Below are positions 1 to 64,000 of a DNA stretch of 64,000 nucleotides, one piece after another (position 1 is the stretch's first letter; each line of letters opens with the position of its first letter). The DNA is from Clostridiaceae bacterium. Its GTDB lineage: Bacteria; Bacillota; Clostridia; Peptostreptococcales; Tindalliaceae. Under the pieces are notes generated by a model, which was not told the origin of the DNA, searched no databases, and worked only from the letters and a program-made list of their open reading frames with translations. The stretch spans positions 308,953-372,952 of the forward strand of contig JAABSW010000001.1 of assembly GCA_011390155.1 (NCBI GenBank), read 5' to 3'. The position numbers were made by a program, and so were the translations under genes.

Positions 1-854
1 TCGATGGAACAGATGCAATTATGTTGTCTGGTGAAACGGCTGCCGGCAAATATCCTGTAGAAGCTGTAAAAACCATGTCATCAATTGCAACACGTACAGA
101 ATCTGCAATTGATTACCGCACATTGCTTCAAAGCAAAGATTTGCATAAAGAAACAAGTATTACCGACGCAATAAGCAATGCAACCTGCAACATAGCCATG
201 GATTTAGGTGCAACTGCCATCGTAACTGCCACATCATCAGGGCATACAGCCCGCATGGTATCAAAATTCAAACCATCTCAAGTGATTGTGGCAGCGACAA
301 CAGATAAGAGGGTTACCAGACAGTTATCGTTGTCCTGGGGTGTGTATTCAGTACTAACCACCCATTTGACTTCCACCGATGATATAATTGACAGTTCAAT
401 AAAAAAAGCGTTAGAGTGCGATTTGATTCATAATGGTGACCTGGTGGTAATAACAGCAGGGGTACCAGTAGGAGTTGCAGGAACAACCAATTTGATTAAA
501 GCTCATATTGTTGGTGAAGTATTGGTGTCAGGAATGGGTATCGGAAAGAAAGCTGCAACAGGTAAAGTCAGAATTATTACCAATGATCCCGAAACCTGGA
601 AGAGTTTCAGTGAAGGTGATATTTTGGTGGCAGACTCAACAGAGTCGGATTTGGTGCCATTAATGAACGTTGCAGCAGCCATTGTCACGGTAACTGGAGG
701 ACTGACAAGTCATGCTGCTATTGTTGGTCTTAATTTATATAAGCCCACAGTGGTTGGCGTAAAGGATGCACTTACAAGTCTAAAAGATGGTGACCTGGTG
801 ACCGTTGATGCAGCTAGTGGACAGATTTATAGTGGTCGCACACAGGTACTATAG
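1..854 (+). CDS. pyk: Pyruvate kinase, C-terminal part (5' truncated by window edge)
   Basis: Glycolytic enzyme that makes pyruvate and ATP from phosphoenolpyruvate. The frame is open from base 3, and the first residues, DGTDAIMLSGETAAGKYP, are the conserved pyruvate kinase segment near the end of the catalytic barrel, so the start lies upstream of the window. After the allosteric C domain there is an extra domain of about 85 residues that ends with GGLTSHAAIVG, the swivelling phosphohistidine-type domain found in PEP-utilising enzymes and in Bacillus-type pyruvate kinases. A long perfect hairpin follows the stop. Family assignment is secure; only the N-terminal half is missing from view. Confidence 0.95.
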   Translation, partial: DGTDAIMLSGETAAGKYPVEAVKTMSSIATRTESAIDYRTLLQSKDLHKETSITDAISNATCNIAMDLGATAIVTATSSGHTARMVSKFKPSQVIVAATTDKRVTRQLSLSWGVYSVLTTHLTSTDDIIDSSIKKALECDLIHNGDLVVITAGVPVGVAGTTNLIKAHIVGEVLVSGMGIGKKAATGKVRIITNDPETWKSFSEGDILVADSTESDLVPLMNVAAAIVTVTGGLTSHAAIVGLNLYKPTVVGVKDALTSLKDGDLVTVDAASGQIYSGRTQVL

Positions 855-886
855 TTAACGAAGCCACAACATAAATACCGGCAAAT

Positions 887-918
887 AAATTGGACTTGTC
901 TTCAGACAAGTCCAATTT
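887..918. terminator. Bidirectional terminator between pyk and the GerMN gene
   Basis: Perfect 14-bp inverted repeat (AAATTGGACTTGTC and its complement) around a TTCA tetraloop. It lies between two convergent genes. The flanks are AT-rich but without a long T run on either strand, so it probably serves both genes at moderate strength. Confidence 0.7.
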
Positions 919-988
919 GAATTTCCGGTATGTCATGATGCTGATTGTTGTGCGTACTAATGGTATGATATTGATAGAGATAGATTGG

Positions 989-2323
989 TTATACTTCTGG
1001 GTTTATATAGGCAGGTGCTTCCAGTGGATCAATAAAGGAAATGTCTGTGTCTAATTCCGGCAACTCACCGTTAACACGGATTAAAACATCATTGACATCT
1101 TCAACTGAAGTTAAAGTTAAGAGTATGGAATCTAACATTATGCGTCCTTGAAGAAGATTTTTAGCAAACACATTAGTAAAGGCTTGATTAAAATCTACCA
1201 TAAGCGTGCCTTCTGCTAATGAATAACTGATGAGTTTTACCTCTTCTGGTATAGTTGGTTGAATTTCGGTGCTGTAAAATTCAGGATTATAGTCAAATGT
1301 AAGCAATTGTAGTATTTCATTTATTGAAACAACGGTTTCATCAATGATGGATGGCACTAAAAAAGCACGACCGTTGGGAGCACGGTAGATTACATACAAA
1401 AATGGTGGTTTTTCTGGCTCAATAATGGTATTAGTTGGCACTCCGGTGAGTCCTTCATCCACAATTCGGTTATCAAAATAAAACTGAATACGCTGAACTT
1501 CAGGTATGCTACCAAGGGATTCAACCAGGCTGCGGGCTGCCATTTTTGCTACATTTGGATACTCATTATAAAAACCTAACTGACTAGATAAATACAAACT
1601 GGCAGTTCCCCCGGAAAGCTGAATACGAGGTACAGGTGGAATAGGAGAACGGTCAAATAAGGCTAGGTTGGCAGAGGGGCCACTTTCCAGCTGAGTGACG
1701 GTTTCTCGTAAAGTAGTATTTGTTTGTGGCACAAACCTGGTAATAGGCACTAAATAGTTTGATGACTCATCAGGAAAATACAGAGTCAATCCGATGTTGT
1801 TGGGCGAAGGGGTTTCATTGATGGCATACTGGTAATCAGTTATTGACGTATATTGTATTGGAATACTAATTGCCTCTATATACTCAGATAATGCATGCCC
1901 TGTCCTTGGGGTAACAGTCAGTTCATATGTTCCATCAGGAAGATCAAGTAGATTTTGGTCAAGAACAATTTGGTTTGTGACTTTATCCACAGAACCAGTA
2001 TCACTCATTCCCGTCGAAGACCAGGAATCGTAATCTGAAGACAAGTCAGCGATTTCTACATTATGCGATAGCAACTTGATTGAGAATGCATTAGTTAAGT
2101 TTTGTGTGTATTCAAATCCTTCTTCAAGATCAATCCATAAATCAATCAAATAATATGTGCTGCTATGATCCTGGAAAGCATACTCCAAGGATAGTTGTGG
2201 AGGTTCTTCACTTTCATCGGAAGAATCTATGTCAAGATTAATGGTATCTGTATAAAACACAGTTCCTGCCCCCACAAAACTGAGTACAAGGAGCAGCAGA
2301 ATTGTTTTAAAAAAATATCGCAT
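989..2323 (-). CDS. GerMN (sporulation/germination) domain protein, membrane-anchored
   Basis: Predicted 444-residue extracytoplasmic protein. It begins with a basic, hydrophobic N-terminus (MRYFFKTILLLLVLSFVGAG) that looks like a signal anchor, followed by an acidic linker. Two segments of about 120 residues each (roughly 185-300 and 315-440) resemble the GerMN domain of GerM and related spore-coat or cell-surface proteins. The start at 2323 is preferred over an upstream Met at 2365, because a good promoter has its -10 box at 2374-2379, which would put transcription start almost on that upstream codon. It is a single gene between convergent pyk and divergent rlmD. Its exact role, in sporulation or envelope, is not shown by the sequence. 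Confidence 0.75.
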   Translation of the reverse strand: MRYFFKTILLLLVLSFVGAGTVFYTDTINLDIDSSDESEEPPQLSLEYAFQDHSSTYYLIDLWIDLEEGFEYTQNLTNAFSIKLLSHNVEIADLSSDYDSWSSTGMSDTGSVDKVTNQIVLDQNLLDLPDGTYELTVTPRTGHALSEYIEAISIPIQYTSITDYQYAINETPSPNNIGLTLYFPDESSNYLVPITRFVPQTNTTLRETVTQLESGPSANLALFDRSPIPPVPRIQLSGGTASLYLSSQLGFYNEYPNVAKMAARSLVESLGSIPEVQRIQFYFDNRIVDEGLTGVPTNTIIEPEKPPFLYVIYRAPNGRAFLVPSIIDETVVSINEILQLLTFDYNPEFYSTEIQPTIPEEVKLISYSLAEGTLMVDFNQAFTNVFAKNLLQGRIMLDSILLTLTSVEDVNDVLIRVNGELPELDTDISFIDPLEAPAYINPEV

Positions 2324-2373
2324 GGAAGACACTCGCTTTCTTGTTTTGGCATAAGTTAAGTGCATGTGTTTAC

Positions 2374-2402
2374 ATTATATGATAAGTTTAAGTGGACGTA
2401 AA
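2374..2402 (-). promoter_or_regulatory. Sigma-A type promoter of the GerMN gene
   Basis: On the minus strand TTTACG (2402-2397), a 17-bp spacer and a perfect TATAAT (2379-2374). The predicted start of transcription is near 2367, which gives a 5' leader of about 45 bases to the ATG at 2323. Confidence 0.65.
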
Positions 2403-2437
2403 GAGATGGATTATCAATATAGGGAGGAAGAGAAGCT

Positions 2438-3793
2438 TTGAGAAATGATAAACTGGTTAAAGTGATTGTTGAAGATTTAAGCCATTTAGGTGAAGGTGTC
2501 GCCAAGGTTGACGGATTTCCTATTTTCATACCTGCAGCAATGCCTGGTGACGAACTTGAGGTGGAAATCGTTAAAACAAAAAAGAATTTTGGGTTTGGAA
2601 GGATAAAAAATATCATTAACCCTTCGTCAACACGTGTACACCCCCGATGTGATAAATTTGGCATTTGTGGTGGTTGCCAGACGATGTCACTTGCTTATGA
2701 GACACAGCTTGAGTTTAAAGAAAAAAGAGTGAAAGATTCCATACAACGAATAGGCAAAATCAATACGCCGGTTTCAACCATCATAGGCATGGAAGACCCA
2801 TGGAATTACAGAAACAAAGCACAATTTCCCATTGGAATTAATGGCAATAGGGTGGTCATGGGTTTTTATCGCCAGGGTACCCACGATATTGTTAATTCAA
2901 CGAAATGCTATATTCAACATCCAACCATTGATAAAGTGAGAGAGGTAATGCGTGCTTTTATCGTTGAACATAACATTTCATTATATGATGAAGATACTGG
3001 CAAAGGTTTAATCAGACATTTGGTGGTAAAAGTGGGCTTTACAACAGAAGAAGTGATGGTAATTTTGGTGATTAACGGAGAAAAACTGCCTCATGAAGGA
3101 CACCTTGTGGAAAACTTGAAGCAGGTTATACCGGGTTTAGTGAGTGTGTGTGTTAATTACAATAAGAAAAAAACTAACGTTGTGATGGGTTCACGGGTAG
3201 ATGTTGTATATGGAAGCAATTATTTGACTGACAGACTTGATCAGTTAACGTTTCGCATCTCACCCCATGCTTTTTTTCAGGTCAATCCTGAACAAACCAT
3301 TAAACTGTATGATAAAGCTTTGGAATTTGCATGTCTTAGCAAGAAGGATAATGTGATGGATATCTATTGTGGTATTGGTACAATCAGTCTTTTCGCAGCA
3401 CAAAAAGCCGGTAAGGTTTTAGGTATTGAAAGTGTTGAAGCTGCTGTGAAAGATGCAAAAATAAACGCAGAGATAAACAATATTAAAAACGTAGAATATG
3501 TGGCAGGTAAGGCAGAAGTCGTCATGTCAAAATATGCTTCTGCCGGGTATGCTCCGGATGTGATTATCGTTGATCCACCACGAAAAGGCTGCGATGAAAC
3601 AGTGCTGGAGGCCATGGTTAGAATGAATCCTTCCAGGATCGTATATGTATCTTGTAACCCTGCCACACTGGCCCGAGATTTAAAAATTCTTGAAGAACAG
3701 GGATACAAAACAGTAAAAATTCAACCAATTGATATGTTTCCCCACTCAGCTCACGTTGAGACGGTGGTCTTGATGTCACGTAAAGCTAAATAA
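2438..3793 (+). CDS. rlmD: 23S rRNA (uracil-C5)-methyltransferase, RlmD/RlmCD family
   Basis: SAM-dependent enzyme of the TrmA/RumA family that makes 5-methyluridine in 23S rRNA. Residues 1-60 form a TRAM RNA-binding domain. Cys71, Cys77, Cys80 and Cys157 match the [4Fe-4S] ligands, VMDIYCGIGT is the SAM-binding loop, and SCNP carries the catalytic Cys406. Length 451 is normal. The start is TTG, ten bases after GGAGG at 2423-2427. It is a single gene that diverges from the GerMN gene. A second family member lies at 34482, so which of the two modifies which uridine cannot be decided here. A short AGGCTT/AAGCCT hairpin follows the stop. Confidence 0.9.
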   Translation: MRNDKLVKVIVEDLSHLGEGVAKVDGFPIFIPAAMPGDELEVEIVKTKKNFGFGRIKNIINPSSTRVHPRCDKFGICGGCQTMSLAYETQLEFKEKRVKDSIQRIGKINTPVSTIIGMEDPWNYRNKAQFPIGINGNRVVMGFYRQGTHDIVNSTKCYIQHPTIDKVREVMRAFIVEHNISLYDEDTGKGLIRHLVVKVGFTTEEVMVILVINGEKLPHEGHLVENLKQVIPGLVSVCVNYNKKKTNVVMGSRVDVVYGSNYLTDRLDQLTFRISPHAFFQVNPEQTIKLYDKALEFACLSKKDNVMDIYCGIGTISLFAAQKAGKVLGIESVEAAVKDAKINAEINNIKNVEYVAGKAEVVMSKYASAGYAPDVIIVDPPRKGCDETVLEAMVRMNPSRIVYVSCNPATLARDLKILEEQGYKTVKIQPIDMFPHSAHVETVVLMSRKAK

Positions 3794-3858
3794 TAGGCTT
3801 GGAAAGCCTGAAATGATTGTAATTTAATCCATATACCGATTTGAAGGAATCAAAATAA

Positions 3859-3886
3859 TTGACAAGACTAAAAATGAATTTATACT
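3859..3886 (+). promoter_or_regulatory. Sigma-A type promoter of the MoaE-like gene
   Basis: Perfect TTGACA (3859-3864), 16-bp spacer, TATACT (3881-3886). It gives a leader of roughly 70 bases to the ATG at 3964. Confidence 0.7.
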
Positions 3887-3963
3887 AAAATTAATAAATT
3901 AGAGTAAAAGGAAAATGTCCCTAATGCCAGGTCTATGTAGAATAAAAATTAGGAGGTACAAAA

Positions 3964-4377
3964 ATGAATGAGCAAAAAACAAAAAAAACACCATCAATCG
4001 ATGAGTGGTTAAAAAATGCAAAGGCAGACGCAATTTCAGCTAAAGTCGGGATGTTTTTGGTTCACAATGGCGTTGTTAGAGAAACACCAAAAGCGAAAGT
4101 GAGACTTGGTCTGGATGATGGAACGATTGTTGAAAGTATGGAATTTTCTTTTGACGCGGAAAAAGTCAATCGTGCTGTGGAAGAAACATATGAATTAGAA
4201 GGAATTCACTATGTTAAAATTTGGCTTAATGAAGGTTTGCTCCAGGTTGGAGATGACATTATGTACGTGCTTGTAGGTGGAGACATCCGACCACATGTGA
4301 TTGACGGGCTCCAGTATCTGGTGGAAAAAGTAAAAACCGAATGTGTGGTAGAAATTGAAAAGAAATCATCTATATAG
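3964..4377 (+). CDS. MoaE-like protein (molybdopterin synthase large subunit fold)
   Basis: A 137-residue soluble protein that by eye follows the MoaE family: an HNGVVRE segment, a central GIHYVKIWLNEG strand, the GDDIMYVLVGGDIRPHV stretch and a C-terminal helix with KTEC. MoaE transfers sulfur onto precursor Z to make molybdopterin. However, the HR pair that precedes the G-L-x-x-G segment in classical MoaE is absent, and only one of the two catalytic lysines can be aligned (in VKTEC). No moaA, moaC or moaD lies nearby. The gene has its own promoter and an AGGAGGT ribosome binding site. The fold assignment is fair; the function is uncertain and may not be molybdopterin synthesis. Confidence 0.65.
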   Translation: MNEQKTKKTPSIDEWLKNAKADAISAKVGMFLVHNGVVRETPKAKVRLGLDDGTIVESMEFSFDAEKVNRAVEETYELEGIHYVKIWLNEGLLQVGDDIMYVLVGGDIRPHVIDGLQYLVEKVKTECVVEIEKKSSI

Positions 4378-4407
4378 TAAATAACAGATAAGGTGATTCA
4401 ACCCCGA

Positions 4408-4436
4408 TTGACATTTATTAGCCCTTGGGAGATACT
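4408..4436 (+). promoter_or_regulatory. Possible promoter of msrC
   Basis: TTGACA at 4408-4413, 17-bp spacer, GATACT at 4431-4436. A TATAAT at 4457-4462 lacks a matching -35 box, so the first pair is the better candidate. Confidence 0.45.
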
Positions 4437-4485
4437 GAAATAGAAAGAGCATGATTTATAATGCTATTACGAAAGGATGTAATCA

Positions 4486-5004
4486 ATGGAAGCATTGAAA
4501 ATACCTGAATTTAAGAGTAAAAAAGAACTTTATCGTTTTATGAACATGCGACTTGTTGGAATCCTGTCATCTGAGACTGATTGGCTGGCTAATTTGTGCA
4601 ACGCAGCGGCACTGATGAACCAGTTAATGGATGGAATTAATTGGGTAGGCTTCTATCTGACTAAAGGTACCGATGAGCTGATCCTGGGACCCTTTCAGGG
4701 AAAACCTGCCTGTGTACATTTGTCTTATGGAAAAGGCGTTTGTGGAACTGCAGCACACAAGAAAGAAATACAATTGGTAGCAGATGTACATGCATTTGAA
4801 GGGCACGTTGCTTGTGATCCGGATTCAAGATCTGAAATTGTAATACCACTGATCGTTGAAGATGAAGTAATGGGAGTCTTGGACATTGACAGCCCTGTGA
4901 TAAATCGTTTTGATGAAGAAGATATGGAAGGCCTTAAGAAGGTTTCTAAAACATTGGTTGACTACTTAAATTGGAAAGCTGTTAAATTTTACCTGGAACA
5001 ATAG
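4486..5004 (+). CDS. msrC: Free methionine-(R)-sulfoxide reductase (GAF domain)
   Basis: Cytoplasmic antioxidant enzyme that reduces free methionine-R-sulfoxide with thioredoxin. The 172-residue protein is one GAF domain. Cys76, Cys86 and Cys110 have the same spacing (10 and 24) as the three conserved cysteines Cys84, Cys94 and Cys118 of the E. coli enzyme, in the contexts GKPAC, GKGVCG and HVACD. SEIVIPL and GVLDIDSP are also typical. The ribosome binding site GAAAGGATG precedes the ATG. It is a single gene with a terminator just downstream. Confidence 0.9.
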   Translation: MEALKIPEFKSKKELYRFMNMRLVGILSSETDWLANLCNAAALMNQLMDGINWVGFYLTKGTDELILGPFQGKPACVHLSYGKGVCGTAAHKKEIQLVADVHAFEGHVACDPDSRSEIVIPLIVEDEVMGVLDIDSPVINRFDEEDMEGLKKVSKTLVDYLNWKAVKFYLEQ

Positions 5005-5033
5005 GATAATATAAGAACCGAAGAAATAACAAG

Positions 5034-5074
5034 AAGACCTGAAAGCTCCTAGTGGAGTTTTTCAGGTCTTTTTA
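5034..5074 (+). terminator. Intrinsic terminator after msrC
   Basis: Stem AAGACCTGAAA paired with TTTCAGGTCTT, inner loop with GCTCC/GGAG, followed by a T run. It also faces the convergent vor operon. Confidence 0.85.
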
Positions 5075-5086
5075 TAATGCATATTT

Positions 5087-5626
5087 TTAGTTTGAAGCTA
5101 CAAAATCCATTCCTTTTTTTATCGCTGTTAAATTGCTTTCCAACAGCTGCGGTCGTTTGCTGGTCAGTTTATCCATTGCTTTTTCAATGGTGCTATAGTC
5201 AATAAGGTTCATTGAAGGCAATAGTGCTCCGAGGCATACCATGTTAGCAATTGCCGGATTGCCCATTTCATTGGCAATTTCAGTAGCAGGAATTTTGACA
5301 ATGGTGATATCATCACGTTCTTTTTCTATTTTTGCCAAAGAGGCGTTAACGATTAATACACCGCCGGGTTTTACACGGGATGAAAACTTATCGTAAGCTG
5401 GTTTATTTAATACAATGGCAGCGTCGGCTTGGTCAATGACGTGTGAGTATATTTCTCCATCGGCTAGAATAACTGAACAGTTGGCAGTGCCGCCACGCAT
5501 CTCAGGGCCATAGGAAGGAATCCAGCACAGTTCAAGATCTGTATTCATGCCAGCATATGCCAGAACTTTGCCTAAGAACATAACGCCCTGGCCTCCAAAT
5601 CCTGCCATGATCACTTTATCCATCAT
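5087..5626 (-). CDS. 2-oxoacid:ferredoxin oxidoreductase, gamma subunit
   Basis: Smallest core subunit of a four-subunit 2-oxoacid (2-oxoglutarate or branched-chain 2-ketoisovalerate) ferredoxin oxidoreductase. The 179-residue protein begins with the family motif GFGGQGVMFLGK and carries SYGPEMRGGTANCSV, the usual pyruvate/ketoisovalerate oxidoreductase gamma-domain signature. It is the last gene of the minus-strand operon and overlaps the beta subunit by 4 bp (ATGA type junction), which implies translational coupling. The substrate cannot be told from this subunit. Confidence 0.9.
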   Translation of the reverse strand: MMDKVIMAGFGGQGVMFLGKVLAYAGMNTDLELCWIPSYGPEMRGGTANCSVILADGEIYSHVIDQADAAIVLNKPAYDKFSSRVKPGGVLIVNASLAKIEKERDDITIVKIPATEIANEMGNPAIANMVCLGALLPSMNLIDYSTIEKAMDKLTSKRPQLLESNLTAIKKGMDFVASN

Positions 5627-6375
5627 AGTTTTTCAACCTCCTCTGACACTTTTAGTTCCCCCATTTCGTAAATCGGCATCATGTTTTCACGCAGCCATTT
5701 TAGACTTTCTGATGGGTTTAATCCCCAGTTTGTGGGGCAAGTTGATAGTACACTTACAAGCGAGAAGCCTAGGCCTGCCTGCTGAACTTTGAAAGCTTTT
5801 CGAATAGCATCTTTGGTTTTCTTGATGTTTTTAGGAGAATCGACAGAAACGGATGCGACATAGGCAGCACCTGGGATTCCTGCTAATAATTTTGGAAAGT
5901 CCATGGGAAAGCCCATGGTTTGTGGATCCCGGCCAAATGGACTGGTGCTTGTTTTCATATTAGTAAGTGTGGTGGGAGCCATCTGCCCACCAGTCATTCC
6001 GTAGATAGCATTATTGACCATGATCGATGTTATTTTTTCTCCGCGGGCAGCCACATGGACAGCGTGCTGGGTACCAATTGCTGCAATATCTCCATCCCCC
6101 TGATAAGTAAAGACAGTGCGATGGGGTAAAGCTCTTTTGATGCCGGTACCAACAGCTTGTGCTCGACCGTGAGCAGCGCCAACAAAATCGCAGGTAAAGA
6201 AGTCTTGGCTGAAACCTGCACATCCAACGGGAGAGACACCAATGGTTTCTTCAAGGATATCCAACTCTTCCAGCACCTCAGCAATTAAGCGCATGATAAT
6301 ACCATGAGTACAACCGGGGCAGAAGGTAAAGGGCACATCGGTCAATCCTTTGGAACGTGAAAATACTTTGTTCAT
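5623..6375 (-). CDS. 2-oxoacid:ferredoxin oxidoreductase, beta subunit (TPP-binding)
   Basis: The subunit that binds thiamine pyrophosphate and carries out decarboxylation. The 250-residue protein has FCPGCTHG near the N-terminus, a further conserved CAGFSQDFF, and the TPP motif GDGDIAAIGTQH with the later NNAIYGMTGGQ, all standard for KorB/VorA-type beta chains. It overlaps the alpha gene by 4 bp upstream and the gamma gene by 4 bp downstream, so all three should be made in equal amounts. It has no ferredoxin domain of its own; the separate delta gene supplies this. Confidence 0.92.
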   Translation of the reverse strand: MNKVFSRSKGLTDVPFTFCPGCTHGIIMRLIAEVLEELDILEETIGVSPVGCAGFSQDFFTCDFVGAAHGRAQAVGTGIKRALPHRTVFTYQGDGDIAAIGTQHAVHVAARGEKITSIMVNNAIYGMTGGQMAPTTLTNMKTSTSPFGRDPQTMGFPMDFPKLLAGIPGAAYVASVSVDSPKNIKKTKDAIRKAFKVQQAGLGFSLVSVLSTCPTNWGLNPSESLKWLRENMMPIYEMGELKVSEEVEKL

Positions 6376-7451
6376 GCCTGCACCTCCTTAGCGTCTGTTT
6401 TCATGATCATTTCTTCAATATATTCAAGAATTTCCGTTTCAGTGGGCAGCATACCACCTTGGCGACGGTAAAGTTCAACCGGTACTCCACAGTTTACTGC
6501 CAGCTTCACATCTTCTATCATTTGACCGGTATTCAGTTCCACAGTAACAATACCCTTAATTTTTCCCAGAAAAGGTTTGAAAGCATTGACTGGGAATGGC
6601 CACAAGGTGATGGGGCGAATTAAACCAAGCTTAATGCCTTTTTTACGTGCATTCAGAACGGTGCTTTTACTGATTCGACCAGTTGTCCCATAACTGACAA
6701 TCAAGTAATCAGCATCCTCAGTATGAAATTCTTCCCACTGTTGTTCCTTTTTTTGTATTTCTTTGTATTTTGCTTCCCAGTATAAATTGTTGGCTTCCCC
6801 AATTTCATTGGTTAAGGAATAACTGGCTAAAATACGTTTTTCTCTACCTTCTGCGCCATCAACGATCCAACTGCGATCCCATTCCTGAGCAGGAGGTCGT
6901 TCTTTTAGTACAACAGGTTCCATGGTTTGACCTAAATAGCCGTCGGTTAACACCATCACCGGATTTCTATATTGATCAGCCAAGTCGAAGGCTTGCATCG
7001 TATAGTCATATAACTCCTGGGCTTTAGAAGGAGCTAGTACGATCAGGTGATAGTCACCATGGCCGCCCCCTTTAACAGACTGAAAATAATCTGACTGAGC
7101 TGGGCCCAATCCACCAAGACCTGGTCCACAACGATTGACGTTGACAATAACCATGGGCAACTCAACGGCAGCACTGTATGACAAGCCTTCCTGTTTGAGA
7201 CTAACACCTGGGCTGGAGGAAGCTGTCATAACCCTTGATCCTGTACAGGCTGCTCCATAACACATATTGATGGCCCCAATTTCATCTTCGGCTTGTAATA
7301 CTGTACCTCCCTGACCAGGAAGGTTAGCCGAAAGGTACTCGATGACTTCTGTTGAGGGAGTGATGGGATATCCGAAAAATAGTTTGCAGCCTGATCTTAT
7401 GGCGGCTTCACCAATTATTTCATTTCCTTTTAACAAAACTTTTTCTTCCAA
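6372..7451 (-). CDS. vorB: 2-oxoacid:ferredoxin oxidoreductase, alpha subunit (VorB/KorA type)
   Basis: Large subunit of the complex, 359 residues. It starts with LLKGNEIIGEAAIRSGCKLFFGYPITPS, the pyrimidine-binding PFOR domain I of KorA/VorB proteins, and continues with the GSRVMTASSSPG segment and a C-terminal domain II that ends with EILEYIEEM. The subunit order delta-alpha-beta-gamma and the form without an N-terminal gamma fusion fit the group usually called 3-methyl-2-oxobutanoate dehydrogenase VorB. The gene symbol is therefore a best guess, with 2-oxoglutarate oxidoreductase (korA) the alternative. Nearby azlCD for branched-chain amino acids mildly favours a branched-chain substrate. 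Confidence 0.85.
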   Translation of the reverse strand: MEEKVLLKGNEIIGEAAIRSGCKLFFGYPITPSTEVIEYLSANLPGQGGTVLQAEDEIGAINMCYGAACTGSRVMTASSSPGVSLKQEGLSYSAAVELPMVIVNVNRCGPGLGGLGPAQSDYFQSVKGGGHGDYHLIVLAPSKAQELYDYTMQAFDLADQYRNPVMVLTDGYLGQTMEPVVLKERPPAQEWDRSWIVDGAEGREKRILASYSLTNEIGEANNLYWEAKYKEIQKKEQQWEEFHTEDADYLIVSYGTTGRISKSTVLNARKKGIKLGLIRPITLWPFPVNAFKPFLGKIKGIVTVELNTGQMIEDVKLAVNCGVPVELYRRQGGMLPTETEILEYIEEMIMKTDAKEVQA

Positions 7452-7479
7452 GGTTGGCTCAACTCCTTTCGTTTATCCT

Positions 7480-7683
7480 TTATTTGTAGACATCAATGGC
7501 AACATCGGGACACACAGTGGCACATAAAGTACAGCCAATACACTGTTCCTGATCAATGCAGGTTGCTACGAAATAACCTTTATCATTGGTATGATCGCTG
7601 ATGGCCATGATTTTTTTGGGACATATTTCGACACAGAGGCTGCAGCTTTTGCAATACTTTTCGATAACAATTGCTTTTGGCAA
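7480..7683 (-). CDS. Ferredoxin-like delta subunit of 2-oxoacid oxidoreductase
   Basis: A 67-residue ferredoxin with two [4Fe-4S] motifs, CKSCSLCVEICP and CIGCTLCATVCP, which passes electrons from the alpha/beta core to free ferredoxin. It is the first gene of the minus-strand operon, 28 bp ahead of the alpha subunit. The start is TTG, preceded by a GGGGGGA purine tract. Upstream is the divergent LysR gene with a palindrome in the shared region. Confidence 0.92.
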   Translation of the reverse strand: MPKAIVIEKYCKSCSLCVEICPKKIMAISDHTNDKGYFVATCIDQEQCIGCTLCATVCPDVAIDVYK

Positions 7684-7708
7684 GGAAATCCCCCCTTTTC
7701 ACACATAA

Positions 7709-7744
7709 TTCAACAATTTGTTGAAGACTTAAACTACTTGTCAA
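7709..7744 (-). promoter_or_regulatory. Candidate operator and promoter of the 2-oxoacid oxidoreductase operon
   Basis: On the minus strand a perfect TTGACA (7744-7739) is followed by a poor -10 region. At 7709-7725, over that -10 region, lies a perfect palindrome TTCAACAA-T-TTGTTGAA. A weak -10 box under a palindrome, beside a divergent LysR gene, fits an activator- or repressor-controlled promoter. Which protein binds is inferred only from position. Confidence 0.5.
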
Positions 7745-7819
7745 CCTAAGCATATTAAACTTCAGGTTAATTGTGAAATATCAGAAATGGATTTCAGTAA
7801 TAAGTAAATAAGATTAAAG

Positions 7820-7848
7820 TTGTGATTACTAAATGGAAATGTTATTAT
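7820..7848 (+). promoter_or_regulatory. Promoter of the LysR-family gene
   Basis: TTGTGA (7820-7825), 17-bp spacer, TATTAT (7843-7848). The transcript would begin about 20 bases before the ATG at 7876. Confidence 0.55.
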
Positions 7849-7875
7849 TAATGAAAAGTATATGGAGGAGTTAAG

Positions 7876-8760
7876 ATGGAAATGAGACAACTAAGGTATT
7901 TTGTTTCAGTAGCAGAATACTTGAATTTTACAGAAGCTGGTAAACATCTGTATGTTGCACAGTCGGCTGTGAGCCAGCAGATTGCAGAATTGGAAAAAGA
8001 ACTGGGAGTTCAGTTGTTCAACAGAACAAAACGCTCGGTCAAATTGACAAATGCGGGTAAAGTATTATTAAAGGAAGCCACTTTTATTATGGCAAGAATG
8101 AAAGAAGCGGAAGAGAAGACAAAGCAGGCAGACCTGGGTTTGGTCGGCTCCCTTCGCGTTGGATTTCTTGGTTACGCTGAGAGATCACTGTTGCCACCTT
8201 TTATCAGGCACTTTCGACAGTTATACCCCCAGATAGAACTACACCTGGATCAATACCATCATGGTGAATTAATAGAGATGATCAACAATGAAGCGTTAGA
8301 TGTTGGTTTTACATTGGCGTTTGGTGTTGAATCTATGAGTCATTTGGATTATTTATCGATTTTTCAGGAAACCATTGCAGTTGTGGTACATGAAGACCAT
8401 CCGAGGGCAAAGGACAAAATGATCAAACTGTCAGAATTATCTGCCGAACCGTATATTGTGTTAAATCGACGAGAATCACCACAGGGATTTCAACAAACAC
8501 TTCAAATCTGTACAAATAATGGGTTTACACCTAATATTGCCCATGAGCCAAAACTGTTGCAGACAGTGTTAATGTTGGTAGATGCAGGAATGGGCATTGC
8601 AATATTACCGCAAAGTGCCCAGATGCTTGCTTCAGATAGTCTGCGGTTCATACAACTGGATGAAAGGCAGGAGGCCTATGAACTCGTTGCGACCTGGCAC
8701 AGACATAATGCCAATCCATCAGCTGCACTGTTTATTGAAGAATTGAAGAGGCGCCGATGA
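7876..8760 (+). CDS. LysR-family transcriptional regulator
   Basis: A 294-residue regulator. Residues 1-60 are the winged helix-turn-helix (MEMRQLRYFVSVAEYLNFTE, then AQSAVSQQIAELEKELGVQLF), and residues 90-290 form the periplasmic-binding-like effector domain (GSLRVGFLGYAE to the C-terminus). It is divergent from the vor operon across 192 bp that contain a palindrome, the classical arrangement for a LysR protein and its target. The ribosome binding site GGAGGAG is well placed. The effector is not known; a branched-chain or other 2-oxoacid would be reasonable but is inference. Confidence 0.9.
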   Translation: MEMRQLRYFVSVAEYLNFTEAGKHLYVAQSAVSQQIAELEKELGVQLFNRTKRSVKLTNAGKVLLKEATFIMARMKEAEEKTKQADLGLVGSLRVGFLGYAERSLLPPFIRHFRQLYPQIELHLDQYHHGELIEMINNEALDVGFTLAFGVESMSHLDYLSIFQETIAVVVHEDHPRAKDKMIKLSELSAEPYIVLNRRESPQGFQQTLQICTNNGFTPNIAHEPKLLQTVLMLVDAGMGIAILPQSAQMLASDSLRFIQLDERQEAYELVATWHRHNANPSAALFIEELKRRR

Positions 8761-8772
8761 AATGGTTTACAG

Positions 8773-9117
8773 TCACTCTTGTGTTTTACGATGAACGGTA
8801 ATTGATAGAATATTTTTCTCGCAACTTACATCTGCGTAATCCACCAGTGCTCCAAGTAGGTCTAGTTCCTGCCGTTGACTGTTTCCTCCAAGCAATCCCC
8901 AATAATACTCCTCAAGTTCAGCTTGTCTGGGTTCGTTTAACAGTTCTGCAAGGTGATCCAGGTCAGTTGGCACGGAGGTGCACAGTCCTTCAACATGGAT
9001 TATAAACTCTTTGTCTTTGTAATTAAGATCCATCTTCAGATGATCAATGTTTTGATTAAAAAAATATCCAATCAGTTCTTCAAGAATTTTTGTTGCTTTC
9101 ATTCTTTCATTGCGCAT
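8773..9117 (-). CDS. Small conserved-looking protein of unknown function beside the DUF1576-type gene
   Basis: Predicted soluble protein of 114 residues, acidic, without transmembrane segments or a motif I recognise. The ATG at 9117 is chosen over a TTG at 9126, because AGGAAAGG lies nine bases before the ATG and overlaps the TTG. It follows the DUF1576-type membrane protein gene by 15 bp on the same strand, so the two are almost certainly cotranscribed and may act together. Mixed alpha/beta character is suggested by alternating strands (FIIHVEGL, NILSITVHR) and helices. No function can be given. Confidence 0.6.
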   Translation of the reverse strand: MRNERMKATKILEELIGYFFNQNIDHLKMDLNYKDKEFIIHVEGLCTSVPTDLDHLAELLNEPRQAELEEYYWGLLGGNSQRQELDLLGALVDYADVSCEKNILSITVHRKTQE

Positions 9118-9132
9118 TGTTATCAACCTTTC

Positions 9133-10455
9133 CTAATTGACGTCTCTCTTTAAAGAATCAAATATTGGAACAAGTGCTGCGGCTACAAACCCTCCTGAAA
9201 AGCCATTGTTGTAAAGGTTCATACCTCCATGCAAGTAGCCTACATTCATCACGACTGCCATATGAAGAAATCCTGCGATGATACCATGGAACCATCCGTA
9301 GGTACCTGCGATTGGCGCAAGGGTTGTGCCGAAGAGTGCTGCCAACAATGCTCCCGTGGAACTTGGTTCCCAAACTTGTAATAATGCAGCAAGATAAACG
9401 CCCAAAAGTACGGGAATGATGTTCTTTACATGTTTACCGAAAGCTCCAAACCCAACAATTGTAAAGATTCCTCCAATAATTGGCCCATTCAATTGTCCTC
9501 CAATTAGCAAAACGTAATAGGTTGACAAAAATCCCAGTAATGACATGTTTAACAAGGTAGCCCCAAATCCATCTGAAGTGACAAAATCAGAAACCAAGCG
9601 CCCGGGTTGCAACCAAATTCTCATAAGGCCAGGCAGAACACGTCGGCTAAAATAAAGTCCTACAATCAACATACCGGTAAAAAGAAACATGAGATATCCA
9701 CTCAGGGTGGCATTATATCCTTCAATGACTATCAAAGTTGCCGGGTTTTGGTAGTTAAAGGAGCGAAAGAGGGCCATGAAAAACATACCAGTCACACCTG
9801 CTGTAAATCCAATGTTGTAGAGGTTAAACCCCTGGTGAAATTTAACAAAATGATTTGCCAGTGGAGGAAGGCAAAAGCCTGCCAGTAATCCGATTAGTGT
9901 TCCAAGGGGAATTGAATAATATAGAGGAAGTTCGAATCCAAAAGTGATTTGGCTTACCAAAGGCCCCAATGCCGTTCCAAAAAAGGCAATTAAGATAAAC
10001 TTACTAAAGGTCTCTTTCCGATATTTGGCATGAAAATATACACCTATCATGATGGCCCATATGTTGTACATGTTTTTACCGAACAAAGCAAATCCACCAA
10101 TTGTGAAGATAGCGGCTATAATGGGGCCATTCATATTAACCTTATTTTTCCACGCTATGAAGACTGCCAACAATATGAGTGCTCCACTGTTGAATAGAGC
10201 GGATCCGATGGAGCCAACTGCCATGTAATCTGTCACGAGTATACTGGGGGATTGAATAATTAAAAACAGCCCCTGGAAAATCTCGCTGATATTATTAAAA
10301 AAGAGAGAAGAACAAAGAATGGCGATACCTAAAAAGGTCATTATTAAATATTTGGTTTTTTCCGCTACGATGATAAACCCTTTTTTATCATCCACATCTC
10401 TGCTATCGAAAACGGTTTGTTGCAGGCTATTAATAATTGTATTAAATCGTTTCAA
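9133..10455 (-). CDS. DUF1576-type multi-spanning membrane protein with internal duplication
   Basis: A 440-residue integral membrane protein with about ten to twelve hydrophobic segments. It matches my recollection of the DUF1576 family, whose function is unknown. The two halves repeat each other: NMNGPIIAAIFTIGGFALFG in the first half matches QLNGPIIGGIFTIVGFGAFG in the second, and GFNLYNIGFTAGVTG matches GMNLYNNGFSGGFVA. Such duplicated halves are common in transporters and channels. The start is TTG with AGGAGG seven bases upstream. It probably forms an operon with the small gene at 8773. Transport is an inference; no substrate can be named. Confidence 0.75.
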   Translation of the reverse strand: MKRFNTIINSLQQTVFDSRDVDDKKGFIIVAEKTKYLIMTFLGIAILCSSLFFNNISEIFQGLFLIIQSPSILVTDYMAVGSIGSALFNSGALILLAVFIAWKNKVNMNGPIIAAIFTIGGFALFGKNMYNIWAIMIGVYFHAKYRKETFSKFILIAFFGTALGPLVSQITFGFELPLYYSIPLGTLIGLLAGFCLPPLANHFVKFHQGFNLYNIGFTAGVTGMFFMALFRSFNYQNPATLIVIEGYNATLSGYLMFLFTGMLIVGLYFSRRVLPGLMRIWLQPGRLVSDFVTSDGFGATLLNMSLLGFLSTYYVLLIGGQLNGPIIGGIFTIVGFGAFGKHVKNIIPVLLGVYLAALLQVWEPSSTGALLAALFGTTLAPIAGTYGWFHGIIAGFLHMAVVMNVGYLHGGMNLYNNGFSGGFVAAALVPIFDSLKRDVN

Positions 10456-10566
10456 TTGTTTACCTCCTGAATCTTATACAATGATTGACGTTGGTACGGG
10501 TATAGTATAACAGGAAAAGATTGCTTTAAAAAGGTGAATTATTATCTTTATTTAAACAAACAAGAA

Positions 10567-10887
10567 CTACATCAGTAAGAGCATCCAGAAAATCAATAGA
10601 CCCGTTGCAATTGTGGCAAGAAGATTTTTAGTTTTCCATGCAACAATCATTGCCATGGCACCTGCTACCAATCTGTTGTTGTAAACAGAAATAAAAAGAC
10701 TACCTTGATGCAGCATTATGGCAGGAAAAATAAGAGCAGACAAAACTGCAGCAGGAACAAATCGCATCGATCGTTTAATCCAGCCAGGCAAAGTAAATTG
10801 TCCATACATATGTATGAAGGAAAAACGAAATAAAAATGTTCCCAGTGAAACAATAGCAATAGTAAGAATAAGGCGATTATTTGTCAC
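10567..10887 (-). CDS. azlD: AzlD-type branched-chain amino acid transport subunit
   Basis: Small membrane subunit of 106 residues with about four hydrophobic helices. It includes RFSFIHMYGQFTLPGWIKRSMRFVPAAVLSAL in spirit of the AzlD family, which works with AzlC to export branched-chain amino acids. I choose GTG at 10887 because it lies just past the azlC stop at 10892 and behind AGAGGTAG; a Met codon farther upstream would sit inside azlC. Length is normal for the family. Cotranscribed with azlC. Confidence 0.85.
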   Translation of the reverse strand: MTNNRLILTIAIVSLGTFLFRFSFIHMYGQFTLPGWIKRSMRFVPAAVLSALIFPAIMLHQGSLFISVYNNRLVAGAMAMIVAWKTKNLLATIATGLLIFWMLLLM

Positions 10888-10891
10888 TCTA

Positions 10892-11590
10892 CTACCTCTT
10901 TTCTGTACTGCTGAAATAAGTTTCAGAGAGGGCACCTGCAGTTATACCAGCAATCGCTGCCAAGGGTAATCCGAGATTCATGGGAATATTAGTCGAAATG
11001 ACTGCCACTGTAGCACTAACGATGACTGCAATAACCGCTGGTTTGTCATTAATCGATTTAAAGAGTACCGCAGTGAAAGTAAGGGGTATGGCAAAATCAA
11101 GTCCCAATTGGGGCGGAATGACAGATCCAAGTAACAACCCTGAGAGGGTGGCAATCTGCCAAACAACCCACAGGAGAGAAGAAGCACCAAGAAAGAACCA
11201 CTTAGGGTCATCATCAGGTTCATTCATGAAATGAACCATGGATAAAGCGTAACTTTGATCGGTCATCATATATGCCAGGATTATTTTCCATGAAACAGGT
11301 TCTTTTCTGAAATAAGGAGCGATTGACAGGCTGTATATCATGAACCGAAGGTTGATAATCAATGCAGTATAGATGATGATGGCTGCTGCAGCATTTTGGT
11401 GAAACAGCTGCAATACTGCCAGTTGAGAGGCTCCTGCAAAAATGGTGACGCTCATAAACAATGCAATGGCAGGTGATACGTTGGTGTTTATTGCTGTTAT
11501 ACCAGTAATCATTGCAAATGGAACGACACCTAAAAGAACAGGCGTAATCGTTCTTGCACCTTTTATAAAGCTTATGTGTAATTTTGGCAT
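10892..11590 (-). CDS. azlC: AzlC-type branched-chain amino acid permease
   Basis: Large subunit of the AzlCD exporter, 232 residues with about six hydrophobic helices. GVVPFAMITG near the N-terminus, IFAGASQLAVLQL and the NLRFMIYSLSIAPYF stretch are characteristic of AzlC. The start at 11590 is preferred over 11608, because AAGGA lies seven bases before it. It is transcribed away from the oxidoreductase gene at 11682, with overlapping -10 regions between them. Substrates inferred from the family are leucine, isoleucine, valine or analogues. Confidence 0.9.
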   Translation of the reverse strand: MPKLHISFIKGARTITPVLLGVVPFAMITGITAINTNVSPAIALFMSVTIFAGASQLAVLQLFHQNAAAAIIIYTALIINLRFMIYSLSIAPYFRKEPVSWKIILAYMMTDQSYALSMVHFMNEPDDDPKWFFLGASSLLWVVWQIATLSGLLLGSVIPPQLGLDFAIPLTFTAVLFKSINDKPAVIAVIVSATVAVISTNIPMNLGLPLAAIAGITAGALSETYFSSTEKR

Positions 11591-11615
11591 AGTCAAATCC
11601 TTTCGCATAAATGGT

Positions 11616-11648
11616 TTGAATAAAATGTAGCAGGGAATGTATATTATA
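11616..11648. promoter_or_regulatory. Overlapping divergent promoters (azlC and oxidoreductase)
   Basis: Plus strand: TTGAAT (11616-11621), 18-bp spacer, TATATT (11640-11645). Minus strand: a perfect TATAAT at 11648-11643 with only a weak -35 box. The two -10 hexamers share three bases, so RNA polymerase can open only one at a time. Confidence 0.5.
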
Positions 11649-11681
11649 ACCGTTGAATTTTACTAAGAAGGAGATGAAATT

Positions 11682-12695
11682 ATGAAAGCAATGACCATAA
11701 TGGAGTTTGGTAAGCCCTCTGTATTTCAATTAATGGAACTGCCTAAACCAGTATTGGAACCCAATCAAGTACTTATAAAAGTGACAGCCTCTTCTGTTAA
11801 TCCCATTGACACTAAAATAAGAAGTGGATTGGTGCCTGCGGCTACGTCGCCGTTTCCTGCGGTGTTAAACGTGGATGTTGCCGGGGAGATTGTTGAAATT
11901 GGCGGAAATGTGAGCGGCTTTAAGGTGGGAGACCGTATTGTTGCAATGGGTGGAGGTGTGAAAGGTCACGATGGTGCTTTGGCAGAATTCATGAGAATTA
12001 ACCAAGCCTTTATGACTAAGATTCCTGAAAGCATAACGGATGAAAAGGCTGCAGTTATGCCAGTTGTAGGACTAACTGCCTGGGAAGCACTGATCACTCG
12101 TGCTAACATCAGATCTGGACAAAAGATCCTGATTCATGGTGGAGCAGGCGGCGTTGGACACATTGCATTGCAAATAGCTGTGTCTATGGGTGCTGAGGTT
12201 ACTGTAACGGTTTCAAATACAGAAAAAGCGGCAATTGCCAATAGACTGGGTGCTCAGCATATTGTAAACTATAATACGCAGTCAGTAAAGGATTATGTTG
12301 ATGAAATAACTGGTGGATCAGGGTATGATGTTATATTTGACACTGTTGGAGGACAGAATTTGAACAATTCATTTGAAGCGGCTGCTGTAAACGGAATAAT
12401 TGTGACAACAAATGCCAGATCTACAAATGATTTGAGTTTGATGCATGCAAAAGGCCTAACACTGCACGTTGTATTCTTATTGGTTCCATTGCTGTATGGT
12501 AAAAATAAAGATACAGTGGGAGAAAATCTAAATAAAATTATGAAGATGATGGATGATGAAAAAATAAATCCCGTCATTTACGATCGATCCTTTGGATTCA
12601 GCCAAGTGAAGGAAGCCCACGAACTGTTGGAGAAAGGCGGTCATGTTGGTAAAATTAGTTTGTTTAATGATTTAAAGTTGATAGATCATTTCTAA
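11682..12695 (+). CDS. NADPH:quinone reductase-like medium-chain dehydrogenase
   Basis: A 337-residue MDR-superfamily oxidoreductase. The N-terminal GroES-like domain has SSVNPIDTKIRSG and VDVAGEIVEIG, and the Rossmann motif is HGGAGGVGHIALQIA. The cysteine and histidine zinc ligands of alcohol dehydrogenases are absent, so it belongs to the zinc-free quinone oxidoreductase branch. The substrate is unknown; likely small enones or quinones with NADPH. Single gene with a GAAGGAG ribosome binding site. Confidence 0.85.
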   Translation: MKAMTIMEFGKPSVFQLMELPKPVLEPNQVLIKVTASSVNPIDTKIRSGLVPAATSPFPAVLNVDVAGEIVEIGGNVSGFKVGDRIVAMGGGVKGHDGALAEFMRINQAFMTKIPESITDEKAAVMPVVGLTAWEALITRANIRSGQKILIHGGAGGVGHIALQIAVSMGAEVTVTVSNTEKAAIANRLGAQHIVNYNTQSVKDYVDEITGGSGYDVIFDTVGGQNLNNSFEAAAVNGIIVTTNARSTNDLSLMHAKGLTLHVVFLLVPLLYGKNKDTVGENLNKIMKMMDDEKINPVIYDRSFGFSQVKEAHELLEKGGHVGKISLFNDLKLIDHF

Positions 12696-12773
12696 ATTGG
12701 TTAGAGGGCTTAATCCAATAATGAGTCATTTAGTTATGCATTCCAACATAGAAAAGTCTCAAACATGAAAAAG

Positions 12774-12801
12774 TTGACAAAAAAAGATTATATGGTATTA
12801 T
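12774..12801 (+). promoter_or_regulatory. Promoter of the riboflavin operon
   Basis: Perfect TTGACA (12774-12779), 16-bp spacer, TATTAT (12796-12801). Transcription would start about six bases later, right at the 5' edge of the FMN riboswitch. Confidence 0.75.
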
Positions 12802-12809
12802 GAAATCAA

Positions 12810-12921
12810 ACTTCAGGGACAGGTGTAATTCCGTACCGGCGGTGAAAGCCCGCGAGCCGAAAGGTTGATCTGGTGTAATTCCAGAGCCGACAGTTAAAGT
12901 CTGGATGGGAGAAGAGCATTG
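12810..12921 (+). ncRNA. FMN riboswitch (RFN element)
   Basis: All conserved RFN blocks are present in order: CAGGGACAGGTGTAATTCC, ACCGGCGGTGAAAGCCC, GCGAGCCG, the variable AAAGGTTGATCTGG stem, AATTCCAGAGCCGACAG, and TCTGGATGGGAGAAGA. It binds FMN in the nascent leader and switches off the ribD-ribE-ribBA-ribH operon. The terminator at 12966-12998 supplies the off state. Confidence 0.95.
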
Positions 12922-12965
12922 ATCACGTAAATGGTAAATTATGTTTTATTTATCATGACCATCAC

Positions 12966-12998
12966 AATTCCTGAAGAGTTATCTTCAGGAATTTTTTT
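12966..12998 (+). terminator. Riboswitch-controlled terminator before ribD
   Basis: Perfect 12-bp stem AATTCCTGAAGA / TCTTCAGGAATT with a four-base GTTA loop and a run of seven T. It lies between the FMN aptamer and ribD, which indicates control by premature termination. Confidence 0.9.
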
Positions 12999-13035
12999 GT
13001 GTAAGATCAAATAACACAAATCAGGAGTGATGTGT

Positions 13036-14136
13036 ATGCACGAAATGTGGATGAAGAGAGCAATGTCATTGGCGGAAAAAGCGTGGGGTGCTACCAACCC
13101 TAATCCATTGGTGGGGGCAGTGATTGTCAAGGATGGTATGTTGGTGGGAGAAGGATTCCATAGTGCTTATGGCCAGGCACACGCTGAGGTGATGGCACTT
13201 CAGGAAGCGGGAGACAGAGCGAAAAATGCAACAATGTACGTGACGTTGGAACCCTGCAACCATCAAGGAAAAACACCTCCCTGCACTGAAGCCATTATTA
13301 AGGCGGGCATTAAGAAAGTATTTGCATCCTTTCTGGACCCAAATCCACAAGTTGCTGGAACGGGTTTTCACAAATTACAGCAAGCAGGAATTGAAACACA
13401 CGAAGGCCTGTTATACCAAGAAGCAACAGAGATGAATGAAATATTCATTCATTATATTACAACTGGAATGCCTTTTGTTGTCCACAAGACTGCCATGAGC
13501 TTGGATGGCAAAACGGCTAGCAATTCAGGACATTCTCAGTGGATTACAGGTAAAGAGGCACGGCAGCATGTACATTGGATGCGTCAAAGATTTGCATCAA
13601 TAATGGTTGGAGTGGGGACTGTAATAAAGGATGATCCTTCGCTTAATGTGAGAGGAACTCAAGTGCAGCCTATTCATCCATTGCGTATCATAATTGACAG
13701 TAAGGGAAGAATTCCAATTTCTTCGAAAGTGCTAAACGACTCACTAACCGGCAAGACGATCATAGCCACAACTGAAGGTATAAACAAAGAAACAGAAAAT
13801 GTCATTAAAAATAAGGGGGCTGAAGTGCTAAAGGTTTCATCAGATCATGGAAAGGTTTCCCTGAAAGAAGTGATCATGGAGCTGGGAAAGAGAGACATTG
13901 ACAGTGTTCTTTTAGAAGGCGGTGGTGTGGTGGCAGCCTCGGCATTTGAATCGAATCTTGTGGACAAAGTGATGTACTATATTGCCCCAAAAATCATCGG
14001 AGGTTCCAATGCACCTGGTGTTATTATGGGAAAAGGGATACTAACCATGGTGGATGCAACTCTATTGACAGACATGAAGTTTAGTCATATCGGAAATGAT
14101 GTATTAGTAAATGCGTTAGTTAATAAAGCGAGGTGA
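13036..14136 (+). CDS. ribD: Bifunctional riboflavin biosynthesis deaminase/reductase RibD
   Basis: Catalyses the second and third steps of the GTP branch: deamination of the pyrimidine ring, then NADPH reduction of the ribose. The N-terminal deaminase domain has zinc ligands His49 (HAE), Cys74 and Cys83 (PCNHQGKTPPC). The C-terminal reductase domain starts near residue 150 (VHKTAMSLDGKTA) and includes LLEGGGVVAASAF. With the ATG at 13036 it has 366 residues. AGGAG ends eight bases before this codon, while GTG 13027 and ATG 13030 overlap or crowd it. First gene of the FMN-regulated operon. Confidence 0.96.
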   Translation: MHEMWMKRAMSLAEKAWGATNPNPLVGAVIVKDGMLVGEGFHSAYGQAHAEVMALQEAGDRAKNATMYVTLEPCNHQGKTPPCTEAIIKAGIKKVFASFLDPNPQVAGTGFHKLQQAGIETHEGLLYQEATEMNEIFIHYITTGMPFVVHKTAMSLDGKTASNSGHSQWITGKEARQHVHWMRQRFASIMVGVGTVIKDDPSLNVRGTQVQPIHPLRIIIDSKGRIPISSKVLNDSLTGKTIIATTEGINKETENVIKNKGAEVLKVSSDHGKVSLKEVIMELGKRDIDSVLLEGGGVVAASAFESNLVDKVMYYIAPKIIGGSNAPGVIMGKGILTMVDATLLTDMKFSHIGNDVLVNALVNKAR

Positions 14137-14140
14137 GTGT

Positions 14141-14782
14141 ATGTTTACCGGAATAGTTGAGGAAATGGGTCGGATTGAAAGAGTTACTGGTGCTGGAAAA
14201 GCATTAAAGTTAATCATTGCGTGCAGAACTGTATTGGAGGATGTGCACCTGGGTGACAGCATAGCAGTAAATGGTATATGCCTAACAGTAACAGAGTGCA
14301 ACAAATTATCTTTCAAAGCAGATATAATGCCTGAAACCTATAGAAGCACTAGCCTGGCCACGTTAAAAACAGGTTCAAAGGTTAACCTGGAGAGGGCATT
14401 ACCTCTGGGAGGAAGATTAGGTGGTCACCTGGTATCAGGACATATTGATGGTACAGGGATTATACTTGGAAAAAGAGAGGAAGATAATGCTCTCTGGCTG
14501 GATATTCAGACTTCTCAGGACATAATGAAATATATGATATTAAAGGGCTCTGTCTGTATAGACGGCACTAGTCTGACAGTATCAGCGATAAATGAAAGTG
14601 CATTTTCGATTTCATTGATTCCCCACACCGCTAAAACGACAATTTTGGCAGAAAAGAACCTTGGAGACCGGGTAAACATTGAATGTGATGTGTTGGCTAA
14701 GTATGTTGAAAAATTAATGTCAGTTAATGTGAATCCGCAAAATGGAATGTCTATGGAGTGGATTAAAGAGCAGGGTTATTAG
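14141..14782 (+). CDS. ribE: Riboflavin synthase alpha chain
   Basis: Makes riboflavin from two molecules of 6,7-dimethyl-8-ribityllumazine. The 213-residue protein starts with the invariant MFTGIVEE and holds two similar lumazine-binding barrels of about 95 residues each ([13 protein letters not shown] in the first, [12 protein letters not shown] in the second). It sits four bases after ribD, with a GAGGTGAGT ribosome binding site spanning the junction. This gene is also called ribC or ribB in some genomes. Confidence 0.96.
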
Positions 14783-14813
14783 AATTTGCAAATCTAGGAG
14801 AGAAGGTGGCAAG

Positions 14814-16019
14814 ATGTTGGATACAATTGAAAAGGCACTGGATGAAATAAAAAACGGAAAAATGATTATTGTCATAGATGATGAAGACCGTGAAAACGAA
14901 GGTGATCTGCTGATGGCAGCAGAAAAAGCGACTCCTGAAACAGTTAATTTTATGGCAAGATTTGGAAGAGGGCTTATTTGTCTGCCGCTGACAGAGGAAA
15001 GGGCTTATGAACTGAACATGTCACCAATGACTATGAAGAATACTGACAGCAGAGAAACTGCCTTTACTGTATCTGTTGATGCAAAATTAGTGACCACTGG
15101 CATATCAGCTTATGAAAGAGCATTGACAATTCAGACAGTCATTAGCGACCAGTCTTCTGCAAGCGATTTGATTCAACCGGGGCATATATTTCCCTTGGTT
15201 GCAAAACCAGGTGGAGTTTTAAATCGAATGGGGCATACGGAAGCAGCCGTTGATTTGGCTCGATTGGCTGGACTAAAGCCTGCAGGAGTCATCTGTGAGA
15301 TTATGAAAGATGATGGAAACATGGCCAGAGTTCCTGATCTTGAGAAATTCGCAAATGAGCATGAGCTTGTGATGATATCCATAGCTGATTTGGTTAAATA
15401 CCGAAGAAAATATGAAAAATTAATCACAAGGGCTGCGACAGCACAAATGCCCACCCAATATGGAGACTTTTCCATTATTGCCTACGAAAATCAACTTAAT
15501 GGTGAACACCATGTTGCGTTGGTGAAAGGTGAGATCTCGCCTGATGAACCTGTGCTTGTGAGGGTTCATTCGGAATGCTTAACAGGCGATTCTTTTGGAT
15601 CAAAACGTTGTGATTGCGGCAATCAATTAGCAGCTGCGCTTGAAAAAATCAACGAGGTTGGGAAAGGTATTTTGCTATATATGCGTCAGGAAGGAAGGGG
15701 TATTGGTCTGGTCAACAAAATCAGAGCTTACGCTTTGCAGGATGAGGGCAAAGATACGGTCGAAGCAAACTTAATACTCGGGTTTCCTGCTGATCTAAGA
15801 GATTATGGTATAGGGGCACAGATTTTAATTGATTTGGGAGCAAGAAAAATTAAATTAATGACAAATAACCCGAAAAAGATGGTGGGCTTGCAAGGATACG
15901 ACTTGGAAATTGTTGAACGAATACCTCTTGAAATGCCCTTGAAAGCAGAGAATGAAAAATACATGAAAACAAAACAGGACAAAATGGGGCATATGTTGGA
16001 TGAATTGTTTCACCACTGA
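14814..16019 (+). CDS. ribBA: Bifunctional DHBP synthase / GTP cyclohydrolase II
   Basis: A 401-residue fusion that supplies both precursors. Residues 1-200 form 3,4-dihydroxy-2-butanone-4-phosphate synthase, with [11 protein letters not shown] at the acidic metal site and [13 protein letters not shown]. Residues 205-401 form GTP cyclohydrolase II, with zinc cysteines in [15 protein letters not shown] and the RQEGRGIGL motif. The start at 14814 follows AGGAGAGAAGGTGG; an in-frame ATG at 14742 inside ribE lacks a ribosome binding site. Third gene of the operon. Confidence 0.96.
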
Positions 16020-16058
16020 TAAAAAATTTATGATGTATAATATAAAGGAGTGAATAAG

Positions 16059-16523
16059 ATGAAAACCTTTGAAGGACAACTATTGGCAAAAGGATTTAAA
16101 TTTGGAATTGTTGTTGGCAGGTTTAATGAATTTATAGGCAACAAATTGTTGTCGGGTGCGTTGGATGCTTTAAAACGGCATGGAGCAAGTGAAGCTGACA
16201 TTGAAATAGCATGGGTGCCGGGGGCCTTTGAAATTCCTTTGGCGACACAAAAGATGGCTAAATCCGGTCGATATGACGCTGTGATTGCTTTAGGTGCAGT
16301 TATAAGAGGTGCTACACCTCATTTTGACTACGTTTCAGCCGAAACAACGAAGGGAATAGCAAAAGTTTCACTGGATACCGAACTGCCAATCATTTTTGGT
16401 GTGTTGACCACAGACACGATTGAACAAGCCATTGAAAGAGCAGGCACAAAAGCTGGAAATAAAGGATGGGACGCGGCCATGTCTGCCATTGAGATGGCAA
16501 GTCTGTTTAAATCATTTGAATAG
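16059..16523 (+). CDS. ribH: 6,7-dimethyl-8-ribityllumazine synthase
   Basis: Condenses the two RibD/RibBA products to the lumazine that RibE uses; the family forms 60-mer shells. The 154-residue protein has [37 protein letters not shown] and [12 protein letters not shown], all conserved. The ATG at 16059 lies eight bases after AAGGAG; GTG 16050 overlaps that site. Last gene of the FMN-controlled operon. I see no clear terminator before ndk. Confidence 0.96.
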
Positions 16524-16599
16524 TCCGACTTAATCAGTCAACTTTGTTGAATTTTGACAGATCATCCGTTATTATTAAGTAATCGAAAGGACTGATCAG

Positions 16600-17007
16600 A
16601 TGAATCGGACGCTCGTTCTCATTAAACCGCAGGCAGTTGATAGAGGTCTTACTGGAAAGATCGTTTCCAGATACGAAGAAAAAGGGTTGAAAATTATTGC
16701 ATTAAAAATGTGTGTAGCAAACGATGAGTTGCTTGCAAAGCATTATGAAGAACATGTTGAAAAATCATTCTATTCCGAATTACTAAAAGCAATGCAGCAA
16801 GGCCCTGTCATCGCCATGGTCTTGGGAGGATCTGATGCAGTCACAGCTGCCAGGGTACTAAATGGAGCAACGGATCCAGTTAAGGCTGCACCTGGTACCA
16901 TCCGTGGAGATTTTGGACTGGAAATGGAGAACAATGTGGTGCATGCGTCAGATAGTATTCAAAGTGCAATGAGAGAAATTAAGTTATGGTTTCCAGATGT
17001 TCAATGA
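16600..17007 (+). CDS. ndk: Nucleoside diphosphate kinase
   Basis: Balances nucleoside triphosphate pools through a phosphohistidine intermediate. The 135-residue protein starts MNRTLVLIKPQAVDRGLTG and contains GATDPVKAAPGTIRGDFG and the catalytic histidine in NNVVHASDS. A TTGACA at 16554 with a weak AGTAAT 18 bp later may be its own promoter; otherwise it is read through from ribH. The ribosome binding site is GAAAGGA. A strong convergent terminator follows. Confidence 0.96.
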   Translation: MNRTLVLIKPQAVDRGLTGKIVSRYEEKGLKIIALKMCVANDELLAKHYEEHVEKSFYSELLKAMQQGPVIAMVLGGSDAVTAARVLNGATDPVKAAPGTIRGDFGLEMENNVVHASDSIQSAMREIKLWFPDVQ

Positions 17008-17008
17008 T

Positions 17009-17050
17009 ATTACAAAGAACCAGATTCTAAGGAATCTGGTTCTTTGTAAT
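17009..17050. terminator. Bidirectional terminator between ndk and PPi-PFK genes
   Basis: Perfect 19-bp inverted repeat (ATTACAAAGAACCAGATTC and its complement) around a TAAG loop, the longest perfect stem I noticed in the window. It serves convergent genes on both strands. Confidence 0.88.
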
Positions 17051-17056
17051 TAGATA

Positions 17057-18268
17057 TTATTTTTTGATTATTTTTGTAATAGAAGGAGACCGCAAGTGAG
17101 CGATGTTGGGTAAAGATCCAACCAGAGGCCGCGCATAGTTTCGGAATGCTTCTGTAACATAATTACCTTTATCATTAATATATTCGTCTGGCATTAATTT
17201 GGTGTAGCGAGCAACTAAATCCAAAGAGGTAAGTTGATAATCGACAGAGTAATCGCCAGTTCTATGAATTGTTACAGAGCCGTCAGCATCATACCATATT
17301 GCAAACTGAGCAGCTTTTTCTCCTACTTCACGGGCTTCGCTTTGATCGACACTGGAGACAGCTAAAGGAAATGAACGCTGTAAATATCCAAAAGTATCGG
17401 ATCGAACACGATTGACCCTTAAATTGTTTTTAACGTAAGAAGCAAGCAAATCGCCTAGACCGCCCCCAGATAAGTTAATATTGCCATGGGCATCCCTTTC
17501 AACCTGTTGAAGCATAGTCGCAGCGATGGGTGTCCCGGAACTATCTGCAATACCTTCTGATACAGCCACTACACATCTTCCGTACTGATCATGAACCTCT
17601 TTCACATCCATTAAAAACTGATCAAGTGAAAAGGCTCTTTCTGGCAAATATATGAGGTGAGGGCCATCGTCATGGTATTTTTTTGCCAAAGCAGATGCAG
17701 CTGTGAGAAATCCAGCATGCCTGCCCATTACCACACCTATGTACACTCCGGGTAAAGCGCGATTATCAAGATCAACACCGGTAAAAGCCTGGGCGACAAA
17801 TTTAGCGGCAGAACCATAACCAGGTGTATGGTCATTCACTAATAGGTCATTATCAATAGTTTTTGGTATATGGATTGCCCTAAATTGATAGTCAGATTTT
17901 TCAGCATAAGCATTAACAATACGAACCGTATCAGCGGAATCGTTGCCTCCAATATAGAAGAAATATCTAATTTCATGAGCTTGAAGCATGTCAAAAATTT
18001 CCAGGCAATATTTTTCATCAGGTTTATCACGTGTTGACCGAAGAGCAGAGGAAGGTGTTTTGGCAATTTGTTCCAGGTTGTGTGTTGTTTCCTGCGTCAA
18101 ATCGATGAAGTTCTCGTTGATAATACCATTAACCCCATTAATAGCCCCGTATACTTTTGTTACCTGGGGAAATTTTCTGGATTCCAATACAGCCCCAACC
18201 ATTGACTGGTTGATCACTGCAGTGGGGCCGCCTCCTTGAGCAACCAAGACTTTACCTGTTAGTTTCAT
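17057..18268 (-). CDS. pfp: 6-phosphofructokinase, pyrophosphate-dependent type
   Basis: Phosphorylates fructose 6-phosphate, reversible if PPi is the donor. The 403-residue protein has the phosphofructokinase motifs GGGPTAVIN, GGNDS (107-111), PKTIDND (135-141) and MGRHAGFL. In ATP-dependent enzymes these sites read GGDGS and PGTIDND; the bulky D at the fourth position of GGNDS and the K of PKTIDND are the accepted marks of the PPi-dependent group. The ATG at 18268 follows GGAGGTG by eight bases. It stands alone. PPi-PFK is common in anaerobic Clostridia that save ATP in glycolysis. Donor choice is inference from these residues. Confidence 0.88.
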   Translation of the reverse strand: MKLTGKVLVAQGGGPTAVINQSMVGAVLESRKFPQVTKVYGAINGVNGIINENFIDLTQETTHNLEQIAKTPSSALRSTRDKPDEKYCLEIFDMLQAHEIRYFFYIGGNDSADTVRIVNAYAEKSDYQFRAIHIPKTIDNDLLVNDHTPGYGSAAKFVAQAFTGVDLDNRALPGVYIGVVMGRHAGFLTAASALAKKYHDDGPHLIYLPERAFSLDQFLMDVKEVHDQYGRCVVAVSEGIADSSGTPIAATMLQQVERDAHGNINLSGGGLGDLLASYVKNNLRVNRVRSDTFGYLQRSFPLAVSSVDQSEAREVGEKAAQFAIWYDADGSVTIHRTGDYSVDYQLTSLDLVARYTKLMPDEYINDKGNYVTEAFRNYARPLVGSLPNIAHLRSPSITKIIKK

Positions 18269-18325
18269 TGTAAGCACCTCCATTTATTCTTCATTTAAGA
18301 TTTACCCATTTTATCCGATAAATAC

Positions 18326-18379
18326 CACCACTAAGACTCCCTCTTCTGGAAGCGGGAGTCTTAGCGGTGATAAATCACC
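18326..18379. repeat. Two overlapping, mutually exclusive hairpins upstream of the PPi-PFK gene
   Basis: Arms 18326-18341 and 18354-18369 pair over 16 bp with one mismatch around a 12-base loop. The 3' arm shares four bases with a second palindrome, GGTGAT-AA-ATCACC (18366-18379), so both cannot form together. It lies between divergent genes, about 60 bases upstream of the PPi-PFK start on the minus strand. It could be leader RNA structure, or a remnant of a mobile element end such as an IS200/IS605 type; neither is proven. Confidence 0.5.
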
Positions 18380-18383
18380 TGTT

Positions 18384-18449
18384 GAATAAACGAAGTATTT
18401 GCCACCAAATGGTACATTGCGCTATCTACTTATGGATGACGCATTCTTG
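18384..18449 (+). repeat. Diverged dispersed repeat, copy 1
   Basis: Aligns without gaps to 30778-30843: about 65% identity over 63 bases and 27 of 35 in the first half, including a shared CCACCAAAT core and TTATGGA. In the frame that continues to the stop at 18528-18530 it encodes an open stretch starting KYLPPNG; copy 2 encodes EYLPPNS in the corresponding frame. No start codon or ribosome binding site supports a gene, so I treat it as a repeat or gene remnant. Confidence 0.45.
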
Positions 18450-18555
18450 TTTCTTATGATTCAGTTACTCTTTGAAATTATTATTTTAAGTGGATTGGAT
18501 ATAGAAAAATATGGTATGATGTTCGAATAACAAATCAGCATAAGGAGTCGATCAT

Positions 18556-19494
18556 GTGAGTAAGCGACATCAATGGCTGCCATACTTGGCGGGACTATGT
18601 TTTTCAATTATATTTGGTTTTTCTTTTATCTTTACAAAACAAGGGCTGGAAGTTTTACAACCATTCCATTTACTTGCATTTCGTTTTGCAGCAGGGGTGA
18701 TATTTTTAAGTATTCTATGGGTATTTGGTTTGGTTAGGATGAAATTTAGAGGAAAAAACATAAAGGCTGTGTTGATACTGTCTTTGTTTCAGCCGGTTAT
18801 TTATTTTGTTTGTGAAATCATCGGTGTTAGCAAGACAACCGCATCGGAAGCAGGGATGATGATTGCATTAATTCCTGTAGTTGTGGCTATTTTATCGACA
18901 ATATTTTTGAAGGAGCCACCAACGTTTCTTCAGTCCATATTCATAGGTTTGTCAGTTTTTGGTGTGTTTTTTATCATGTTTATGACTGGGAGCGTCGCCA
19001 TCGGAGATAACTTTTATGGAATGGTGGTTTTGATGGGTGCAGTTATTTCTGCTGGTGTTTATAATGTACTTTCGAGGAAATCATCAATGCAGTTTAGTTC
19101 AATCGAAATAACATATATGATGATGGGTGTTGGTTTTGTTACATTTGGGACTGTATCCATTGTACAGCATCTCGCTGCAGGGGAAATAAATGCTTATTTT
19201 AAACCGCTGTATACGTATCAAGCCATTATGAGTATTGTTTATCTGGGTTTGGTATCTTCGGTTATAGGTTTTTTTATGATGAATTATATGCTTTCAAAGG
19301 TTGAGGCATCGCGCTCCGCTGTATTTGCTAATTTAGTTACCATCGTTTCCATTATGGCTGGGGTTATTTTATTAGATGATCCTTTTTATTGGTACCATTT
19401 TGTGGGCAGTGTTTTAATTGTCGCTGGTGTTTGGGGTACTAACCATTTCGGATCAAAGATATACAATAAAACAAGGTGGCAAGATCAATATTAG
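18556..19494 (+). CDS. EamA/DMT-family transporter
   Basis: A 312-residue membrane protein with ten predicted helices in two EamA halves, each of five helices (residues about 10-145 and 155-300). The conserved DMT features are GFSFIFTKQGLEVLQPFHLLAFRF at the start and LGLVSSVIGFFMMNYMLSKVEASRSA in the second half. The start is GTG at 18556, eight bases after AAGGAG; the ATG two bases earlier is out of frame and stops at once. Substrate unknown; members move amino acids, metabolites or drugs. It ends with a 4-bp tail overlap with the convergent gene at 19491. Confidence 0.88.
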   Translation: MSKRHQWLPYLAGLCFSIIFGFSFIFTKQGLEVLQPFHLLAFRFAAGVIFLSILWVFGLVRMKFRGKNIKAVLILSLFQPVIYFVCEIIGVSKTTASEAGMMIALIPVVVAILSTIFLKEPPTFLQSIFIGLSVFGVFFIMFMTGSVAIGDNFYGMVVLMGAVISAGVYNVLSRKSSMQFSSIEITYMMMGVGFVTFGTVSIVQHLAAGEINAYFKPLYTYQAIMSIVYLGLVSSVIGFFMMNYMLSKVEASRSAVFANLVTIVSIMAGVILLDDPFYWYHFVGSVLIVAGVWGTNHFGSKIYNKTRWQDQY

Positions 19495-20126
19495 GATTCG
19501 TCAACATATTTTGCATACTTGTTTTTCCAACGAATGGTTTTTTTGTTTTCTGTCAGGTGTTCAGTGGGCTCATTTAAAATTCTTTTTGCTAACTCAAGAT
19601 TCTCGTGTTCTAGTGAAAGAACAACAGCATTTTCTCGGGCAGACCAGTACAAGGGATCTGACCAGAGAGGTGTTGGCGTTCTTTCAAAATAGTTTTTGTA
19701 CATTTTATAAGCAGATTCTAAGTCTTCCAGCTCAAGGAAACAACTTGCCTTGACCAAGTCAAGATAACTCATTGAATTACTTGTGTAGGGAAGCTTATTA
19801 AGATTTTGAATACATTCAGTGTATTTCTTTTTTTTCAAAGCAGTGATGGCATTTCGATAGTTTATTGCGTGTCCATCAGTTTTTAATCGCCATTTTCGCC
19901 GCATATATAAAAGCAGAACACCTATAAAAAAAAGAATAGGCATTTTGAAACTTATAAAAATCAAAAGAATTCCAGCAATTCCCAGAGCTGCCTGGAGTGA
20001 ATAATGGCTGCTTCTAAGATGTGTGGGTGGGCTGGATGAGATGAATTTATTAACAATAGGATTTCCGATGACGGTGAGACCTTTTTTTTGTTTTTGGATA
20101 TTCGTATCTATTTTCGTTTTTGTCAT
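19491..20126 (-). CDS. Membrane protein of unknown function with TPR-like C-terminal region
   Basis: A 211-residue protein not assigned to a family. A soluble N-terminus of about 45 residues is followed by two hydrophobic stretches (ALGIAGILLIFISF and MPILFFIGVLLLYM). The C-terminal 120 residues hold helix pairs with TPR-like spacing (AITALKKKKYTECIQNLNKL, ASCFLELEDLESAYKMYKNYF, ELAKRILNEP). A membrane-tethered protein-interaction role is plausible. The start at 20126 follows GGAGG by seven to eight bases; a farther Met at 20192 overlaps the promoter. Single gene. Confidence 0.65.
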   Translation of the reverse strand: MTKTKIDTNIQKQKKGLTVIGNPIVNKFISSSPPTHLRSSHYSLQAALGIAGILLIFISFKMPILFFIGVLLLYMRRKWRLKTDGHAINYRNAITALKKKKYTECIQNLNKLPYTSNSMSYLDLVKASCFLELEDLESAYKMYKNYFERTPTPLWSDPLYWSARENAVVLSLEHENLELAKRILNEPTEHLTENKKTIRWKNKYAKYVDES

Positions 20127-20163
20127 GTTTTTTCCTCCATTTAATCGATACTGTATGAAATCT

Positions 20164-20192
20164 ATTATAGTGAGAGACTTAATAAAAAGCAA
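20164..20192 (-). promoter_or_regulatory. Promoter of the TPR-like membrane protein gene
   Basis: Minus strand TTGCTT (20192-20187), 17-bp spacer, perfect TATAAT (20169-20164). Leader of roughly 30 bases to the ATG at 20126. Confidence 0.6.
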
Positions 20193-20367
20193 CTAAATGC
20201 TTGACAAAGAATCAATGGAAGTCGAAAAACATACGATATTGATGAAAGGGTAAATGTACCGATACAATAATTGGAATTTAGCATCAATTTATTTACTAGC
20301 ACCGCTTTTACTGATAAAATATAGATGAGAATACGAACACTATCGATACAATTATGGAGGGATACAA

Positions 20368-20883
20368 ATGGATGAAAAAACAAAAGATCTAACCATGACA
20401 GGGTTACTAATTGCGTTGGTGACGGTTGCAACAATGATGATCACCATACCAGTTCCAGCAACCGAGGGTTTTATCCATGCAGGTGACGGAGTCATTTTCT
20501 TTATCGCTGTTTTTTTTGGTCGAAAGAAAGGTGCTCTTGCCGCAGGAATGGGGAGTGCGTTGGCTGATTTATTGTTGGGTTATTCCATGTGGATTCTTCC
20601 AACATTGATCGTAAAAACAATCATGGGTTATCTTGTGGGTTATATTGCCGGGAAAGGAACACGTCCACATATAGGCATTTTAGATATTATTGCTGTGTCT
20701 GTAGGTGCTATATGGATGGCTTCGGGCTATTTAGTAGCAGGTTCTTTCATCAAAGGAAGTCTTTCAGTCGCATTGACAGGTTTGCCTTGGGATCTTGTGC
20801 AGGGTTTTGGAGGAGTTGCACTGTTTATACCTGTCGCGTTAGCAATTGGTAAGACACAATTGTTTAAACAACAAACTCATTAA
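20368..20883 (+). CDS. ECF transporter S component (substrate-binding membrane subunit)
   Basis: A 171-residue protein with about five or six helices. It follows the ECF S-component family related to riboflavin-type S subunits (MTGLLIALVTVATMMITIPVP, then FIHAGDGVIFFIAVFFGRKKGALAAG, then the ADLLLGY and LPTLIVK stretch). S components capture vitamins or their precursors and work with a shared EcfAA'T module, which is not in this window. The substrate cannot be named: no riboswitch precedes it. Ribosome binding site ATGGAGGGA. A hairpin terminator follows. Confidence 0.85.
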   Translation: MDEKTKDLTMTGLLIALVTVATMMITIPVPATEGFIHAGDGVIFFIAVFFGRKKGALAAGMGSALADLLLGYSMWILPTLIVKTIMGYLVGYIAGKGTRPHIGILDIIAVSVGAIWMASGYLVAGSFIKGSLSVALTGLPWDLVQGFGGVALFIPVALAIGKTQLFKQQTH

Positions 20884-20899
20884 TTAAGAATAACTTTTT

Positions 20900-20930
20900 A
20901 CAAATAACCCGGAATTTCCGGGTTATTTGT
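20900..20930 (+). terminator. Terminator after the ECF S-component gene
   Basis: A 14-bp perfect stem ACAAATAACCCGGA / TCCGGGTTATTTGT with a short ATT centre. The following T tract is poor, so strength is uncertain. Confidence 0.65.
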
Positions 20931-21068
20931 ATTCTGGGAGCTAATGGGTGTTGCTATTGTATATGTCGTTGACAGAAATGGCTTCTTTAGATAGTATTGA
21001 TGAGGTAAATATGACAAGATTGAAACACTGGATAAACTGTTAGTTACCCGTGTATTTGAAGGAGACGA

Positions 21069-22676
21069 ATGATGAATAAAAATGATTTTGAAAAAGAAGT
21101 GCAACGCCGAAGAACCTTTGCCATTATATCTCACCCGGACGCCGGTAAAACAACATTAACCGAAAAGCTTCTGTTGTACGGAGGTGCTATTCGCCTAGCA
21201 GGATCTGTAAAATCCCGCCGGGCACAAAAACATGCTGTATCAGATTGGATGGAAATCGAAAAACAAAGAGGAATATCTGTCACTTCTAGTGTACTTCAAT
21301 TTGAATATGATGGATATATGGTTAATTTGCTGGACACACCTGGTCACCAAGACTTTAGCGAAGATACTTATCGAACATTAATGGCTGCAGACAATGCTGT
21401 CATGGTTATTGACTCAGCAAAAGGAGTAGAAGACCAGACTAAGAAATTATTTCAGGTGTGCAGGTTAAGAGGCATACCGATTTTTACATTTATCAATAAA
21501 ATGGACCGAGCAGGTAAGGACCCGTTTGAATTATTGGAAGACATTGAACAGGTACTGGGTATTGACTCGTACCCAATGAACTGGCCTGTTGGTACTGACG
21601 GAAAGTTTAAAGGAGTTTACAACAGGGTTAACAATCAAATGGAAATTTTTGAAGGCGGACACCATGGACAGTCCCAGGTTTCAGCTATAACCGGTGATTT
21701 GTCAAGCGAAGTGTTCACTGATTTGTTGGGTGAAAGTTCCCATGATCAACTAATGCATGAAATCGAATTATTGGATGAAGCGGGAAATCAATTTGATTTG
21801 AAAAGAGTACTAAAAGGTGAGTTGACACCTGTTTTTTTTGGGAGTGCTATGACTAATTTCGGTGTACAACCATTTTTGGAATCATTTCTATCATTAACTC
21901 TGCCACCTGAACCAAGAATAAGCAAAGATGAAGAAATTGCACCAATGCGTGAAGATTTTTCTGCGTTCATATTTAAAATACAGGCTAATATGAACCCCGC
22001 TCACAGAGACCGTATTGCCTTTATGCGAATTTGTTCAGGAAGATTTAACAAAGGTATGACAGCCTTTTTATCAAGAAATAACAAGAAAGTAAAACTGGCG
22101 CAACCACAACAATTTTTTGCCCAGGACCGTTCAACAGTAGAAGTAGCATATCCTGGAGATATCATTGGTATACATGATCCAGGTATTTTTAGAATTGGAG
22201 ACACATTAACGGAAGCAGATTTATCAATAAGTTATGACGACATACCGGTCTTTTCCCCCGAACATTTTGCTAAAATTTCGGCAAAAGACTCAATGAAAAG
22301 AAAGCAATTTATAAAAGGCATTCAACAGTTATCTGAAGAAGGAGCAATACAGGTGTTTCGACCATTAAACAGTGGTATAGAAGAAATAATTGTTGGTGTC
22401 GTCGGTGTATTGCAGTTTGAAGTACTGGAATATCGGTTACTGAATGAGTACAATGTTGAAATTCGCATGCAGCATTTGCCTTTTAGACAAGTGAGATGGA
22501 TTGACATGCCTGGATTCAACCCAGAAAAGTTTCATTTAACAATGGATTCGATTATTGCACTCGATCAGGATGATCGTCCTGTTTTAATGTTTCAAAATGA
22601 ATGGTCACAAGAACGTATTGAAGATAGAAACAAAGGAGTAAATCTACTCACTATAGGTAAGAGGACATACCGATAG
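21069..22676 (+). CDS. prfC: Peptide chain release factor 3
   Basis: Translational GTPase that recycles RF1 and RF2 from the ribosome. The 535-residue protein has the P-loop AIISHPDAGKTTLTEKL, switch region RGISVTSSV, DTPGHQDFSEDTYRTL, and INKMDR. The SHPDAGKTT and GHQDFSEDTYRTL wording separates RF3 from EF-G. Domains II and III follow to the usual length. GAAGGAG lies before a doubled ATG. No partner gene is fused or coupled to it. Confidence 0.95.
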   Translation: MMNKNDFEKEVQRRRTFAIISHPDAGKTTLTEKLLLYGGAIRLAGSVKSRRAQKHAVSDWMEIEKQRGISVTSSVLQFEYDGYMVNLLDTPGHQDFSEDTYRTLMAADNAVMVIDSAKGVEDQTKKLFQVCRLRGIPIFTFINKMDRAGKDPFELLEDIEQVLGIDSYPMNWPVGTDGKFKGVYNRVNNQMEIFEGGHHGQSQVSAITGDLSSEVFTDLLGESSHDQLMHEIELLDEAGNQFDLKRVLKGELTPVFFGSAMTNFGVQPFLESFLSLTLPPEPRISKDEEIAPMREDFSAFIFKIQANMNPAHRDRIAFMRICSGRFNKGMTAFLSRNNKKVKLAQPQQFFAQDRSTVEVAYPGDIIGIHDPGIFRIGDTLTEADLSISYDDIPVFSPEHFAKISAKDSMKRKQFIKGIQQLSEEGAIQVFRPLNSGIEEIIVGVVGVLQFEVLEYRLLNEYNVEIRMQHLPFRQVRWIDMPGFNPEKFHLTMDSIIALDQDDRPVLMFQNEWSQERIEDRNKGVNLLTIGKRTYR

Positions 22677-22727
22677 GGTATTATGTAAATGAGGCATGAT
22701 CGAAGAGCCACTGAAGGATGATGTTAA

Positions 22728-23114
22728 ATGGATAATGAAAAGAATACGATGGTCTGTGTAACGCAGCAAAAAACGTGTGAAAGATTAATAAAAAAAGGAG
22801 CAGGTTTGAGGGATGATGTAGGAGGCAGGTTGCTTGTTATACATGTAACCACAACATCATTACAGGTCTTGGGTAATTACAGTCAGCCAGAAGCTTTAGA
22901 TTATCTATACGAAATTTCCAAGAATGTGGGCGCAGAAATGACTGTCATAAGATCAACAGAAGTGATTAAAACACTGGTGGAATTTTGTCGGGAGAACCAC
23001 ATATCAACACTTGTGCTGGGTGAATCACAAAGACCATCCAAGGAAAACACAATTGTGGATGAATTAAGAAAACGTCTGGGTAGCAGAGTGGAGATCAAAA
23101 TTGTCCCGGTATAG
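22728..23114 (+). CDS. Universal stress protein-like (UspA fold) protein
   Basis: A 128-residue protein with the layout of the Usp-like domain found in KdpD sensors and Usp family proteins: a first strand with MVCVTQQKTCERLIKKGA, a helix with LRDDVGGRLLVIHV, and a late LVEFCRENHISTLVLGESQRP, where an ATP-binding GxSxR-type loop would be. Start ATG 22728 lies behind GAAGGATG. It follows prfC by about 50 bp and may be cotranscribed. The specific role is unknown; ATP binding is an inference. Confidence 0.65.
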   Translation: MDNEKNTMVCVTQQKTCERLIKKGAGLRDDVGGRLLVIHVTTTSLQVLGNYSQPEALDYLYEISKNVGAEMTVIRSTEVIKTLVEFCRENHISTLVLGESQRPSKENTIVDELRKRLGSRVEIKIVPV

Positions 23115-23166
23115 TTAATCTGTGTAATTAAACATACGAAGACTATCCATAAGAAAGTGTTGATAA

Positions 23167-24105
23167 ATGATGAATGTCAATCAGTTATACAATTCATATT
23201 CGAACCACCTGCAGAGCAAGTATGGAGAAAAAGTGTACAAACTGCCAATACATTTGAATTCCGGCTGTCCTAATAGGGATGGTTTACTCGGAACAGGGGG
23301 CTGTGATTTTTGCGCTGAAAATGGTGCGGGTTTCGAATTGTTATCAGCATTGACACCTGTCGAGGAACAAATTACCAGGAATATGAAATATATCGGTAGT
23401 AAATATGGTGCATCCAAGTTTATTGCTTATTTTCAAAATTACAGCAATACTTATATGTCTTTCGATTCATTTAAAACTGCCATGTCGAGTGCCATTCACC
23501 CCGATATTGTCGAGTTTTCCATATCCACCAGACCTGACTGCATCCAGAAAAAGCACCTTGAATACCTTGCAGCCATTAGAAAAGAAACGAACATTCAAAT
23601 TAGCATAGAGTTAGGGTTACAAACGGCAAATTACCACACATTGCGTAAAATTAATCGCGGCCATGGACTAGCCTCGTTTATCGACGCTGTAGTAAAAATT
23701 CACCATTATAATTTTGACGTATGCGCTCACGTAATTGTTAATCTTCCTGGAGACAATGATATAGATGCAATTGAAACAGCAGAAATATTGTCTGCACTGA
23801 AAGTGCAGCAAGTAAAAATGCATGCATTATATATTATGAAGAACACAAAGATGGGCATGGACTATGAGAGAGGCTTATTTACAATTATTTCCCTGGATGA
23901 ATACATTGATAGGGTAATACTTTTTTTAGAGCATATCCATCCTGATATGGTTGTACAACGAATCATAGGTCGAGCGCCTGAAGAGAACAGCTTATTTGTT
24001 AATTGGGGTATGAGTTGGTGGAAAATTAGGGATTTAATCCATAACAAGATGGAGCGGGAACAGAGGCACCAAGGGGATAAATGGTTTTCAGGTTTAAATT
24101 TTTAA
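23167..24105 (+). CDS. TIGR01212-type radical SAM protein (YhcC family)
   Basis: A 312-residue radical SAM protein. The N-terminal cysteine cluster is SGCPNRDGLLGTGGCDFC, which matches the unusual, widely spaced motif of the YhcC/TIGR01212 family rather than CxxxCxxC. Further family marks are SIELGLQTANYHTLRKINRGH and HVIVNLPGDN. It should bind a [4Fe-4S] cluster and cleave SAM; the substrate is unknown, and related proteins modify tRNA or protein. ATG 23167 is followed at once by a second ATG; the ribosome binding site is weak. Nothing in the context explains its job. Confidence 0.88.
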   Translation: MMNVNQLYNSYSNHLQSKYGEKVYKLPIHLNSGCPNRDGLLGTGGCDFCAENGAGFELLSALTPVEEQITRNMKYIGSKYGASKFIAYFQNYSNTYMSFDSFKTAMSSAIHPDIVEFSISTRPDCIQKKHLEYLAAIRKETNIQISIELGLQTANYHTLRKINRGHGLASFIDAVVKIHHYNFDVCAHVIVNLPGDNDIDAIETAEILSALKVQQVKMHALYIMKNTKMGMDYERGLFTIISLDEYIDRVILFLEHIHPDMVVQRIIGRAPEENSLFVNWGMSWWKIRDLIHNKMEREQRHQGDKWFSGLNF

Positions 24106-24251
24106 TGAATTCAAAACAAAAACAATAATAAAAATTCTGAAAAAAGTTAAAATTTATTATTTTGTCAGAAGGACTTTTCAAAAAAGTGTCGAATTCATCT
24201 ATAAGAAATATGTTTTAAATAAGATATTAAAAATCGATGGAGGGATGCCAC

Positions 24252-24671
24252 ATGATAAAATTGATTGTTGGTAAAAAAGGCAGTGGAAAAACAAAAAGAC
24301 TGGTAGAAATGGCGAATGAAGCTGTGAAAAAATCTAAAGGGCACGTTGTTTTTATCGATATGGACAATAGTAAAATGTTTCAAATAGATTATCGGGCAAG
24401 ATTTATGCACTTAAATGAATATCAATTAACAAATGAAATGGAATTTCTTGGGTTTTTATGCGGTGTTGTCGCTTCCAATTACGATATTGAAAATATTTAC
24501 ATTGATGGATTGGTAAAATTGAGTTCTGATGGCCTTGAAAGCCTGGAGCCTTTCTTTGATAGATTAAGCAAAATAGAAATGAAGTATAATATTGGCTTTG
24601 TTTTTGGAATAAGTTGGGACGATCCTGATGTGCCAGAGTATCTTAAACGCTTTCAAGTGGAAAATTTGTAA
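24252..24671 (+). CDS. Small P-loop protein of unknown function
   Basis: A 139-residue protein with a clear Walker A motif, VGKKGSGKTKR, at residues 6-16. The hydrophobic strand VVFIDMD at about 36-42, and NIYIDGL and GFVFGISW later, could serve as Walker B-like strands. No membrane segment. The ATG at 24252 lies six bases after GGAGGGA and is preferred to ATG 24237, which precedes that site. A terminator follows, so it is a single gene. Nucleotide binding is likely; the role is unknown. Confidence 0.7.
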   Translation: MIKLIVGKKGSGKTKRLVEMANEAVKKSKGHVVFIDMDNSKMFQIDYRARFMHLNEYQLTNEMEFLGFLCGVVASNYDIENIYIDGLVKLSSDGLESLEPFFDRLSKIEMKYNIGFVFGISWDDPDVPEYLKRFQVENL

Positions 24672-24703
24672 ATAAATCGATATTGAAACATGATAAATCC
24701 GTC

Positions 24704-24731
24704 GCCTCTTCATTGCAAGAAGAGGCATTTT
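24704..24731 (+). terminator. Terminator after the small P-loop gene
   Basis: Stem GCCTCTTC / GAAGAGGC with a seven-base loop, then ATTTTGTT. Confidence 0.75.
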
Positions 24732-24756
24732 GTTATAGGCACTCTGTGATGATCTA

Positions 24757-24785
24757 TTGTATTCAAACAGTTGATATGATATACT
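24757..24785 (+). promoter_or_regulatory. Promoter of gap
   Basis: TTGTAT (24757-24762), 17-bp spacer, TATACT (24780-24785). The leader of about 95 bases carries the CggR-like element. Confidence 0.55.
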
Positions 24786-24815
24786 TTTTATCAGGTAGTG
24801 TTTTTTTAACTGGAA

Positions 24816-24851
24816 CGGGACACAAAATGCTTTAGAGGGATAAAATAAGTC
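24816..24851 (+). promoter_or_regulatory. CggR-type operator in the gap leader
   Basis: The known CggR operator of Bacillus is CGGGAC-N6-TGTC-N4-CGGGAC-N6-TGTC. Here CGGGAC-N6-TGCT-N4-AGGGAT-N6-AGTC occurs with exactly the same spacings and 15 of 20 defined bases identical. It lies just downstream of the predicted promoter of gap, as the real operator does. The same bases also form an inverted repeat CGGGAC / GTCCCG, which is the alternative reading. No cggR gene is in the window. Confidence 0.5.
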
Positions 24852-24886
24852 CCGAGACATCTAATTCATTGAAAAGGAGGATTTTA

Positions 24887-25900
24887 ATGAAAACTAAAGT
24901 TGGGATTAATGGGTTTGGACGGATTGGGAAAATTGCCTTAAGAGTATGGCTGGAGAATGAAAGAGATCTGGAAATAGTGGCGATAAATAGTACTAGTGGA
25001 CCTGTGAAACATGCACATATTTTAAAATATGACAGTATGTATGGTATTTTGCCACAGGAAGTAATAGCAACTGAAGACGAACTAAAAATTGGTGACAAAG
25101 TAATTAAATTTACTGCGCATAAAGACCCGGCCGAGATCCCATGGAAAGAGATGGGCGTAGATATTGTCTTAGAGTGCACTGGTATATTTAACACCGAAGA
25201 AAAAGCTATGAATCACATTCATGCAGGAGCAAAAAAAGTTATTTTATCTGCACCTCCAAAGGGTGGAGATGTTCTGCAGGTTGTCATGGGTGTAAACGAA
25301 GATATGTATGATCCGGAGAAACATCAGATTTTATCCAATGCATCCTGCACCACAAACTGCCTTGCACCTCTTGTGAAAGTACTGAATGATGAATTCGGGG
25401 TGGAATATGGATTGATGACCACTGTTCACTCTTATACTAACGACCAACAATTACTGGATAAACCACACAAAGATCCAAGAAGAGCGCGGGCAGCAGCCGA
25501 ATCCATTATTCCTACCACAACAGGTGCAGCCAAAGCTGTGACAAAAGTTATTCCTGAACTTGCAGGAAGGTTAAATGGTTTTGCTTTTCGGGTACCAACA
25601 CCTGTTGTTTCTGTTGTTGATTTGGTTGCTGAACTGAAGAAAGATACAACAGCAGAGGAAGTCAATCAAAAATTTAAAGAAGCATCCGAAGGAAAACTTA
25701 AAGGTATTATGGGCTTCAGCGAAGAGCCCTTAGTTTCAATTGATTACAAGAAAGACAGTAGATCAAGCATTATTGATAGTTTATCAACGATGATGACTGG
25801 ACCACGGTTGGTAAAAGTGGTATCCTGGTATGATAATGAGTGGGGCTACTCTGAAAGGTTGGTTGATTTCCTAGCATACGTAGCAGCTAAAGGGTTGTAA
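24887..25900 (+). CDS. gap: Glyceraldehyde-3-phosphate dehydrogenase
   Basis: Glycolytic or gluconeogenic oxidoreductase of 337 residues. NGFGRIGK binds the nucleotide, Cys154 in SNASCTTNC is catalytic, and WYDNEWGYS is conserved. The site that in NAD-specific enzymes reads Asn-Asp (Asp32) reads Asn34-Ser35 here, as in NADP-using GapB of Bacillus (Asn-Ala-Ser), so NADP or dual use is possible. The ATG at 24887 lies eight bases after AAGGAGG. It is alone, not in the usual cggR-gap-pgk-tpi operon, but has a CggR-like operator and its own terminator. Confidence 0.95.
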   Translation: MKTKVGINGFGRIGKIALRVWLENERDLEIVAINSTSGPVKHAHILKYDSMYGILPQEVIATEDELKIGDKVIKFTAHKDPAEIPWKEMGVDIVLECTGIFNTEEKAMNHIHAGAKKVILSAPPKGGDVLQVVMGVNEDMYDPEKHQILSNASCTTNCLAPLVKVLNDEFGVEYGLMTTVHSYTNDQQLLDKPHKDPRRARAAAESIIPTTTGAAKAVTKVIPELAGRLNGFAFRVPTPVVSVVDLVAELKKDTTAEEVNQKFKEASEGKLKGIMGFSEEPLVSIDYKKDSRSSIIDSLSTMMTGPRLVKVVSWYDNEWGYSERLVDFLAYVAAKGL

Positions 25901-25927
25901 AATAAACATCCTGACAGATTAATGAAG

Positions 25928-25958
25928 AGACTGTTATCAAATGATAACAGTCTTTTTT
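25928..25958 (+). terminator. Terminator after gap
   Basis: Perfect 12-bp stem AGACTGTTATCA / TGATAACAGTCT with a two-base centre, followed by six T. Confidence 0.9.
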
Positions 25959-26028
25959 CTGGTGTTGATTGAAAATGTCGTGTATAATAAGGTTGGTTTC
26001 CATTAAAAATCTATAGGGAGTGGAGAAT

Positions 26029-26859
26029 ATGGAAAACATAGAGTGGAAAAAATTTCTCATCCCCTACGAACATGCAGTGGAAGAGCTAAAAGTTAAATTC
26101 AGAAGTATTAGAAGTGAACTGTTAACGGTGGGTGCGTATTCTCCCATTGAATTTGTTGTCGGACGTGTAAAACGGGTGTCAAGTATCTTAGAAAAAGCCA
26201 AGCTGCTTAATCTGGAGTTGGATGAAGTAGAAGAAGGCATTGAGGATATAGCTGGAATAAGAATTATGTGCCAGTTTGTTGAAGACATATACACTGTTGT
26301 TGATTTCATTCGAGAACGTGAAGGCAAAGATATGGAAATTGTTAACATAAAAGACTATATCACAAATCAAAAGGATAGTGGTTATCGAAGTTATCATGTT
26401 GTTGTCCGATATCCCATTCAAACGGCATTCGGACATAAACAAATTCTGGCGGAAATACAAATACGAACACTGGCGATGAATTTTTGGGCTACAATTGAAC
26501 ACTCTCTTAATTATAAATACAAACAACACATTCCAGATCATGTAACGGAAAGACTTAAGAAGGCTGCTGATGCGGCTATGGTACTTGATCAGGAAATGTC
26601 TGAAATTAGATACGAAATCAGGGAAGCACAGAAGTTGTTTGAAACAAAGTCAAATGTAGTTTCAGCCATTTTAGGCCATATTCAACAATTAAGAGTAAGG
26701 GGGTTTTTACAAGAGGCTGAACAATATCACCAAGAATTTGAACAAATCTGGAGTGATGGTGATTTGCAGGCTTTGAAGAGTATGGCTCGAAAATTAAGAG
26801 AGCAGATTGATCACTATGACACTTATGGTTTTGATAAGAATCGTTTTGAATCACAATAA
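26029..26859 (+). CDS. Small alarmone synthetase-like GTP pyrophosphokinase (RelQ/YjbM group)
   Basis: Single-domain (p)ppGpp synthetase, 276 residues. The RelA/SpoT synthetase domain spans residues about 35-190, with GRVKRVSSILEKA, EDIAGIRIMC, DSGYRSYHVVV and EIQIRTLAMNFWATIEHSLNYK, all conserved. No HD hydrolase, TGS or ACT domain is present. A helical C-terminal extension of about 70 residues makes it longer than RelQ of Bacillus. ATG 26029 lies eight bases after GGGAG. The metallophosphoesterase gene starts 13 bp later and is probably cotranscribed. Confidence 0.88.
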   Translation: MENIEWKKFLIPYEHAVEELKVKFRSIRSELLTVGAYSPIEFVVGRVKRVSSILEKAKLLNLELDEVEEGIEDIAGIRIMCQFVEDIYTVVDFIREREGKDMEIVNIKDYITNQKDSGYRSYHVVVRYPIQTAFGHKQILAEIQIRTLAMNFWATIEHSLNYKYKQHIPDHVTERLKKAADAAMVLDQEMSEIRYEIREAQKLFETKSNVVSAILGHIQQLRVRGFLQEAEQYHQEFEQIWSDGDLQALKSMARKLREQIDHYDTYGFDKNRFESQ

Positions 26860-26871
26860 TGGGAGGATTTC

Positions 26872-28500
<1,629 letters not shown>

Positions 28501-28502
28501 TT

Positions 28503-28531
28503 ATTGTAACACATCCTTTCTTATAAAACAA
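28503..28531 (-). promoter_or_regulatory. Promoter of fba
   Basis: Minus strand TTGTTT (28531-28526), 17-bp spacer, TACAAT (28508-28503), about 24 bases before the start codon. Confidence 0.6.
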
Positions 28532-28599
28532 TCAGCGGTGTTCATATTTCAACGTTAGTGTTTAATAATGCCATGTTTGAAAGCTTTATTAATCGGCCT

Positions 28600-28627
28600 T
28601 TGTTTTTTTGTGGAAATAGGGTAGAAT
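28600..28627 (+). promoter_or_regulatory. Possible promoter of the pssA gene group
   Basis: TTGTTT (28600-28605), 16-bp spacer, TAGAAT (28622-28627). A second candidate begins with a perfect TTGACA at 28650 but has only a poor -10 box. A small inverted repeat GAGGG/CCCTC lies between them. Confidence 0.4.
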
Positions 28628-28741
28628 AAGAATGAGGGGGTGTACCCTCTTGACAATTAATCGCACGTTCAATTTTAGATAAGTGGAACTGCGTCACTGT
28701 CTATCCTGAACAATCGGGTATATAGGAAAGAGGTGTTAGCT

Positions 28742-29257
28742 GTGAAAGTTAAGTCGCAACTTCCTAATATGTTAACGTACTTAAATTTAACGTTAGGTTT
28801 ACTTGCCATTGTTTTTATCATTAGTGAGCAATATGTTTTTTCTGCCTTGGTAATCATACTGGCTGCCTTTATGGATCGGTTTGATGGAAAACTCGCCAGA
28901 ATGTTGGATGTAGAGAGTGAATTTGGCAAAGAACTTGATTCACTGTGTGACCTGATTTCTTTTGGCGTTGCTCCAGCTATTTTAATGTGGAGTTTTCACA
29001 TGACCAGTATGGGTGTCTGGGGATTTGCCGTTGTTGCACTATTTGCAATAAGTGGAGCTTATCGACTGGCCTTTTTTAACATTACTGAGTTTGATGGGTT
29101 TTATATGGGCATTCCCATAACATTATGTGGTGGTATCGTTGCCGTAATGACTTTATATTCTGCGAATTACACAACAAACATTTATGTTCTGGGGTTTATT
29201 ATGTTGCTATTGTCTTATGCGATGGTAAGCAAGCGAATAAGATTGCGAAAACGGTGA
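28742..29257 (+). CDS. pssA: CDP-diacylglycerol-serine O-phosphatidyltransferase
   Basis: Membrane enzyme that makes phosphatidylserine, the precursor of phosphatidylethanolamine. The 171-residue protein has about five helices, and the CDP-alcohol phosphatidyltransferase signature D-G-x2-A-R-x8-G-x3-D-x3-D is complete in FDGKLARML and EFGKELDSLCD. Start is GTG 28742, six bases after GAGGTG; the GTG at 28733 overlaps that site. No psd decarboxylase follows, but two genes of less clear role do. Confidence 0.85.
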   Translation: MKVKSQLPNMLTYLNLTLGLLAIVFIISEQYVFSALVIILAAFMDRFDGKLARMLDVESEFGKELDSLCDLISFGVAPAILMWSFHMTSMGVWGFAVVALFAISGAYRLAFFNITEFDGFYMGIPITLCGGIVAVMTLYSANYTTNIYVLGFIMLLLSYAMVSKRIRLRKR

Positions 29258-29302
29258 CATATCTAATATCTTTTGTTTAGCTGCTATGTAGAGGTGTTTA
29301 AA

Positions 29303-29854
29303 TTGAATTATGTTCAGGGAAGAAATTTATTCAAAGAATTTACAGAAATGAGAGAAAGTCTGATCTACCAGTACAAAAAAGGAGATTTAACTAAAAGAGA
29401 ATATATTCACGAATCACACAATATGTTGATGCATCTTGATGCATCGCCGTTTAAGAATGTGGATAGCTTTGAAAAGGCTGTTTTTAATTATCATTATTAC
29501 AATACAATGGCAAAGTATATGGGTATGAAGGCCGCTGATCTTAGAAAAAAGCAAAAACATCCCGATATGTATAACCAAATCATTAAGCGTAAAGATCATT
29601 ATTATCATCAGAAGGATATTATGTCATGGAAAGCTGTAAATATTATTAATTTTGACCGTGTTGAAGCTTATTACATTAAAGTCATATCATCATTTCTGAA
29701 AAATGACTTGTTTGAAATTATATTCAAAGACTATCCTTCCGTGGTTTTCCATTCTAGGAGCAAATGGCTGAAAGAAAAACTTGAAGAGGAAAGTCTTTTT
29801 GAAAATAAAATCAAACATTCAATCATTGAAACATATGTGAATGAACGTTATTGA
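29303..29854 (+). CDS. Conserved-looking protein of unknown function
   Basis: A 183-residue, mostly helical and charged soluble protein, rich in Lys, Tyr and His (FNYHYYNTMAKY, KRKDHYYHQKD). No known motif, signal or membrane span. The TTG at 29303 lies six bases after AGAGGTG and is preferred to the TTG at 29273. It lies between pssA and a methyltransferase and overlaps the longest version of the latter frame, so the three are probably cotranscribed. I cannot give a function. Confidence 0.6.
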   Translation: MNYVQGRNLFKEFTEMRESLIYQYKKGDLTKREYIHESHNMLMHLDASPFKNVDSFEKAVFNYHYYNTMAKYMGMKAADLRKKQKHPDMYNQIIKRKDHYYHQKDIMSWKAVNIINFDRVEAYYIKVISSFLKNDLFEIIFKDYPSVVFHSRSKWLKEKLEEESLFENKIKHSIIETYVNERY

Positions 29855-29882
29855 TACATATCTGGTAAAAGGAGGAGAGAGT

Positions 29883-30647
29883 ATGTATCAAATTCATACG
29901 GCAGACCAATATTTATGGGAAAATTTAAACCTGGACAATAAATTGGTGCTTGAAGGTGGTACTTCCTGGGGAAATACAACCCATCGAATTGCAGAAAAAG
30001 TGAGTGAATTAAAATGGAAAACACGTTTGGTTTCTGTTGACATCGATGACGATCATTTTGATCAAATAGAAAAAGATTTATCTTCGCATTTTGAAGAATT
30101 ACAGCTGCGTCGGGCGGATTTAAGTCAGTTGGATTTTCTTGCTAATAATCTAGTTGATGTTGTTATATGCAATTACACCTTGTCATCGGTCAATCAGTTC
30201 CCTTTGAGGGCTGTCAAAACATTGCGAGAGTTTTATCGGGTGTTGAAACCCGATGGTCAGCTTGTGATCATGGAAGAAATGCCGATATGGTCCGTCGAAA
30301 AAGGAGATTACCCCTATTGGTCACAACGCTTAAGGGTAATAAAAAGTATAAGTGTGTTAAAAGCGATGGCTCACTTTAATGAGATACACCCCACAGATCT
30401 GGAACAAACACTGGATATGATTGGGTTTAGAAATTTACATTACCAAGAGTTTAAAGAAATTATCAATGCAGAGATGGCAACAAGATTTTTGGACAAAAGA
30501 AAACAAACATTGCTTAGGGGTGTCAATGATATTGATAATGAACATCTAACTAAAGGATTTGTTGAAATCACAGAAAAACTGGTTCATGAACTGGAACAGA
30601 CAAAAGAGTTTTCGGCGCCAGCCTATATTTTAAAAGCGGTTAAGTAA
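29883..30647 (+). CDS. SAM-dependent methyltransferase (class I)
   Basis: A 254-residue Rossmann methyltransferase. LVLEGGTSWGNTT is motif I, LVSVDIDDD holds the acidic residue for the SAM ribose, VDVVICNYTLSSVNQ is motif IV, and VLKPDGQLVIMEE is the post-motif strand typical of class I enzymes. The C-terminal 90 residues are helical. ATG 29883 follows AAAGGAGGAGAG. Substrate unknown; lipids or small molecules are possible given pssA upstream, but this is weak inference. A terminator lies about 80 bases downstream. Confidence 0.75.
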   Translation: MYQIHTADQYLWENLNLDNKLVLEGGTSWGNTTHRIAEKVSELKWKTRLVSVDIDDDHFDQIEKDLSSHFEELQLRRADLSQLDFLANNLVDVVICNYTLSSVNQFPLRAVKTLREFYRVLKPDGQLVIMEEMPIWSVEKGDYPYWSQRLRVIKSISVLKAMAHFNEIHPTDLEQTLDMIGFRNLHYQEFKEIINAEMATRFLDKRKQTLLRGVNDIDNEHLTKGFVEITEKLVHELEQTKEFSAPAYILKAVK

Positions 30648-30727
30648 TGTACGTATCTCATTGAAGTTTGGTTTGGATAATAGCGTGTAACGGCTACAAA
30701 GTGAAACAATGATCCGAGATTACAATG

Positions 30728-30761
30728 AAGACAATGGGTTCATTGCCCACTGTCTTTTTTT
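30728..30761 (+). terminator. Terminator after the methyltransferase gene
   Basis: Stem AAGACA-A-TGGG paired with CCCA-C-TGTCTT, one internal mismatch, then seven T. Confidence 0.8.
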
Positions 30762-30777
30762 ATTCAATGACTACTAC

Positions 30778-30843
30778 GAATAAATTGAGTATCTACCACC
30801 AAATAGTGAATTTTGGGCATCTTTTATGGAGAATGCAATCGAA
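30778..30843 (+). repeat. Diverged dispersed repeat, copy 2
   Basis: Partner of 18384-18449 (see there). The frame IEYLPPNSEF runs about 37 codons to a stop near 30896 without a start codon or ribosome binding site. The rest of the gap, 30844-31079, holds no other gene that I can see; the bases before ku include the purine site AGAAGGGGTGG. Confidence 0.45.
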
Positions 30844-31079
30844 ACTTCCGATGGCCTTAAATTCCACCAGAAGCTAAGAATCCTGTTGTTCAAATAAGGG
30901 TATAGGGTAAATACAAACTAGGGAATGTTTGATAGTAGGGGTTTGAGAACCATGCACAAAATGTATGAATGACTCTTTATCCAAATTTTGATGGTCATAC
31001 AAGAGAGGTTCACTTAATGTATTAAGTCGGCTTTGATGGTCACAATAGGAGATTGTTTGTAACAGAAGGGGTGGATCTA

Positions 31080-31916
31080 ATGAGGTCAATATGGAAAGGC
31101 GCCATTTCCTTTGGGCTGGTAAACATTCCGGTGAGTCTGTTTTCAGCTGAAGAGAAAAATGATCTGAAGTTTAGTTACATTGACTCCAGGGATGAGAACA
31201 AAGTCAGGTACAAAAGGGTTAATGAAGTAACGGAAGAAGAAGTGCCTTGGGATAAGATTGTCAAGGCATATGAGTTTGAGGATGGGGATTATGTGGTGAT
31301 GACAGATGAAGATTTTGAAAAAGCGGATGTAGCTGCCTCAAAGACGGTGGATATTGAAACATTTATCAACAGGGATGAACTGTCATTGATGTACCTGGAA
31401 AAACCATATTACATGGCCCCCATAAAAGGTGGGGAAAAACCTTATATACTGTTGCGGGATGCCCTTGAAAAATCCGGGAAAATTGCCATTGCACGAGTTG
31501 TTATAAGAACAAAAGAACATCTGGCAGCGATCTACACAAAGGATGACGTACTGATTCTGAACTTGATCCGGTTTTATGAGGATATCCGAACCATGGAAGA
31601 ACTTAAAATTCCACAGTCAATTGAAATCTCCCGTAAGGAGATGGAGTTGGCCCAGAGCCTGATCGATGGAATGACAGAAAAATGGAATCCTGAAGAATAC
31701 AGGGATGAGTTCAGTGATGCGCTGATGGAGCGAATCGAAGCCAAGTCAAGAAAAAAAGGCAAGGAACTTGACGATGAGGAAACTGAAGATGAAACACCAA
31801 CTGTCGGGAAAGTTGTGGATATTATGGATCTCCTGAAGAAAAGTGTTGAAGCACAACCCAAAAAAACGTCAAAATCAAGCAAAAAGAAAGATGATCAAAA
31901 CGCTGCTGCAAAATAG
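31080..31916 (+). CDS. ku: Bacterial Ku DNA end-binding protein
   Basis: Homodimeric ring protein that binds double-strand DNA ends and recruits LigD for non-homologous end joining. The 278-residue protein opens MRSIWKGAISFGLVNIPVSL, the Ku hallmark, and keeps the central barrel (DSRDENKVRYKRVN, EEVPWDKIVKAYEF) and the C-terminal LigD-binding region. The last 50 residues are highly charged and end in a Lys/Ser-rich tail. ATG 31080 follows AAGGGGTGG. ligD starts 33 bp downstream on the same strand, so they form one operon. Confidence 0.96.
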   Translation: MRSIWKGAISFGLVNIPVSLFSAEEKNDLKFSYIDSRDENKVRYKRVNEVTEEEVPWDKIVKAYEFEDGDYVVMTDEDFEKADVAASKTVDIETFINRDELSLMYLEKPYYMAPIKGGEKPYILLRDALEKSGKIAIARVVIRTKEHLAAIYTKDDVLILNLIRFYEDIRTMEELKIPQSIEISRKEMELAQSLIDGMTEKWNPEEYRDEFSDALMERIEAKSRKKGKELDDEETEDETPTVGKVVDIMDLLKKSVEAQPKKTSKSSKKKDDQNAAAK

Positions 31917-31949
31917 TATAGTATTGATTTAAGTGGAAAGGAAAGCTTT

Positions 31950-34448
31950 ATGATGGCACGAAAATTAAACGAATATGATAAAAAGAGAGATGCGAAGAAA
32001 ACACCTGAACCGGAAGGTGAAATAGCTGAAAGTGGTGAGGAACTTAAATTTGTTGTTCAGCACCATATCGCCAGAAGAGATCACTATGACTTTCGACTTG
32101 AGTGGCAAGGGGTGCTCCTCAGTTGGGCAATACCAAAGGGACCATCCTATAACCCGCGGGATAAGCGCCTTGCTGTAGAAGTAGAAGATCATCCCCTGGA
32201 ATACAGGAATTTTGAGGGAACCATTCCAAAAGGGGAGTACGGCGGTGGTATTGTTATGCTGTGGGATGAAGGAGAATGGGAATCTCGTGTGGATGTGGAA
32301 AAAGGTTTGAAGGACGGTTCATTGAAATTTATCCTTAAGGGAAATCGTCTGAAAGGTAAATGGGCATTGGTCAGACTGAAGCAGAAAAATGATGACAAGA
32401 AGAATTGGCTGCTGGTTAAGGAAAAAGACAAGCATGCCAGGGATAATAACGGCATATCAGATTATAAAACGAGTGTACGCACAGATCGTACGATGAAAGA
32501 AATCGAAGAAAACATAGCGGCAGATCAGAATGGGGGTAACAGTTTCCCGTTCGAAAAGACCGGTGTCCAACTTGCCAGACTGGCTGAGAAAGTGCCTAAG
32601 GGAGAAGATTGGATCTATGAACTTAAGTATGACGGGTACCGAATTCTTGCATACCTTGAAAGCAATCAAGTACGGCTTATGACAAGGAACGGACAGGATT
32701 ACACCTCAAAGTTTGAAAGCATTTCAGAAGCATTAATTGACTGGAACAGGGGGAAGACAATGGTTTTGGACGGGGAAGTTGTGGTGCTGGATAAAAATGG
32801 TAAAACAAACTTTCAGGCGCTGCAGGGATTTTTAAAATCACCGAAAGACCAGAAACCCACCTACATTGTGTTTGATCTTCTGGCACTTTCCGGTAAAGAC
32901 CTAAGGAAGGAACCACTTAAGGACAGAAAGGAAAAGCTTGCGTCACTTATGGAAGAGGGGCATCTTCATCTGCACTACAGTAAGCATACCGATGGAACAG
33001 GCAGGGATATTTTTGTGGCCGCCTGCAAGGCCAACCATGAAGGTATTATATGCAAAAAAGAAAACTCTGCTTACAGTGGCACAAGGAATGGAGACTGGCT
33101 CAAAATAAAATGTGAAAACAGGCAGGAATTTGTTATTGGAGGATATACGCTGACCGAAAAAAGAAACAGTGGTGTCAGTGCACTCTTACTTGGTGTTTAC
33201 GAGGGAGAAAATTTGATTTATGCAGGAAGAGCGGGAACTGGATTTACACAAAAATCCATGCGAGAACTGGAGGATAAGTTTGGCAAGATCCAGCGGAAAA
33301 CACCGCCGTTTAAAAAAGCCCCAAAACAGCGTCTCGACGAAATCATTACATGGCTAAGCCCGCGGTTGGTCGCTGAAATCAAATTCGCTGAATGGACCGA
33401 TGAGAACCTGTTACGGCAGGCAAGCTATAAAGGTTTGAGAACAGATAAAGAACCAAAGGATGTAAAGAGAGAAGATTTAATTAAGAAAGATTCAACTGAG
33501 GCTCTGAATAAAGTAAAAAGAATACTACCTGATGAACCTGAAAAAAAGAAAGAATCGAAAAAAACAAATCGAAAAAGCACCAAGGTGAATGGCATCAGGA
33601 TCAGCAGTCCTGACAAGGAAATGTTTGCTGGTGCCGAAATCACAAAAGAGGATTTGGCACGCTATTATCTTGCGGTTTCAGAGCGCATGATGGTTTACGC
33701 AAGAAATCGAATTTTAAGCTTTGTGCGGTGTCCGGACGGCATAACAGCTGAATGCTTCTATCAGAAACACCTGGCACGAAAGGTCAAAGGACTTCACATA
33801 GTGCCAATCAAAGAAAAGAATGGTGATAAGGAAGATTATTTTTATATGGAAGACGTTGAGGGACTTATCAGGTCTGTGCAGATGGGAACCATGGAATTTC
33901 ATATTTGGGGCAGCCGTGTGGAACAAATTGATAAACCGGACATGATGGTTTTTGACCTGGATCCCGCGGAAGACATGGAGTTGGAAAACGTACGGGAAGG
34001 CGTACGGGATATGAAAAAAATCCTGGATGAACTTTCGCTCACTGCTTTCCTTAAAACAAGCGGTGGAAAGGGCTATCATGTTGTTATACCGCTGGAACCT
34101 TCAGCGGACTGGGAAGATGTAAAGAATTTTGCAAAAATGACAGCTTCTGCAATGGAAGAAAGGTGGCCAGATAAATACACCAGTAACATGAGAAAAGAAA
34201 AACGGAAATGGAAAATATTTATCGATTGGGTACGGAACGGTAAAGGCGCTACAAGTGTCGCACCCTATTCAGTCAGAGCGAGAAAAGGGGCTCCTGTCTC
34301 AATGCCAATCACCTGGGAAGAACTTAATACTGTAACTCCCAATGGGATAGATATTAAGAATGCCGTTCAAAGACAAAAAGAAGACGACCCGTGGACAGAT
34401 TTCTTCCAGACGAAACAAAAGTTGACCAGTTTGAATAACAGTGACTAA
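31950..34448 (+). CDS. ligD: Multifunctional ATP-dependent DNA ligase LigD (PE-ligase-polymerase)
   Basis: Joins broken DNA ends with Ku. The 832-residue protein has three domains in the order 3'-phosphoesterase (about 30-180: QHHIARRDHYDFRLEW, IPKGEYGGG), ATP ligase (about 205-510: nucleophile Lys226 in ELKYDGYRI, LDGEVVV, EGIICKK) and archaeo-eukaryotic primase-type polymerase (about 545-832: MMVFDLDPA, TSGGKGYHVVIPL). This is the Pseudomonas arrangement and length; Bacillus LigD lacks the phosphoesterase. A Lys-rich linker precedes the polymerase domain. It lies 33 bp after ku and 33 bp before the next gene. Confidence 0.96.
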   Translation: MMARKLNEYDKKRDAKKTPEPEGEIAESGEELKFVVQHHIARRDHYDFRLEWQGVLLSWAIPKGPSYNPRDKRLAVEVEDHPLEYRNFEGTIPKGEYGGGIVMLWDEGEWESRVDVEKGLKDGSLKFILKGNRLKGKWALVRLKQKNDDKKNWLLVKEKDKHARDNNGISDYKTSVRTDRTMKEIEENIAADQNGGNSFPFEKTGVQLARLAEKVPKGEDWIYELKYDGYRILAYLESNQVRLMTRNGQDYTSKFESISEALIDWNRGKTMVLDGEVVVLDKNGKTNFQALQGFLKSPKDQKPTYIVFDLLALSGKDLRKEPLKDRKEKLASLMEEGHLHLHYSKHTDGTGRDIFVAACKANHEGIICKKENSAYSGTRNGDWLKIKCENRQEFVIGGYTLTEKRNSGVSALLLGVYEGENLIYAGRAGTGFTQKSMRELEDKFGKIQRKTPPFKKAPKQRLDEIITWLSPRLVAEIKFAEWTDENLLRQASYKGLRTDKEPKDVKREDLIKKDSTEALNKVKRILPDEPEKKKESKKTNRKSTKVNGIRISSPDKEMFAGAEITKEDLARYYLAVSERMMVYARNRILSFVRCPDGITAECFYQKHLARKVKGLHIVPIKEKNGDKEDYFYMEDVEGLIRSVQMGTMEFHIWGSRVEQIDKPDMMVFDLDPAEDMELENVREGVRDMKKILDELSLTAFLKTSGGKGYHVVIPLEPSADWEDVKNFAKMTASAMEERWPDKYTSNMRKEKRKWKIFIDWVRNGKGATSVAPYSVRARKGAPVSMPITWEELNTVTPNGIDIKNAVQRQKEDDPWTDFFQTKQKLTSLNNSD

Positions 34449-34481
34449 GATGGCATCTTGCTTTGTGAAGGAGTGGATTTA

Positions 34482-35852
34482 TTGAGCCTGAAAGGTAGTG
34501 AAATTAATATTCGATTGACAGAGCAATTGTTTGGAGGTAATGCAGTTGGTTGTTTTCAAGGCAAACGGGTTATCACAAACCATGGGATTAAAGGACAGCT
34601 AGTTCGAATAAAAATTAAGAAAGTTAAAGAATCATATCTGGAAGGTACAGTTGTAGAAGTGCTGGAAAAATCCTGCTTGGAAACAGAAAAAGCATGCCCT
34701 CATTTTGAGTTTTGTGGGGGTTGCTCAATGCAGGGAGTTCAATATGAAGAACAGGTGAAGCTTAAAGAAGAACAGGTTAGATATCTGTTCAAAGACAAAG
34801 GGATTGAAGTGGAGGAATGGCTACCCACTGTTTTAAGCAGAAGAGTGTATGGTTATCGAAATAAAATGGAGTTTTCTTTTGGGAACGAATATAAAGAGGG
34901 GCCCTTAACACTTGGTATGCATCAAAGGGGTAGACGTTTCGATGTTGTCAATACTCCTCAGTGTAACCTTGTTGATGAAGACTTTAGAAAGATCAGAAAC
35001 ATAACAGCGGATTATTTCAAGAATAAGGCATTCAAGCCATATCATAAAATATCGCGTGAAGGCATTTTGAGACATTTAGTAATAAGAAAAGGTTCTAATA
35101 CAGGTGATATTCTTGTTAACCTGGTAACCACAAATTGTAAGGAACTCCCCGTTCAAGAATGGAAGGAGCAATTGCTGTCACTATCGCTTGACGGAAATTT
35201 GAAAGGCATCATTTGGACATTGAATGACGGCGTTGCTGATGTGGTACAAAGTGATGAACTTATTATCCTTTATGGTGCAAGTACTTTTAAAGAATCGTTA
35301 ATGGGATTAACATTCACAGTAACGCCATACTCTTTCTTCCAAACAAACACCTATGGCGCTGAAGATTTATATATCAATGTTTTGAAGTATATTGAAAAGG
35401 GCGATGTTAACGTAGTAGATTTGTATTGTGGATTGGGAACAATTACCCAACTGGCTGCACAAAAAGCTACCCATGTGACAGGAATAGAACTAATCAAAGA
35501 GGCAGTAATTCAAGCACGTATAGACGCAGCAAACAACGGTTTTACTAATTGTGAATTTATAGCTGGGGACGTAAAAGATGTTTTATCGAGTATTCACATT
35601 GTTCCGGATGTCATTATTGTTGATCCACCAAGACCCGGTGTTCATGTGCAAGCAATGGAAGACTTGTTGGAGATGAAGCCTAACAAGTTCATTTACATCT
35701 CCTGCAACCCTAAAACATTAGTGGAAAACGTTAGACAATCACAGCAGTTTAATTGGGAAGTCAAATCGGCAAGGTGCGTTGATTTATTTCCACACACACC
35801 CCATTTGGAATGTGTTGTGTTGATGTCAAGAGCAGATAACGGTAAAAACTGA
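34482..35852 (+). CDS. 23S rRNA (uracil-C5)-methyltransferase, second TrmA-family paralogue
   Basis: A 456-residue SAM-dependent RNA methyltransferase of the same family as the product at 2438. It has an N-terminal TRAM-like barrel, an iron-sulfur cysteine set in ACPHFEFCGGCSMQG, the SAM loop VVDLYCGLGTITQ, and catalytic Cys408 in SCNPKTL. Start is TTG 34482, eight bases after AAGGAG. It begins 33 bp after ligD and is likely part of that transcript. Division of labour with the other copy (U747 and U1939 in 23S rRNA are the known targets) cannot be read from the sequence. Confidence 0.9.
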   Translation: MSLKGSEINIRLTEQLFGGNAVGCFQGKRVITNHGIKGQLVRIKIKKVKESYLEGTVVEVLEKSCLETEKACPHFEFCGGCSMQGVQYEEQVKLKEEQVRYLFKDKGIEVEEWLPTVLSRRVYGYRNKMEFSFGNEYKEGPLTLGMHQRGRRFDVVNTPQCNLVDEDFRKIRNITADYFKNKAFKPYHKISREGILRHLVIRKGSNTGDILVNLVTTNCKELPVQEWKEQLLSLSLDGNLKGIIWTLNDGVADVVQSDELIILYGASTFKESLMGLTFTVTPYSFFQTNTYGAEDLYINVLKYIEKGDVNVVDLYCGLGTITQLAAQKATHVTGIELIKEAVIQARIDAANNGFTNCEFIAGDVKDVLSSIHIVPDVIIVDPPRPGVHVQAMEDLLEMKPNKFIYISCNPKTLVENVRQSQQFNWEVKSARCVDLFPHTPHLECVVLMSRADNGKN

Positions 35853-36009
35853 AAAGGTACATTTAAGAAAAGCTGTCGCTACATTATATCAACTATGAGT
35901 CGCCGCCAAGGAATCGAATCGATTCTACGCAGTACCATCTTCTGTGTTTTGGATCAAGACCATACAAATGCTTAAATCAATTAAAAATTAGTTGAGAGGA
36001 ACATATGAA

Positions 36010-36207
36010 ATGACATCAGGGACAAAAAGGAATGAGATCAAGGTTGGTACGATTGTCTGTCTTGTTCAGAAGCAGGACCAGCGCAATGGACGTTTAACAG
36101 AAGGGATTGTCAAAAAAATCCTGACGAATTCAACTTTTCATCCCCATGGCATCAAGGTGATGCTTGAGAGTGGAATCGTTGGAAGGGTAAAAGAGATTAT
36201 CAAATAA
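36010..36207 (+). CDS. YwbE family protein
   Basis: A 65-residue basic protein that matches the YwbE (DUF2196) family: VGTIVCLVQKQDQRNGRLTEGIVK, then HPHGIKVMLESGIVGRVK. The fold is a small beta barrel of unknown function. The ATG at 36010 is nine bases after GAGAGGA and in frame; an ATG five bases earlier is out of frame. It stands 157 bp after the methyltransferase gene. That spacer has a small GAATCG/CGATTC palindrome and no gene that I can support. Confidence 0.8.
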   Translation: MTSGTKRNEIKVGTIVCLVQKQDQRNGRLTEGIVKKILTNSTFHPHGIKVMLESGIVGRVKEIIK

Positions 36208-36511
36208 ATATACACTTCAACAAAGACGATAACATAACAGCACTTTAATAGTGAAGGATGGCTGTGGAAATCCTGTTTATTGGAAGTACAGACACTATGA
36301 AAAGAATGATTTTGATAGGATTCACCTCTGAATAGATAACAGAGTTATATCTCACAAAGTTGCAACTATTTATAAGCTAAAAAATCTGTAGCAATGCCAA
36401 GGATTCACTTCATTTATTTTTAAAGGTGAGATATGAATATGCGGTTATCTTGCTATACAGTATATAATAATTTTAAAAATTTCAAACTGAAGGAGTTGCA
36501 TATTGATCATG
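36208..36511. other. Intergenic region upstream of typA without a supported gene
   Basis: About 300 bases, AT-rich. An unbroken 26-codon frame from GTG 36251 to a stop at 36329-36331 has coding-like composition (it contains NPVYWKYRHYEKNDFDRIHL) but no ribosome binding site, so it may be a decayed gene end. A duplicated GGATTCAC[CT]TC occurs near 36319 and 36401. I see no structured RNA. Confidence 0.4.
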
Positions 36512-36541
36512 TTGATTATTATCCAGCATATATGATATAAT
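36512..36541 (+). promoter_or_regulatory. Promoter of typA
   Basis: TTGATT (36512-36517), 18-bp spacer, perfect TATAAT (36536-36541), leader about 45 bases. Confidence 0.6.
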
Positions 36542-36591
36542 TAATAGTCTGTGAGAAATTAAGTTAGCGCATGTGGAAAGAAGGAATTTAA

Positions 36592-38415
36592 TTGATAAAA
36601 AGAGAAGAATTGAGAAATGTTGCAATCATTGCTCATGTTGATCACGGTAAAACAACTTTGGTTGATAAGTTGTTGCGGCAGAGTGGTACATTTAGGGCAA
36701 ATGAAGTGGTTGACGAAAGGGTTATGGATTCCAATGCACTCGAAAGAGAGAGAGGGATCACGATATTATCCAAAAATACAGCAATAACATACCAGGATGT
36801 TAAAATAAACATTATTGACACCCCTGGACACGCTGATTTTGGAGGTGAAGTTGAAAGAATCATGCAGATGGTTGACGGTGTATTACTGCTTGTTGATGCA
36901 TCAGAAGGTCCAATGCCGCAAACAAGGTTTGTACTTCAAAAAGCTTTGAAACAAGGGTTGAAACCTGTGGTGGTAATTAATAAAATTGATAGACCTGAGG
37001 CAAGACCTGCAGAAGTGATTGATGAAGTGCTGGATCTTTTTATTGAGCTGGAAGCGGATGACCACCAATTGGAGTTCCCTGTTGTTTATGCATCCGCAAA
37101 AAATGGTTATGCAACCATGAAACCTGACATTCAAGGTGACAATATGGTTCCTTTGTTTGACGCCATATTAAGTGAAATTCCATGCCCTGTAGGTGATACT
37201 GAAGCGCCTCTACAGCTATTGATTTCCAACATAGATTATGATCGTTACACTGGAAAAATTGGTATTGGTAAAATTGCTAGAGGCAGAATTGATAAAAATC
37301 AGCTTGCAGTGTTAGCTTCCACTGATGGCCAGGAGTATAATGTTAAAATCAGTGGACTGTACACATTTCAAGGTCTCAAACGAATTGATACTGACAGCGC
37401 CATGGCAGGTGATATCATTGCACTGACAGGCATTGAAAACATCAACATTGGCGATACGCTTTGTGATCAAAATCAAATCGATCGGTTACCCTTTGTACAA
37501 ATTGATGAACCTACCATTTCGATGAATTTTATGGTGAACGACAGTCCTTTTGCGGGGAAAGACGGTCAGTATGTTACAAGTCGTCACCTGAAAGAACGGT
37601 TGGAACGGGAAATGATGTCAAATGTCGCAATGAGAATGGAAGCCCTGTCAACTGAAAGTTTTAAAATAATGGGTAGAGGGGAACTTCATATATCTATCTT
37701 AATTGAGACTATGAGACGTGAAGGGTATGAATTCTCTGTTTCCAGACCCGAGGTAATTATGAAAGAAACACCAGAAGGAATTATGGAACCTATGGAAATT
37801 CTATACGTGGAAGTTCCAGAAGAACATATGAGCAGTGTGATCGAAAAAATCGGTCAGCGCAAGGGAGAATTAATGAACATGCATCCCACAGGTACAGGAA
37901 CGATGAAACTGGAATTTCGCATACCTGCCAGGGGTTTGATTGGCTATCGTTCTGAATTTTTAACAGATACTAAAGGTTATGGTATATTCCATCATCTATT
38001 TGATGGCTACGATGCGTATAAAGGTGATATTAAAAACCGGTTAAGAGGGTCTCTGGTAGCTCACGAAAATGGTGCTGCAGTTGCTTATGGTATTTATGGA
38101 GCGCAGGAAAGAGGCAAGATTTTTGTTGAGCCGGGTATGGAAGTTTATGAAGGTATGGTTGTTGGGGAAAGCTCAAGGTTAGAAGACATCGTTGTGAATG
38201 TGTGCCGAAAGAAGCAGATGACAAATGTCAGGGCTTCTGGATCAGACGATGCCCTCCGATTGGTGCCTGCAACAATGTTTTCTCTTGAACAGTCACTTGA
38301 ATTCATTGCCGATGATGAATTGGTTGAGGTGACACCAAAGCAAGTACGGATTAGAAAAAAGATTTTGAATAAAGTGCAGCGAGAGCGGACTCAACGCAAA
38401 CATAACGTATCATAG
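36592..38415 (+). CDS. typA: Ribosome-associated translational GTPase TypA/BipA
   Basis: GTPase that aids 50S ribosome assembly and stress adaptation. The 607-residue protein has the P-loop AHVDHGKTTLVDKLL, switch I RGITILSKNTA, DTPGHADFGGEVER, NKIDRPEARP and the TypA-specific C-terminal domain with RLRGSLVAHENGAAVAYG. Start is TTG 36592, six bases after AAGGA. Length is normal. Single gene between its own promoter and a terminator. Confidence 0.96.
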   Translation: MIKREELRNVAIIAHVDHGKTTLVDKLLRQSGTFRANEVVDERVMDSNALERERGITILSKNTAITYQDVKINIIDTPGHADFGGEVERIMQMVDGVLLLVDASEGPMPQTRFVLQKALKQGLKPVVVINKIDRPEARPAEVIDEVLDLFIELEADDHQLEFPVVYASAKNGYATMKPDIQGDNMVPLFDAILSEIPCPVGDTEAPLQLLISNIDYDRYTGKIGIGKIARGRIDKNQLAVLASTDGQEYNVKISGLYTFQGLKRIDTDSAMAGDIIALTGIENINIGDTLCDQNQIDRLPFVQIDEPTISMNFMVNDSPFAGKDGQYVTSRHLKERLEREMMSNVAMRMEALSTESFKIMGRGELHISILIETMRREGYEFSVSRPEVIMKETPEGIMEPMEILYVEVPEEHMSSVIEKIGQRKGELMNMHPTGTGTMKLEFRIPARGLIGYRSEFLTDTKGYGIFHHLFDGYDAYKGDIKNRLRGSLVAHENGAAVAYGIYGAQERGKIFVEPGMEVYEGMVVGESSRLEDIVVNVCRKKQMTNVRASGSDDALRLVPATMFSLEQSLEFIADDELVEVTPKQVRIRKKILNKVQRERTQRKHNVS

Positions 38416-38420
38416 AACAG

Positions 38421-38448
38421 AAGAGCCTCAATATGAGGCTCTTTTTTT
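38421..38448. terminator. Terminator after typA (probably bidirectional)
   Basis: Perfect 10-bp stem AAGAGCCTCA / TGAGGCTCTT with a three-base loop, then seven T. It touches the stop codon of the convergent M20 peptidase gene. Confidence 0.85.
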
Positions 38449-39655
38449 ATTCTGGTGCGAGTGTGGTAAATCGTTGAACCAAATGACAATAAATATCCAC
38501 TGCATTCATTAAATCTTCCGTGGAGACATGTTCTTCTTCTGTATGGGCAAGTGATAAATCACCCGGTCCAAAAACGACGGTTGGAATATTAGCATACGTT
38601 TTTAGTAACCCGGCATCAGACCATCCGATTCCTCTTGTGATGGTCGGCTCACGATGAATTATATCTTTTATAGATTCCCTGAGGGCACTTACGATAGGTT
38701 CGTTCACAGAAGTGATTAATGGCGGATGATACAATTCCAACAAACTATCAGGGGTAACTCTGATCTCGGCAGAGAATGTTGGGTCTTCTGCTTTTATGCG
38801 GTCGATGATTTCCTGATATTCGGCCATAACAGATTCTTTGGTTTCACCTGGTATATAACGCCTGTCAAGTCTTATAACACAACGATCTGCGACTGTGCTC
38901 TGCTCCGTTCCTCCGGTGATTGTTCCAAAATTCATAACAGATTCACCTGAGTACTCATCATACTTTTCTTTTAGGACAGGGTAAAGATCTTGCTTAACTC
39001 GCTGAATAAATGTCATAGCATGTTCAATGGCATTAACACCTTTATCGGGTCGGCCACTGTGTGAGGCCTTTCCGTAGATGATTACATCGAACCACTCCAA
39101 TCCTCTATGGCCCACGGCATATTCATAATCTGAAGGTTCACCAACAATCGCAGCATCTGCCCGAATATCAGATTTGACAATATATTCCGTGCCCTCGCTT
39201 TTACCTTCTTCACCAATGACACCTGTAAAGATAACATCGCCACCAGGTACAAATCCGGTTCTGCGAAGAATGATCAGTGTCATCATAAAACATGCCAGTG
39301 CACCCTTCATATCCACAGCACCACGACCGTAGATCTTTCCATCTTTAATTTCAGCAGCATAAGGGTCGATGGTCATGTTGTAGGGTAAAACAGTATCTGT
39401 ATGTCCGTTAAACATTAAAGAGTGTCCAGTACCATTACCGGATATTCGTGCGATGACATTTGGGCGCTCGTCGATCACTGGATGTAGAACAGAGTCAATG
39501 GAATGGTTCTTCAGGTATTCATTCATGAAATAAGCAATTTCTTTTTCCTGACCAGGGGTATCTTTATGGCTGGGGATTCGAATTAATGACTGAGTTAATG
39601 ATATAAGTTCATCTTCACTATAATGTTTTCTAGGATCAAACAGGTTTGTTGTCAA
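38447..39655 (-). CDS. M20 family metallopeptidase (ArgE/DapE/carboxypeptidase type)
   Basis: Zinc-dependent amidohydrolase, about 402 residues. Metal-site motifs are MFNGHTDTV, YGRGAVDMKGALA and GVIGEEGKSEGTE, and a lid or dimerisation domain with GKASHSGRPDKGVNAIEHA lies between. It most resembles ArgE/DapE-type or related acetylornithine/succinyl-diaminopimelate deacylases, but the substrate is not determinable. The TTG at 39655 lies ten bases after AAGGA and is preferred; the ATG at 39664 is only one base from that site. It is divergent from the repeat protein gene at 39832, with a palindrome between. Confidence 0.85.
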   Translation of the reverse strand: MTTNLFDPRKHYSEDELISLTQSLIRIPSHKDTPGQEKEIAYFMNEYLKNHSIDSVLHPVIDERPNVIARISGNGTGHSLMFNGHTDTVLPYNMTIDPYAAEIKDGKIYGRGAVDMKGALACFMMTLIILRRTGFVPGGDVIFTGVIGEEGKSEGTEYIVKSDIRADAAIVGEPSDYEYAVGHRGLEWFDVIIYGKASHSGRPDKGVNAIEHAMTFIQRVKQDLYPVLKEKYDEYSGESVMNFGTITGGTEQSTVADRCVIRLDRRYIPGETKESVMAEYQEIIDRIKAEDPTFSAEIRVTPDSLLELYHPPLITSVNEPIVSALRESIKDIIHREPTITRGIGWSDAGLLKTYANIPTVVFGPGDLSLAHTEEEHVSTEDLMNAVDIYCHLVQRFTTLAPE

Positions 39656-39698
39656 AATTATCATATCCTTTCCAATATACAATATGTATCTTATCAGA

Positions 39699-39717
39699 TT
39701 GTGGTCCGGTTCCACAA
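39699..39717. promoter_or_regulatory. Palindrome in the divergent M20 / repeat-protein region
   Basis: TTGTGG-N7-CCACAA, arms of six bases with a partly symmetrical centre (TCCGGTT). It sits 26 bp before the -35 box of the repeat-protein promoter, as a possible operator for either gene. Confidence 0.35.
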
Positions 39718-39742
39718 CCAATGAATTTTTCTTTTGGAATAA

Positions 39743-39771
39743 TTGCCATAAAGGATGCACTGTATTATGAT
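39743..39771 (+). promoter_or_regulatory. Promoter of the pentapeptide-linker repeat protein gene
   Basis: TTGCCA (39743-39748), 17-bp spacer, TATGAT (39766-39771). It decides the start: ATG 39721 and TTG 39646 lie upstream of it, ATG 39832 lies downstream. Confidence 0.65.
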
Positions 39772-39831
39772 GATATAAGTAAGACAACACAATACTCGAC
39801 AACTTCAATACCAAGAGAAGAGGCTAGTGGA

Positions 39832-41223
39832 ATGGATTATTCAAGGCTTTGGAAAGAACTGATGAAAGCAAAATCCATCTATGGCGTAAAATACCCCGCC
39901 ACATTTGATCCGGATGTGATTAGTTTTAAAGGTAAACATATTGGAAGAAATAAATACGAAACCTATATGCAAGGGAGTGATTTTAGCAAGGTTGACAGGT
40001 TGCGGTGGCGGCATATAGAAGGTGCTGAAAATATTGGAGGCATCGTTTATCCAACGTCATTTGATATTGAAAACGCTGATTTCTCACATCGTGACATTTC
40101 AAAAAGTAACTTTTACCATATGTGTGATGTGTTGAATTGGAATATGCTTAGTAATGCTTCGGAAATCTGGGGAATAAGGTATCCTGAAACTTTTGAAACG
40201 AAAAACATTGATCTTGCAGGAAAATACATTGCCGGAAGTGATTTTGGTTGTGTAGACAGCCTGAAATGGTCTCATTTTAAAGATGTGTGGGGTTTGAACG
40301 ATATTGTATATCCAGGTGGTTTTGACATAGAAAATGCTGATTTAGGTGATAAAAATATCAGTGGAAGTGATTTTCGAAAAGTAGGAACCCTTACTTGGAA
40401 TCAAATCTTCAAAGCAGAGTTTATTTTTGGAATAAAATACCCGCAAAGCTTTGATATCAAAAATGCTGATTTCAATGATGATCCATATGGGAAACCGCGT
40501 GACTTGACAGACAGTGACTTTAGTTTGTGCCATGGTTTGACATGGAATCAGATGAAATTTGCCGGTGATATTTCCGGAATATCCTATCCAGAAAGCTTTG
40601 ATATTGGTTTAGCGGATTTCAGAGGTAGAGATGTCAGCAGAAGTGATTTTTCAAGAGTAAGGAACCTGAAGTGGGAGCATGTTTCCATGGCTGAGGATGC
40701 AAGTGGATTAATTTATCCGGAAACCTTTGATGCTGAAACGTTAGAAGCCTCGGGTAAAAACTTTAGTGGAAATGATTTCAGTAGAATAAAAAACCTGAGA
40801 TGGAGACATATTAAAGACGCGCGGTATATTGCAGGTATTATATACCCATCAACCTTTGATGCCGAAGAAGCTGATTTCAAAGATTTGGACATAAGATTTT
40901 CAGATTTTAGTCGTGTTAAAAACCTTAAATGGAAACATATTTCAGTTGCTGGAAAAGACTTGAGAGGCATCAAGTACCCAGAAGGATTTGATTTTACGGG
41001 GGCTGACCTTACAGGTAGGGAAATAGCAGGCAGTGATTTTAGACATAGTAAAGGTCTTGAATGGCGGCAAATGGTAGATCAGACTGGTTGGAAAAAACTC
41101 TTTGGGGTAAAAAAATCACTGACAGGTATTGTATTTCCTGCACAGTTTGATTATTCCCGTGTATCATTTGAAGGTATTGATCTAAGCTATTGCGATCTTA
41201 CGGCAATTGATGAAACAGTGTAA
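39832..41223 (+). CDS. Repeat protein with alternating pentapeptide turns and W/GIxYP linkers
   Basis: A 463-residue protein made almost wholly of ten units of about 43 residues. Each unit has 20 residues in four pentapeptides (for example FDIEN ADFSH RDISK SNFYH), exactly one turn of the right-handed quadrilateral beta-helix of pentapeptide-repeat proteins. Each is followed by 23 residues of the pattern VxxLxWxxIxxAxxIxGIxYPxS. Unit five has a six-residue insertion and the last linker is ten residues longer. No signal peptide, membrane span or catalytic motif. ATG 39832 is eight bases after AAGAGG and downstream of the promoter. FmdB follows 30 bp later. I do not recognise this architecture; function unknown. 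Confidence 0.8.
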   Translation: MDYSRLWKELMKAKSIYGVKYPATFDPDVISFKGKHIGRNKYETYMQGSDFSKVDRLRWRHIEGAENIGGIVYPTSFDIENADFSHRDISKSNFYHMCDVLNWNMLSNASEIWGIRYPETFETKNIDLAGKYIAGSDFGCVDSLKWSHFKDVWGLNDIVYPGGFDIENADLGDKNISGSDFRKVGTLTWNQIFKAEFIFGIKYPQSFDIKNADFNDDPYGKPRDLTDSDFSLCHGLTWNQMKFAGDISGISYPESFDIGLADFRGRDVSRSDFSRVRNLKWEHVSMAEDASGLIYPETFDAETLEASGKNFSGNDFSRIKNLRWRHIKDARYIAGIIYPSTFDAEEADFKDLDIRFSDFSRVKNLKWKHISVAGKDLRGIKYPEGFDFTGADLTGREIAGSDFRHSKGLEWRQMVDQTGWKKLFGVKKSLTGIVFPAQFDYSRVSFEGIDLSYCDLTAIDETV

Positions 41224-41253
41224 TAAAATAAAACGCTGAAAGGAATGAGAATT

Positions 41254-41460
41254 ATGCCGGTGTATGAATATAAGTGTCTTGAATGTGGGAAACATTTTGA
41301 TGCACTTCGGAAAATGGATGACATGGATCTGAAGATTCTATGCCCTGACTGTGGAAGTGATGAAACAAAAAGGCAGCTTTCTGTTTTTGGGGTGGGCAGC
41401 AGTCAAAAGTCATCTGGTAACTCCCATAAAACTTCGCCACCGCCATCCTGTGGTGGCTGA
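41254..41460 (+). CDS. FmdB-type zinc ribbon protein
   Basis: A 68-residue putative regulatory protein. MPVYEYKCLECGKHFD and the later CPDCGSDET give the two CxxC knuckles of the FmdB/CxxC_CXXC_SSSS family, and a Ser/Pro-rich tail that ends PPPSCGG is also typical. ATG 41254 lies nine bases after AAAGGA; the ATG at 41245 directly abuts it. It lies 30 bp after the repeat protein gene and may share its transcript. Molecular role unknown; family members may bind zinc and nucleic acid. Confidence 0.85.
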   Translation: MPVYEYKCLECGKHFDALRKMDDMDLKILCPDCGSDETKRQLSVFGVGSSQKSSGNSHKTSPPPSCGG

Positions 41461-41485
41461 GGGCTTTAGTTTTCCCGTGTGGAAA

Positions 41486-42106
41486 TTAGAAAATATGTCT
41501 GATGCTGTCGAGAAAAAACATTAACATTTTTGCTGTTAATCCCCAAATGATTTTATTCTCATAATGGTAAAATATGATTTGATATTCTCCGCTTTTCCAA
41601 TCATACGATTTTCCATTTGGAATTAAATGGTATGGAAATGAAGGGTCCAATTCCATACGGTAATTTAAATCGTATTTGTCAGGGATTATGCTTAATAGTT
41701 TTGTCAGTGGAACGGTAAAGATCGAGTCAACCTCATCTTTGGAATACCGGATATCACTATATTCAATATGCTGTATAACGCCACAATATGGAAAAATAGT
41801 GTAGTGAAAAGGGGTTGTCAGGGGTGGTAAAGAGCCAATGATTTTAATCTGATGATCATTTAGATTCAGTTCTTCTTTTGTTTCGCGCAGACATGTTTGG
41901 GAAGGTTTCTCTCCTGGTTCCATCTTGCCGCCAGGAAAGCAAATTTCGCCAGGTTGACTTTCAAGTCCATAGGATCTCACTTCGAATAGAATATGAGGTT
42001 TTCCTTCGATTATAATAAGAGGAATTAGCACTGAAAAATAGACATTCTTTTCATAACTTCCATGGACCCTCTTCTTCAGTGCATCTGAAATCGCTTCATA
42101 GTTCAT
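41486..42106 (-). CDS. Nudix hydrolase (CoA pyrophosphatase-like)
   Basis: A 206-residue Nudix protein. FPGGKMEPGEKPSQTCLRET continues into the Nudix box with EELNLND, and the preceding LFEVRSYGLESQPGEICFPGG matches the extra signature of the NudL/PCD1 CoA diphosphatase group. It likely hydrolyses CoA or an acyl-CoA derivative, by family. ATG 42106 follows TTGGAGTG; the GTG at 42115 lies inside that site. It converges with FmdB and diverges from pduO. Confidence 0.82.
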   Translation of the reverse strand: MNYEAISDALKKRVHGSYEKNVYFSVLIPLIIIEGKPHILFEVRSYGLESQPGEICFPGGKMEPGEKPSQTCLRETKEELNLNDHQIKIIGSLPPLTTPFHYTIFPYCGVIQHIEYSDIRYSKDEVDSIFTVPLTKLLSIIPDKYDLNYRMELDPSFPYHLIPNGKSYDWKSGEYQIIFYHYENKIIWGLTAKMLMFFLDSIRHIF

Positions 42107-42214
42107 GGTAGACACTCCAATATTTAATTTATTGATAATATCATAGCATGTATTGAATAAAAATGGAATCTAAGGCAACGCTGTCCAGTTAGAGTTTAAG
42201 ATGGAGGGAAAATG

Positions 42215-42760
42215 ATGAAAATATATACTAAAACAGGAGATCATGGTGAAACCAGCCTGTACGATGGAAAACGGGTTAAAAAAGATGAAGTAAGGGTTGA
42301 AAGTTATGGTACAATTGATGAGTTGAATAGTAGTATAGGGTTGGCAAAGAACTTTGTTGATGATCAGGATATTGTAGATATCCTCAAAAAAATTCAAAGG
42401 GAATTATTTGACGTTGCTGGTGAATTGGCCACAATAGACAGGAATAAATTTCCTGAAAAAATTGAGAAAAGCCATGTGGATGCATTGGAATCTATAATAG
42501 ATGCATATCTCGAAAAAATTGATAAAATGGACGCTTTCATTATACCAGGAAGCAATCATGCTTCAGCGAGTTTACACGTAGCCAGAACTGTTTGCCGCAG
42601 AGCCGAAAGAAGAATATTAAAGCTTAGCAGAGAAGAAGAAGTCAGTGAATGGCTTCTCAAATATGTCAATCGCCTCTCGGATACGCTTTATGCAATGGCG
42701 CGGTATCTTGAATCTGAATTGCAGTATGTTGTTTTTAAAAAGAATGAAGAAACACCATAA
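42215..42760 (+). CDS. Cob(I)yrinic acid a,c-diamide / cobalamin adenosyltransferase, PduO type
   Basis: ATP:corrinoid adenosyltransferase that makes adenosylcobalamin. The 181-residue helical-bundle protein starts MKIYTKTGDHGETSLYDGKRV and keeps YGTIDELNSSIG and the ARTVCRRAERR stretch of the ATP site. ATG 42215 is seven bases after GGAGG; the ATG just before it is too close. The stop overlaps an ATG of the hpt frame, and hpt starts 18 bp later, so the two are probably cotranscribed. Confidence 0.92.
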   Translation: MKIYTKTGDHGETSLYDGKRVKKDEVRVESYGTIDELNSSIGLAKNFVDDQDIVDILKKIQRELFDVAGELATIDRNKFPEKIEKSHVDALESIIDAYLEKIDKMDAFIIPGSNHASASLHVARTVCRRAERRILKLSREEEVSEWLLKYVNRLSDTLYAMARYLESELQYVVFKKNEETP

Positions 42761-42777
42761 TGGGAAGGATTGATTTA

Positions 42778-43305
42778 ATGGACAAACAAATTGAAGAAAT
42801 ATTATTAACAAGTGAAGAAATTCATGAAAAAGTAAAAGAGCTTGCAGGGCTGATCCAGAAAGATTATGAGGAAGTTGATGATTTAATATTAATAGGAGTA
42901 TTAAAAGGTGCCAACATATTTATGGGTGATTTAATGAGAGAAATAGAATTACCAATGAGGATAGATTTCATGGCTGTCAGCAGTTACGGGCATTCAACCG
43001 AAAGCTCGGGTGTTGTAAGGATATTAAAAGATCTGGACATAGAAATTGAAGGTAAGCATATTTTAATTATTGAAGATATCGTTGACACTGGACTGACATT
43101 GAAATATCTGACTGATAATTTGAGGAGCCGTGTGCCTGCGTCTTTAAAAGTCTGTGCACTTCTGGATAAACCAAGTCGAAGAAAATGTGATTTGATGGTT
43201 GACTATGTTGGCTTCGAAATACCTGATCGTTTTATTGTGGGTTATGGTATTGACTATGCAGAAAAATTTAGAAATTTGCCTTACATTGCTATAATAGCGG
43301 AATAA
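42778..43305 (+). CDS. hpt: Hypoxanthine phosphoribosyltransferase
   Basis: Purine salvage enzyme of 175 residues that makes IMP and GMP from PRPP. The PRPP motif LIIEDIVDTGLTLKYL is complete, and ILIGVLKGANIF, FMAVSSYGHSTESSG and VDYVGFEIPDRFIVGYGIDYAE are typical. ATG 42778 lies eight bases after GGAAGGA. A terminator follows. Here it is paired with pduO rather than with tilS and ftsH, its usual neighbours in Firmicutes. Confidence 0.95.
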   Translation: MDKQIEEILLTSEEIHEKVKELAGLIQKDYEEVDDLILIGVLKGANIFMGDLMREIELPMRIDFMAVSSYGHSTESSGVVRILKDLDIEIEGKHILIIEDIVDTGLTLKYLTDNLRSRVPASLKVCALLDKPSRRKCDLMVDYVGFEIPDRFIVGYGIDYAEKFRNLPYIAIIAE

Positions 43306-43312
43306 CAAGTAG

Positions 43313-43346
43313 GGTCGACCTTGAGAGTATAACAGGTTGACCTTTT
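43313..43346 (+). terminator. Terminator after hpt
   Basis: Stem GGTCGACCT / AGGTTGACC (one G-U pair) with a 12-base loop, then TTTTATTT. Confidence 0.8.
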
Positions 43347-43413
43347 ATTTGTAAGCGTTGAAATATCTATCTAGTTATTAAAACGAGGATATCAAAATAA
43401 GAAGTGATTTTGT

Positions 43414-43442
43414 TTGATTTTATGGGTGGTTTATTCTATAAT
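43414..43442 (+). promoter_or_regulatory. Promoter of pduL
   Basis: TTGATT (43414-43419), 17-bp spacer, perfect TATAAT (43437-43442), leader about 40 bases. Confidence 0.65.
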
Positions 43443-43489
43443 GAACCTAGTTGTTAAACCATTAACTATTAAAATGAGGAGGTATAAGA

Positions 43490-44062
43490 ATGAGTGAAAA
43501 AAATGTACCAATTGCTCTTTCAAATCGGCACATTCATATCAGTCGAGAGCATTTAAATATTCTTTTTGGTGAGGGGTATGAATTAACTAAATTAAAAGAT
43601 CTTAAACAGCCTGGTCAGTACGCAGCAGAAGAAAAAGTTGACTTGATTGGCTCAAAAGGAAGTATTAAGGGAGTACGGGTTCTGGGCCCTGTCCGTAATA
43701 AAACACAAATAGAGATTTCTTTTGCTGATGGTTTTACCCTTGGGGTTAAGCCACCCGTAAGAGATTCAGGTGACCTTGGTAACAGCGAGGGCGTTAAGAT
43801 CGTTGGACCAAAAGGTGAAGTTGAAATGAATGAGGGAGTTATTGCTGCGGCAAGGCACATTCATATGACCCCGGACGTGGCGAAAGAATGGGATTTGAAA
43901 GACAAAGATACCGTTAATGTCAGAACAGGTGGAATTAGAAGTATTATCTTTGAAAATGTGTTGGTAAGGGTTAATAAAGATTATGCTCTAGAAATGCACG
44001 TTGATATGGAAGAAGGTAATGGTGCAGGCATCAAAAACAACGACATGGTGGAAATAATATAA
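43490..44062 (+). CDS. pduL: Phosphate propanoyltransferase / phosphotransacetylase, PduL type
   Basis: Converts acyl-CoA and phosphate to acyl phosphate, the step before ATP formation by acetate kinase. The 190-residue protein has two beta-barrel halves, each with a zinc-binding histidine motif: SNRHIHIS near the N-terminus and AARHIHMTP in the second half, with GVKPPVRDSGDLGNSEG between. It has no N-terminal encapsulation peptide and no microcompartment shell gene nearby, so it is probably the cytoplasmic housekeeping form. AGGAGG site seven bases ahead, own promoter and terminator. Confidence 0.93.
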   Translation: MSEKNVPIALSNRHIHISREHLNILFGEGYELTKLKDLKQPGQYAAEEKVDLIGSKGSIKGVRVLGPVRNKTQIEISFADGFTLGVKPPVRDSGDLGNSEGVKIVGPKGEVEMNEGVIAAARHIHMTPDVAKEWDLKDKDTVNVRTGGIRSIIFENVLVRVNKDYALEMHVDMEEGNGAGIKNNDMVEII

Positions 44063-44085
44063 TTTACCTGGTTGGACTTTTAGAT

Positions 44086-44120
44086 GAAACAGCCTCAATT
44101 GAGGGGCTGTTTCTATTTTT
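44086..44120 (+). terminator. Terminator after pduL
   Basis: Stem GAAACAGCC / GGCTGTTTC with an inner TC-AATT-GA hairpin, followed by a T-rich tract. Confidence 0.85.
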
Positions 44121-44183
44121 TAACCCACATATATTATGATACAATAGTGTTGCATTTTCCAATAAATTAAGAGGTGATCATAA

Positions 44184-44921
44184 ATGGATAAAATTGCGTT
44201 TACAATATTTGGAGTCGACATAGCTTGGTATGGTTTGTTGATTGCCACTGGTATGATACTGGGTGTATTGCTAGCGATCAAAAGGTCTAAAGATATCAGC
44301 ATTAATGAAGAAGTTGTCTATGACATTGCGCTTTGGTCAATTCCTGCAGGTGTCTTAGGTGCAAGAATTTATTATGTCATTTTTAATCTCGATTATTATT
44401 CAGCTGACTGGTCAAGGGTTTTACAATTTAGACAAGGTGGATTGGCAATCCATGGTGGCATTATTGTGGGTTTTATTGTTGGGTATTTAATATGTAAAAA
44501 AAACAATGTAAAGTTTTTAACAATGGCTGATGTTGTTGCTCCAAGCATGATTCTTGGACAGGCAATTGGACGATGGGGTAACTATTTTAATCAGGAAGCC
44601 TACGGAAGACCAACAAATTTGCCTTGGGCAATCACAATTGATGGTGTGAATGTCCATCCTACATTTTTATATGAATCGATATGGAATATTGTTGTGATGA
44701 TCTGGTTAATATATTATACGAAGAGAAAAAAAGCTGAGGGTGAAGTTTTCTTTTTCTATCTTATACTTTACTCATTGGGAAGATTTTTTATCGAAGGATT
44801 GCGAACGGATAGTTTAATGATTGGACCATTTAGAACGGCACAACTTATCTCTCTTTTAATGATTGCTGGAGGAGTTATGGCTATACGTTACTTCAGAATG
44901 AAGAAAACCCATGATAAATAA
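44184..44921 (+). CDS. lgt: Prolipoprotein diacylglyceryl transferase
   Basis: Membrane enzyme that attaches diacylglycerol to lipoprotein cysteine residues. The 245-residue protein has seven hydrophobic helices; GGLAIHGGIIVGF and the Lgt signature IGRWGNYFNQEAYGRP are present. Ribosome binding site GAGGTG eight bases before ATG. It has its own terminator, separating it from the dcw cluster. Confidence 0.95.
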   Translation: MDKIAFTIFGVDIAWYGLLIATGMILGVLLAIKRSKDISINEEVVYDIALWSIPAGVLGARIYYVIFNLDYYSADWSRVLQFRQGGLAIHGGIIVGFIVGYLICKKNNVKFLTMADVVAPSMILGQAIGRWGNYFNQEAYGRPTNLPWAITIDGVNVHPTFLYESIWNIVVMIWLIYYTKRKKAEGEVFFFYLILYSLGRFFIEGLRTDSLMIGPFRTAQLISLLMIAGGVMAIRYFRMKKTHDK

Positions 44922-44954
44922 AGTTGGACAAATAACAACATAAGCATTTTAGCT

Positions 44955-44983
44955 AACACTTCCTTGAGAGGAGGTGTTTTTTT
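44955..44983 (+). terminator. Terminator after lgt
   Basis: Ten-pair stem AACACTTCCT / AGGAGGTGTT (one U-G pair) with a TGAG loop and seven T. Confidence 0.88.
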
Positions 44984-45084
44984 ATGTACTTTTGAAATTT
45001 GAAATATATGTTTGTAGGAACAAATGCCCAAACAAGTGTTAAATGAAACAAAAAACACTTAAGAGCACTGAAATCCGCTAAAAG

Positions 45085-45131
45085 TTGTTGAAAAAACTTA
45101 AAAAGTGGTATAAAGTGGTATAAAGTGGATT
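45085..45131 (+). promoter_or_regulatory. dcw operon promoter with three-repeat MraZ box
   Basis: Three direct repeats AAAGTGG at 45102-45108, 45112-45118 and 45122-45128, each separated by TAT, period exactly ten. This is the MraZ box pattern AAAGTGN with 3-bp spacers known from Mollicutes, and similar to the ten-bp TGGGN repeats of E. coli. TTGTTG (45085-45090), 18-bp spacer and TATAAA (45109-45114) form a promoter whose -10 box lies between repeats, so bound MraZ would block it. Confidence 0.8.
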
Positions 45132-45166
45132 AAATGACCACGCAACTGTGGAAATGGGTGGGAAAA

Positions 45167-45598
45167 ATGTTTATTGGAGAGTATTCCCATACGATCGATA
45201 CAAAGGGTAGACTAAGCATGCCAGCCAGGTTTAGAGGTCTTCTTGGCGCTCATTTTATCGTCACAAAAGGTCTGGACCAATCATTATTTGTTTATCCTGA
45301 GGATGAGTGGAAGATCCTCGAGGAAAAATTAAAAAAATTACCACTGACAAATCAAAACGCAAGGGCTTTTGTAAGGTTTTTCTTTTCAGGCGCTACAGAA
45401 TGCGAACTTGATCAGCAGGGTCGTATCAGAATTCCATTAAATTTAAGGGAACATGCCTCTTTAGAAAAAGAAGTAATCGTTATTGGTGTTGGTACACGCG
45501 TTGAGATATGGAGTCAGGAAGTCTGGTCTAACTATAATAATGATGACAATTTAAGCTATGACGAAATAGCTAATAAAATGCAAGAGTTGGGCATTTAA
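45167..45598 (+). CDS. mraZ: Transcriptional regulator MraZ
   Basis: First gene of the dcw cluster; a ring-forming DNA-binding protein that represses its own operon in known cases. The 143-residue protein has two SpoVT/AbrB-like halves, each with the conserved pattern: [15 protein letters not shown] at about residues 10-24 and [15 protein letters not shown] near residue 83. ATG 45167 lies behind GGGTGGG; an earlier ATG at 45134 overlaps the operator repeats. The MraZ box is 40 bp upstream. Confidence 0.95.
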
Positions 45599-45619
45599 AG
45601 AAACAGAGGGGTTGATTTT

Positions 45620-46561
45620 ATGGTAAGTCAACATATCTCGGTATTGCTTCGAGAATGCATTGACAATTTAAACATTGATCCATCAGGTATATATATCGAT
45701 GGAACCCTGGGTGGGGGAGGACACGCTGGACATATTGGAAAGCGATTGAAGGCCGAAGGTCATCTGATTGGTATTGATCGTGATGAGATTGCCATAACCC
45801 GGGCAAAACAACATCTGGATAGTTTGAATTTGGCATGTGAAGTGTCTTTGATAAGAAACCATTTTTCGAATTTACAGAACATTCTAACTGATCTCGACAT
45901 TGATAAGGTAAATGGTGTTTTATTCGATTTGGGAGTGTCTTCATATCAACTTGATGAAGTGGATCGTGGGTTTAGCTATATGCAGGACGGACCACTGGAC
46001 ATGAGAATGGACAGACGTGAAACACTATCAGCAAAAGATGTGGTCAATACATATTCTGAGGAGGAACTTACATGGTTACTCAGAACATATGGAGAAGAAA
46101 AATGGGCTAAGAGAATTGCTAGTTTTATAGTGAGAGAAAGAAGTAATAATCCAATTGTTTCAAGTGGGCGGTTGGTTGAAATTATCAAAAATGCAATACC
46201 TGCGAAGGCAAGAAAAGACGGGCCCCATCCGGCAAAAAGAACATTTCAGGCAATCAGAATGGAAGTTAATCAAGAGCTTCAACAAATTGAGAGAATGTTA
46301 GAAATTGCAGTAGATGTTTTGCTGCCAAAAGGAAGAATTTGCGTTATTTCATTTCACTCTCTTGAAGATAGACTGGTGAAAAATGCATTCAGGAAAATGA
46401 GTATATCTTGCATATGTCCACCAGAGTTTCCGGTATGCAGATGTGAACATGAGGCATCACTCAAATTGATTACCCGAAAACCTATTATTCCCACGGATCA
46501 GGAAACTGAAGAAAACCCAAGAGCAAGGAGTGCAAAACTAAGGGTTGCAGAAAGAATTTAG
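45620..46561 (+). CDS. rsmH: 16S rRNA (cytosine1402-N4)-methyltransferase RsmH
   Basis: Methylates C1402 in the ribosomal decoding centre. The 313-residue protein opens [13 protein letters not shown] and has [32 protein letters not shown] and [13 protein letters not shown], all family hallmarks. It follows mraZ by 21 bp with GAGGGGTTG as ribosome binding site. Older name mraW. Confidence 0.96.
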
Positions 46562-46600
46562 AGTGGTTATGTGATGCTCTGTCAGAGGAGGTGTAAATGG

Positions 46601-47107
46601 ATGTACGCTGCTGAACAGATTAGACAATCACAATATTATGAACAGGAAAAAAAGCTTATAAAACAGAAAACAGAAAATGAAAAGAAACGTTTAAGTACAA
46701 AAAATAGAAGTTATGTTAGAGAAACTTGTGCACTATTTCTATGTGTGATTGCTTTTCTGGGCCTCAATTTGTTCTTATTGAGTCGATATGCAGAAATAAC
46801 ATCCGTTAAACATCAAGTGCTTCAGATGGAAAAATCACTGGAACAGTTACGCAACACGAAGGAAAAGTTAAGTGTTGAAATCGAGAAATCATCTAAACTA
46901 GAATGGATTGAAGGAGAAGCTGTTACGCGTCTCAGTATGAAATATCCTGATAAAAATCAAGTGATTTATATCAGTGTAGATCCAACAAAAGTGGCTTTAA
47001 TAGATGGAGAACTTGAAAAAACATATATAGAGGATGAAAGAAATGGGATACTTCCTAATTCGATTGAAAGGATTTTTCATAAATTCGCCGGGGTACTTCA
47101 GATCTAA
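46601..47107 (+). CDS. ftsL: Septum-associated protein FtsL-like
   Basis: Bitopic membrane protein of 168 residues at the normal dcw position between rsmH and the PBP gene. A charged cytoplasmic segment of about 45 residues is followed by one hydrophobic span (CALFLCVIAFLGLNLFLLS) and a coiled coil (VKHQVLQMEKSLEQLRNTKEKL). Sequence conservation in FtsL is always low; assignment rests on topology and position. ATG 46601 lies seven bases after GAGGAGGTG. It is longer than many FtsL proteins at both ends. Confidence 0.8.
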   Translation: MYAAEQIRQSQYYEQEKKLIKQKTENEKKRLSTKNRSYVRETCALFLCVIAFLGLNLFLLSRYAEITSVKHQVLQMEKSLEQLRNTKEKLSVEIEKSSKLEWIEGEAVTRLSMKYPDKNQVIYISVDPTKVALIDGELEKTYIEDERNGILPNSIERIFHKFAGVLQI

Positions 47108-47139
47108 TCATGTTATACTGTATCTGAGGGGTGGTTTTG

Positions 47140-49308
47140 TTGAATCAAAGAATGGTTAATAGTCGACGACGTATAATGGGTTTACATATTATAACTTCGT
47201 TACTGATACTTGTGTTAGCTTTTCGTCTGGGCTGGCTTCAAATTGTTGAAGGTGAAAAGTATCAATCTATTGCTAACAAACAACATACCAGCGATTTGGT
47301 AGTGCCCTCAAAACGGGGAACAATATATGACCGAAATGGTAAAGAACTGGCCATAACAACTGTTAAAAGCAGGATTTGGGCGAATCCATATTTAATTGAT
47401 TCTCCAGAAAATGCTGCCACTCAAATTTCCCAGGTTTTAAACATGGAAAAAAATGATTTATTGGTAAGGTTAGCGAAAGAAGACACCTCCCTTGTGAGTA
47501 TTGCCAGACGTGTTGACGATGAAACCGTGGCTGCAATTAAAGATTTGGATATTCGAGGGATTTGGTTTGTCGATGATAACGAGAGGGTATATCCTTACGG
47601 AAATTTTGCCTCATATATTCTTGGGCATACTACTGATGATGGATTGGGTATTGCTGGAATTGAACAGAGTTATGAGAAGGAGCTGGCTGGTATTGCAGGT
47701 AGATCGATAGTGAATATCGATGGTGCAAGAAGGCAGCTTCCTTTTAATGTAGAAAAAACATATGAACCCATTGATGGTATAAACCTAATACTCACCGTGG
47801 ATGAGGTTATACAACACTACACAGAAAAAGCCATAACTTCTGCTTGGATAGAACACCAGGCAGAACGTGTGATAGCAATCGTTATGGAGGTTGAAACTGG
47901 GGAAATACTGTCCATGGGAATAAAGCCGGATTATAATCCTAATACGCCTCGTTTGCCATTGGATGAGGCAACAGGTATTTATTGGGATTCGCTGACTCTG
48001 GAAGAGCGCATGAATGAATGGTATGCCATGTGGCGAAATCCGGTGTTTCAGGAGGTATATGAACCAGGATCGGTGTTCAAGGTAATCACTGCTGCAGCTG
48101 CTCTTGAAGAAGGAATTGCAGCGCCTGGCACAAAGTTCCAGTCGACTGGTTCCATTGACGTTGCTGGGACAACGATACGATCATGGCGTTGGTACAATCC
48201 CTTCGGTGAACAAACCTTTTCTGAAGCGGTTCGGAATTCAGATAACCCAGTATTTGTTCAGTTGGCGCAACAAATGGGGAAAAATACCTTGTATAGATAC
48301 ATTGATGGATTAGGAGTAGGTGATGCTACTGGTATTGATTATCCTGGTGAAATTGGCGCGTACATGTATAAACTATCTCAAATAGGCCCGGTTGAATTGG
48401 CAACTATATCCTTTGGACAAAGTATTTCAGTTACTCCGATCCAAATGTTGGTGTCTGCCAACGCTGTTATTAATGATGGTTATGTGGTCAAACCTCATCT
48501 GGTTAAGGAAATGATGTCCGAGTCTGGTACAATGATTAATAAGGTTGAACCTGATCAAATTCGACAAGCAATATCCCCTGAAACTTCGAAACAGATGAGA
48601 GATATTTTAGAATCCGTTGTGTCTGAAGGATCGGGCAGCCAGGCAGGAGTAGCTGGATATCCCATAGGTGGCAAAACTGGCACAGCTCAAAAGGTGGTAA
48701 ATGGAAGATATGAAACAGGCAAATACATAGCTTCTTTTTTCGGTTTCTTCCCAGTAGACGATCCGGAGATTGCCCTGCTTGTTATTATCGACGAACCAAA
48801 GGGTGATAAATACTATGGGGGTGAAATTGCAGCTCCGGTAGCTGGAGATATATTCAGAGAAGTTATCAGATACATGGATTATAAACCGAATTTTCATGAA
48901 AATGAAGATATAAAAAAGAATCAACAGGAAGTCATTGTGCCGGAAATTCGTGAAATGCGACTGGATGAAGCCTATGAAATACTACTGGAAAATCTTCTTA
49001 AAGGGCAACTGGAAACAAAATCCGCATCAGATCACCGTGCCATGATTGTTGATCAATTTCCTAAGCCTGGAACGACTGTACCTGCAAATTCAAATGTGAT
49101 ATTATATACAAGTTATGATGAAAACCTGGCTACTTTGGTGGTTGTTCCAGACCTTGTTGGTAAAACAATTCGAGAGGCAAACACAATTCTCAGTACACAA
49201 GAGCTGGTACTAAAAATTACAGGCAGTGGACTGGCAAAAGAACAAGTTCCTGAAGCAGGGACATTACTGGAGCCTGGATCGCTTGTAAATGTTCACTTTG
49301 GACCATAG
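47140..49308 (+). CDS. spoVD: Penicillin-binding protein with PASTA domains (SpoVD/FtsI type)
   Basis: Class B transpeptidase for septal or spore-cortex peptidoglycan, 722 residues. After an N-terminal anchor helix comes the PBP dimerisation domain (KRGTIYDRNGKELA), then the transpeptidase with Ser311-x-x-Lys314 (PGSVFK), SDN at 367-369 and KTGTA at 512. Two PASTA domains end the protein (VIVPEIREMR and VVVPDLVGKT). Start TTG 47140 lies just after AGGGGTGG; GTG 47131 overlaps it. Whether it serves division or sporulation cannot be decided, as no separate pbpB is seen. Confidence 0.9.
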   Translation: MNQRMVNSRRRIMGLHIITSLLILVLAFRLGWLQIVEGEKYQSIANKQHTSDLVVPSKRGTIYDRNGKELAITTVKSRIWANPYLIDSPENAATQISQVLNMEKNDLLVRLAKEDTSLVSIARRVDDETVAAIKDLDIRGIWFVDDNERVYPYGNFASYILGHTTDDGLGIAGIEQSYEKELAGIAGRSIVNIDGARRQLPFNVEKTYEPIDGINLILTVDEVIQHYTEKAITSAWIEHQAERVIAIVMEVETGEILSMGIKPDYNPNTPRLPLDEATGIYWDSLTLEERMNEWYAMWRNPVFQEVYEPGSVFKVITAAAALEEGIAAPGTKFQSTGSIDVAGTTIRSWRWYNPFGEQTFSEAVRNSDNPVFVQLAQQMGKNTLYRYIDGLGVGDATGIDYPGEIGAYMYKLSQIGPVELATISFGQSISVTPIQMLVSANAVINDGYVVKPHLVKEMMSESGTMINKVEPDQIRQAISPETSKQMRDILESVVSEGSGSQAGVAGYPIGGKTGTAQKVVNGRYETGKYIASFFGFFPVDDPEIALLVIIDEPKGDKYYGGEIAAPVAGDIFREVIRYMDYKPNFHENEDIKKNQQEVIVPEIREMRLDEAYEILLENLLKGQLETKSASDHRAMIVDQFPKPGTTVPANSNVILYTSYDENLATLVVVPDLVGKTIREANTILSTQELVLKITGSGLAKEQVPEAGTLLEPGSLVNVHFGP

Positions 49309-49353
49309 TCAATCGAATGTTTATAAAAAGTAGTTTATATAAGGAGAATTTAA

Positions 49354-50817
49354 ATGAAGCTAATTGATTTATTAAAAAATCAAAATTTTGAACTCATTCA
49401 GGGATCGATGGAGCAAGAAATTACATCGCTGGAATTCGATTCAAGACAAGTTAAAAAGGGAAGTTTATTTTTTTGCATTAAAGGATTTCAAACTGATGGA
49501 CATTTGTATATTAATCAGGCCGTGGAGTTGGGAGCTTCGGCGGTTATCCTGGAAAATGAATCAATAGTGCCACAACACATTACCGTTGTGAAAGTGGACG
49601 ATACCCGAAAATATTTAGCAGCAGCAGCCTCTCTCTTTTTCGGAAATTCATCAGAACAGCTAAAATTAATAGGTATTACAGGAACTAATGGAAAAACAAC
49701 CATTACATATTTACTAAAGGCGATCTTGGGGCAAGCACAAATAAAAAGTGGTTTGATTGGAACCATTAGTAATTATATTGGCGATGTCTCCATTGAAACA
49801 AAAAGAACAACGCCAGAATCAACTGATTTTCAACAAATGCTAAATCGCATGGTGGATGAAAAAGTAAAAGCATGTGTTATGGAAGTTTCGTCGCACTCAC
49901 TAGCTTTGCATAGGGTTGACCACACAACTTTCCATACTGGCGTGTTTACAAATTTAACGGCAGATCACCTTGACTTTCATCCATCAATGGAAGAATACTA
50001 CCAAAGCAAAAAAAAACTGTTTCATATGACAAAGTCCAATGTAATTAATTGTGATGACCCATATGGAAAACGTCTGTTTAATGAATTGACAAATGAAGGA
50101 ATAAATGTTTTGAGCTTCGGAATCGATAATAGCTACGATTTGTATGCTAAAGAGGTCAAATTAAGCAACAGAGGAGTTGCCTTCAGGGTTATTGGCATGG
50201 GAATGGATCATATGATCAAATTAAATATACCTGGACGATTTTCAATTTACAATGCCTTGGCAGCAATAGGAGCAGCAAGATTAGCAGGTATTAATGCTCA
50301 GGTGATAAAAGAAGCATTGGAAAATGTTAATGGTGTTCCAGGAAGACTTGAAAGAATTCAAGAAGTACAGTCTTTTAGTGTTATTGTCGACTATGCCCAT
50401 ACACCAGATGCACTTGAAAATGTATTAAATACAATAAGAAATTTTGCTGAAGGACGTGTAATAACGGTATTCGGTTGCGGTGGAGACCGCGATACGAAGA
50501 AAAGACCGTTGATGGGACAGGTTGTGGGAAAGCTTAGCGACCATACAATAATAACCTCTGATAATCCGCGATCAGAAGAACCTTACAGCATCATAAAGAT
50601 GATTGAAGAGGGAATAAAGACAACGCAGACGGATTATCGTGTTATTGAAAACAGAAGAGAAGCGATTCAACAAGCACTTAATTTTGCCAAACCAAATGAT
50701 GTCATACTCATAGCTGGTAAAGGACATGAAACAACGCAAACTGTTGGTCATGTGACAATGCATTTTGATGATCGTGAAACAGTAAGGGAGCTTGCAAGAG
50801 AGGAAGGAATACAATGA
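49354..50817 (+). CDS. murE: UDP-MurNAc-tripeptide synthetase (meso-diaminopimelate adding)
   Basis: Cytoplasmic Mur ligase that adds the third residue of the peptidoglycan stem. The 487-residue protein has the ATP site GITGTNGKTTITYLL, central-domain histidines and C-terminal DNPR (in ITSDNPRSEEP), the motif of enzymes that add meso-diaminopimelate rather than lysine. Ribosome binding site AAGGAG. Its stop overlaps the murF start by 4 bp. Confidence 0.95.
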   Translation: MKLIDLLKNQNFELIQGSMEQEITSLEFDSRQVKKGSLFFCIKGFQTDGHLYINQAVELGASAVILENESIVPQHITVVKVDDTRKYLAAAASLFFGNSSEQLKLIGITGTNGKTTITYLLKAILGQAQIKSGLIGTISNYIGDVSIETKRTTPESTDFQQMLNRMVDEKVKACVMEVSSHSLALHRVDHTTFHTGVFTNLTADHLDFHPSMEEYYQSKKKLFHMTKSNVINCDDPYGKRLFNELTNEGINVLSFGIDNSYDLYAKEVKLSNRGVAFRVIGMGMDHMIKLNIPGRFSIYNALAAIGAARLAGINAQVIKEALENVNGVPGRLERIQEVQSFSVIVDYAHTPDALENVLNTIRNFAEGRVITVFGCGGDRDTKKRPLMGQVVGKLSDHTIITSDNPRSEEPYSIIKMIEEGIKTTQTDYRVIENRREAIQQALNFAKPNDVILIAGKGHETTQTVGHVTMHFDDRETVRELAREEGIQ

Positions 50818-52208
50818 AACCTGTTTCCATAGAGCAAATATGTGAATGGACAATGGGAGAGGTTGTTAAACATGGCAATGTAGCTGTGATCAAACATATC
50901 GCAATTGATTCTCGAAAAGCCAATGTTGACAGCTTGTTCATTCCCCTGGCCGGAGAAAAACAGGATGGTCATGCATATATTTCTGATGCAGCAAAAAATA
51001 GTTGTAGAGCTTCACTGATACAAAAAGACGTTGAAATACCAGATAATTTACCAGATAATTTATCTTTGATTAGCGTAGATGATTGCTTGGTTTCGTTACA
51101 GAAGATTGCGAAAGGATACCGTGAATTATTTACAATACCTGTGATTGCAGTTACTGGAAGCAATGGAAAAACGACAACTAAGGATATGGTCGCAGGTGTG
51201 TTACAAGTAAAATACCATGTGCTAAAAAATAAAGGAAACTATAACAATCACATCGGTCTCCCTTTGACATTGTTGGAGCTTAACGAAACACATGAATGCA
51301 TGGTGTTGGAAATGGGAATGTCAGGACTTGGGGAAATTAGTCTTTTAAGTTCCATTGCACAGCCAGATATTGCATTCATAACCAATATTGGATGGGCACA
51401 TATCGAGAAGTTAGGCTCTAAAGAGAAAATAGCTGAAGCAAAAATTGAAATTGTCTCAGGTATTAGGAGTCAAGGAACCCTGGTAATAAATGGTGATGAT
51501 GAATATTTAAGTGAAAAAACCTCCCAACTAATAAAAGACTATAACTTTGTTAAAATAGGTGTTTCAGCAGGAAACGAATTAAGGGCATTGGAGATAGAGG
51601 AACATCCAGGCATTGGTTTTTCTTTTAAAACTAACTTGACTGGCGATATGGGTTTTACTGTTAATCATCCTGGTAAGCATCATTTAATTAGTGCCTTGTT
51701 TGCTGTATGGGCAGGAAAGCATTTTAACCTGAATAATGAAGAGATTCTAAAAGGTCTTCTTCAATTTGAACCATCAGGCATGAGAATGGAACACATATCA
51801 TTTGATGGAAGATTACTTATCAATGATGCGTACAATGCTAATCCGGATTCTATGAAAGCAGCGATAGAATCATTAAAAGAACTGTCTGCAGCAAAAAAAG
51901 TAGCTGTGTTAGGCGACATGCTTGAACTTGGGGAATATGGTGAAGTGTGCCACAGGGATTTGGCAGAAAATATAATAGAAGCAAAGATTAATGAAGTGGT
52001 TCTTATGGGCAATTTAACATCATTTACTGCCTCTGAACTGGTAGCGAAGGGGTATCCTGAAAAATACATACATGATGGCCAGAATCCTGAAAGAGCTGCT
52101 AAAATTCTTAAACACATAACCAAGCAGGGAGATGTAATTCTGTTCAAAGGGTCCAGAAGTATGGGCATGGAAAAAATCATACAATTGTTTATGGAAGGAG
52201 AAAATTAA
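50814..52208 (+). CDS. murF: UDP-MurNAc-tripeptide:D-Ala-D-Ala ligase
   Basis: Last cytoplasmic Mur ligase; joins D-alanyl-D-alanine to the stem peptide. The 464-residue protein has VTGSNGKTTTKDM for ATP, MVLEMGMSGLGEI, TNIGWAHIEKLGS, NDAYNANPDSM and VLGDMLELG, which are MurF marks. It overlaps murE by 4 bp (ATGA) and abuts mraY. Ribosome binding site GAGAGGAAGGA lies inside murE. Confidence 0.96.
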   Translation: MKPVSIEQICEWTMGEVVKHGNVAVIKHIAIDSRKANVDSLFIPLAGEKQDGHAYISDAAKNSCRASLIQKDVEIPDNLPDNLSLISVDDCLVSLQKIAKGYRELFTIPVIAVTGSNGKTTTKDMVAGVLQVKYHVLKNKGNYNNHIGLPLTLLELNETHECMVLEMGMSGLGEISLLSSIAQPDIAFITNIGWAHIEKLGSKEKIAEAKIEIVSGIRSQGTLVINGDDEYLSEKTSQLIKDYNFVKIGVSAGNELRALEIEEHPGIGFSFKTNLTGDMGFTVNHPGKHHLISALFAVWAGKHFNLNNEEILKGLLQFEPSGMRMEHISFDGRLLINDAYNANPDSMKAAIESLKELSAAKKVAVLGDMLELGEYGEVCHRDLAENIIEAKINEVVLMGNLTSFTASELVAKGYPEKYIHDGQNPERAAKILKHITKQGDVILFKGSRSMGMEKIIQLFMEGEN

Positions 52209-52209
52209 T

Positions 52210-53172
52210 GTGTTACTCCAACGGTCATTAGTTATTGTTGTCTTGCTGGGCTTTTTTTTGTCAGTGTTGATCGGACCAGTGCTCGTTCCATTACTAATAA
52301 AAATTAAAGCAGGTCAGAGTATTCGAAAAGATGGACCTCAAAATCATTTAATTAAACAAGGGACGCCAACCATGGGAGGTTTTATCTTTATTCTCTCCTC
52401 AATTTCGGCAACGCTTATTGTGACAAGGTTTGACAGATATTTACTTGTTGCATTGTTTAGTTATATAGCATTTGCAGTTATTGGATTGATTGATGATCAT
52501 ATAAAAGTTGTGCTCAAGCAACCATTGGGTTTAAGAGCTTACCAAAAAATAATCATGCAGTTTGCAGCCGCATTAGGTGTTTTAATGTTAGCCAGATACA
52601 GTGGCTTATTACCATTGAATATATATGTGCCATACCTGCGAATTACCCTGGAAGCAGGTTTATGGATATACCCCTTTCTCATATGGGTTATCGTTGGCAC
52701 AGTCAATAGTGTGAATTTAACGGATGGTTTAGATGGTCTTGCTGCCGGTACAATGGTGATCGTAAGCGGTTTTTTCAGCCTGGTCGCTTGGCATCTAGAT
52801 TTTCAGTCAATCGCCTGGTTTTCAGGTGCATTATCAGGATCATGTTTGGGATTTTTGGTATTTAACATACATCCAGCAAGGGTTTTTATGGGAGACACCG
52901 GATCCTTAGCGTTAGGAGGAGCGTTGTCAGCAATTGCCATTTTAACGAACTTGACCTTATTGATTCCTGTTGTGGGCGGAATTTTTTTAGTAGAGGCATT
53001 ATCAGTTATCATGCAGGTGACTATGTTTAAAGCCACAGGAAAGCGCATTTTTAAAATGAGCCCGCTTCACCATCATTTTGAATTGTCGGGATGGTCTGAG
53101 ACAAGTGTCGTCACTATTTTTTGGGGAATTACTTTAATCCTGGCCTTGTTTGGAATACTTGGAATTCCATAA
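52210..53172 (+). CDS. mraY: Phospho-MurNAc-pentapeptide transferase
   Basis: Membrane enzyme that makes lipid I. The 320-residue protein has about ten helices and the conserved KAGQSIRKDGPQNHLIKQGTPTMGG start (split here by convention of the family), the LIDDHIKV and NLTDGLDGLAAG acidic motifs, MGDTGSLALGG and HHHFE near the end. Start GTG 52210 overlaps the murF stop codon context (TAATGTG), with AAGGAG about ten bases upstream. Confidence 0.95.
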   Translation: MLLQRSLVIVVLLGFFLSVLIGPVLVPLLIKIKAGQSIRKDGPQNHLIKQGTPTMGGFIFILSSISATLIVTRFDRYLLVALFSYIAFAVIGLIDDHIKVVLKQPLGLRAYQKIIMQFAAALGVLMLARYSGLLPLNIYVPYLRITLEAGLWIYPFLIWVIVGTVNSVNLTDGLDGLAAGTMVIVSGFFSLVAWHLDFQSIAWFSGALSGSCLGFLVFNIHPARVFMGDTGSLALGGALSAIAILTNLTLLIPVVGGIFLVEALSVIMQVTMFKATGKRIFKMSPLHHHFELSGWSETSVVTIFWGITLILALFGILGIP

Positions 53173-53175
53173 TTC

Positions 53176-53190
53176 TAAACAGTAAACACT
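53176..53190 (+). repeat. Intergenic 15-base motif, copy before murD
   Basis: TAAACAGTAAACACT, 14 of 15 identical to 54588-54602 before the SpoVE gene. A looser version, GAAACAAAAAACACTTAA, occurs at about 45046 upstream of mraZ. Function unknown. Confidence 0.4.
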
Positions 53191-53208
53191 TAAATGGAGG
53201 TAATGTCA

Positions 53209-54570
53209 ATGAACCTTAAAGGCTTGCGTGTTTTAGTGGTTGGTTTTGGAATTACGGGTCTTCCTTTGGTTGATTTTTTGCACAAAAAGGGAGCACTAAT
53301 TACATTAACTGATGAAAAAGATGAGAAGATGCTCCGGGAATCTTTGGAAAAAATAGGAAATGTACCGATAAAAAAATTATTGGGAGGACATCCATCCAAC
53401 TTAGACGTTTACGGACATACGGATTTGGTTATTGTTTCACCTGGTGTTCCTTTAGATTTACAATTTATAAAAGATTTCAAGAAAATGAATGTGCCAATTA
53501 TTGGAGAGATAGAATTAGCTTATCGTTACATAAATAATCCCTTGGTTGCAGTGACTGGTACGAACGGGAAAACTACAACCACAGCTTTGACGGGGAAAAT
53601 ATTTGAAATTGGCGGAAAAAATCCTGAAGTTGTTGGAAATATTGGCGTTCCAATCATTGGGAAAATCGATGTAGTTAAAAAGGATCAGTATTTTGTTGTA
53701 GAAGTAAGCAGCTTTCAATTGGAGACCATACAGAAGTTTCGTCCAGCAGCAGCAGCAATCCTTAATATTACACCTGATCATTTGAATCGGCACGGATCTT
53801 TGGATTCATATGCTGCGCTGAAGTTTAGATTGTTTGAAAACCAACAGGAGAATGATGTTGCAGTAATAAATGCAGATGATAAAATATGTGCCATGAGGGC
53901 GAATCAAATTAACTCAAGAATCTTATTTTTTAGTCGGTTGAGCCCTCAAGAGAATGGCATTTACTTGACTGGTAATAAAATGATGGTGAGGTGGGATGAC
54001 GAAGAGAAACATGTTATTGATATTGAACAGATAAAGATTCCAGGCAACCATAACGTTGAAAATGCTATGGCGGCAGCTGGACTGGCAATTGCCTCAAACG
54101 TGTCCATTGAAGCTATTAAGGAAGGTCTTATGACGTTTAATGGAGTGGAACATCGTATTGAACAAGTTGCACAAATTAATGGTGTCAACTTTGTTAATGA
54201 TTCAAAGGCAACAAACCCTGATGCTGCTATGAAAGCCATCGAAGCGGTTGATGCACCCATCATTTTGCTGGCCGGAGGCATGGATAAACACAATGATTTC
54301 AAAGAGTTATTTTTGTCTTTTAATCAAAAAGTCACACATGTTTTTGTTTATGGAGAAACAGCAGACCAGCTTTTGCAGACAGCTAAGAGTGAGAATTATA
54401 GGAATATAGAAAAAGTAAGAGACTTAGAAGAAGCGGTATATAAGGCTTCAAAAATGGCGAAAGCAGGTTACACTATTCTATTATCACCAGCATGTGCAAG
54501 TTGGGATATGTACCCAAGCTATGAACATAGAGGAAATCACTTTAAAGAGATTGTAAACCGTTGCAGATAA
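53209..54570 (+). CDS. murD: UDP-MurNAc-L-Ala:D-Glu ligase
   Basis: Adds D-glutamate as second residue of the stem peptide. The 453-residue protein has the N-terminal Rossmann-like VLVVGFGITGLPLVDFL, ATP site VTGTNGKTTTTALTG, ILNITPDHLNRHG, and the C-terminal NDSKATNPDA and LLAGGMDKHNDF. ATG 53209 is seven bases after GGAGGT; two upstream in-frame ATG codons precede or overlap that site. Position between mraY and spoVE is canonical. Confidence 0.95.
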   Translation: MNLKGLRVLVVGFGITGLPLVDFLHKKGALITLTDEKDEKMLRESLEKIGNVPIKKLLGGHPSNLDVYGHTDLVIVSPGVPLDLQFIKDFKKMNVPIIGEIELAYRYINNPLVAVTGTNGKTTTTALTGKIFEIGGKNPEVVGNIGVPIIGKIDVVKKDQYFVVEVSSFQLETIQKFRPAAAAILNITPDHLNRHGSLDSYAALKFRLFENQQENDVAVINADDKICAMRANQINSRILFFSRLSPQENGIYLTGNKMMVRWDDEEKHVIDIEQIKIPGNHNVENAMAAAGLAIASNVSIEAIKEGLMTFNGVEHRIEQVAQINGVNFVNDSKATNPDAAMKAIEAVDAPIILLAGGMDKHNDFKELFLSFNQKVTHVFVYGETADQLLQTAKSENYRNIEKVRDLEEAVYKASKMAKAGYTILLSPACASWDMYPSYEHRGNHFKEIVNRCR

Positions 54571-54587
54571 GATGAAATGTCTATTTA

Positions 54588-54602
54588 TAAACTGTAAACA
54601 CT
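54588..54602 (+). repeat. Intergenic 15-base motif, copy before spoVE
   Basis: TAAACTGTAAACACT, partner of 53176-53190; each copy lies 14 to 20 bases before a start codon of the dcw cluster. Confidence 0.4.
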
Positions 54603-54615
54603 GGAGTGATTTCAC

Positions 54616-55734
54616 ATGGCTCAAAAGAAAGGCATAGATTTAACACTGTTAATTGTTACTTTTATTTTGGTAACCATTGGAATAATAATGGTTTTTAGTG
54701 CAAGCTATTCTTATGCTATGTCAAATTGGGGTGATGGTGCCTATTTTCTTAAACGAGAAATTATGTGGGCTGCCATAGGTATTGCCATCATGACAGTTTT
54801 TAGTTTAATTAATTATCGATTATGGAAAAAAGTGGCAATTATTTTATTAGCAGTCAGTTTTATTTTATTGATTTTGGTTTTTTCACCATTAGGTACAGAA
54901 ATTAACAATGCTCGACGTTGGATTTATATAGGAGGCTTTTCACTAACACCGGCTGAAGTGACAAAGTTTAGCTTAATCATCTACCTGGCCGCCAGTCTCG
55001 AGAAAAAGAAAGAGCAATTATATTCATTTGATAAAGGTGTATTGCCATATCTACTAATTGCAATCGGTTTGTTTGCTTTAGTTTTTAAGCAGCCTGATTT
55101 TAGTACATCACTGGTGATCGTATTTATTACTTTGTTAATGCTATTTGTTGCAGGTATTAAAATGAGTCATTTTATGGTGTTGACTCTGACTGGCACAGGA
55201 GCTTTTGCAAGTTTCCTGGGATATATTTTATTTAGCGGACAAGGATATAAGACTCGAAGGTTAACTGCCTATCTTGATCCATGGTCAGATCCATCAGATA
55301 CTGGATTGCAGGCAATACAGTCTTTGTTGGCGATTGGTTCTGGTGGAATTTTTGGTAAAGGTATAGGTATGAGCATTCAAAAACATTTGCATTTACCAGA
55401 ACCACATAATGATTTCATTTTTTCGATTATCGCTGAGGAACTTGGCTTCTTAGGTGGGATGTTTGTATTAATATTGTTTGCTATGTTTATTTGGCGTTGT
55501 ACCGTTATTGCAATTAATGCACCAGATCAATTTGGCTGTCTGGTATCAGCGGGTCTGGCGGGATTGGTGGGAGTACAGGTGGTTATAAATGTTGGTGTTG
55601 CTACTTCGTTGTTGCCTGTTACAGGTATTCCACTTCCATTCATTAGTTTTGGTGGGAATTCGCTGGTTATCTTGTTGGCGTTAACGGGAATAGTACTGAA
55701 CATTTCCAGGAAATCATTTCCAGTAGGAGGTTAA
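54616..55734 (+). CDS. spoVE: SEDS glycosyltransferase, SpoVE/FtsW type
   Basis: Polytopic peptidoglycan polymerase that partners a class B PBP. The 372-residue protein has ten predicted helices and the SEDS motifs: NNARRWIYIGGFSLTPAE, KQPDFSTSLV, HLPEPHNDFIFSIIAEELGFLGG and the terminal TGIPLPFISFGGNSL. SpoVE and FtsW cannot be told apart by sequence alone; the SpoVD-type PBP in the same cluster suggests the pair. ATG 54616 follows TGGAGTG. Confidence 0.88.
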   Translation: MAQKKGIDLTLLIVTFILVTIGIIMVFSASYSYAMSNWGDGAYFLKREIMWAAIGIAIMTVFSLINYRLWKKVAIILLAVSFILLILVFSPLGTEINNARRWIYIGGFSLTPAEVTKFSLIIYLAASLEKKKEQLYSFDKGVLPYLLIAIGLFALVFKQPDFSTSLVIVFITLLMLFVAGIKMSHFMVLTLTGTGAFASFLGYILFSGQGYKTRRLTAYLDPWSDPSDTGLQAIQSLLAIGSGGIFGKGIGMSIQKHLHLPEPHNDFIFSIIAEELGFLGGMFVLILFAMFIWRCTVIAINAPDQFGCLVSAGLAGLVGVQVVINVGVATSLLPVTGIPLPFISFGGNSLVILLALTGIVLNISRKSFPVGG

Positions 55735-55735
55735 T

Positions 55736-56824
55736 ATGCGGTATCTTTTGAGCGGTGGTGGTACAGGGGGGCATATATATCCTGCTATTGCAATTGCAGA
55801 TAGGATTAGAGAAGGTGATCCAAAAGCGGAAATACTATTCGTAGGGGCTGTTAATGGCTTAGAACTGGAGCTAGTGCCTCAAAATGGATATACAATAAAG
55901 AGAATTACTGTGTCCTATTTGAAAAGAAGTCTATCAATCCATAATATAAAAAGTGCATTCAAACTAGTTAAGGGACTATATGAATCAAACAGAATAATAC
56001 GTGACTTTAAACCTGACTGGGTTATTGGTACTGGAGGGTATGTATCTGGACCAGTTCTATTTGTTGCAGCAAGACGTGGCTATAAAACGCTTATTCATGA
56101 ACAAAATGCATACCCAGGATTAACGAATCGATTTTTATCAAATTATGTAAACAATGTGGCTGTTAGTTTTGATGAAGCAATTAAATATTTTAAAAATAAA
56201 GATATCATAACAGTAACAGGTAACCCCATTCGAAAGGAGTATTATCAGCTAACCGAAGAAGAAGCAAAAAGACGTTTTCCTGATTACTCCGATAAAAAAA
56301 TGGTTTTGATTTCAGGTGGGAGTGGTGGCTCAGTAAAAATTAACCAAGCAGTAGAAGGTATGATAAATAAATACGAAAATTTACCATTTAGCTTATATTG
56401 GGCAACAGGTAAAATATTTTTCGAAAGCGTTGAAAAGCGTGTCGTGAATGCCCATTTTGTTAAATCAGGACATCAGATTGTGCCGTATATAAACAATATG
56501 CCGTATGCATTAAAAGCATGCGACATTGTTGTTTGTAGTGCTGGAGCGATAACCATTGCTGAAGTTCAGATTTCTAACAAATACGCAGTTTTAATTCCGA
56601 AATCATATACGGCTGGTAATCATCAAGAAAAAAATGCTTTCATGATGGAAATAGAAGGACAGGGTACTGTTATCAAAGATCAGGATTTAACTCCTGAACT
56701 TTTATTTAGTAGGATACTTAATGGATTGGAACATAATAAGCTAAGAATGAGTCATACAAAAAGTAGTCCAGCAGTTGATAAAATTTGGGATTTAATTAAT
56801 AAGTGCAATGAAAATGAAGTGTAG
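55736..56824 (+). CDS. murG: UDP-GlcNAc:undecaprenyl-PP-MurNAc-pentapeptide transferase
   Basis: Peripheral membrane glycosyltransferase (GT28) that makes lipid II. The 362-residue protein starts with the glycine-rich LLSGGGTGGHIYPAIAIAD, and has GTGGYVSGPV, LIHEQNAYPGLTNR and VCSAGAITIAE in the acceptor and donor sites. It starts 2 bp after the spoVE stop, with AGGAGG inside the spoVE end. Normal length. Confidence 0.95.
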   Translation: MRYLLSGGGTGGHIYPAIAIADRIREGDPKAEILFVGAVNGLELELVPQNGYTIKRITVSYLKRSLSIHNIKSAFKLVKGLYESNRIIRDFKPDWVIGTGGYVSGPVLFVAARRGYKTLIHEQNAYPGLTNRFLSNYVNNVAVSFDEAIKYFKNKDIITVTGNPIRKEYYQLTEEEAKRRFPDYSDKKMVLISGGSGGSVKINQAVEGMINKYENLPFSLYWATGKIFFESVEKRVVNAHFVKSGHQIVPYINNMPYALKACDIVVCSAGAITIAEVQISNKYAVLIPKSYTAGNHQEKNAFMMEIEGQGTVIKDQDLTPELLFSRILNGLEHNKLRMSHTKSSPAVDKIWDLINKCNENEV

Positions 56825-56850
56825 GAAAAAGTGAAAGTGAAGTGGTACTT

Positions 56851-57636
56851 TTGACTCAAAAAAAACATAGAAAAACGAAGAATAGTCGCATTATACTTCG
56901 TTTATTGATGATTATTTTGTTATTCATAACAATAGGTGCTTCTATGTATTATATAATCTTTCATTCAAAGTTATTGATCATTAAGTCAATTAACATTGAA
57001 GGAATTGATCAAATTGAGGAATCAGTTATACTTGACTTGTCTGGTATTAATTATAATGATCAATTATTCGGTTTTAAACATTTTGATGTAGAAAGTAAAA
57101 TAGAAAAACATCCATATGTACGAATAGCTAACGTAAAACGGAAAAACTTCAACACCATAAATATTGTTGTCAGAGAGCGCGAAGAATATGCTATAATACC
57201 ATATATGGGGTCATACGTTACTCTGGATGAGAATAAATTCGTACTAAAGGTTTCAGATGGAATACTCGAAAGTAACATATGCATCATTACGGGAATTGAA
57301 TTTACCAGCTTTAACATAGGAGATCAAGCACAAGCTGAAAATATACAATCTTTAGATGTTGCCTACCAGGTTTTGGGTGCCGCAAGAGAAGCTGATATAT
57401 TGGATATGATATCTGAAATTAACATTGATAAAAACGAACACATAAAGATAGTTACTTTTAATGGAATAGAAGCATTGCTCGGGCATATTGAAAACCCAGC
57501 GTATTCTGTTCTGGCATTGAAAGAAGCACTGATTACGCTTCACACACGTGATATGAGAGACGTTATCATAGATATGCGTTATGAAGGTCACATCACAGTT
57601 CGCCAAAGATCTCGTCAGGAGGTTGAAAATGACTAA
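56851..57636 (+). CDS. ftsQ: Division protein FtsQ/DivIB-like (POTRA domain)
   Basis: Bitopic membrane protein, 261 residues, part of the divisome with FtsL and the PBP. A basic cytoplasmic tail is followed by one hydrophobic helix (about 20-42: LLMIILLFITIGASMYYII) and a POTRA domain (IKSINIEGIDQIEES, VESKIEKHPYVRIANVKR, NIVVREREEYAI). TTG 56851 lies about eight bases after AAGTGG; GTG 56842 is the alternative. It overlaps the next gene by 8 bp. Confidence 0.85.
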   Translation: MTQKKHRKTKNSRIILRLLMIILLFITIGASMYYIIFHSKLLIIKSINIEGIDQIEESVILDLSGINYNDQLFGFKHFDVESKIEKHPYVRIANVKRKNFNTINIVVREREEYAIIPYMGSYVTLDENKFVLKVSDGILESNICIITGIEFTSFNIGDQAQAENIQSLDVAYQVLGAAREADILDMISEINIDKNEHIKIVTFNGIEALLGHIENPAYSVLALKEALITLHTRDMRDVIIDMRYEGHITVRQRSRQEVEND

Positions 57637-58360
57637 CCGCAAAGGAAAAGTTGCCATAGCAGTTATTTGTGGTGTGTTAGGGCTTATACTTGCTTTACAG
57701 ATTAAATCAGTCAGAGAAGTTTCTGAAGGCGGTTTTTTATCAACACAGAAGGCGCAAACACTGGCATCTGAATTACGACAATTGAGACTTGAAAAAGAAC
57801 AATTAAACGAAGAATTAACAGAATTAGAAAATAGATTGCGAGAGTACGAATTGTCAGAAGCGGATGAAAACCTGATGATAAAAAATTTGCGAAATGATCT
57901 TGAAAGATATCAACTTCTTGCAGGAAGTCTTCCTGGAGTTGGTCCTGGAGTTGTTGTTACACTGAATGAACCACAAAATGAATTTGAACAATCGGATGAC
58001 GGAAGCTTTATCGTGTATAATTTTGAAATTCTATTGGAGTTGATTAACACACTTAATGCAGCCGGGGCCGAGGGCATCTCAATTAATGAACAAAGATATA
58101 TTTCGACCACAGAGATCCATTACGCTTCGAATTCACTTTTTATAAACGATACGGCAACGATGCCTCCGTATGAAATTAAAGCTGTTGGAAATCCTGAAAC
58201 ACTGGAAGCAGCACTTAACATGAGATACGGTATCATTTGGCAGATGAGACAATATTATGATTTGCAGGTAGATGTTAGGAAGGATGACCTGATACAGATT
58301 CCACGATATCAACGCGTATTTGAGTTTGAATATGCCGTGCCACTGGAACCAGTGCAATAA
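57629..58360 (+). CDS. DUF881 family protein, first copy
   Basis: A 243-residue membrane-anchored protein. It has a hydrophobic helix at residues about 8-25, a long coiled coil (SELRQLRLEKEQLNEELTEL), then the DUF881 domain (GVGPGVVVTLNE, NAAGAEGISINEQR, YEIKAVGNPETLEAAL). Outer-face location is likely. ATG 57629 follows CAGGAGG inside ftsQ. A paralogue lies 14 bp downstream. Such pairs occur between ftsQ and ftsZ in many Clostridia; molecular role unknown, division-related by position. Confidence 0.85.
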   Translation: MTNRKGKVAIAVICGVLGLILALQIKSVREVSEGGFLSTQKAQTLASELRQLRLEKEQLNEELTELENRLREYELSEADENLMIKNLRNDLERYQLLAGSLPGVGPGVVVTLNEPQNEFEQSDDGSFIVYNFEILLELINTLNAAGAEGISINEQRYISTTEIHYASNSLFINDTATMPPYEIKAVGNPETLEAALNMRYGIIWQMRQYYDLQVDVRKDDLIQIPRYQRVFEFEYAVPLEPVQ

Positions 58361-58373
58361 TGAGGAGAAACCA

Positions 58374-59096
58374 ATGAATAAGTTTTATAGAAATATGATG
58401 ATTGTTACAATATTTGCGGCGGCAAGTTTACTTGTAACCCTTCAGTTTAAAAGTGTTGGACCAGATTATAGTTTCATTACTGTTAAGACAATGAGTGACC
58501 TGCAGAATGCTGTCAAGAATGAAGAGGAAGAAATTCTGCAATTAAGGTCATTAATTGAGATTCAAGAACAAAAATTACGCAGCTATGAAGATGCAATAGC
58601 GAATGAAGGGAGTATTCAGGAAGTATTGATTAAGGATATTGAAGAACTTAAAGTATATAATGGGTTCTACGATTTAGAAGGACCTGGTGTTATGGTTTTA
58701 TTGAGTGACAGTGACCGGGAATTATATGAAAATGAAGATCCTAACAATGTAATCGTCCATGACCTTGATGTGTTACGAATTATGAATGACTTGAAAATTG
58801 CTGGGGCAGAAGCTCTGTCTATTAATGGACAGCGTGTTCTCAATAACTCTGAAATTCAATGTGCTGGAGCAACAATCACCATCAATCAGTTTACCTATGC
58901 ACAACCATTCGTAATCAAAGCAATAGGGAATTCTGATTTATTGAATGCAGCAATAAAAGCCCCATCTGCTTATGCCTGGGAACTGAAAGAAATATATGGA
59001 CTACGGGTTGAATCTCACGTGAGTGAAAGGGTTCGTATTCCGCGATACAGCGGTTTGCGTAACCTTCAATACATTTCTGCAAAGGACGGTGAATAA
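58374..59096 (+). CDS. DUF881 family protein, second copy
   Basis: A 240-residue paralogue of the preceding protein, with the same layout: one N-terminal hydrophobic helix (MMIVTIFAAASLLVTLQFKS), a coiled coil (NEEEEILQLRSLIEIQEQ) and the DUF881 domain (LEGPGVMVLLSD, IAGAEALSINGQR, VIKAIGNSDLLNAAIK). It starts 14 bp after the first copy with TGAGGAG. The two may form a heteromer. Confidence 0.85.
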   Translation: MNKFYRNMMIVTIFAAASLLVTLQFKSVGPDYSFITVKTMSDLQNAVKNEEEEILQLRSLIEIQEQKLRSYEDAIANEGSIQEVLIKDIEELKVYNGFYDLEGPGVMVLLSDSDRELYENEDPNNVIVHDLDVLRIMNDLKIAGAEALSINGQRVLNNSEIQCAGATITINQFTYAQPFVIKAIGNSDLLNAAIKAPSAYAWELKEIYGLRVESHVSERVRIPRYSGLRNLQYISAKDGE

Positions 59097-59100
59097 ATCC

Positions 59101-59442
59101 ATGATATATGCCTTCATAGGCCTATTACTGGGTGTGTTGTTGGGCGTGATTCTTCCTGTAACATATCCAGCGGCGTTTACACTATATATATCTGTGGCGA
59201 TACTAGCTTCGTTGGATTCTGTATTCGGTGGATTACGAGCAAACCTTGAAAACAAATTTAATACAGAAATATTTGTTACTGGTTTTTTTAGCAATGCTAT
59301 ATTAGCAGCATTTTTGGCGTATATTGGCGATAAATTAGGCGTCCCACTGTATTATGCAGCAATATTTGCTTTTGGAAGCAGACTTTTTCAGAATTTTGCG
59401 ATCATCAGGCGACACTTAATCAACAGGATACATACTCACTAG
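59101..59442 (+). CDS. sbp: Small basic protein (DUF1290/Sbp family)
   Basis: A 113-residue membrane protein with about three helices (IYAFIGLLLGVLLGVILPVT, AFTLYISVAILASLDSVFGGLR, FSNAILAAFLAYIGDKLGV) and a basic tail (RRHLINRIHTH). It matches Sbp of Bacillus, encoded in the same relative place in the dcw cluster. Function unknown. The ATG lies four bases after the DUF881 stop, with a GACGGTG site. Confidence 0.85.
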   Translation: MIYAFIGLLLGVLLGVILPVTYPAAFTLYISVAILASLDSVFGGLRANLENKFNTEIFVTGFFSNAILAAFLAYIGDKLGVPLYYAAIFAFGSRLFQNFAIIRRHLINRIHTH

Positions 59443-59510
59443 TTTTTAATAATTGTACGAATATGGTATTATGGAACAAGTATATATTACTGAAAAATTT
59501 GTAGTTTAGA

Positions 59511-59531
59511 AACAGGATATAAATTCCTGTT
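59511..59531 (+). repeat. Small hairpin in the ftsZ leader
   Basis: Seven-pair stem AACAGGA / TCCTGTT with a TATAAAT loop, 33 bases before the ftsZ start. No T run follows, so it is not a terminator; it may affect ftsZ mRNA stability. Confidence 0.35.
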
Positions 59532-59563
59532 ACTGATAAGATTGATGTCGAGGAGGGAACCTT

Positions 59564-60664
59564 GTGTTAGAATTTGATATGGATATGGAAACAGTAGCCC
59601 AAATTAAAGTTATAGGTGTTGGAGGCGGGGGGAACAATGCTGTAAATCGTATGATCGAAATGGGTATGAAGGGCGTTGAATTCATTGCTGTTAATACTGA
59701 TAAACAAGCATTAATGAACTCGAGGGCAGAGCAAAAATTGCAAATAGGCGAAAAGTTAACAAAGGGACTTGGAGCTGGTGCTAATCCTGAAATTGGTAAA
59801 AAAGCTGCTGAAGAAAGTCGAGATGATGTGTGTAAATTACTTCAAGGTGCAGATATGGTTTTTGTAACATCAGGTATGGGTGGTGGGACAGGAACCGGTG
59901 CAGCTCCTGTTGTTGCAGAAATTGCCAGGGAAATGGGCATACTAACGGTTGGCGTTGTGACGAAGCCTTTTTCTTTTGAGGGTAAAAGAAGATGGCGGCA
60001 TGCCGATCAAGGCATAAACCTATTAAGAGAATGTGTTGATACACTGGTGACAATTCCCAACGACAGACTTCTTGAAGTTGTTGAGAAAAAAACATCTATC
60101 ATTGAAGCTTTCAGACTGGCAGATGATATATTGAGACAAGGAGTTCAAGGCATATCTGATTTAATTGATGATGCTGGATTGGTTAACTGTGATTTTGCAG
60201 ATGTTAAGACAATCATGTTCGACCAAGGTCTCGCTCACATGGGTATTGGTAGGTCAGCCGGTGAAAACCGGGCCCAGGAAGCGGCAAAACAAGCAATTCA
60301 CAGTCCGCTGTTGGAGACTTCCATAAAAGGTGCAAGAGGTGTATTAATAAACATAACTGGAAGTACTAACTTAAGTCTTTTTGAGGTTCATGAAGCAGCA
60401 GACATGATTTCTCAGGAAGCGGATGAAGACGCTAATATCATTTTTGGTGCTGTTATTGATGAAGAAATGAAAGATGAAATTCAGATAACAGTTATTGCAA
60501 CAGGTTTCGATGGTCAGATAAAGCGCGTTCCAACAAAAACGAAAATCGAGAGTAAATTCGGCCAAGAAAAAGATGATTCAAAGGATGTACTGAATGAATT
60601 AACAGCTGATACGCCTAAGGAAGATGAATTGGATATTCCAGTGTTTTTGAGAAGAAAAAAATAG
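59564..60664 (+). CDS. ftsZ: Cell division GTPase FtsZ
   Basis: Tubulin homologue that forms the division ring. The 366-residue protein has [15 protein letters not shown], the tubulin signature [24 protein letters not shown] and the T7-loop region [11 protein letters not shown], and ends with the interaction tail [13 protein letters not shown]. Start GTG 59564 is six bases after GGAGGG. The 121-bp gap before it and no ftsA upstream set it apart from the Bacillus order; it may have its own promoter. Confidence 0.96.
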
Positions 60665-60682
60665 CTTCTTAATAGCGAGGAA

Positions 60683-60723
60683 AGAAAAGACGTGATGGTA
60701 CTGATCAACAGGTCTTTTCTTTT
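60683..60723 (+). terminator. Probable terminator after ftsZ
   Basis: Nine-pair stem AGAAAAGAC / GTCTTTTCT around a 20-base loop, followed by TTTTT. The long loop lowers confidence. Confidence 0.6.
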
Positions 60724-60750
60724 TGATTATCCAGAAAGCAGGTGAAATTA

Positions 60751-61218
60751 GTGAATTGTCCATTTTGCGGTCAATTTGATTCGAAAGTGATTGACTCAAG
60801 ACCTACTGATGAAGGCCAGGCCATTAGACGCAGACGAGAATGCAATGCTTGTCAAAAACGATTTACTACTTATGAAAAAGTTGAAGAAATACCGCTGATT
60901 GTTATTAAGAAATCAGGGAACAGAGAAGCTTTTAATAGAAACAAGATACTAAAGGGGATTATTAGAGCATGCGAGAAAAGACCTGTTTCCCTCAAAGAAA
61001 TTCAGCTAATTGTTAATGATCTGGAAAAAACATTGCAAAATGAAATGGAGAAAGAAGTACCTACGGAAAGAATCGGGCTAATGGTGATGGATGCATTGAA
61101 AGAATTGGATGAAGTAGCATACGTCCGCTTTGCATCAGTTTATCGCGAATTCAAAGATTTAAATACTTTTATGGAAGAGTTGAAGAAAATACTTCGAGAA
61201 AAGAACAGTGAAAACTAA
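60751..61218 (+). CDS. nrdR: Ribonucleotide reductase regulator NrdR
   Basis: ATP/dATP-sensing repressor of nrd genes. The 155-residue protein has a zinc ribbon (NCPFCG with ECNACQKRF), RRRREC, and an ATP-cone domain ([20 protein letters not shown]). GTG 60751 lies six bases after CAGGTG. The target NrdR boxes are not in this window as far as I can see. Confidence 0.95.
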
Positions 61219-61257
61219 AATTTCGGAGTAAGAACTAATATAATGGAGAGTGTTCTT

Positions 61258-62661
61258 TTGAAAAACATGGAAATTGAAAATGTCATATCCAAGGTAGTTG
61301 CTGGTAGTATTGCAGAGCGGTTTGGTGTGGTGCCAGGGGATAAACTTATAACGATAAATGGTCAAGCCATTGAAGATGTCATTGATTATAGGTTTTTAAC
61401 AACTGATGAGCACTTGGAAATTTTAATGCAAAAACCTGATGGATCAGAATGGATTATTGAAGTCGCTAAAGAGTATGATGATGATCTCGGTATTGAATTT
61501 GAAAATCCTGTAATGGCTGAAACAAGAGAATGCAGCAATAAATGCGTCTTTTGCTTTATTGATCAAATGCCACCAAATATGAGAAGTGGTTTATATATTA
61601 AGGATGATGATTCGAGATTATCATTTTTACAAGGGAATTATATTACTTTGACAAATATGAAATCAAATGAAATAGAAAAGCTGATTCGTTATCACATAAG
61701 TCCTTTGAATATATCGGTGCATACAACAAATCCAGAACTAAGAATAAAAATGTTAAATAACAGATTTGCTGGTAAAATCATGGAACAGATGAAACTTTTT
61801 CATAAGAATGATTTGAAAATGAACATTCAGATTGTTTTGTGTCCAAACTTCAATGACGGTCAGGAGTTAGATCGCACGTTGAGTGATTTAGAAAATGTTG
61901 TGACATCAATTATTAGTGTGGCAGTGGTGCCAGTAGGCATTACTAAATATCAAACCAACACATCCGTGCAGCCTGTTAACCAGTCAAAAGCCAATGAAGT
62001 TGTTAATCAAATCAATAAGTGGCAAAAAAAATGGTTAGAAAGATTTGGCAGGAAAGTAGTATATGCTTCTGATGAGTTCTATTTAAAAGCTAACCTTCCG
62101 AGGCCGACAGCTGATGATTACGAAGCTTTTTTCCAGTTAGAGAATGGAGTTGGTATGCTGGCTTCTTTTGAAGAGGACTTGATAAAATATGTGAATAAAA
62201 TGCCCATTATTAGAAAGAAAAACCCTTATAAAATAAGCATAGCAACAGGAATTGCAGCGAGTCCCTTTATGAAAGAAATGGCAGATATTATTATGCAGAA
62301 AGTACAGAATTTATCAATCAATATTTTCCCGATCACTAACGATTTTTTTGGTAATCAAATTACAGTAAGTGGACTTATTACAGGTCAGGATCTTGTTAAT
62401 CAACTGTCATCTACTGATCTTGGACACGTTTTGATGATTCCAAAAAATATGCTCAAGAATGAAGAAGATATTTTTCTTGATAATATGACATTGCAACAGG
62501 TAAAAACACAGTTGCATATACCGATTGAAAAAAGTGGAGTTGATGGTAAACAATGGGTTAAAACTATTTTACGGGAAACAAGTACAAAACAGAACGCTGG
62601 GAGTGTGAAGCATTATGTCAAAACCAATTGTTGCCGTCATCGGTCGACCAAATGTCGGTAA
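61258..62661 (+). CDS. DUF512 radical SAM-type protein with N-terminal PDZ-like domain
   Basis: A 467-residue protein. Residues 1-65 resemble a PDZ domain (GSIAERFGVVPGDKLITING). ECSNKCVFCFIDQMP gives a CxxxCxFC-like cysteine motif, read here as C-x3-C-x2-C, which would bind an [4Fe-4S] cluster. The DUF512 region follows (NISVHTTNPELRIKML, VPVGITKYQ, ASDEFYLKANLPRP). Start TTG 61258 lies five bases after GGAGAGTG. Its 3' end overlaps der by 47 bp, the arrangement seen beside der in many Clostridia. Substrate unknown. Confidence 0.85.
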   Translation: MKNMEIENVISKVVAGSIAERFGVVPGDKLITINGQAIEDVIDYRFLTTDEHLEILMQKPDGSEWIIEVAKEYDDDLGIEFENPVMAETRECSNKCVFCFIDQMPPNMRSGLYIKDDDSRLSFLQGNYITLTNMKSNEIEKLIRYHISPLNISVHTTNPELRIKMLNNRFAGKIMEQMKLFHKNDLKMNIQIVLCPNFNDGQELDRTLSDLENVVTSIISVAVVPVGITKYQTNTSVQPVNQSKANEVVNQINKWQKKWLERFGRKVVYASDEFYLKANLPRPTADDYEAFFQLENGVGMLASFEEDLIKYVNKMPIIRKKNPYKISIATGIAASPFMKEMADIIMQKVQNLSINIFPITNDFFGNQITVSGLITGQDLVNQLSSTDLGHVLMIPKNMLKNEEDIFLDNMTLQQVKTQLHIPIEKSGVDGKQWVKTILRETSTKQNAGSVKHYVKTNCCRHRSTKCR

Positions 62662-63940
62662 ATCAACTTTTTTTAATAGACTTGCCGGTAGAAGAATTTC
62701 AATTGTTGAAGATACACCAGGAGTGACAAGAGATCGCATTTATACTGAAGTTGAATGGCTTAACCATCAATTTTCACTCATAGACACCGGAGGTCTGGAA
62801 CCTTCAACAAGTGAATTGATACCAGCAAAAATGAAACAGCAGGCAGAATTAGCTATTGATACTGCTGATGTCATTATATTTTTGGTTGATGGCAGAGTGG
62901 GATTAACTGCACAAGATCGTGAAATAGCTGACTTATTACGTAAAAACCATAAACCGATAATACTTGTCATAAATAAAGTTGATACACATATTCAGTCTGA
63001 ATACTTTTATGATTTTTATGAATTAGGACTTGGTGATCCTATTGAGATTTCTTCGGAAATGGCTTATGGGATTGGAGATTTACTAGACCAGATTGTTTCT
63101 TATTTTCCACACAATGCCAATCCGGAAGAAGAACAAGATCTTATAAAAGTTGCTGTCATTGGAAAACCAAATGTTGGAAAGTCTTCACTTGTAAATCATA
63201 TACTAGGTGAAGACCGTGTTATTGTTAGTGACATTGCAGGCACAACACGAGATGCTATTGATACACCTTTTTCGACTGATGGACAAAACTACTTACTAAT
63301 TGATACGGCTGGCCTCCGTCGGAAAAGTAAAATTCATGATGATGTTGAACATTATAGTGTTATTAGAGCCATAGCAGCCATTGAACGGGCTGATGTATGT
63401 GTGCTGATGATTGATGGACGAGAAGGTGTCACAGAACAAGATAAAAAAGTGGCAGGCCTTAGCCATGAGAATGGAAAAGCAATGTTGATATTGGTTAATA
63501 AATGGGATCTGGTTGAAAAAGACAACAAAACTGTTAATATTATGACAAAAGACATTCGAAGAGAATTGGGGTTTTGTCAGTATGCACCGATCCTCTTTGT
63601 ATCTGTTGAAACTGGTCAGAGATTGAATCGTATCTTGCCAGTGATTCAGCACATTGCTAACCAAAATGCATTGAGAGTTCAAACAGGTGTGTTAAATGAA
63701 GTGGTGGCTGAAGCTACCTTGATGAAACAACCACCTTCAGATAAAGGAAAAAGACTAAAAATCTACTATGTTACGCAGGTTTCTGTAAAACCGCCAACAT
63801 TTATTTTGTTCATAAATGACAAGGAACTCACTCATTTTTCATATTTAAGGTATTTGGAAAACAGAATTAGAGAAAGCTTCGGTTTTGAAGGCACACCCAT
63901 CAGGTTCATGTATCGTGAAAAATCGGGAGGATCAGATTGA
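62615..63940 (+). CDS. der: Ribosome assembly GTPase Der (EngA)
   Basis: Double GTPase for 50S subunit assembly, 441 residues. G domain 1 has GRPNVGKSTFFNRL, DTPGVTRDR and NKVD; G domain 2 has GKPNVGKSSLVNHIL, DIAGTTRDAIDTPF and NKWDLVEK; a KH-like domain ends the protein (GTPIRFMYREKS). ATG 62615 is preceded by GGGAGTG inside the DUF512 gene. Its stop overlaps the next start (TGATG). Confidence 0.96.
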   Translation: MSKPIVAVIGRPNVGKSTFFNRLAGRRISIVEDTPGVTRDRIYTEVEWLNHQFSLIDTGGLEPSTSELIPAKMKQQAELAIDTADVIIFLVDGRVGLTAQDREIADLLRKNHKPIILVINKVDTHIQSEYFYDFYELGLGDPIEISSEMAYGIGDLLDQIVSYFPHNANPEEEQDLIKVAVIGKPNVGKSSLVNHILGEDRVIVSDIAGTTRDAIDTPFSTDGQNYLLIDTAGLRRKSKIHDDVEHYSVIRAIAAIERADVCVLMIDGREGVTEQDKKVAGLSHENGKAMLILVNKWDLVEKDNKTVNIMTKDIRRELGFCQYAPILFVSVETGQRLNRILPVIQHIANQNALRVQTGVLNEVVAEATLMKQPPSDKGKRLKIYYVTQVSVKPPTFILFINDKELTHFSYLRYLENRIRESFGFEGTPIRFMYREKSGGSD

Positions 63941-64000
63941 TGATTGAAATCGCAGTGCTTGTGGCTGCCTATTTAATTGGTAACATATCCCCAGCCTACA
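63940..64000 (+). CDS. plsY: Acyl-phosphate:glycerol-3-phosphate acyltransferase PlsY, N-terminal fragment
   Basis: The ATG at 63940 overlaps the der stop by one base (TGATG) behind GGGAGGATCAG. The 20 visible codons encode MIEIAVLVAAYLIGNISPAY, which fits the first helix and the LIGxIxxAY motif of PlsY. The gene runs off the window. plsY after der is a common clostridial order. Confidence 0.8.
   Translation, partial: MIEIAVLVAAYLIGNISPAY

Follow-up and report, generated by a model that had tools for sequence, protein, structure and literature searches.

A Ten-Fold 43-Residue Repeat Protein of Clostridia Is Predicted to Form an LRR-Like Arc of Double Coils

Leucine-rich repeats (LRRs) and pentapeptide repeats are treated as separate families. 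Fold classification groups both among the single-stranded right-handed beta-helices (PMC12688089), with pentapeptide-repeat proteins being defined by the presence of at least eight contiguous pentapeptides (PMC8145042). Within the LRRs, the FNIP/FGxxFN class (PF05725; Crov588, Crov539) is built on a 22-residue coil of the form hxxhxhxxxFNxxhxxxIPxx, its known members residing in giant viruses and slime moulds (PMC9525666), while the bacterial IRREKO LRRs nest 10 + 11 residues within one 21-residue coil (PMC2946307). The Knotted Solenoid fold comprises triangular dimers of 100–160 residues (PMC13123833). Here, we describe a solenoid protein encoded in a 64,000-nucleotide stretch (the window) of the genome of a Clostridiaceae bacterium (contig JAABSW010000001.1, positions 308,953 to 372,952), and compare it with these systems. 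The features discussed are listed in Table 1; the start codon of the gene is an ATG that coincides with the starts of its orthologues.

Table 1. Coordinates of the solenoid gene, its units and related features (window positions unless a locus is named).
Feature	Position	Strand	Residues or length	Basis or remark
Solenoid protein CDS	39832..41223	+	463 aa	stop included; ORF present
N-terminal cap helix	39838..39861	+	residues 3-10	AlphaFold2 model
Unit 1	39871..40026	+	residues 14-65, 52 aa	unit lengths, unit HMM
Unit 2	40027..40158	+	residues 66-109, 44 aa	unit lengths, unit HMM
Unit 3	40159..40287	+	residues 110-152, 43 aa	unit lengths, unit HMM
Unit 4	40288..40416	+	residues 153-195, 43 aa	unit lengths, unit HMM
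Unit 5	40417..40563	+	residues 196-244, 49 aa	unit lengths, unit HMM
Unit 5, conserved 6-residue insertion	40480-40497	+	residues 217-222	orthologue comparison
Unit 6	40564..40692	+	residues 245-287, 43 aa	unit lengths, unit HMM
Unit 7	40693..40821	+	residues 288-330, 43 aa	unit lengths, unit HMM
Unit 8	40822..40953	+	residues 331-374, 44 aa	unit lengths, unit HMM
Unit 9, with extra helical segment QTGWKKLFGVK	40954..41112	+	residues 375-427, 53 aa	unit HMM, AlphaFold2 model
Unit 10 (partial) and C-terminal cap helix	41113..41220	+	residues 428-463	unit HMM, AlphaFold2 model
FmdB-like ORF	41254-41460	+	~68 aa	30 bp 3' of solenoid gene
DUF134 gene	L003:1136-1486; L008:9654-10004; L009:9654-10004			overlaps solenoid gene start
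PP2C-giant protein pair	L010:8005-14689; L011:7882-14853; L012:1154-7953; L027-L030			seven loci
Short pentapeptide-repeat gene	L022:1501-1887	-		Oscillospirales-type genome

Self-matches of the protein at lag 43 number 84, as compared to a maximum of 52 over lags 1–119 in 2000 shuffles, and a unit HMM built from 24 diverse units gives ten matches in the whole host genome, all of them within this one ORF (E 1.9e-21 to 9.5e-7). The ten-fold 43-residue repeat is confirmed as real. Ten units of about 43 residues had been proposed in the original prediction, and the count stands; their length is not strictly 43, as several carry 1–10 residues extra, with exact 43-residue spacing found in homologues from Oscillospirales-type genomes. 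The consensus of 51 regular units reads x-x-I-x-G-I-x-Y-P-x-x-F-D-I-E-N-A-D-F-x-G-R/K-x-I-S-G-S-D-F-S-x-V-x-x-L-x-W-x-H-I-x-x-A, the best conserved positions being P9 and Y/F8 (51/51 each), F12 (49/51), F29 (48/51), D28 (46/51), W37 (45/51) and L35 (44/51). Letter counts over these units bear out the LxW, A and GIxYP pattern described earlier, and the parsing of FDIEN-ADxxx-xxISG-SDFxx into four pentapeptides is likewise a correct reading of the letters. Searches of the curated Pfam and NCBIfam families returned nothing beyond partial pentapeptide matches; no family in these collections defines the unit, in agreement with the claim that the layout belongs to no described family, and no description of it was found in the literature searched. 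It is possible that an existing, unlabelled cluster holds it. A first scan of genome contigs with a single sequence gave no match.

AlphaFold2 models of the full protein (P0001, from a seven-row alignment) and of a 230-residue piece comprising five units of an Oscillospirales-type protein (L010) were judged by DSSP and superposition statistics. The full model has a pLDDT of 91.2 and a pTM of 0.86 (five models spanning pLDDT 88.9 to 91.2) and the 230-residue model a pLDDT of 93.0 and a pTM of 0.88. The two homologues are about 36% identical to each other, and the secondary-structure pattern is identical in both models: in each unit beta bridges occur at positions 2, 7, 23 and 28, and helical turns of 3–4 residues near positions 14–16 and 38–41. 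Because the spacing from position 2 to 23 is 21 residues and that from 23 to position 2 of the next unit is 22, the unit is predicted to consist of two coils. VIA-align places 230/230 residues of the shorter model on the LRR domain of FBXL2 (6o60_C, 87–366, 280 residues) at 3.4 Å with a Z of 14.9, its eleven coils of 21.5 residues pairing one-to-one with eleven LRRs of ~26. Neither model has protruding arms, since the 230-residue model lies on the LRR horseshoe at this distance with all of its residues. The full model matches 6o60_C with a Z of 17.2 and ribonuclease inhibitor (1dfj_I) over 354 residues at 3.8 Å with a Z of 15.3, and further matches a Tupanvirus F-box protein (probability 1.00, TMq 0.55) and two viral proteins annotated as LRR (TMq 0.43–0.45). 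The LRR fold is a right-handed arc of 20–30 residues per coil with its beta strand on the concave side. Arc and coil count agree with many solved LRR chains by superposition, from which the handedness and the concave side of the predicted arc would follow. We thus confidently predict an LRR-like arc of double coils, being neither a quadrilateral tower nor a solenoid with arms.

The predicted arc shares with LRR proteins such as FBXL2, ribonuclease inhibitor and the internalins its curvature and coil-by-coil superposition, the short helical turns away from the beta rows, and the exposure of repeat-specific residues on one face. In contrast to these proteins, it lacks the LxxLxLxxNxL consensus (two matches in the window protein, both out of register) and any match to the Pfam LRR models, and two coil types alternate in each 43-residue unit. 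The Pfam LRR and FNIP models, PF05725 included, do not match the window protein at E up to 10. We propose that the solenoid comprises some 20–21 coils, each unit being a pair of non-identical ones held by buried ladders of I, Y/F, F, L and W. Coil A, 'xDIxGIxYPxxFDIxNADFxG', would carry an FNIP-type LRR core, LxxLx[FY][GP]xxF[ND], and coil B, 'KDISGSDFSxVxxLxWxHIxxA', would have a pentapeptide-like beta side and, in another part of the coil, a short helical turn. The core pattern is matched by 9/10 units against a shuffle mean of 0.0035; P was allowed for G, and D for N, only once the sequence had been seen. As read from the letters, the GIxYP segment fits this core: IxxIxYPxxFD of coil A compares with LxxLxFGxxFN of the FNIP/FGxxFN class (PMC9525666) in spacing, aromatic pair and 22-residue coil, whereas the pattern is found in every second coil only (A, not B) and has P for G and D for N. 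Superposition of the 230-residue model on the FNIP-type structure 7zal covers 222 residues at 5.2 Å (Z 10.3). Like IRREKO (PMC2946307) the protein is bacterial, has a 21-residue coil and shows nested higher-order periodicity, but it nests two whole coils (21 + 22) per unit and its consensus differs. The Knotted Solenoid fold (PMC13123833) was considered and rejected, as its triangular dimers do not form an arc of this size. Because membership of the LRR, FNIP and pentapeptide families each fails at least one defining feature, we place the protein among the right-handed single-stranded solenoids, as one that would work like an LRR scaffold.

Surface conservation gives independent, supporting evidence for two coils per unit. 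At non-core positions in the Tindallia lineage the autocorrelation of conservation is largest at lag 21 (r 0.60, permutation p 0.005), and after smoothing the conservation profiles of both lineages reach their long-lag maximum at 21 (r 0.50 and 0.51); the raw non-core positions of the Oscillospirales lineage give a lag-21 r of 0.21 that is not significant (p 0.17). The lag-21 signal therefore argues for a surface constraint that acts in parallel on both halves of the unit, as expected of two equivalent coils. It is on the models and on this periodicity that the two-coil claim rests, because residue similarity between half-units, measured by BLOSUM profile and by hydrophobic-pattern autocorrelation, does not peak significantly at lag 21/22.

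In the stand-alone lineage, positions 2, 4, 5, 23, 25 and 26 are 90–100% identical among orthologues (mean identity 0.93), the other exposed positions (10, 11, 31, 33, 34, 36, 38, 41 and 42) being 23–37% identical. These six positions form the best conserved face (p 0.0003 after maximising over faces), and all of them except G5 differ from repeat to repeat. In the giant Oscillospirales-type proteins described below it is a neighbouring face, formed by positions 7, 10, 28, 30 and 31, that is most conserved (p 0.001). A purely structural constraint would not explain these faces, since the most conserved one differs between the two lineages. Being mostly variable between repeats yet nearly invariant among orthologues, the residues of the face read as a surface that binds one fixed partner, and the simplest reading is a horseshoe scaffold with one such partner per lineage. 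The repeat, its rarity, the conserved loci, the predicted fold and the conserved face are computational results; protein binding by the face, and any signalling role, we infer. No signal peptide, membrane segment, anchor or secretion signal can be made out in the sequence, and the protein is therefore probably cytosolic. Taken as a whole, a cytosolic curved LRR-like solenoid, most likely acting as a protein-binding scaffold or inhibitor-like horseshoe whose arc face (positions 2, 4, 5 and 23, 25, 26) would engage one fixed protein partner, is the reading that we consider reasonably probable. A structural or assembly protein whose conserved face self-associates into a homo-oligomer or filament instead of binding a different protein would also display a conserved face of unit-specific residues, and dimerisation is known from several pentapeptide and LRR proteins (PMC8145042, PMC9525666); we regard it as unlikely on the grounds that the Oscillospirales-type proteins conserve the other face, which argues against one shared assembly contact, and that no anchor or secretion signal is apparent. 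Rather doubtful, too, is the notion that the unit is a natural intermediate in which one pentapeptide beta-helix coil and one LRR coil alternate, such that the two superfamilies could share descent via double coils.

The original prediction had the protein alternate 20-residue quadrilateral beta-helix turns of four pentapeptides with 23-residue linkers projecting from one face as helical arms, and had named structure prediction as a check. That the protein is a solenoid is supported, and its local pentapeptide character is genuine. Pentapeptide spacing is present at unit positions 12–31, and PF00805 scores the window protein at 24.1 bits (cut-off 20.2), its best stretch covering 19 residues (387–405); Oscillospirales-type proteins fail this model (11.7 bits or no match). 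As in HetL, Qnr, MfpA and Alr5209, A/SDFxx pentads occupy half of the unit, with a small residue at i-2 and F/I at i, and sequence matches to the pentapeptide proteins 3n90 and 6omx span unit positions 14–32 only. The AlphaFold2 models do not support the rest of the proposal: both give two coils (21 + 22) and zero arms, and the 23-residue part would be wound into the solenoid itself rather than inserted as a linker, because the beta bridges fall at 2, 7, 23 and 28. A right-handed quadrilateral beta-helix has 20 residues per coil, whereas the modelled coils have 21 or 22, with bridges at two places per coil; the solenoid, with four pentads in a row, further differs from pentapeptide proteins in being an arc and not a straight tower. 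Runs of pentads with a hydrophobic centre extend to five at most, or to three if i-2 has to be small, shuffles commonly reach five or more, and the eight contiguous pentapeptides of the family definition are not found in the window protein. Foldseek gives its best E-values to pentapeptide proteins with the full model and with the 230-residue model, yet the full model has a TM to known pentapeptide proteins of 0.07–0.13 at an rmsd of 12–19 Å, and the 230-residue model, itself of pentapeptide-protein size, a TM of at most about 0.3. This ranking reflects local geometry and sequence. Pentapeptide proteins are absent from the best 50 VIA-align matches, an absence that alone carries no weight. Together with the full-length superposition on LRR arcs, these findings make the armed beta-helix very unlikely, and the earlier reading as a whole is partly supported. 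Even less probable is a Qnr/MfpA-like DNA mimic, that is, an acidic gyrase-protecting pentapeptide-repeat rod binding DNA gyrase: six orthologues have a net charge of -11 to -26 and weak similarity to QnrB and Qnr sequences exists, but the predicted shape is curved and not straight, the NCBIfam QnrB model scores 13.5 bits against a cut-off of 460, and TM to Qnr proteins is at most about 0.3.

Pentapeptide-type sequence combined with a predicted LRR-like bend suggests that the shape of a solenoid is not determined by its local sequence class, a mixture that should surprise repeat-protein specialists, and automatic naming as 'pentapeptide repeat protein' can mislead on fold. The regular 43-residue module may also be usable in repeat-protein design.

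One copy of the solenoid protein is present in six of the seven searched genomes of the host's family, host included, the genome without a copy being only 75% complete. The five other orthologues are 59–62% identical to the window protein, and the carriers, among them Anoxynatronum buryatiense and two Tindallia MAGs, belong to a group of alkaliphilic clostridia. Orthologues in all five genomes keep every unit, odd-length ones included; because individual quirks in unit length are retained, the array is old and not expanding, with each unit fixed. The module is found in 2/391 genomes of the class, both from the host's own family, in the host only among 398 genomes of the phylum, and, as a second home, in 7/200 genomes, within one family of Oscillospiraceae/Clostridia MAGs. 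A mobile-element origin was rejected, as phages and viral contigs gave no match to the module and plasmids only a weak, ordinary pentapeptide match.

The locus of the stand-alone protein is conserved, with genes (named from reading their sequences) for a TypA/BipA-like GTPase and an M20-type peptidase upstream and NUDIX, cobalamin adenosyltransferase, phosphoribosyltransferase, PduL-like, Lgt, MraZ and RsmH genes downstream. The inspection of homologues' neighbours proposed in the original prediction thus yielded conserved loci, and a PP2C gene beside the giant proteins, but no single partner gene constant across all relatives of the window protein; the neighbours (a DUF134-type regulator, an FmdB-like ORF and, in the other lineage, PP2C) give hints of partners only. 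The small FmdB-like ORF, a CxxC...CxxC zinc ribbon, also follows the solenoid gene in L007, L009 and L008 (start truncated in the scan) and is absent there in L004 and L005. Four bases (ATGA) are common to a DUF134 gene and the start of the solenoid gene in one genus, which suggests translational coupling. Neither the window nor Anoxynatronum has the DUF134 gene at this locus, and a functional link through it was rejected since the two genes are adjacent and overlapping only in the four genomes of one genus. The host genome has a single DUF134 gene, which is ~247 kb distant; its neighbours are NifX-like and Mrp-like ORFs, and it looks like another paralogue.

In the Oscillospirales-type genomes, exactly spaced 43-residue units lie near the N-terminus of proteins of 1730–1922 aa. 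The gene for the giant protein is located directly 3' of a PP2C-type phosphatase gene in 7/7 loci, as judged by reading the sequence, with PP2C confirmed by Pfam in the one locus tested. The two constitute an uncharacterised conserved pair of gut-type bacteria, in which the module marks the N-terminal domain of the giant protein, probably one for recognition. In three giant proteins scanned the remainder of the chain has no Pfam or NCBIfam match, and a TerB-type identity was dropped for want of a Pfam match. One further match in such a genome (G1039) was rejected as a member of the module, reading as an ordinary short pentapeptide protein; its gene (L022) is situated between triosephosphate isomerase-like and phosphoglycerate kinase-like genes. 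The PP2C-type phosphatase of L012 also carries a Big_2 domain. The giant protein of L010 (P0004) appears, by eye, to contain two copies of a helical segment (residues ~545–600 and ~765–850) with an '(E/Q)LYP' core, flanking a low-complexity linker.
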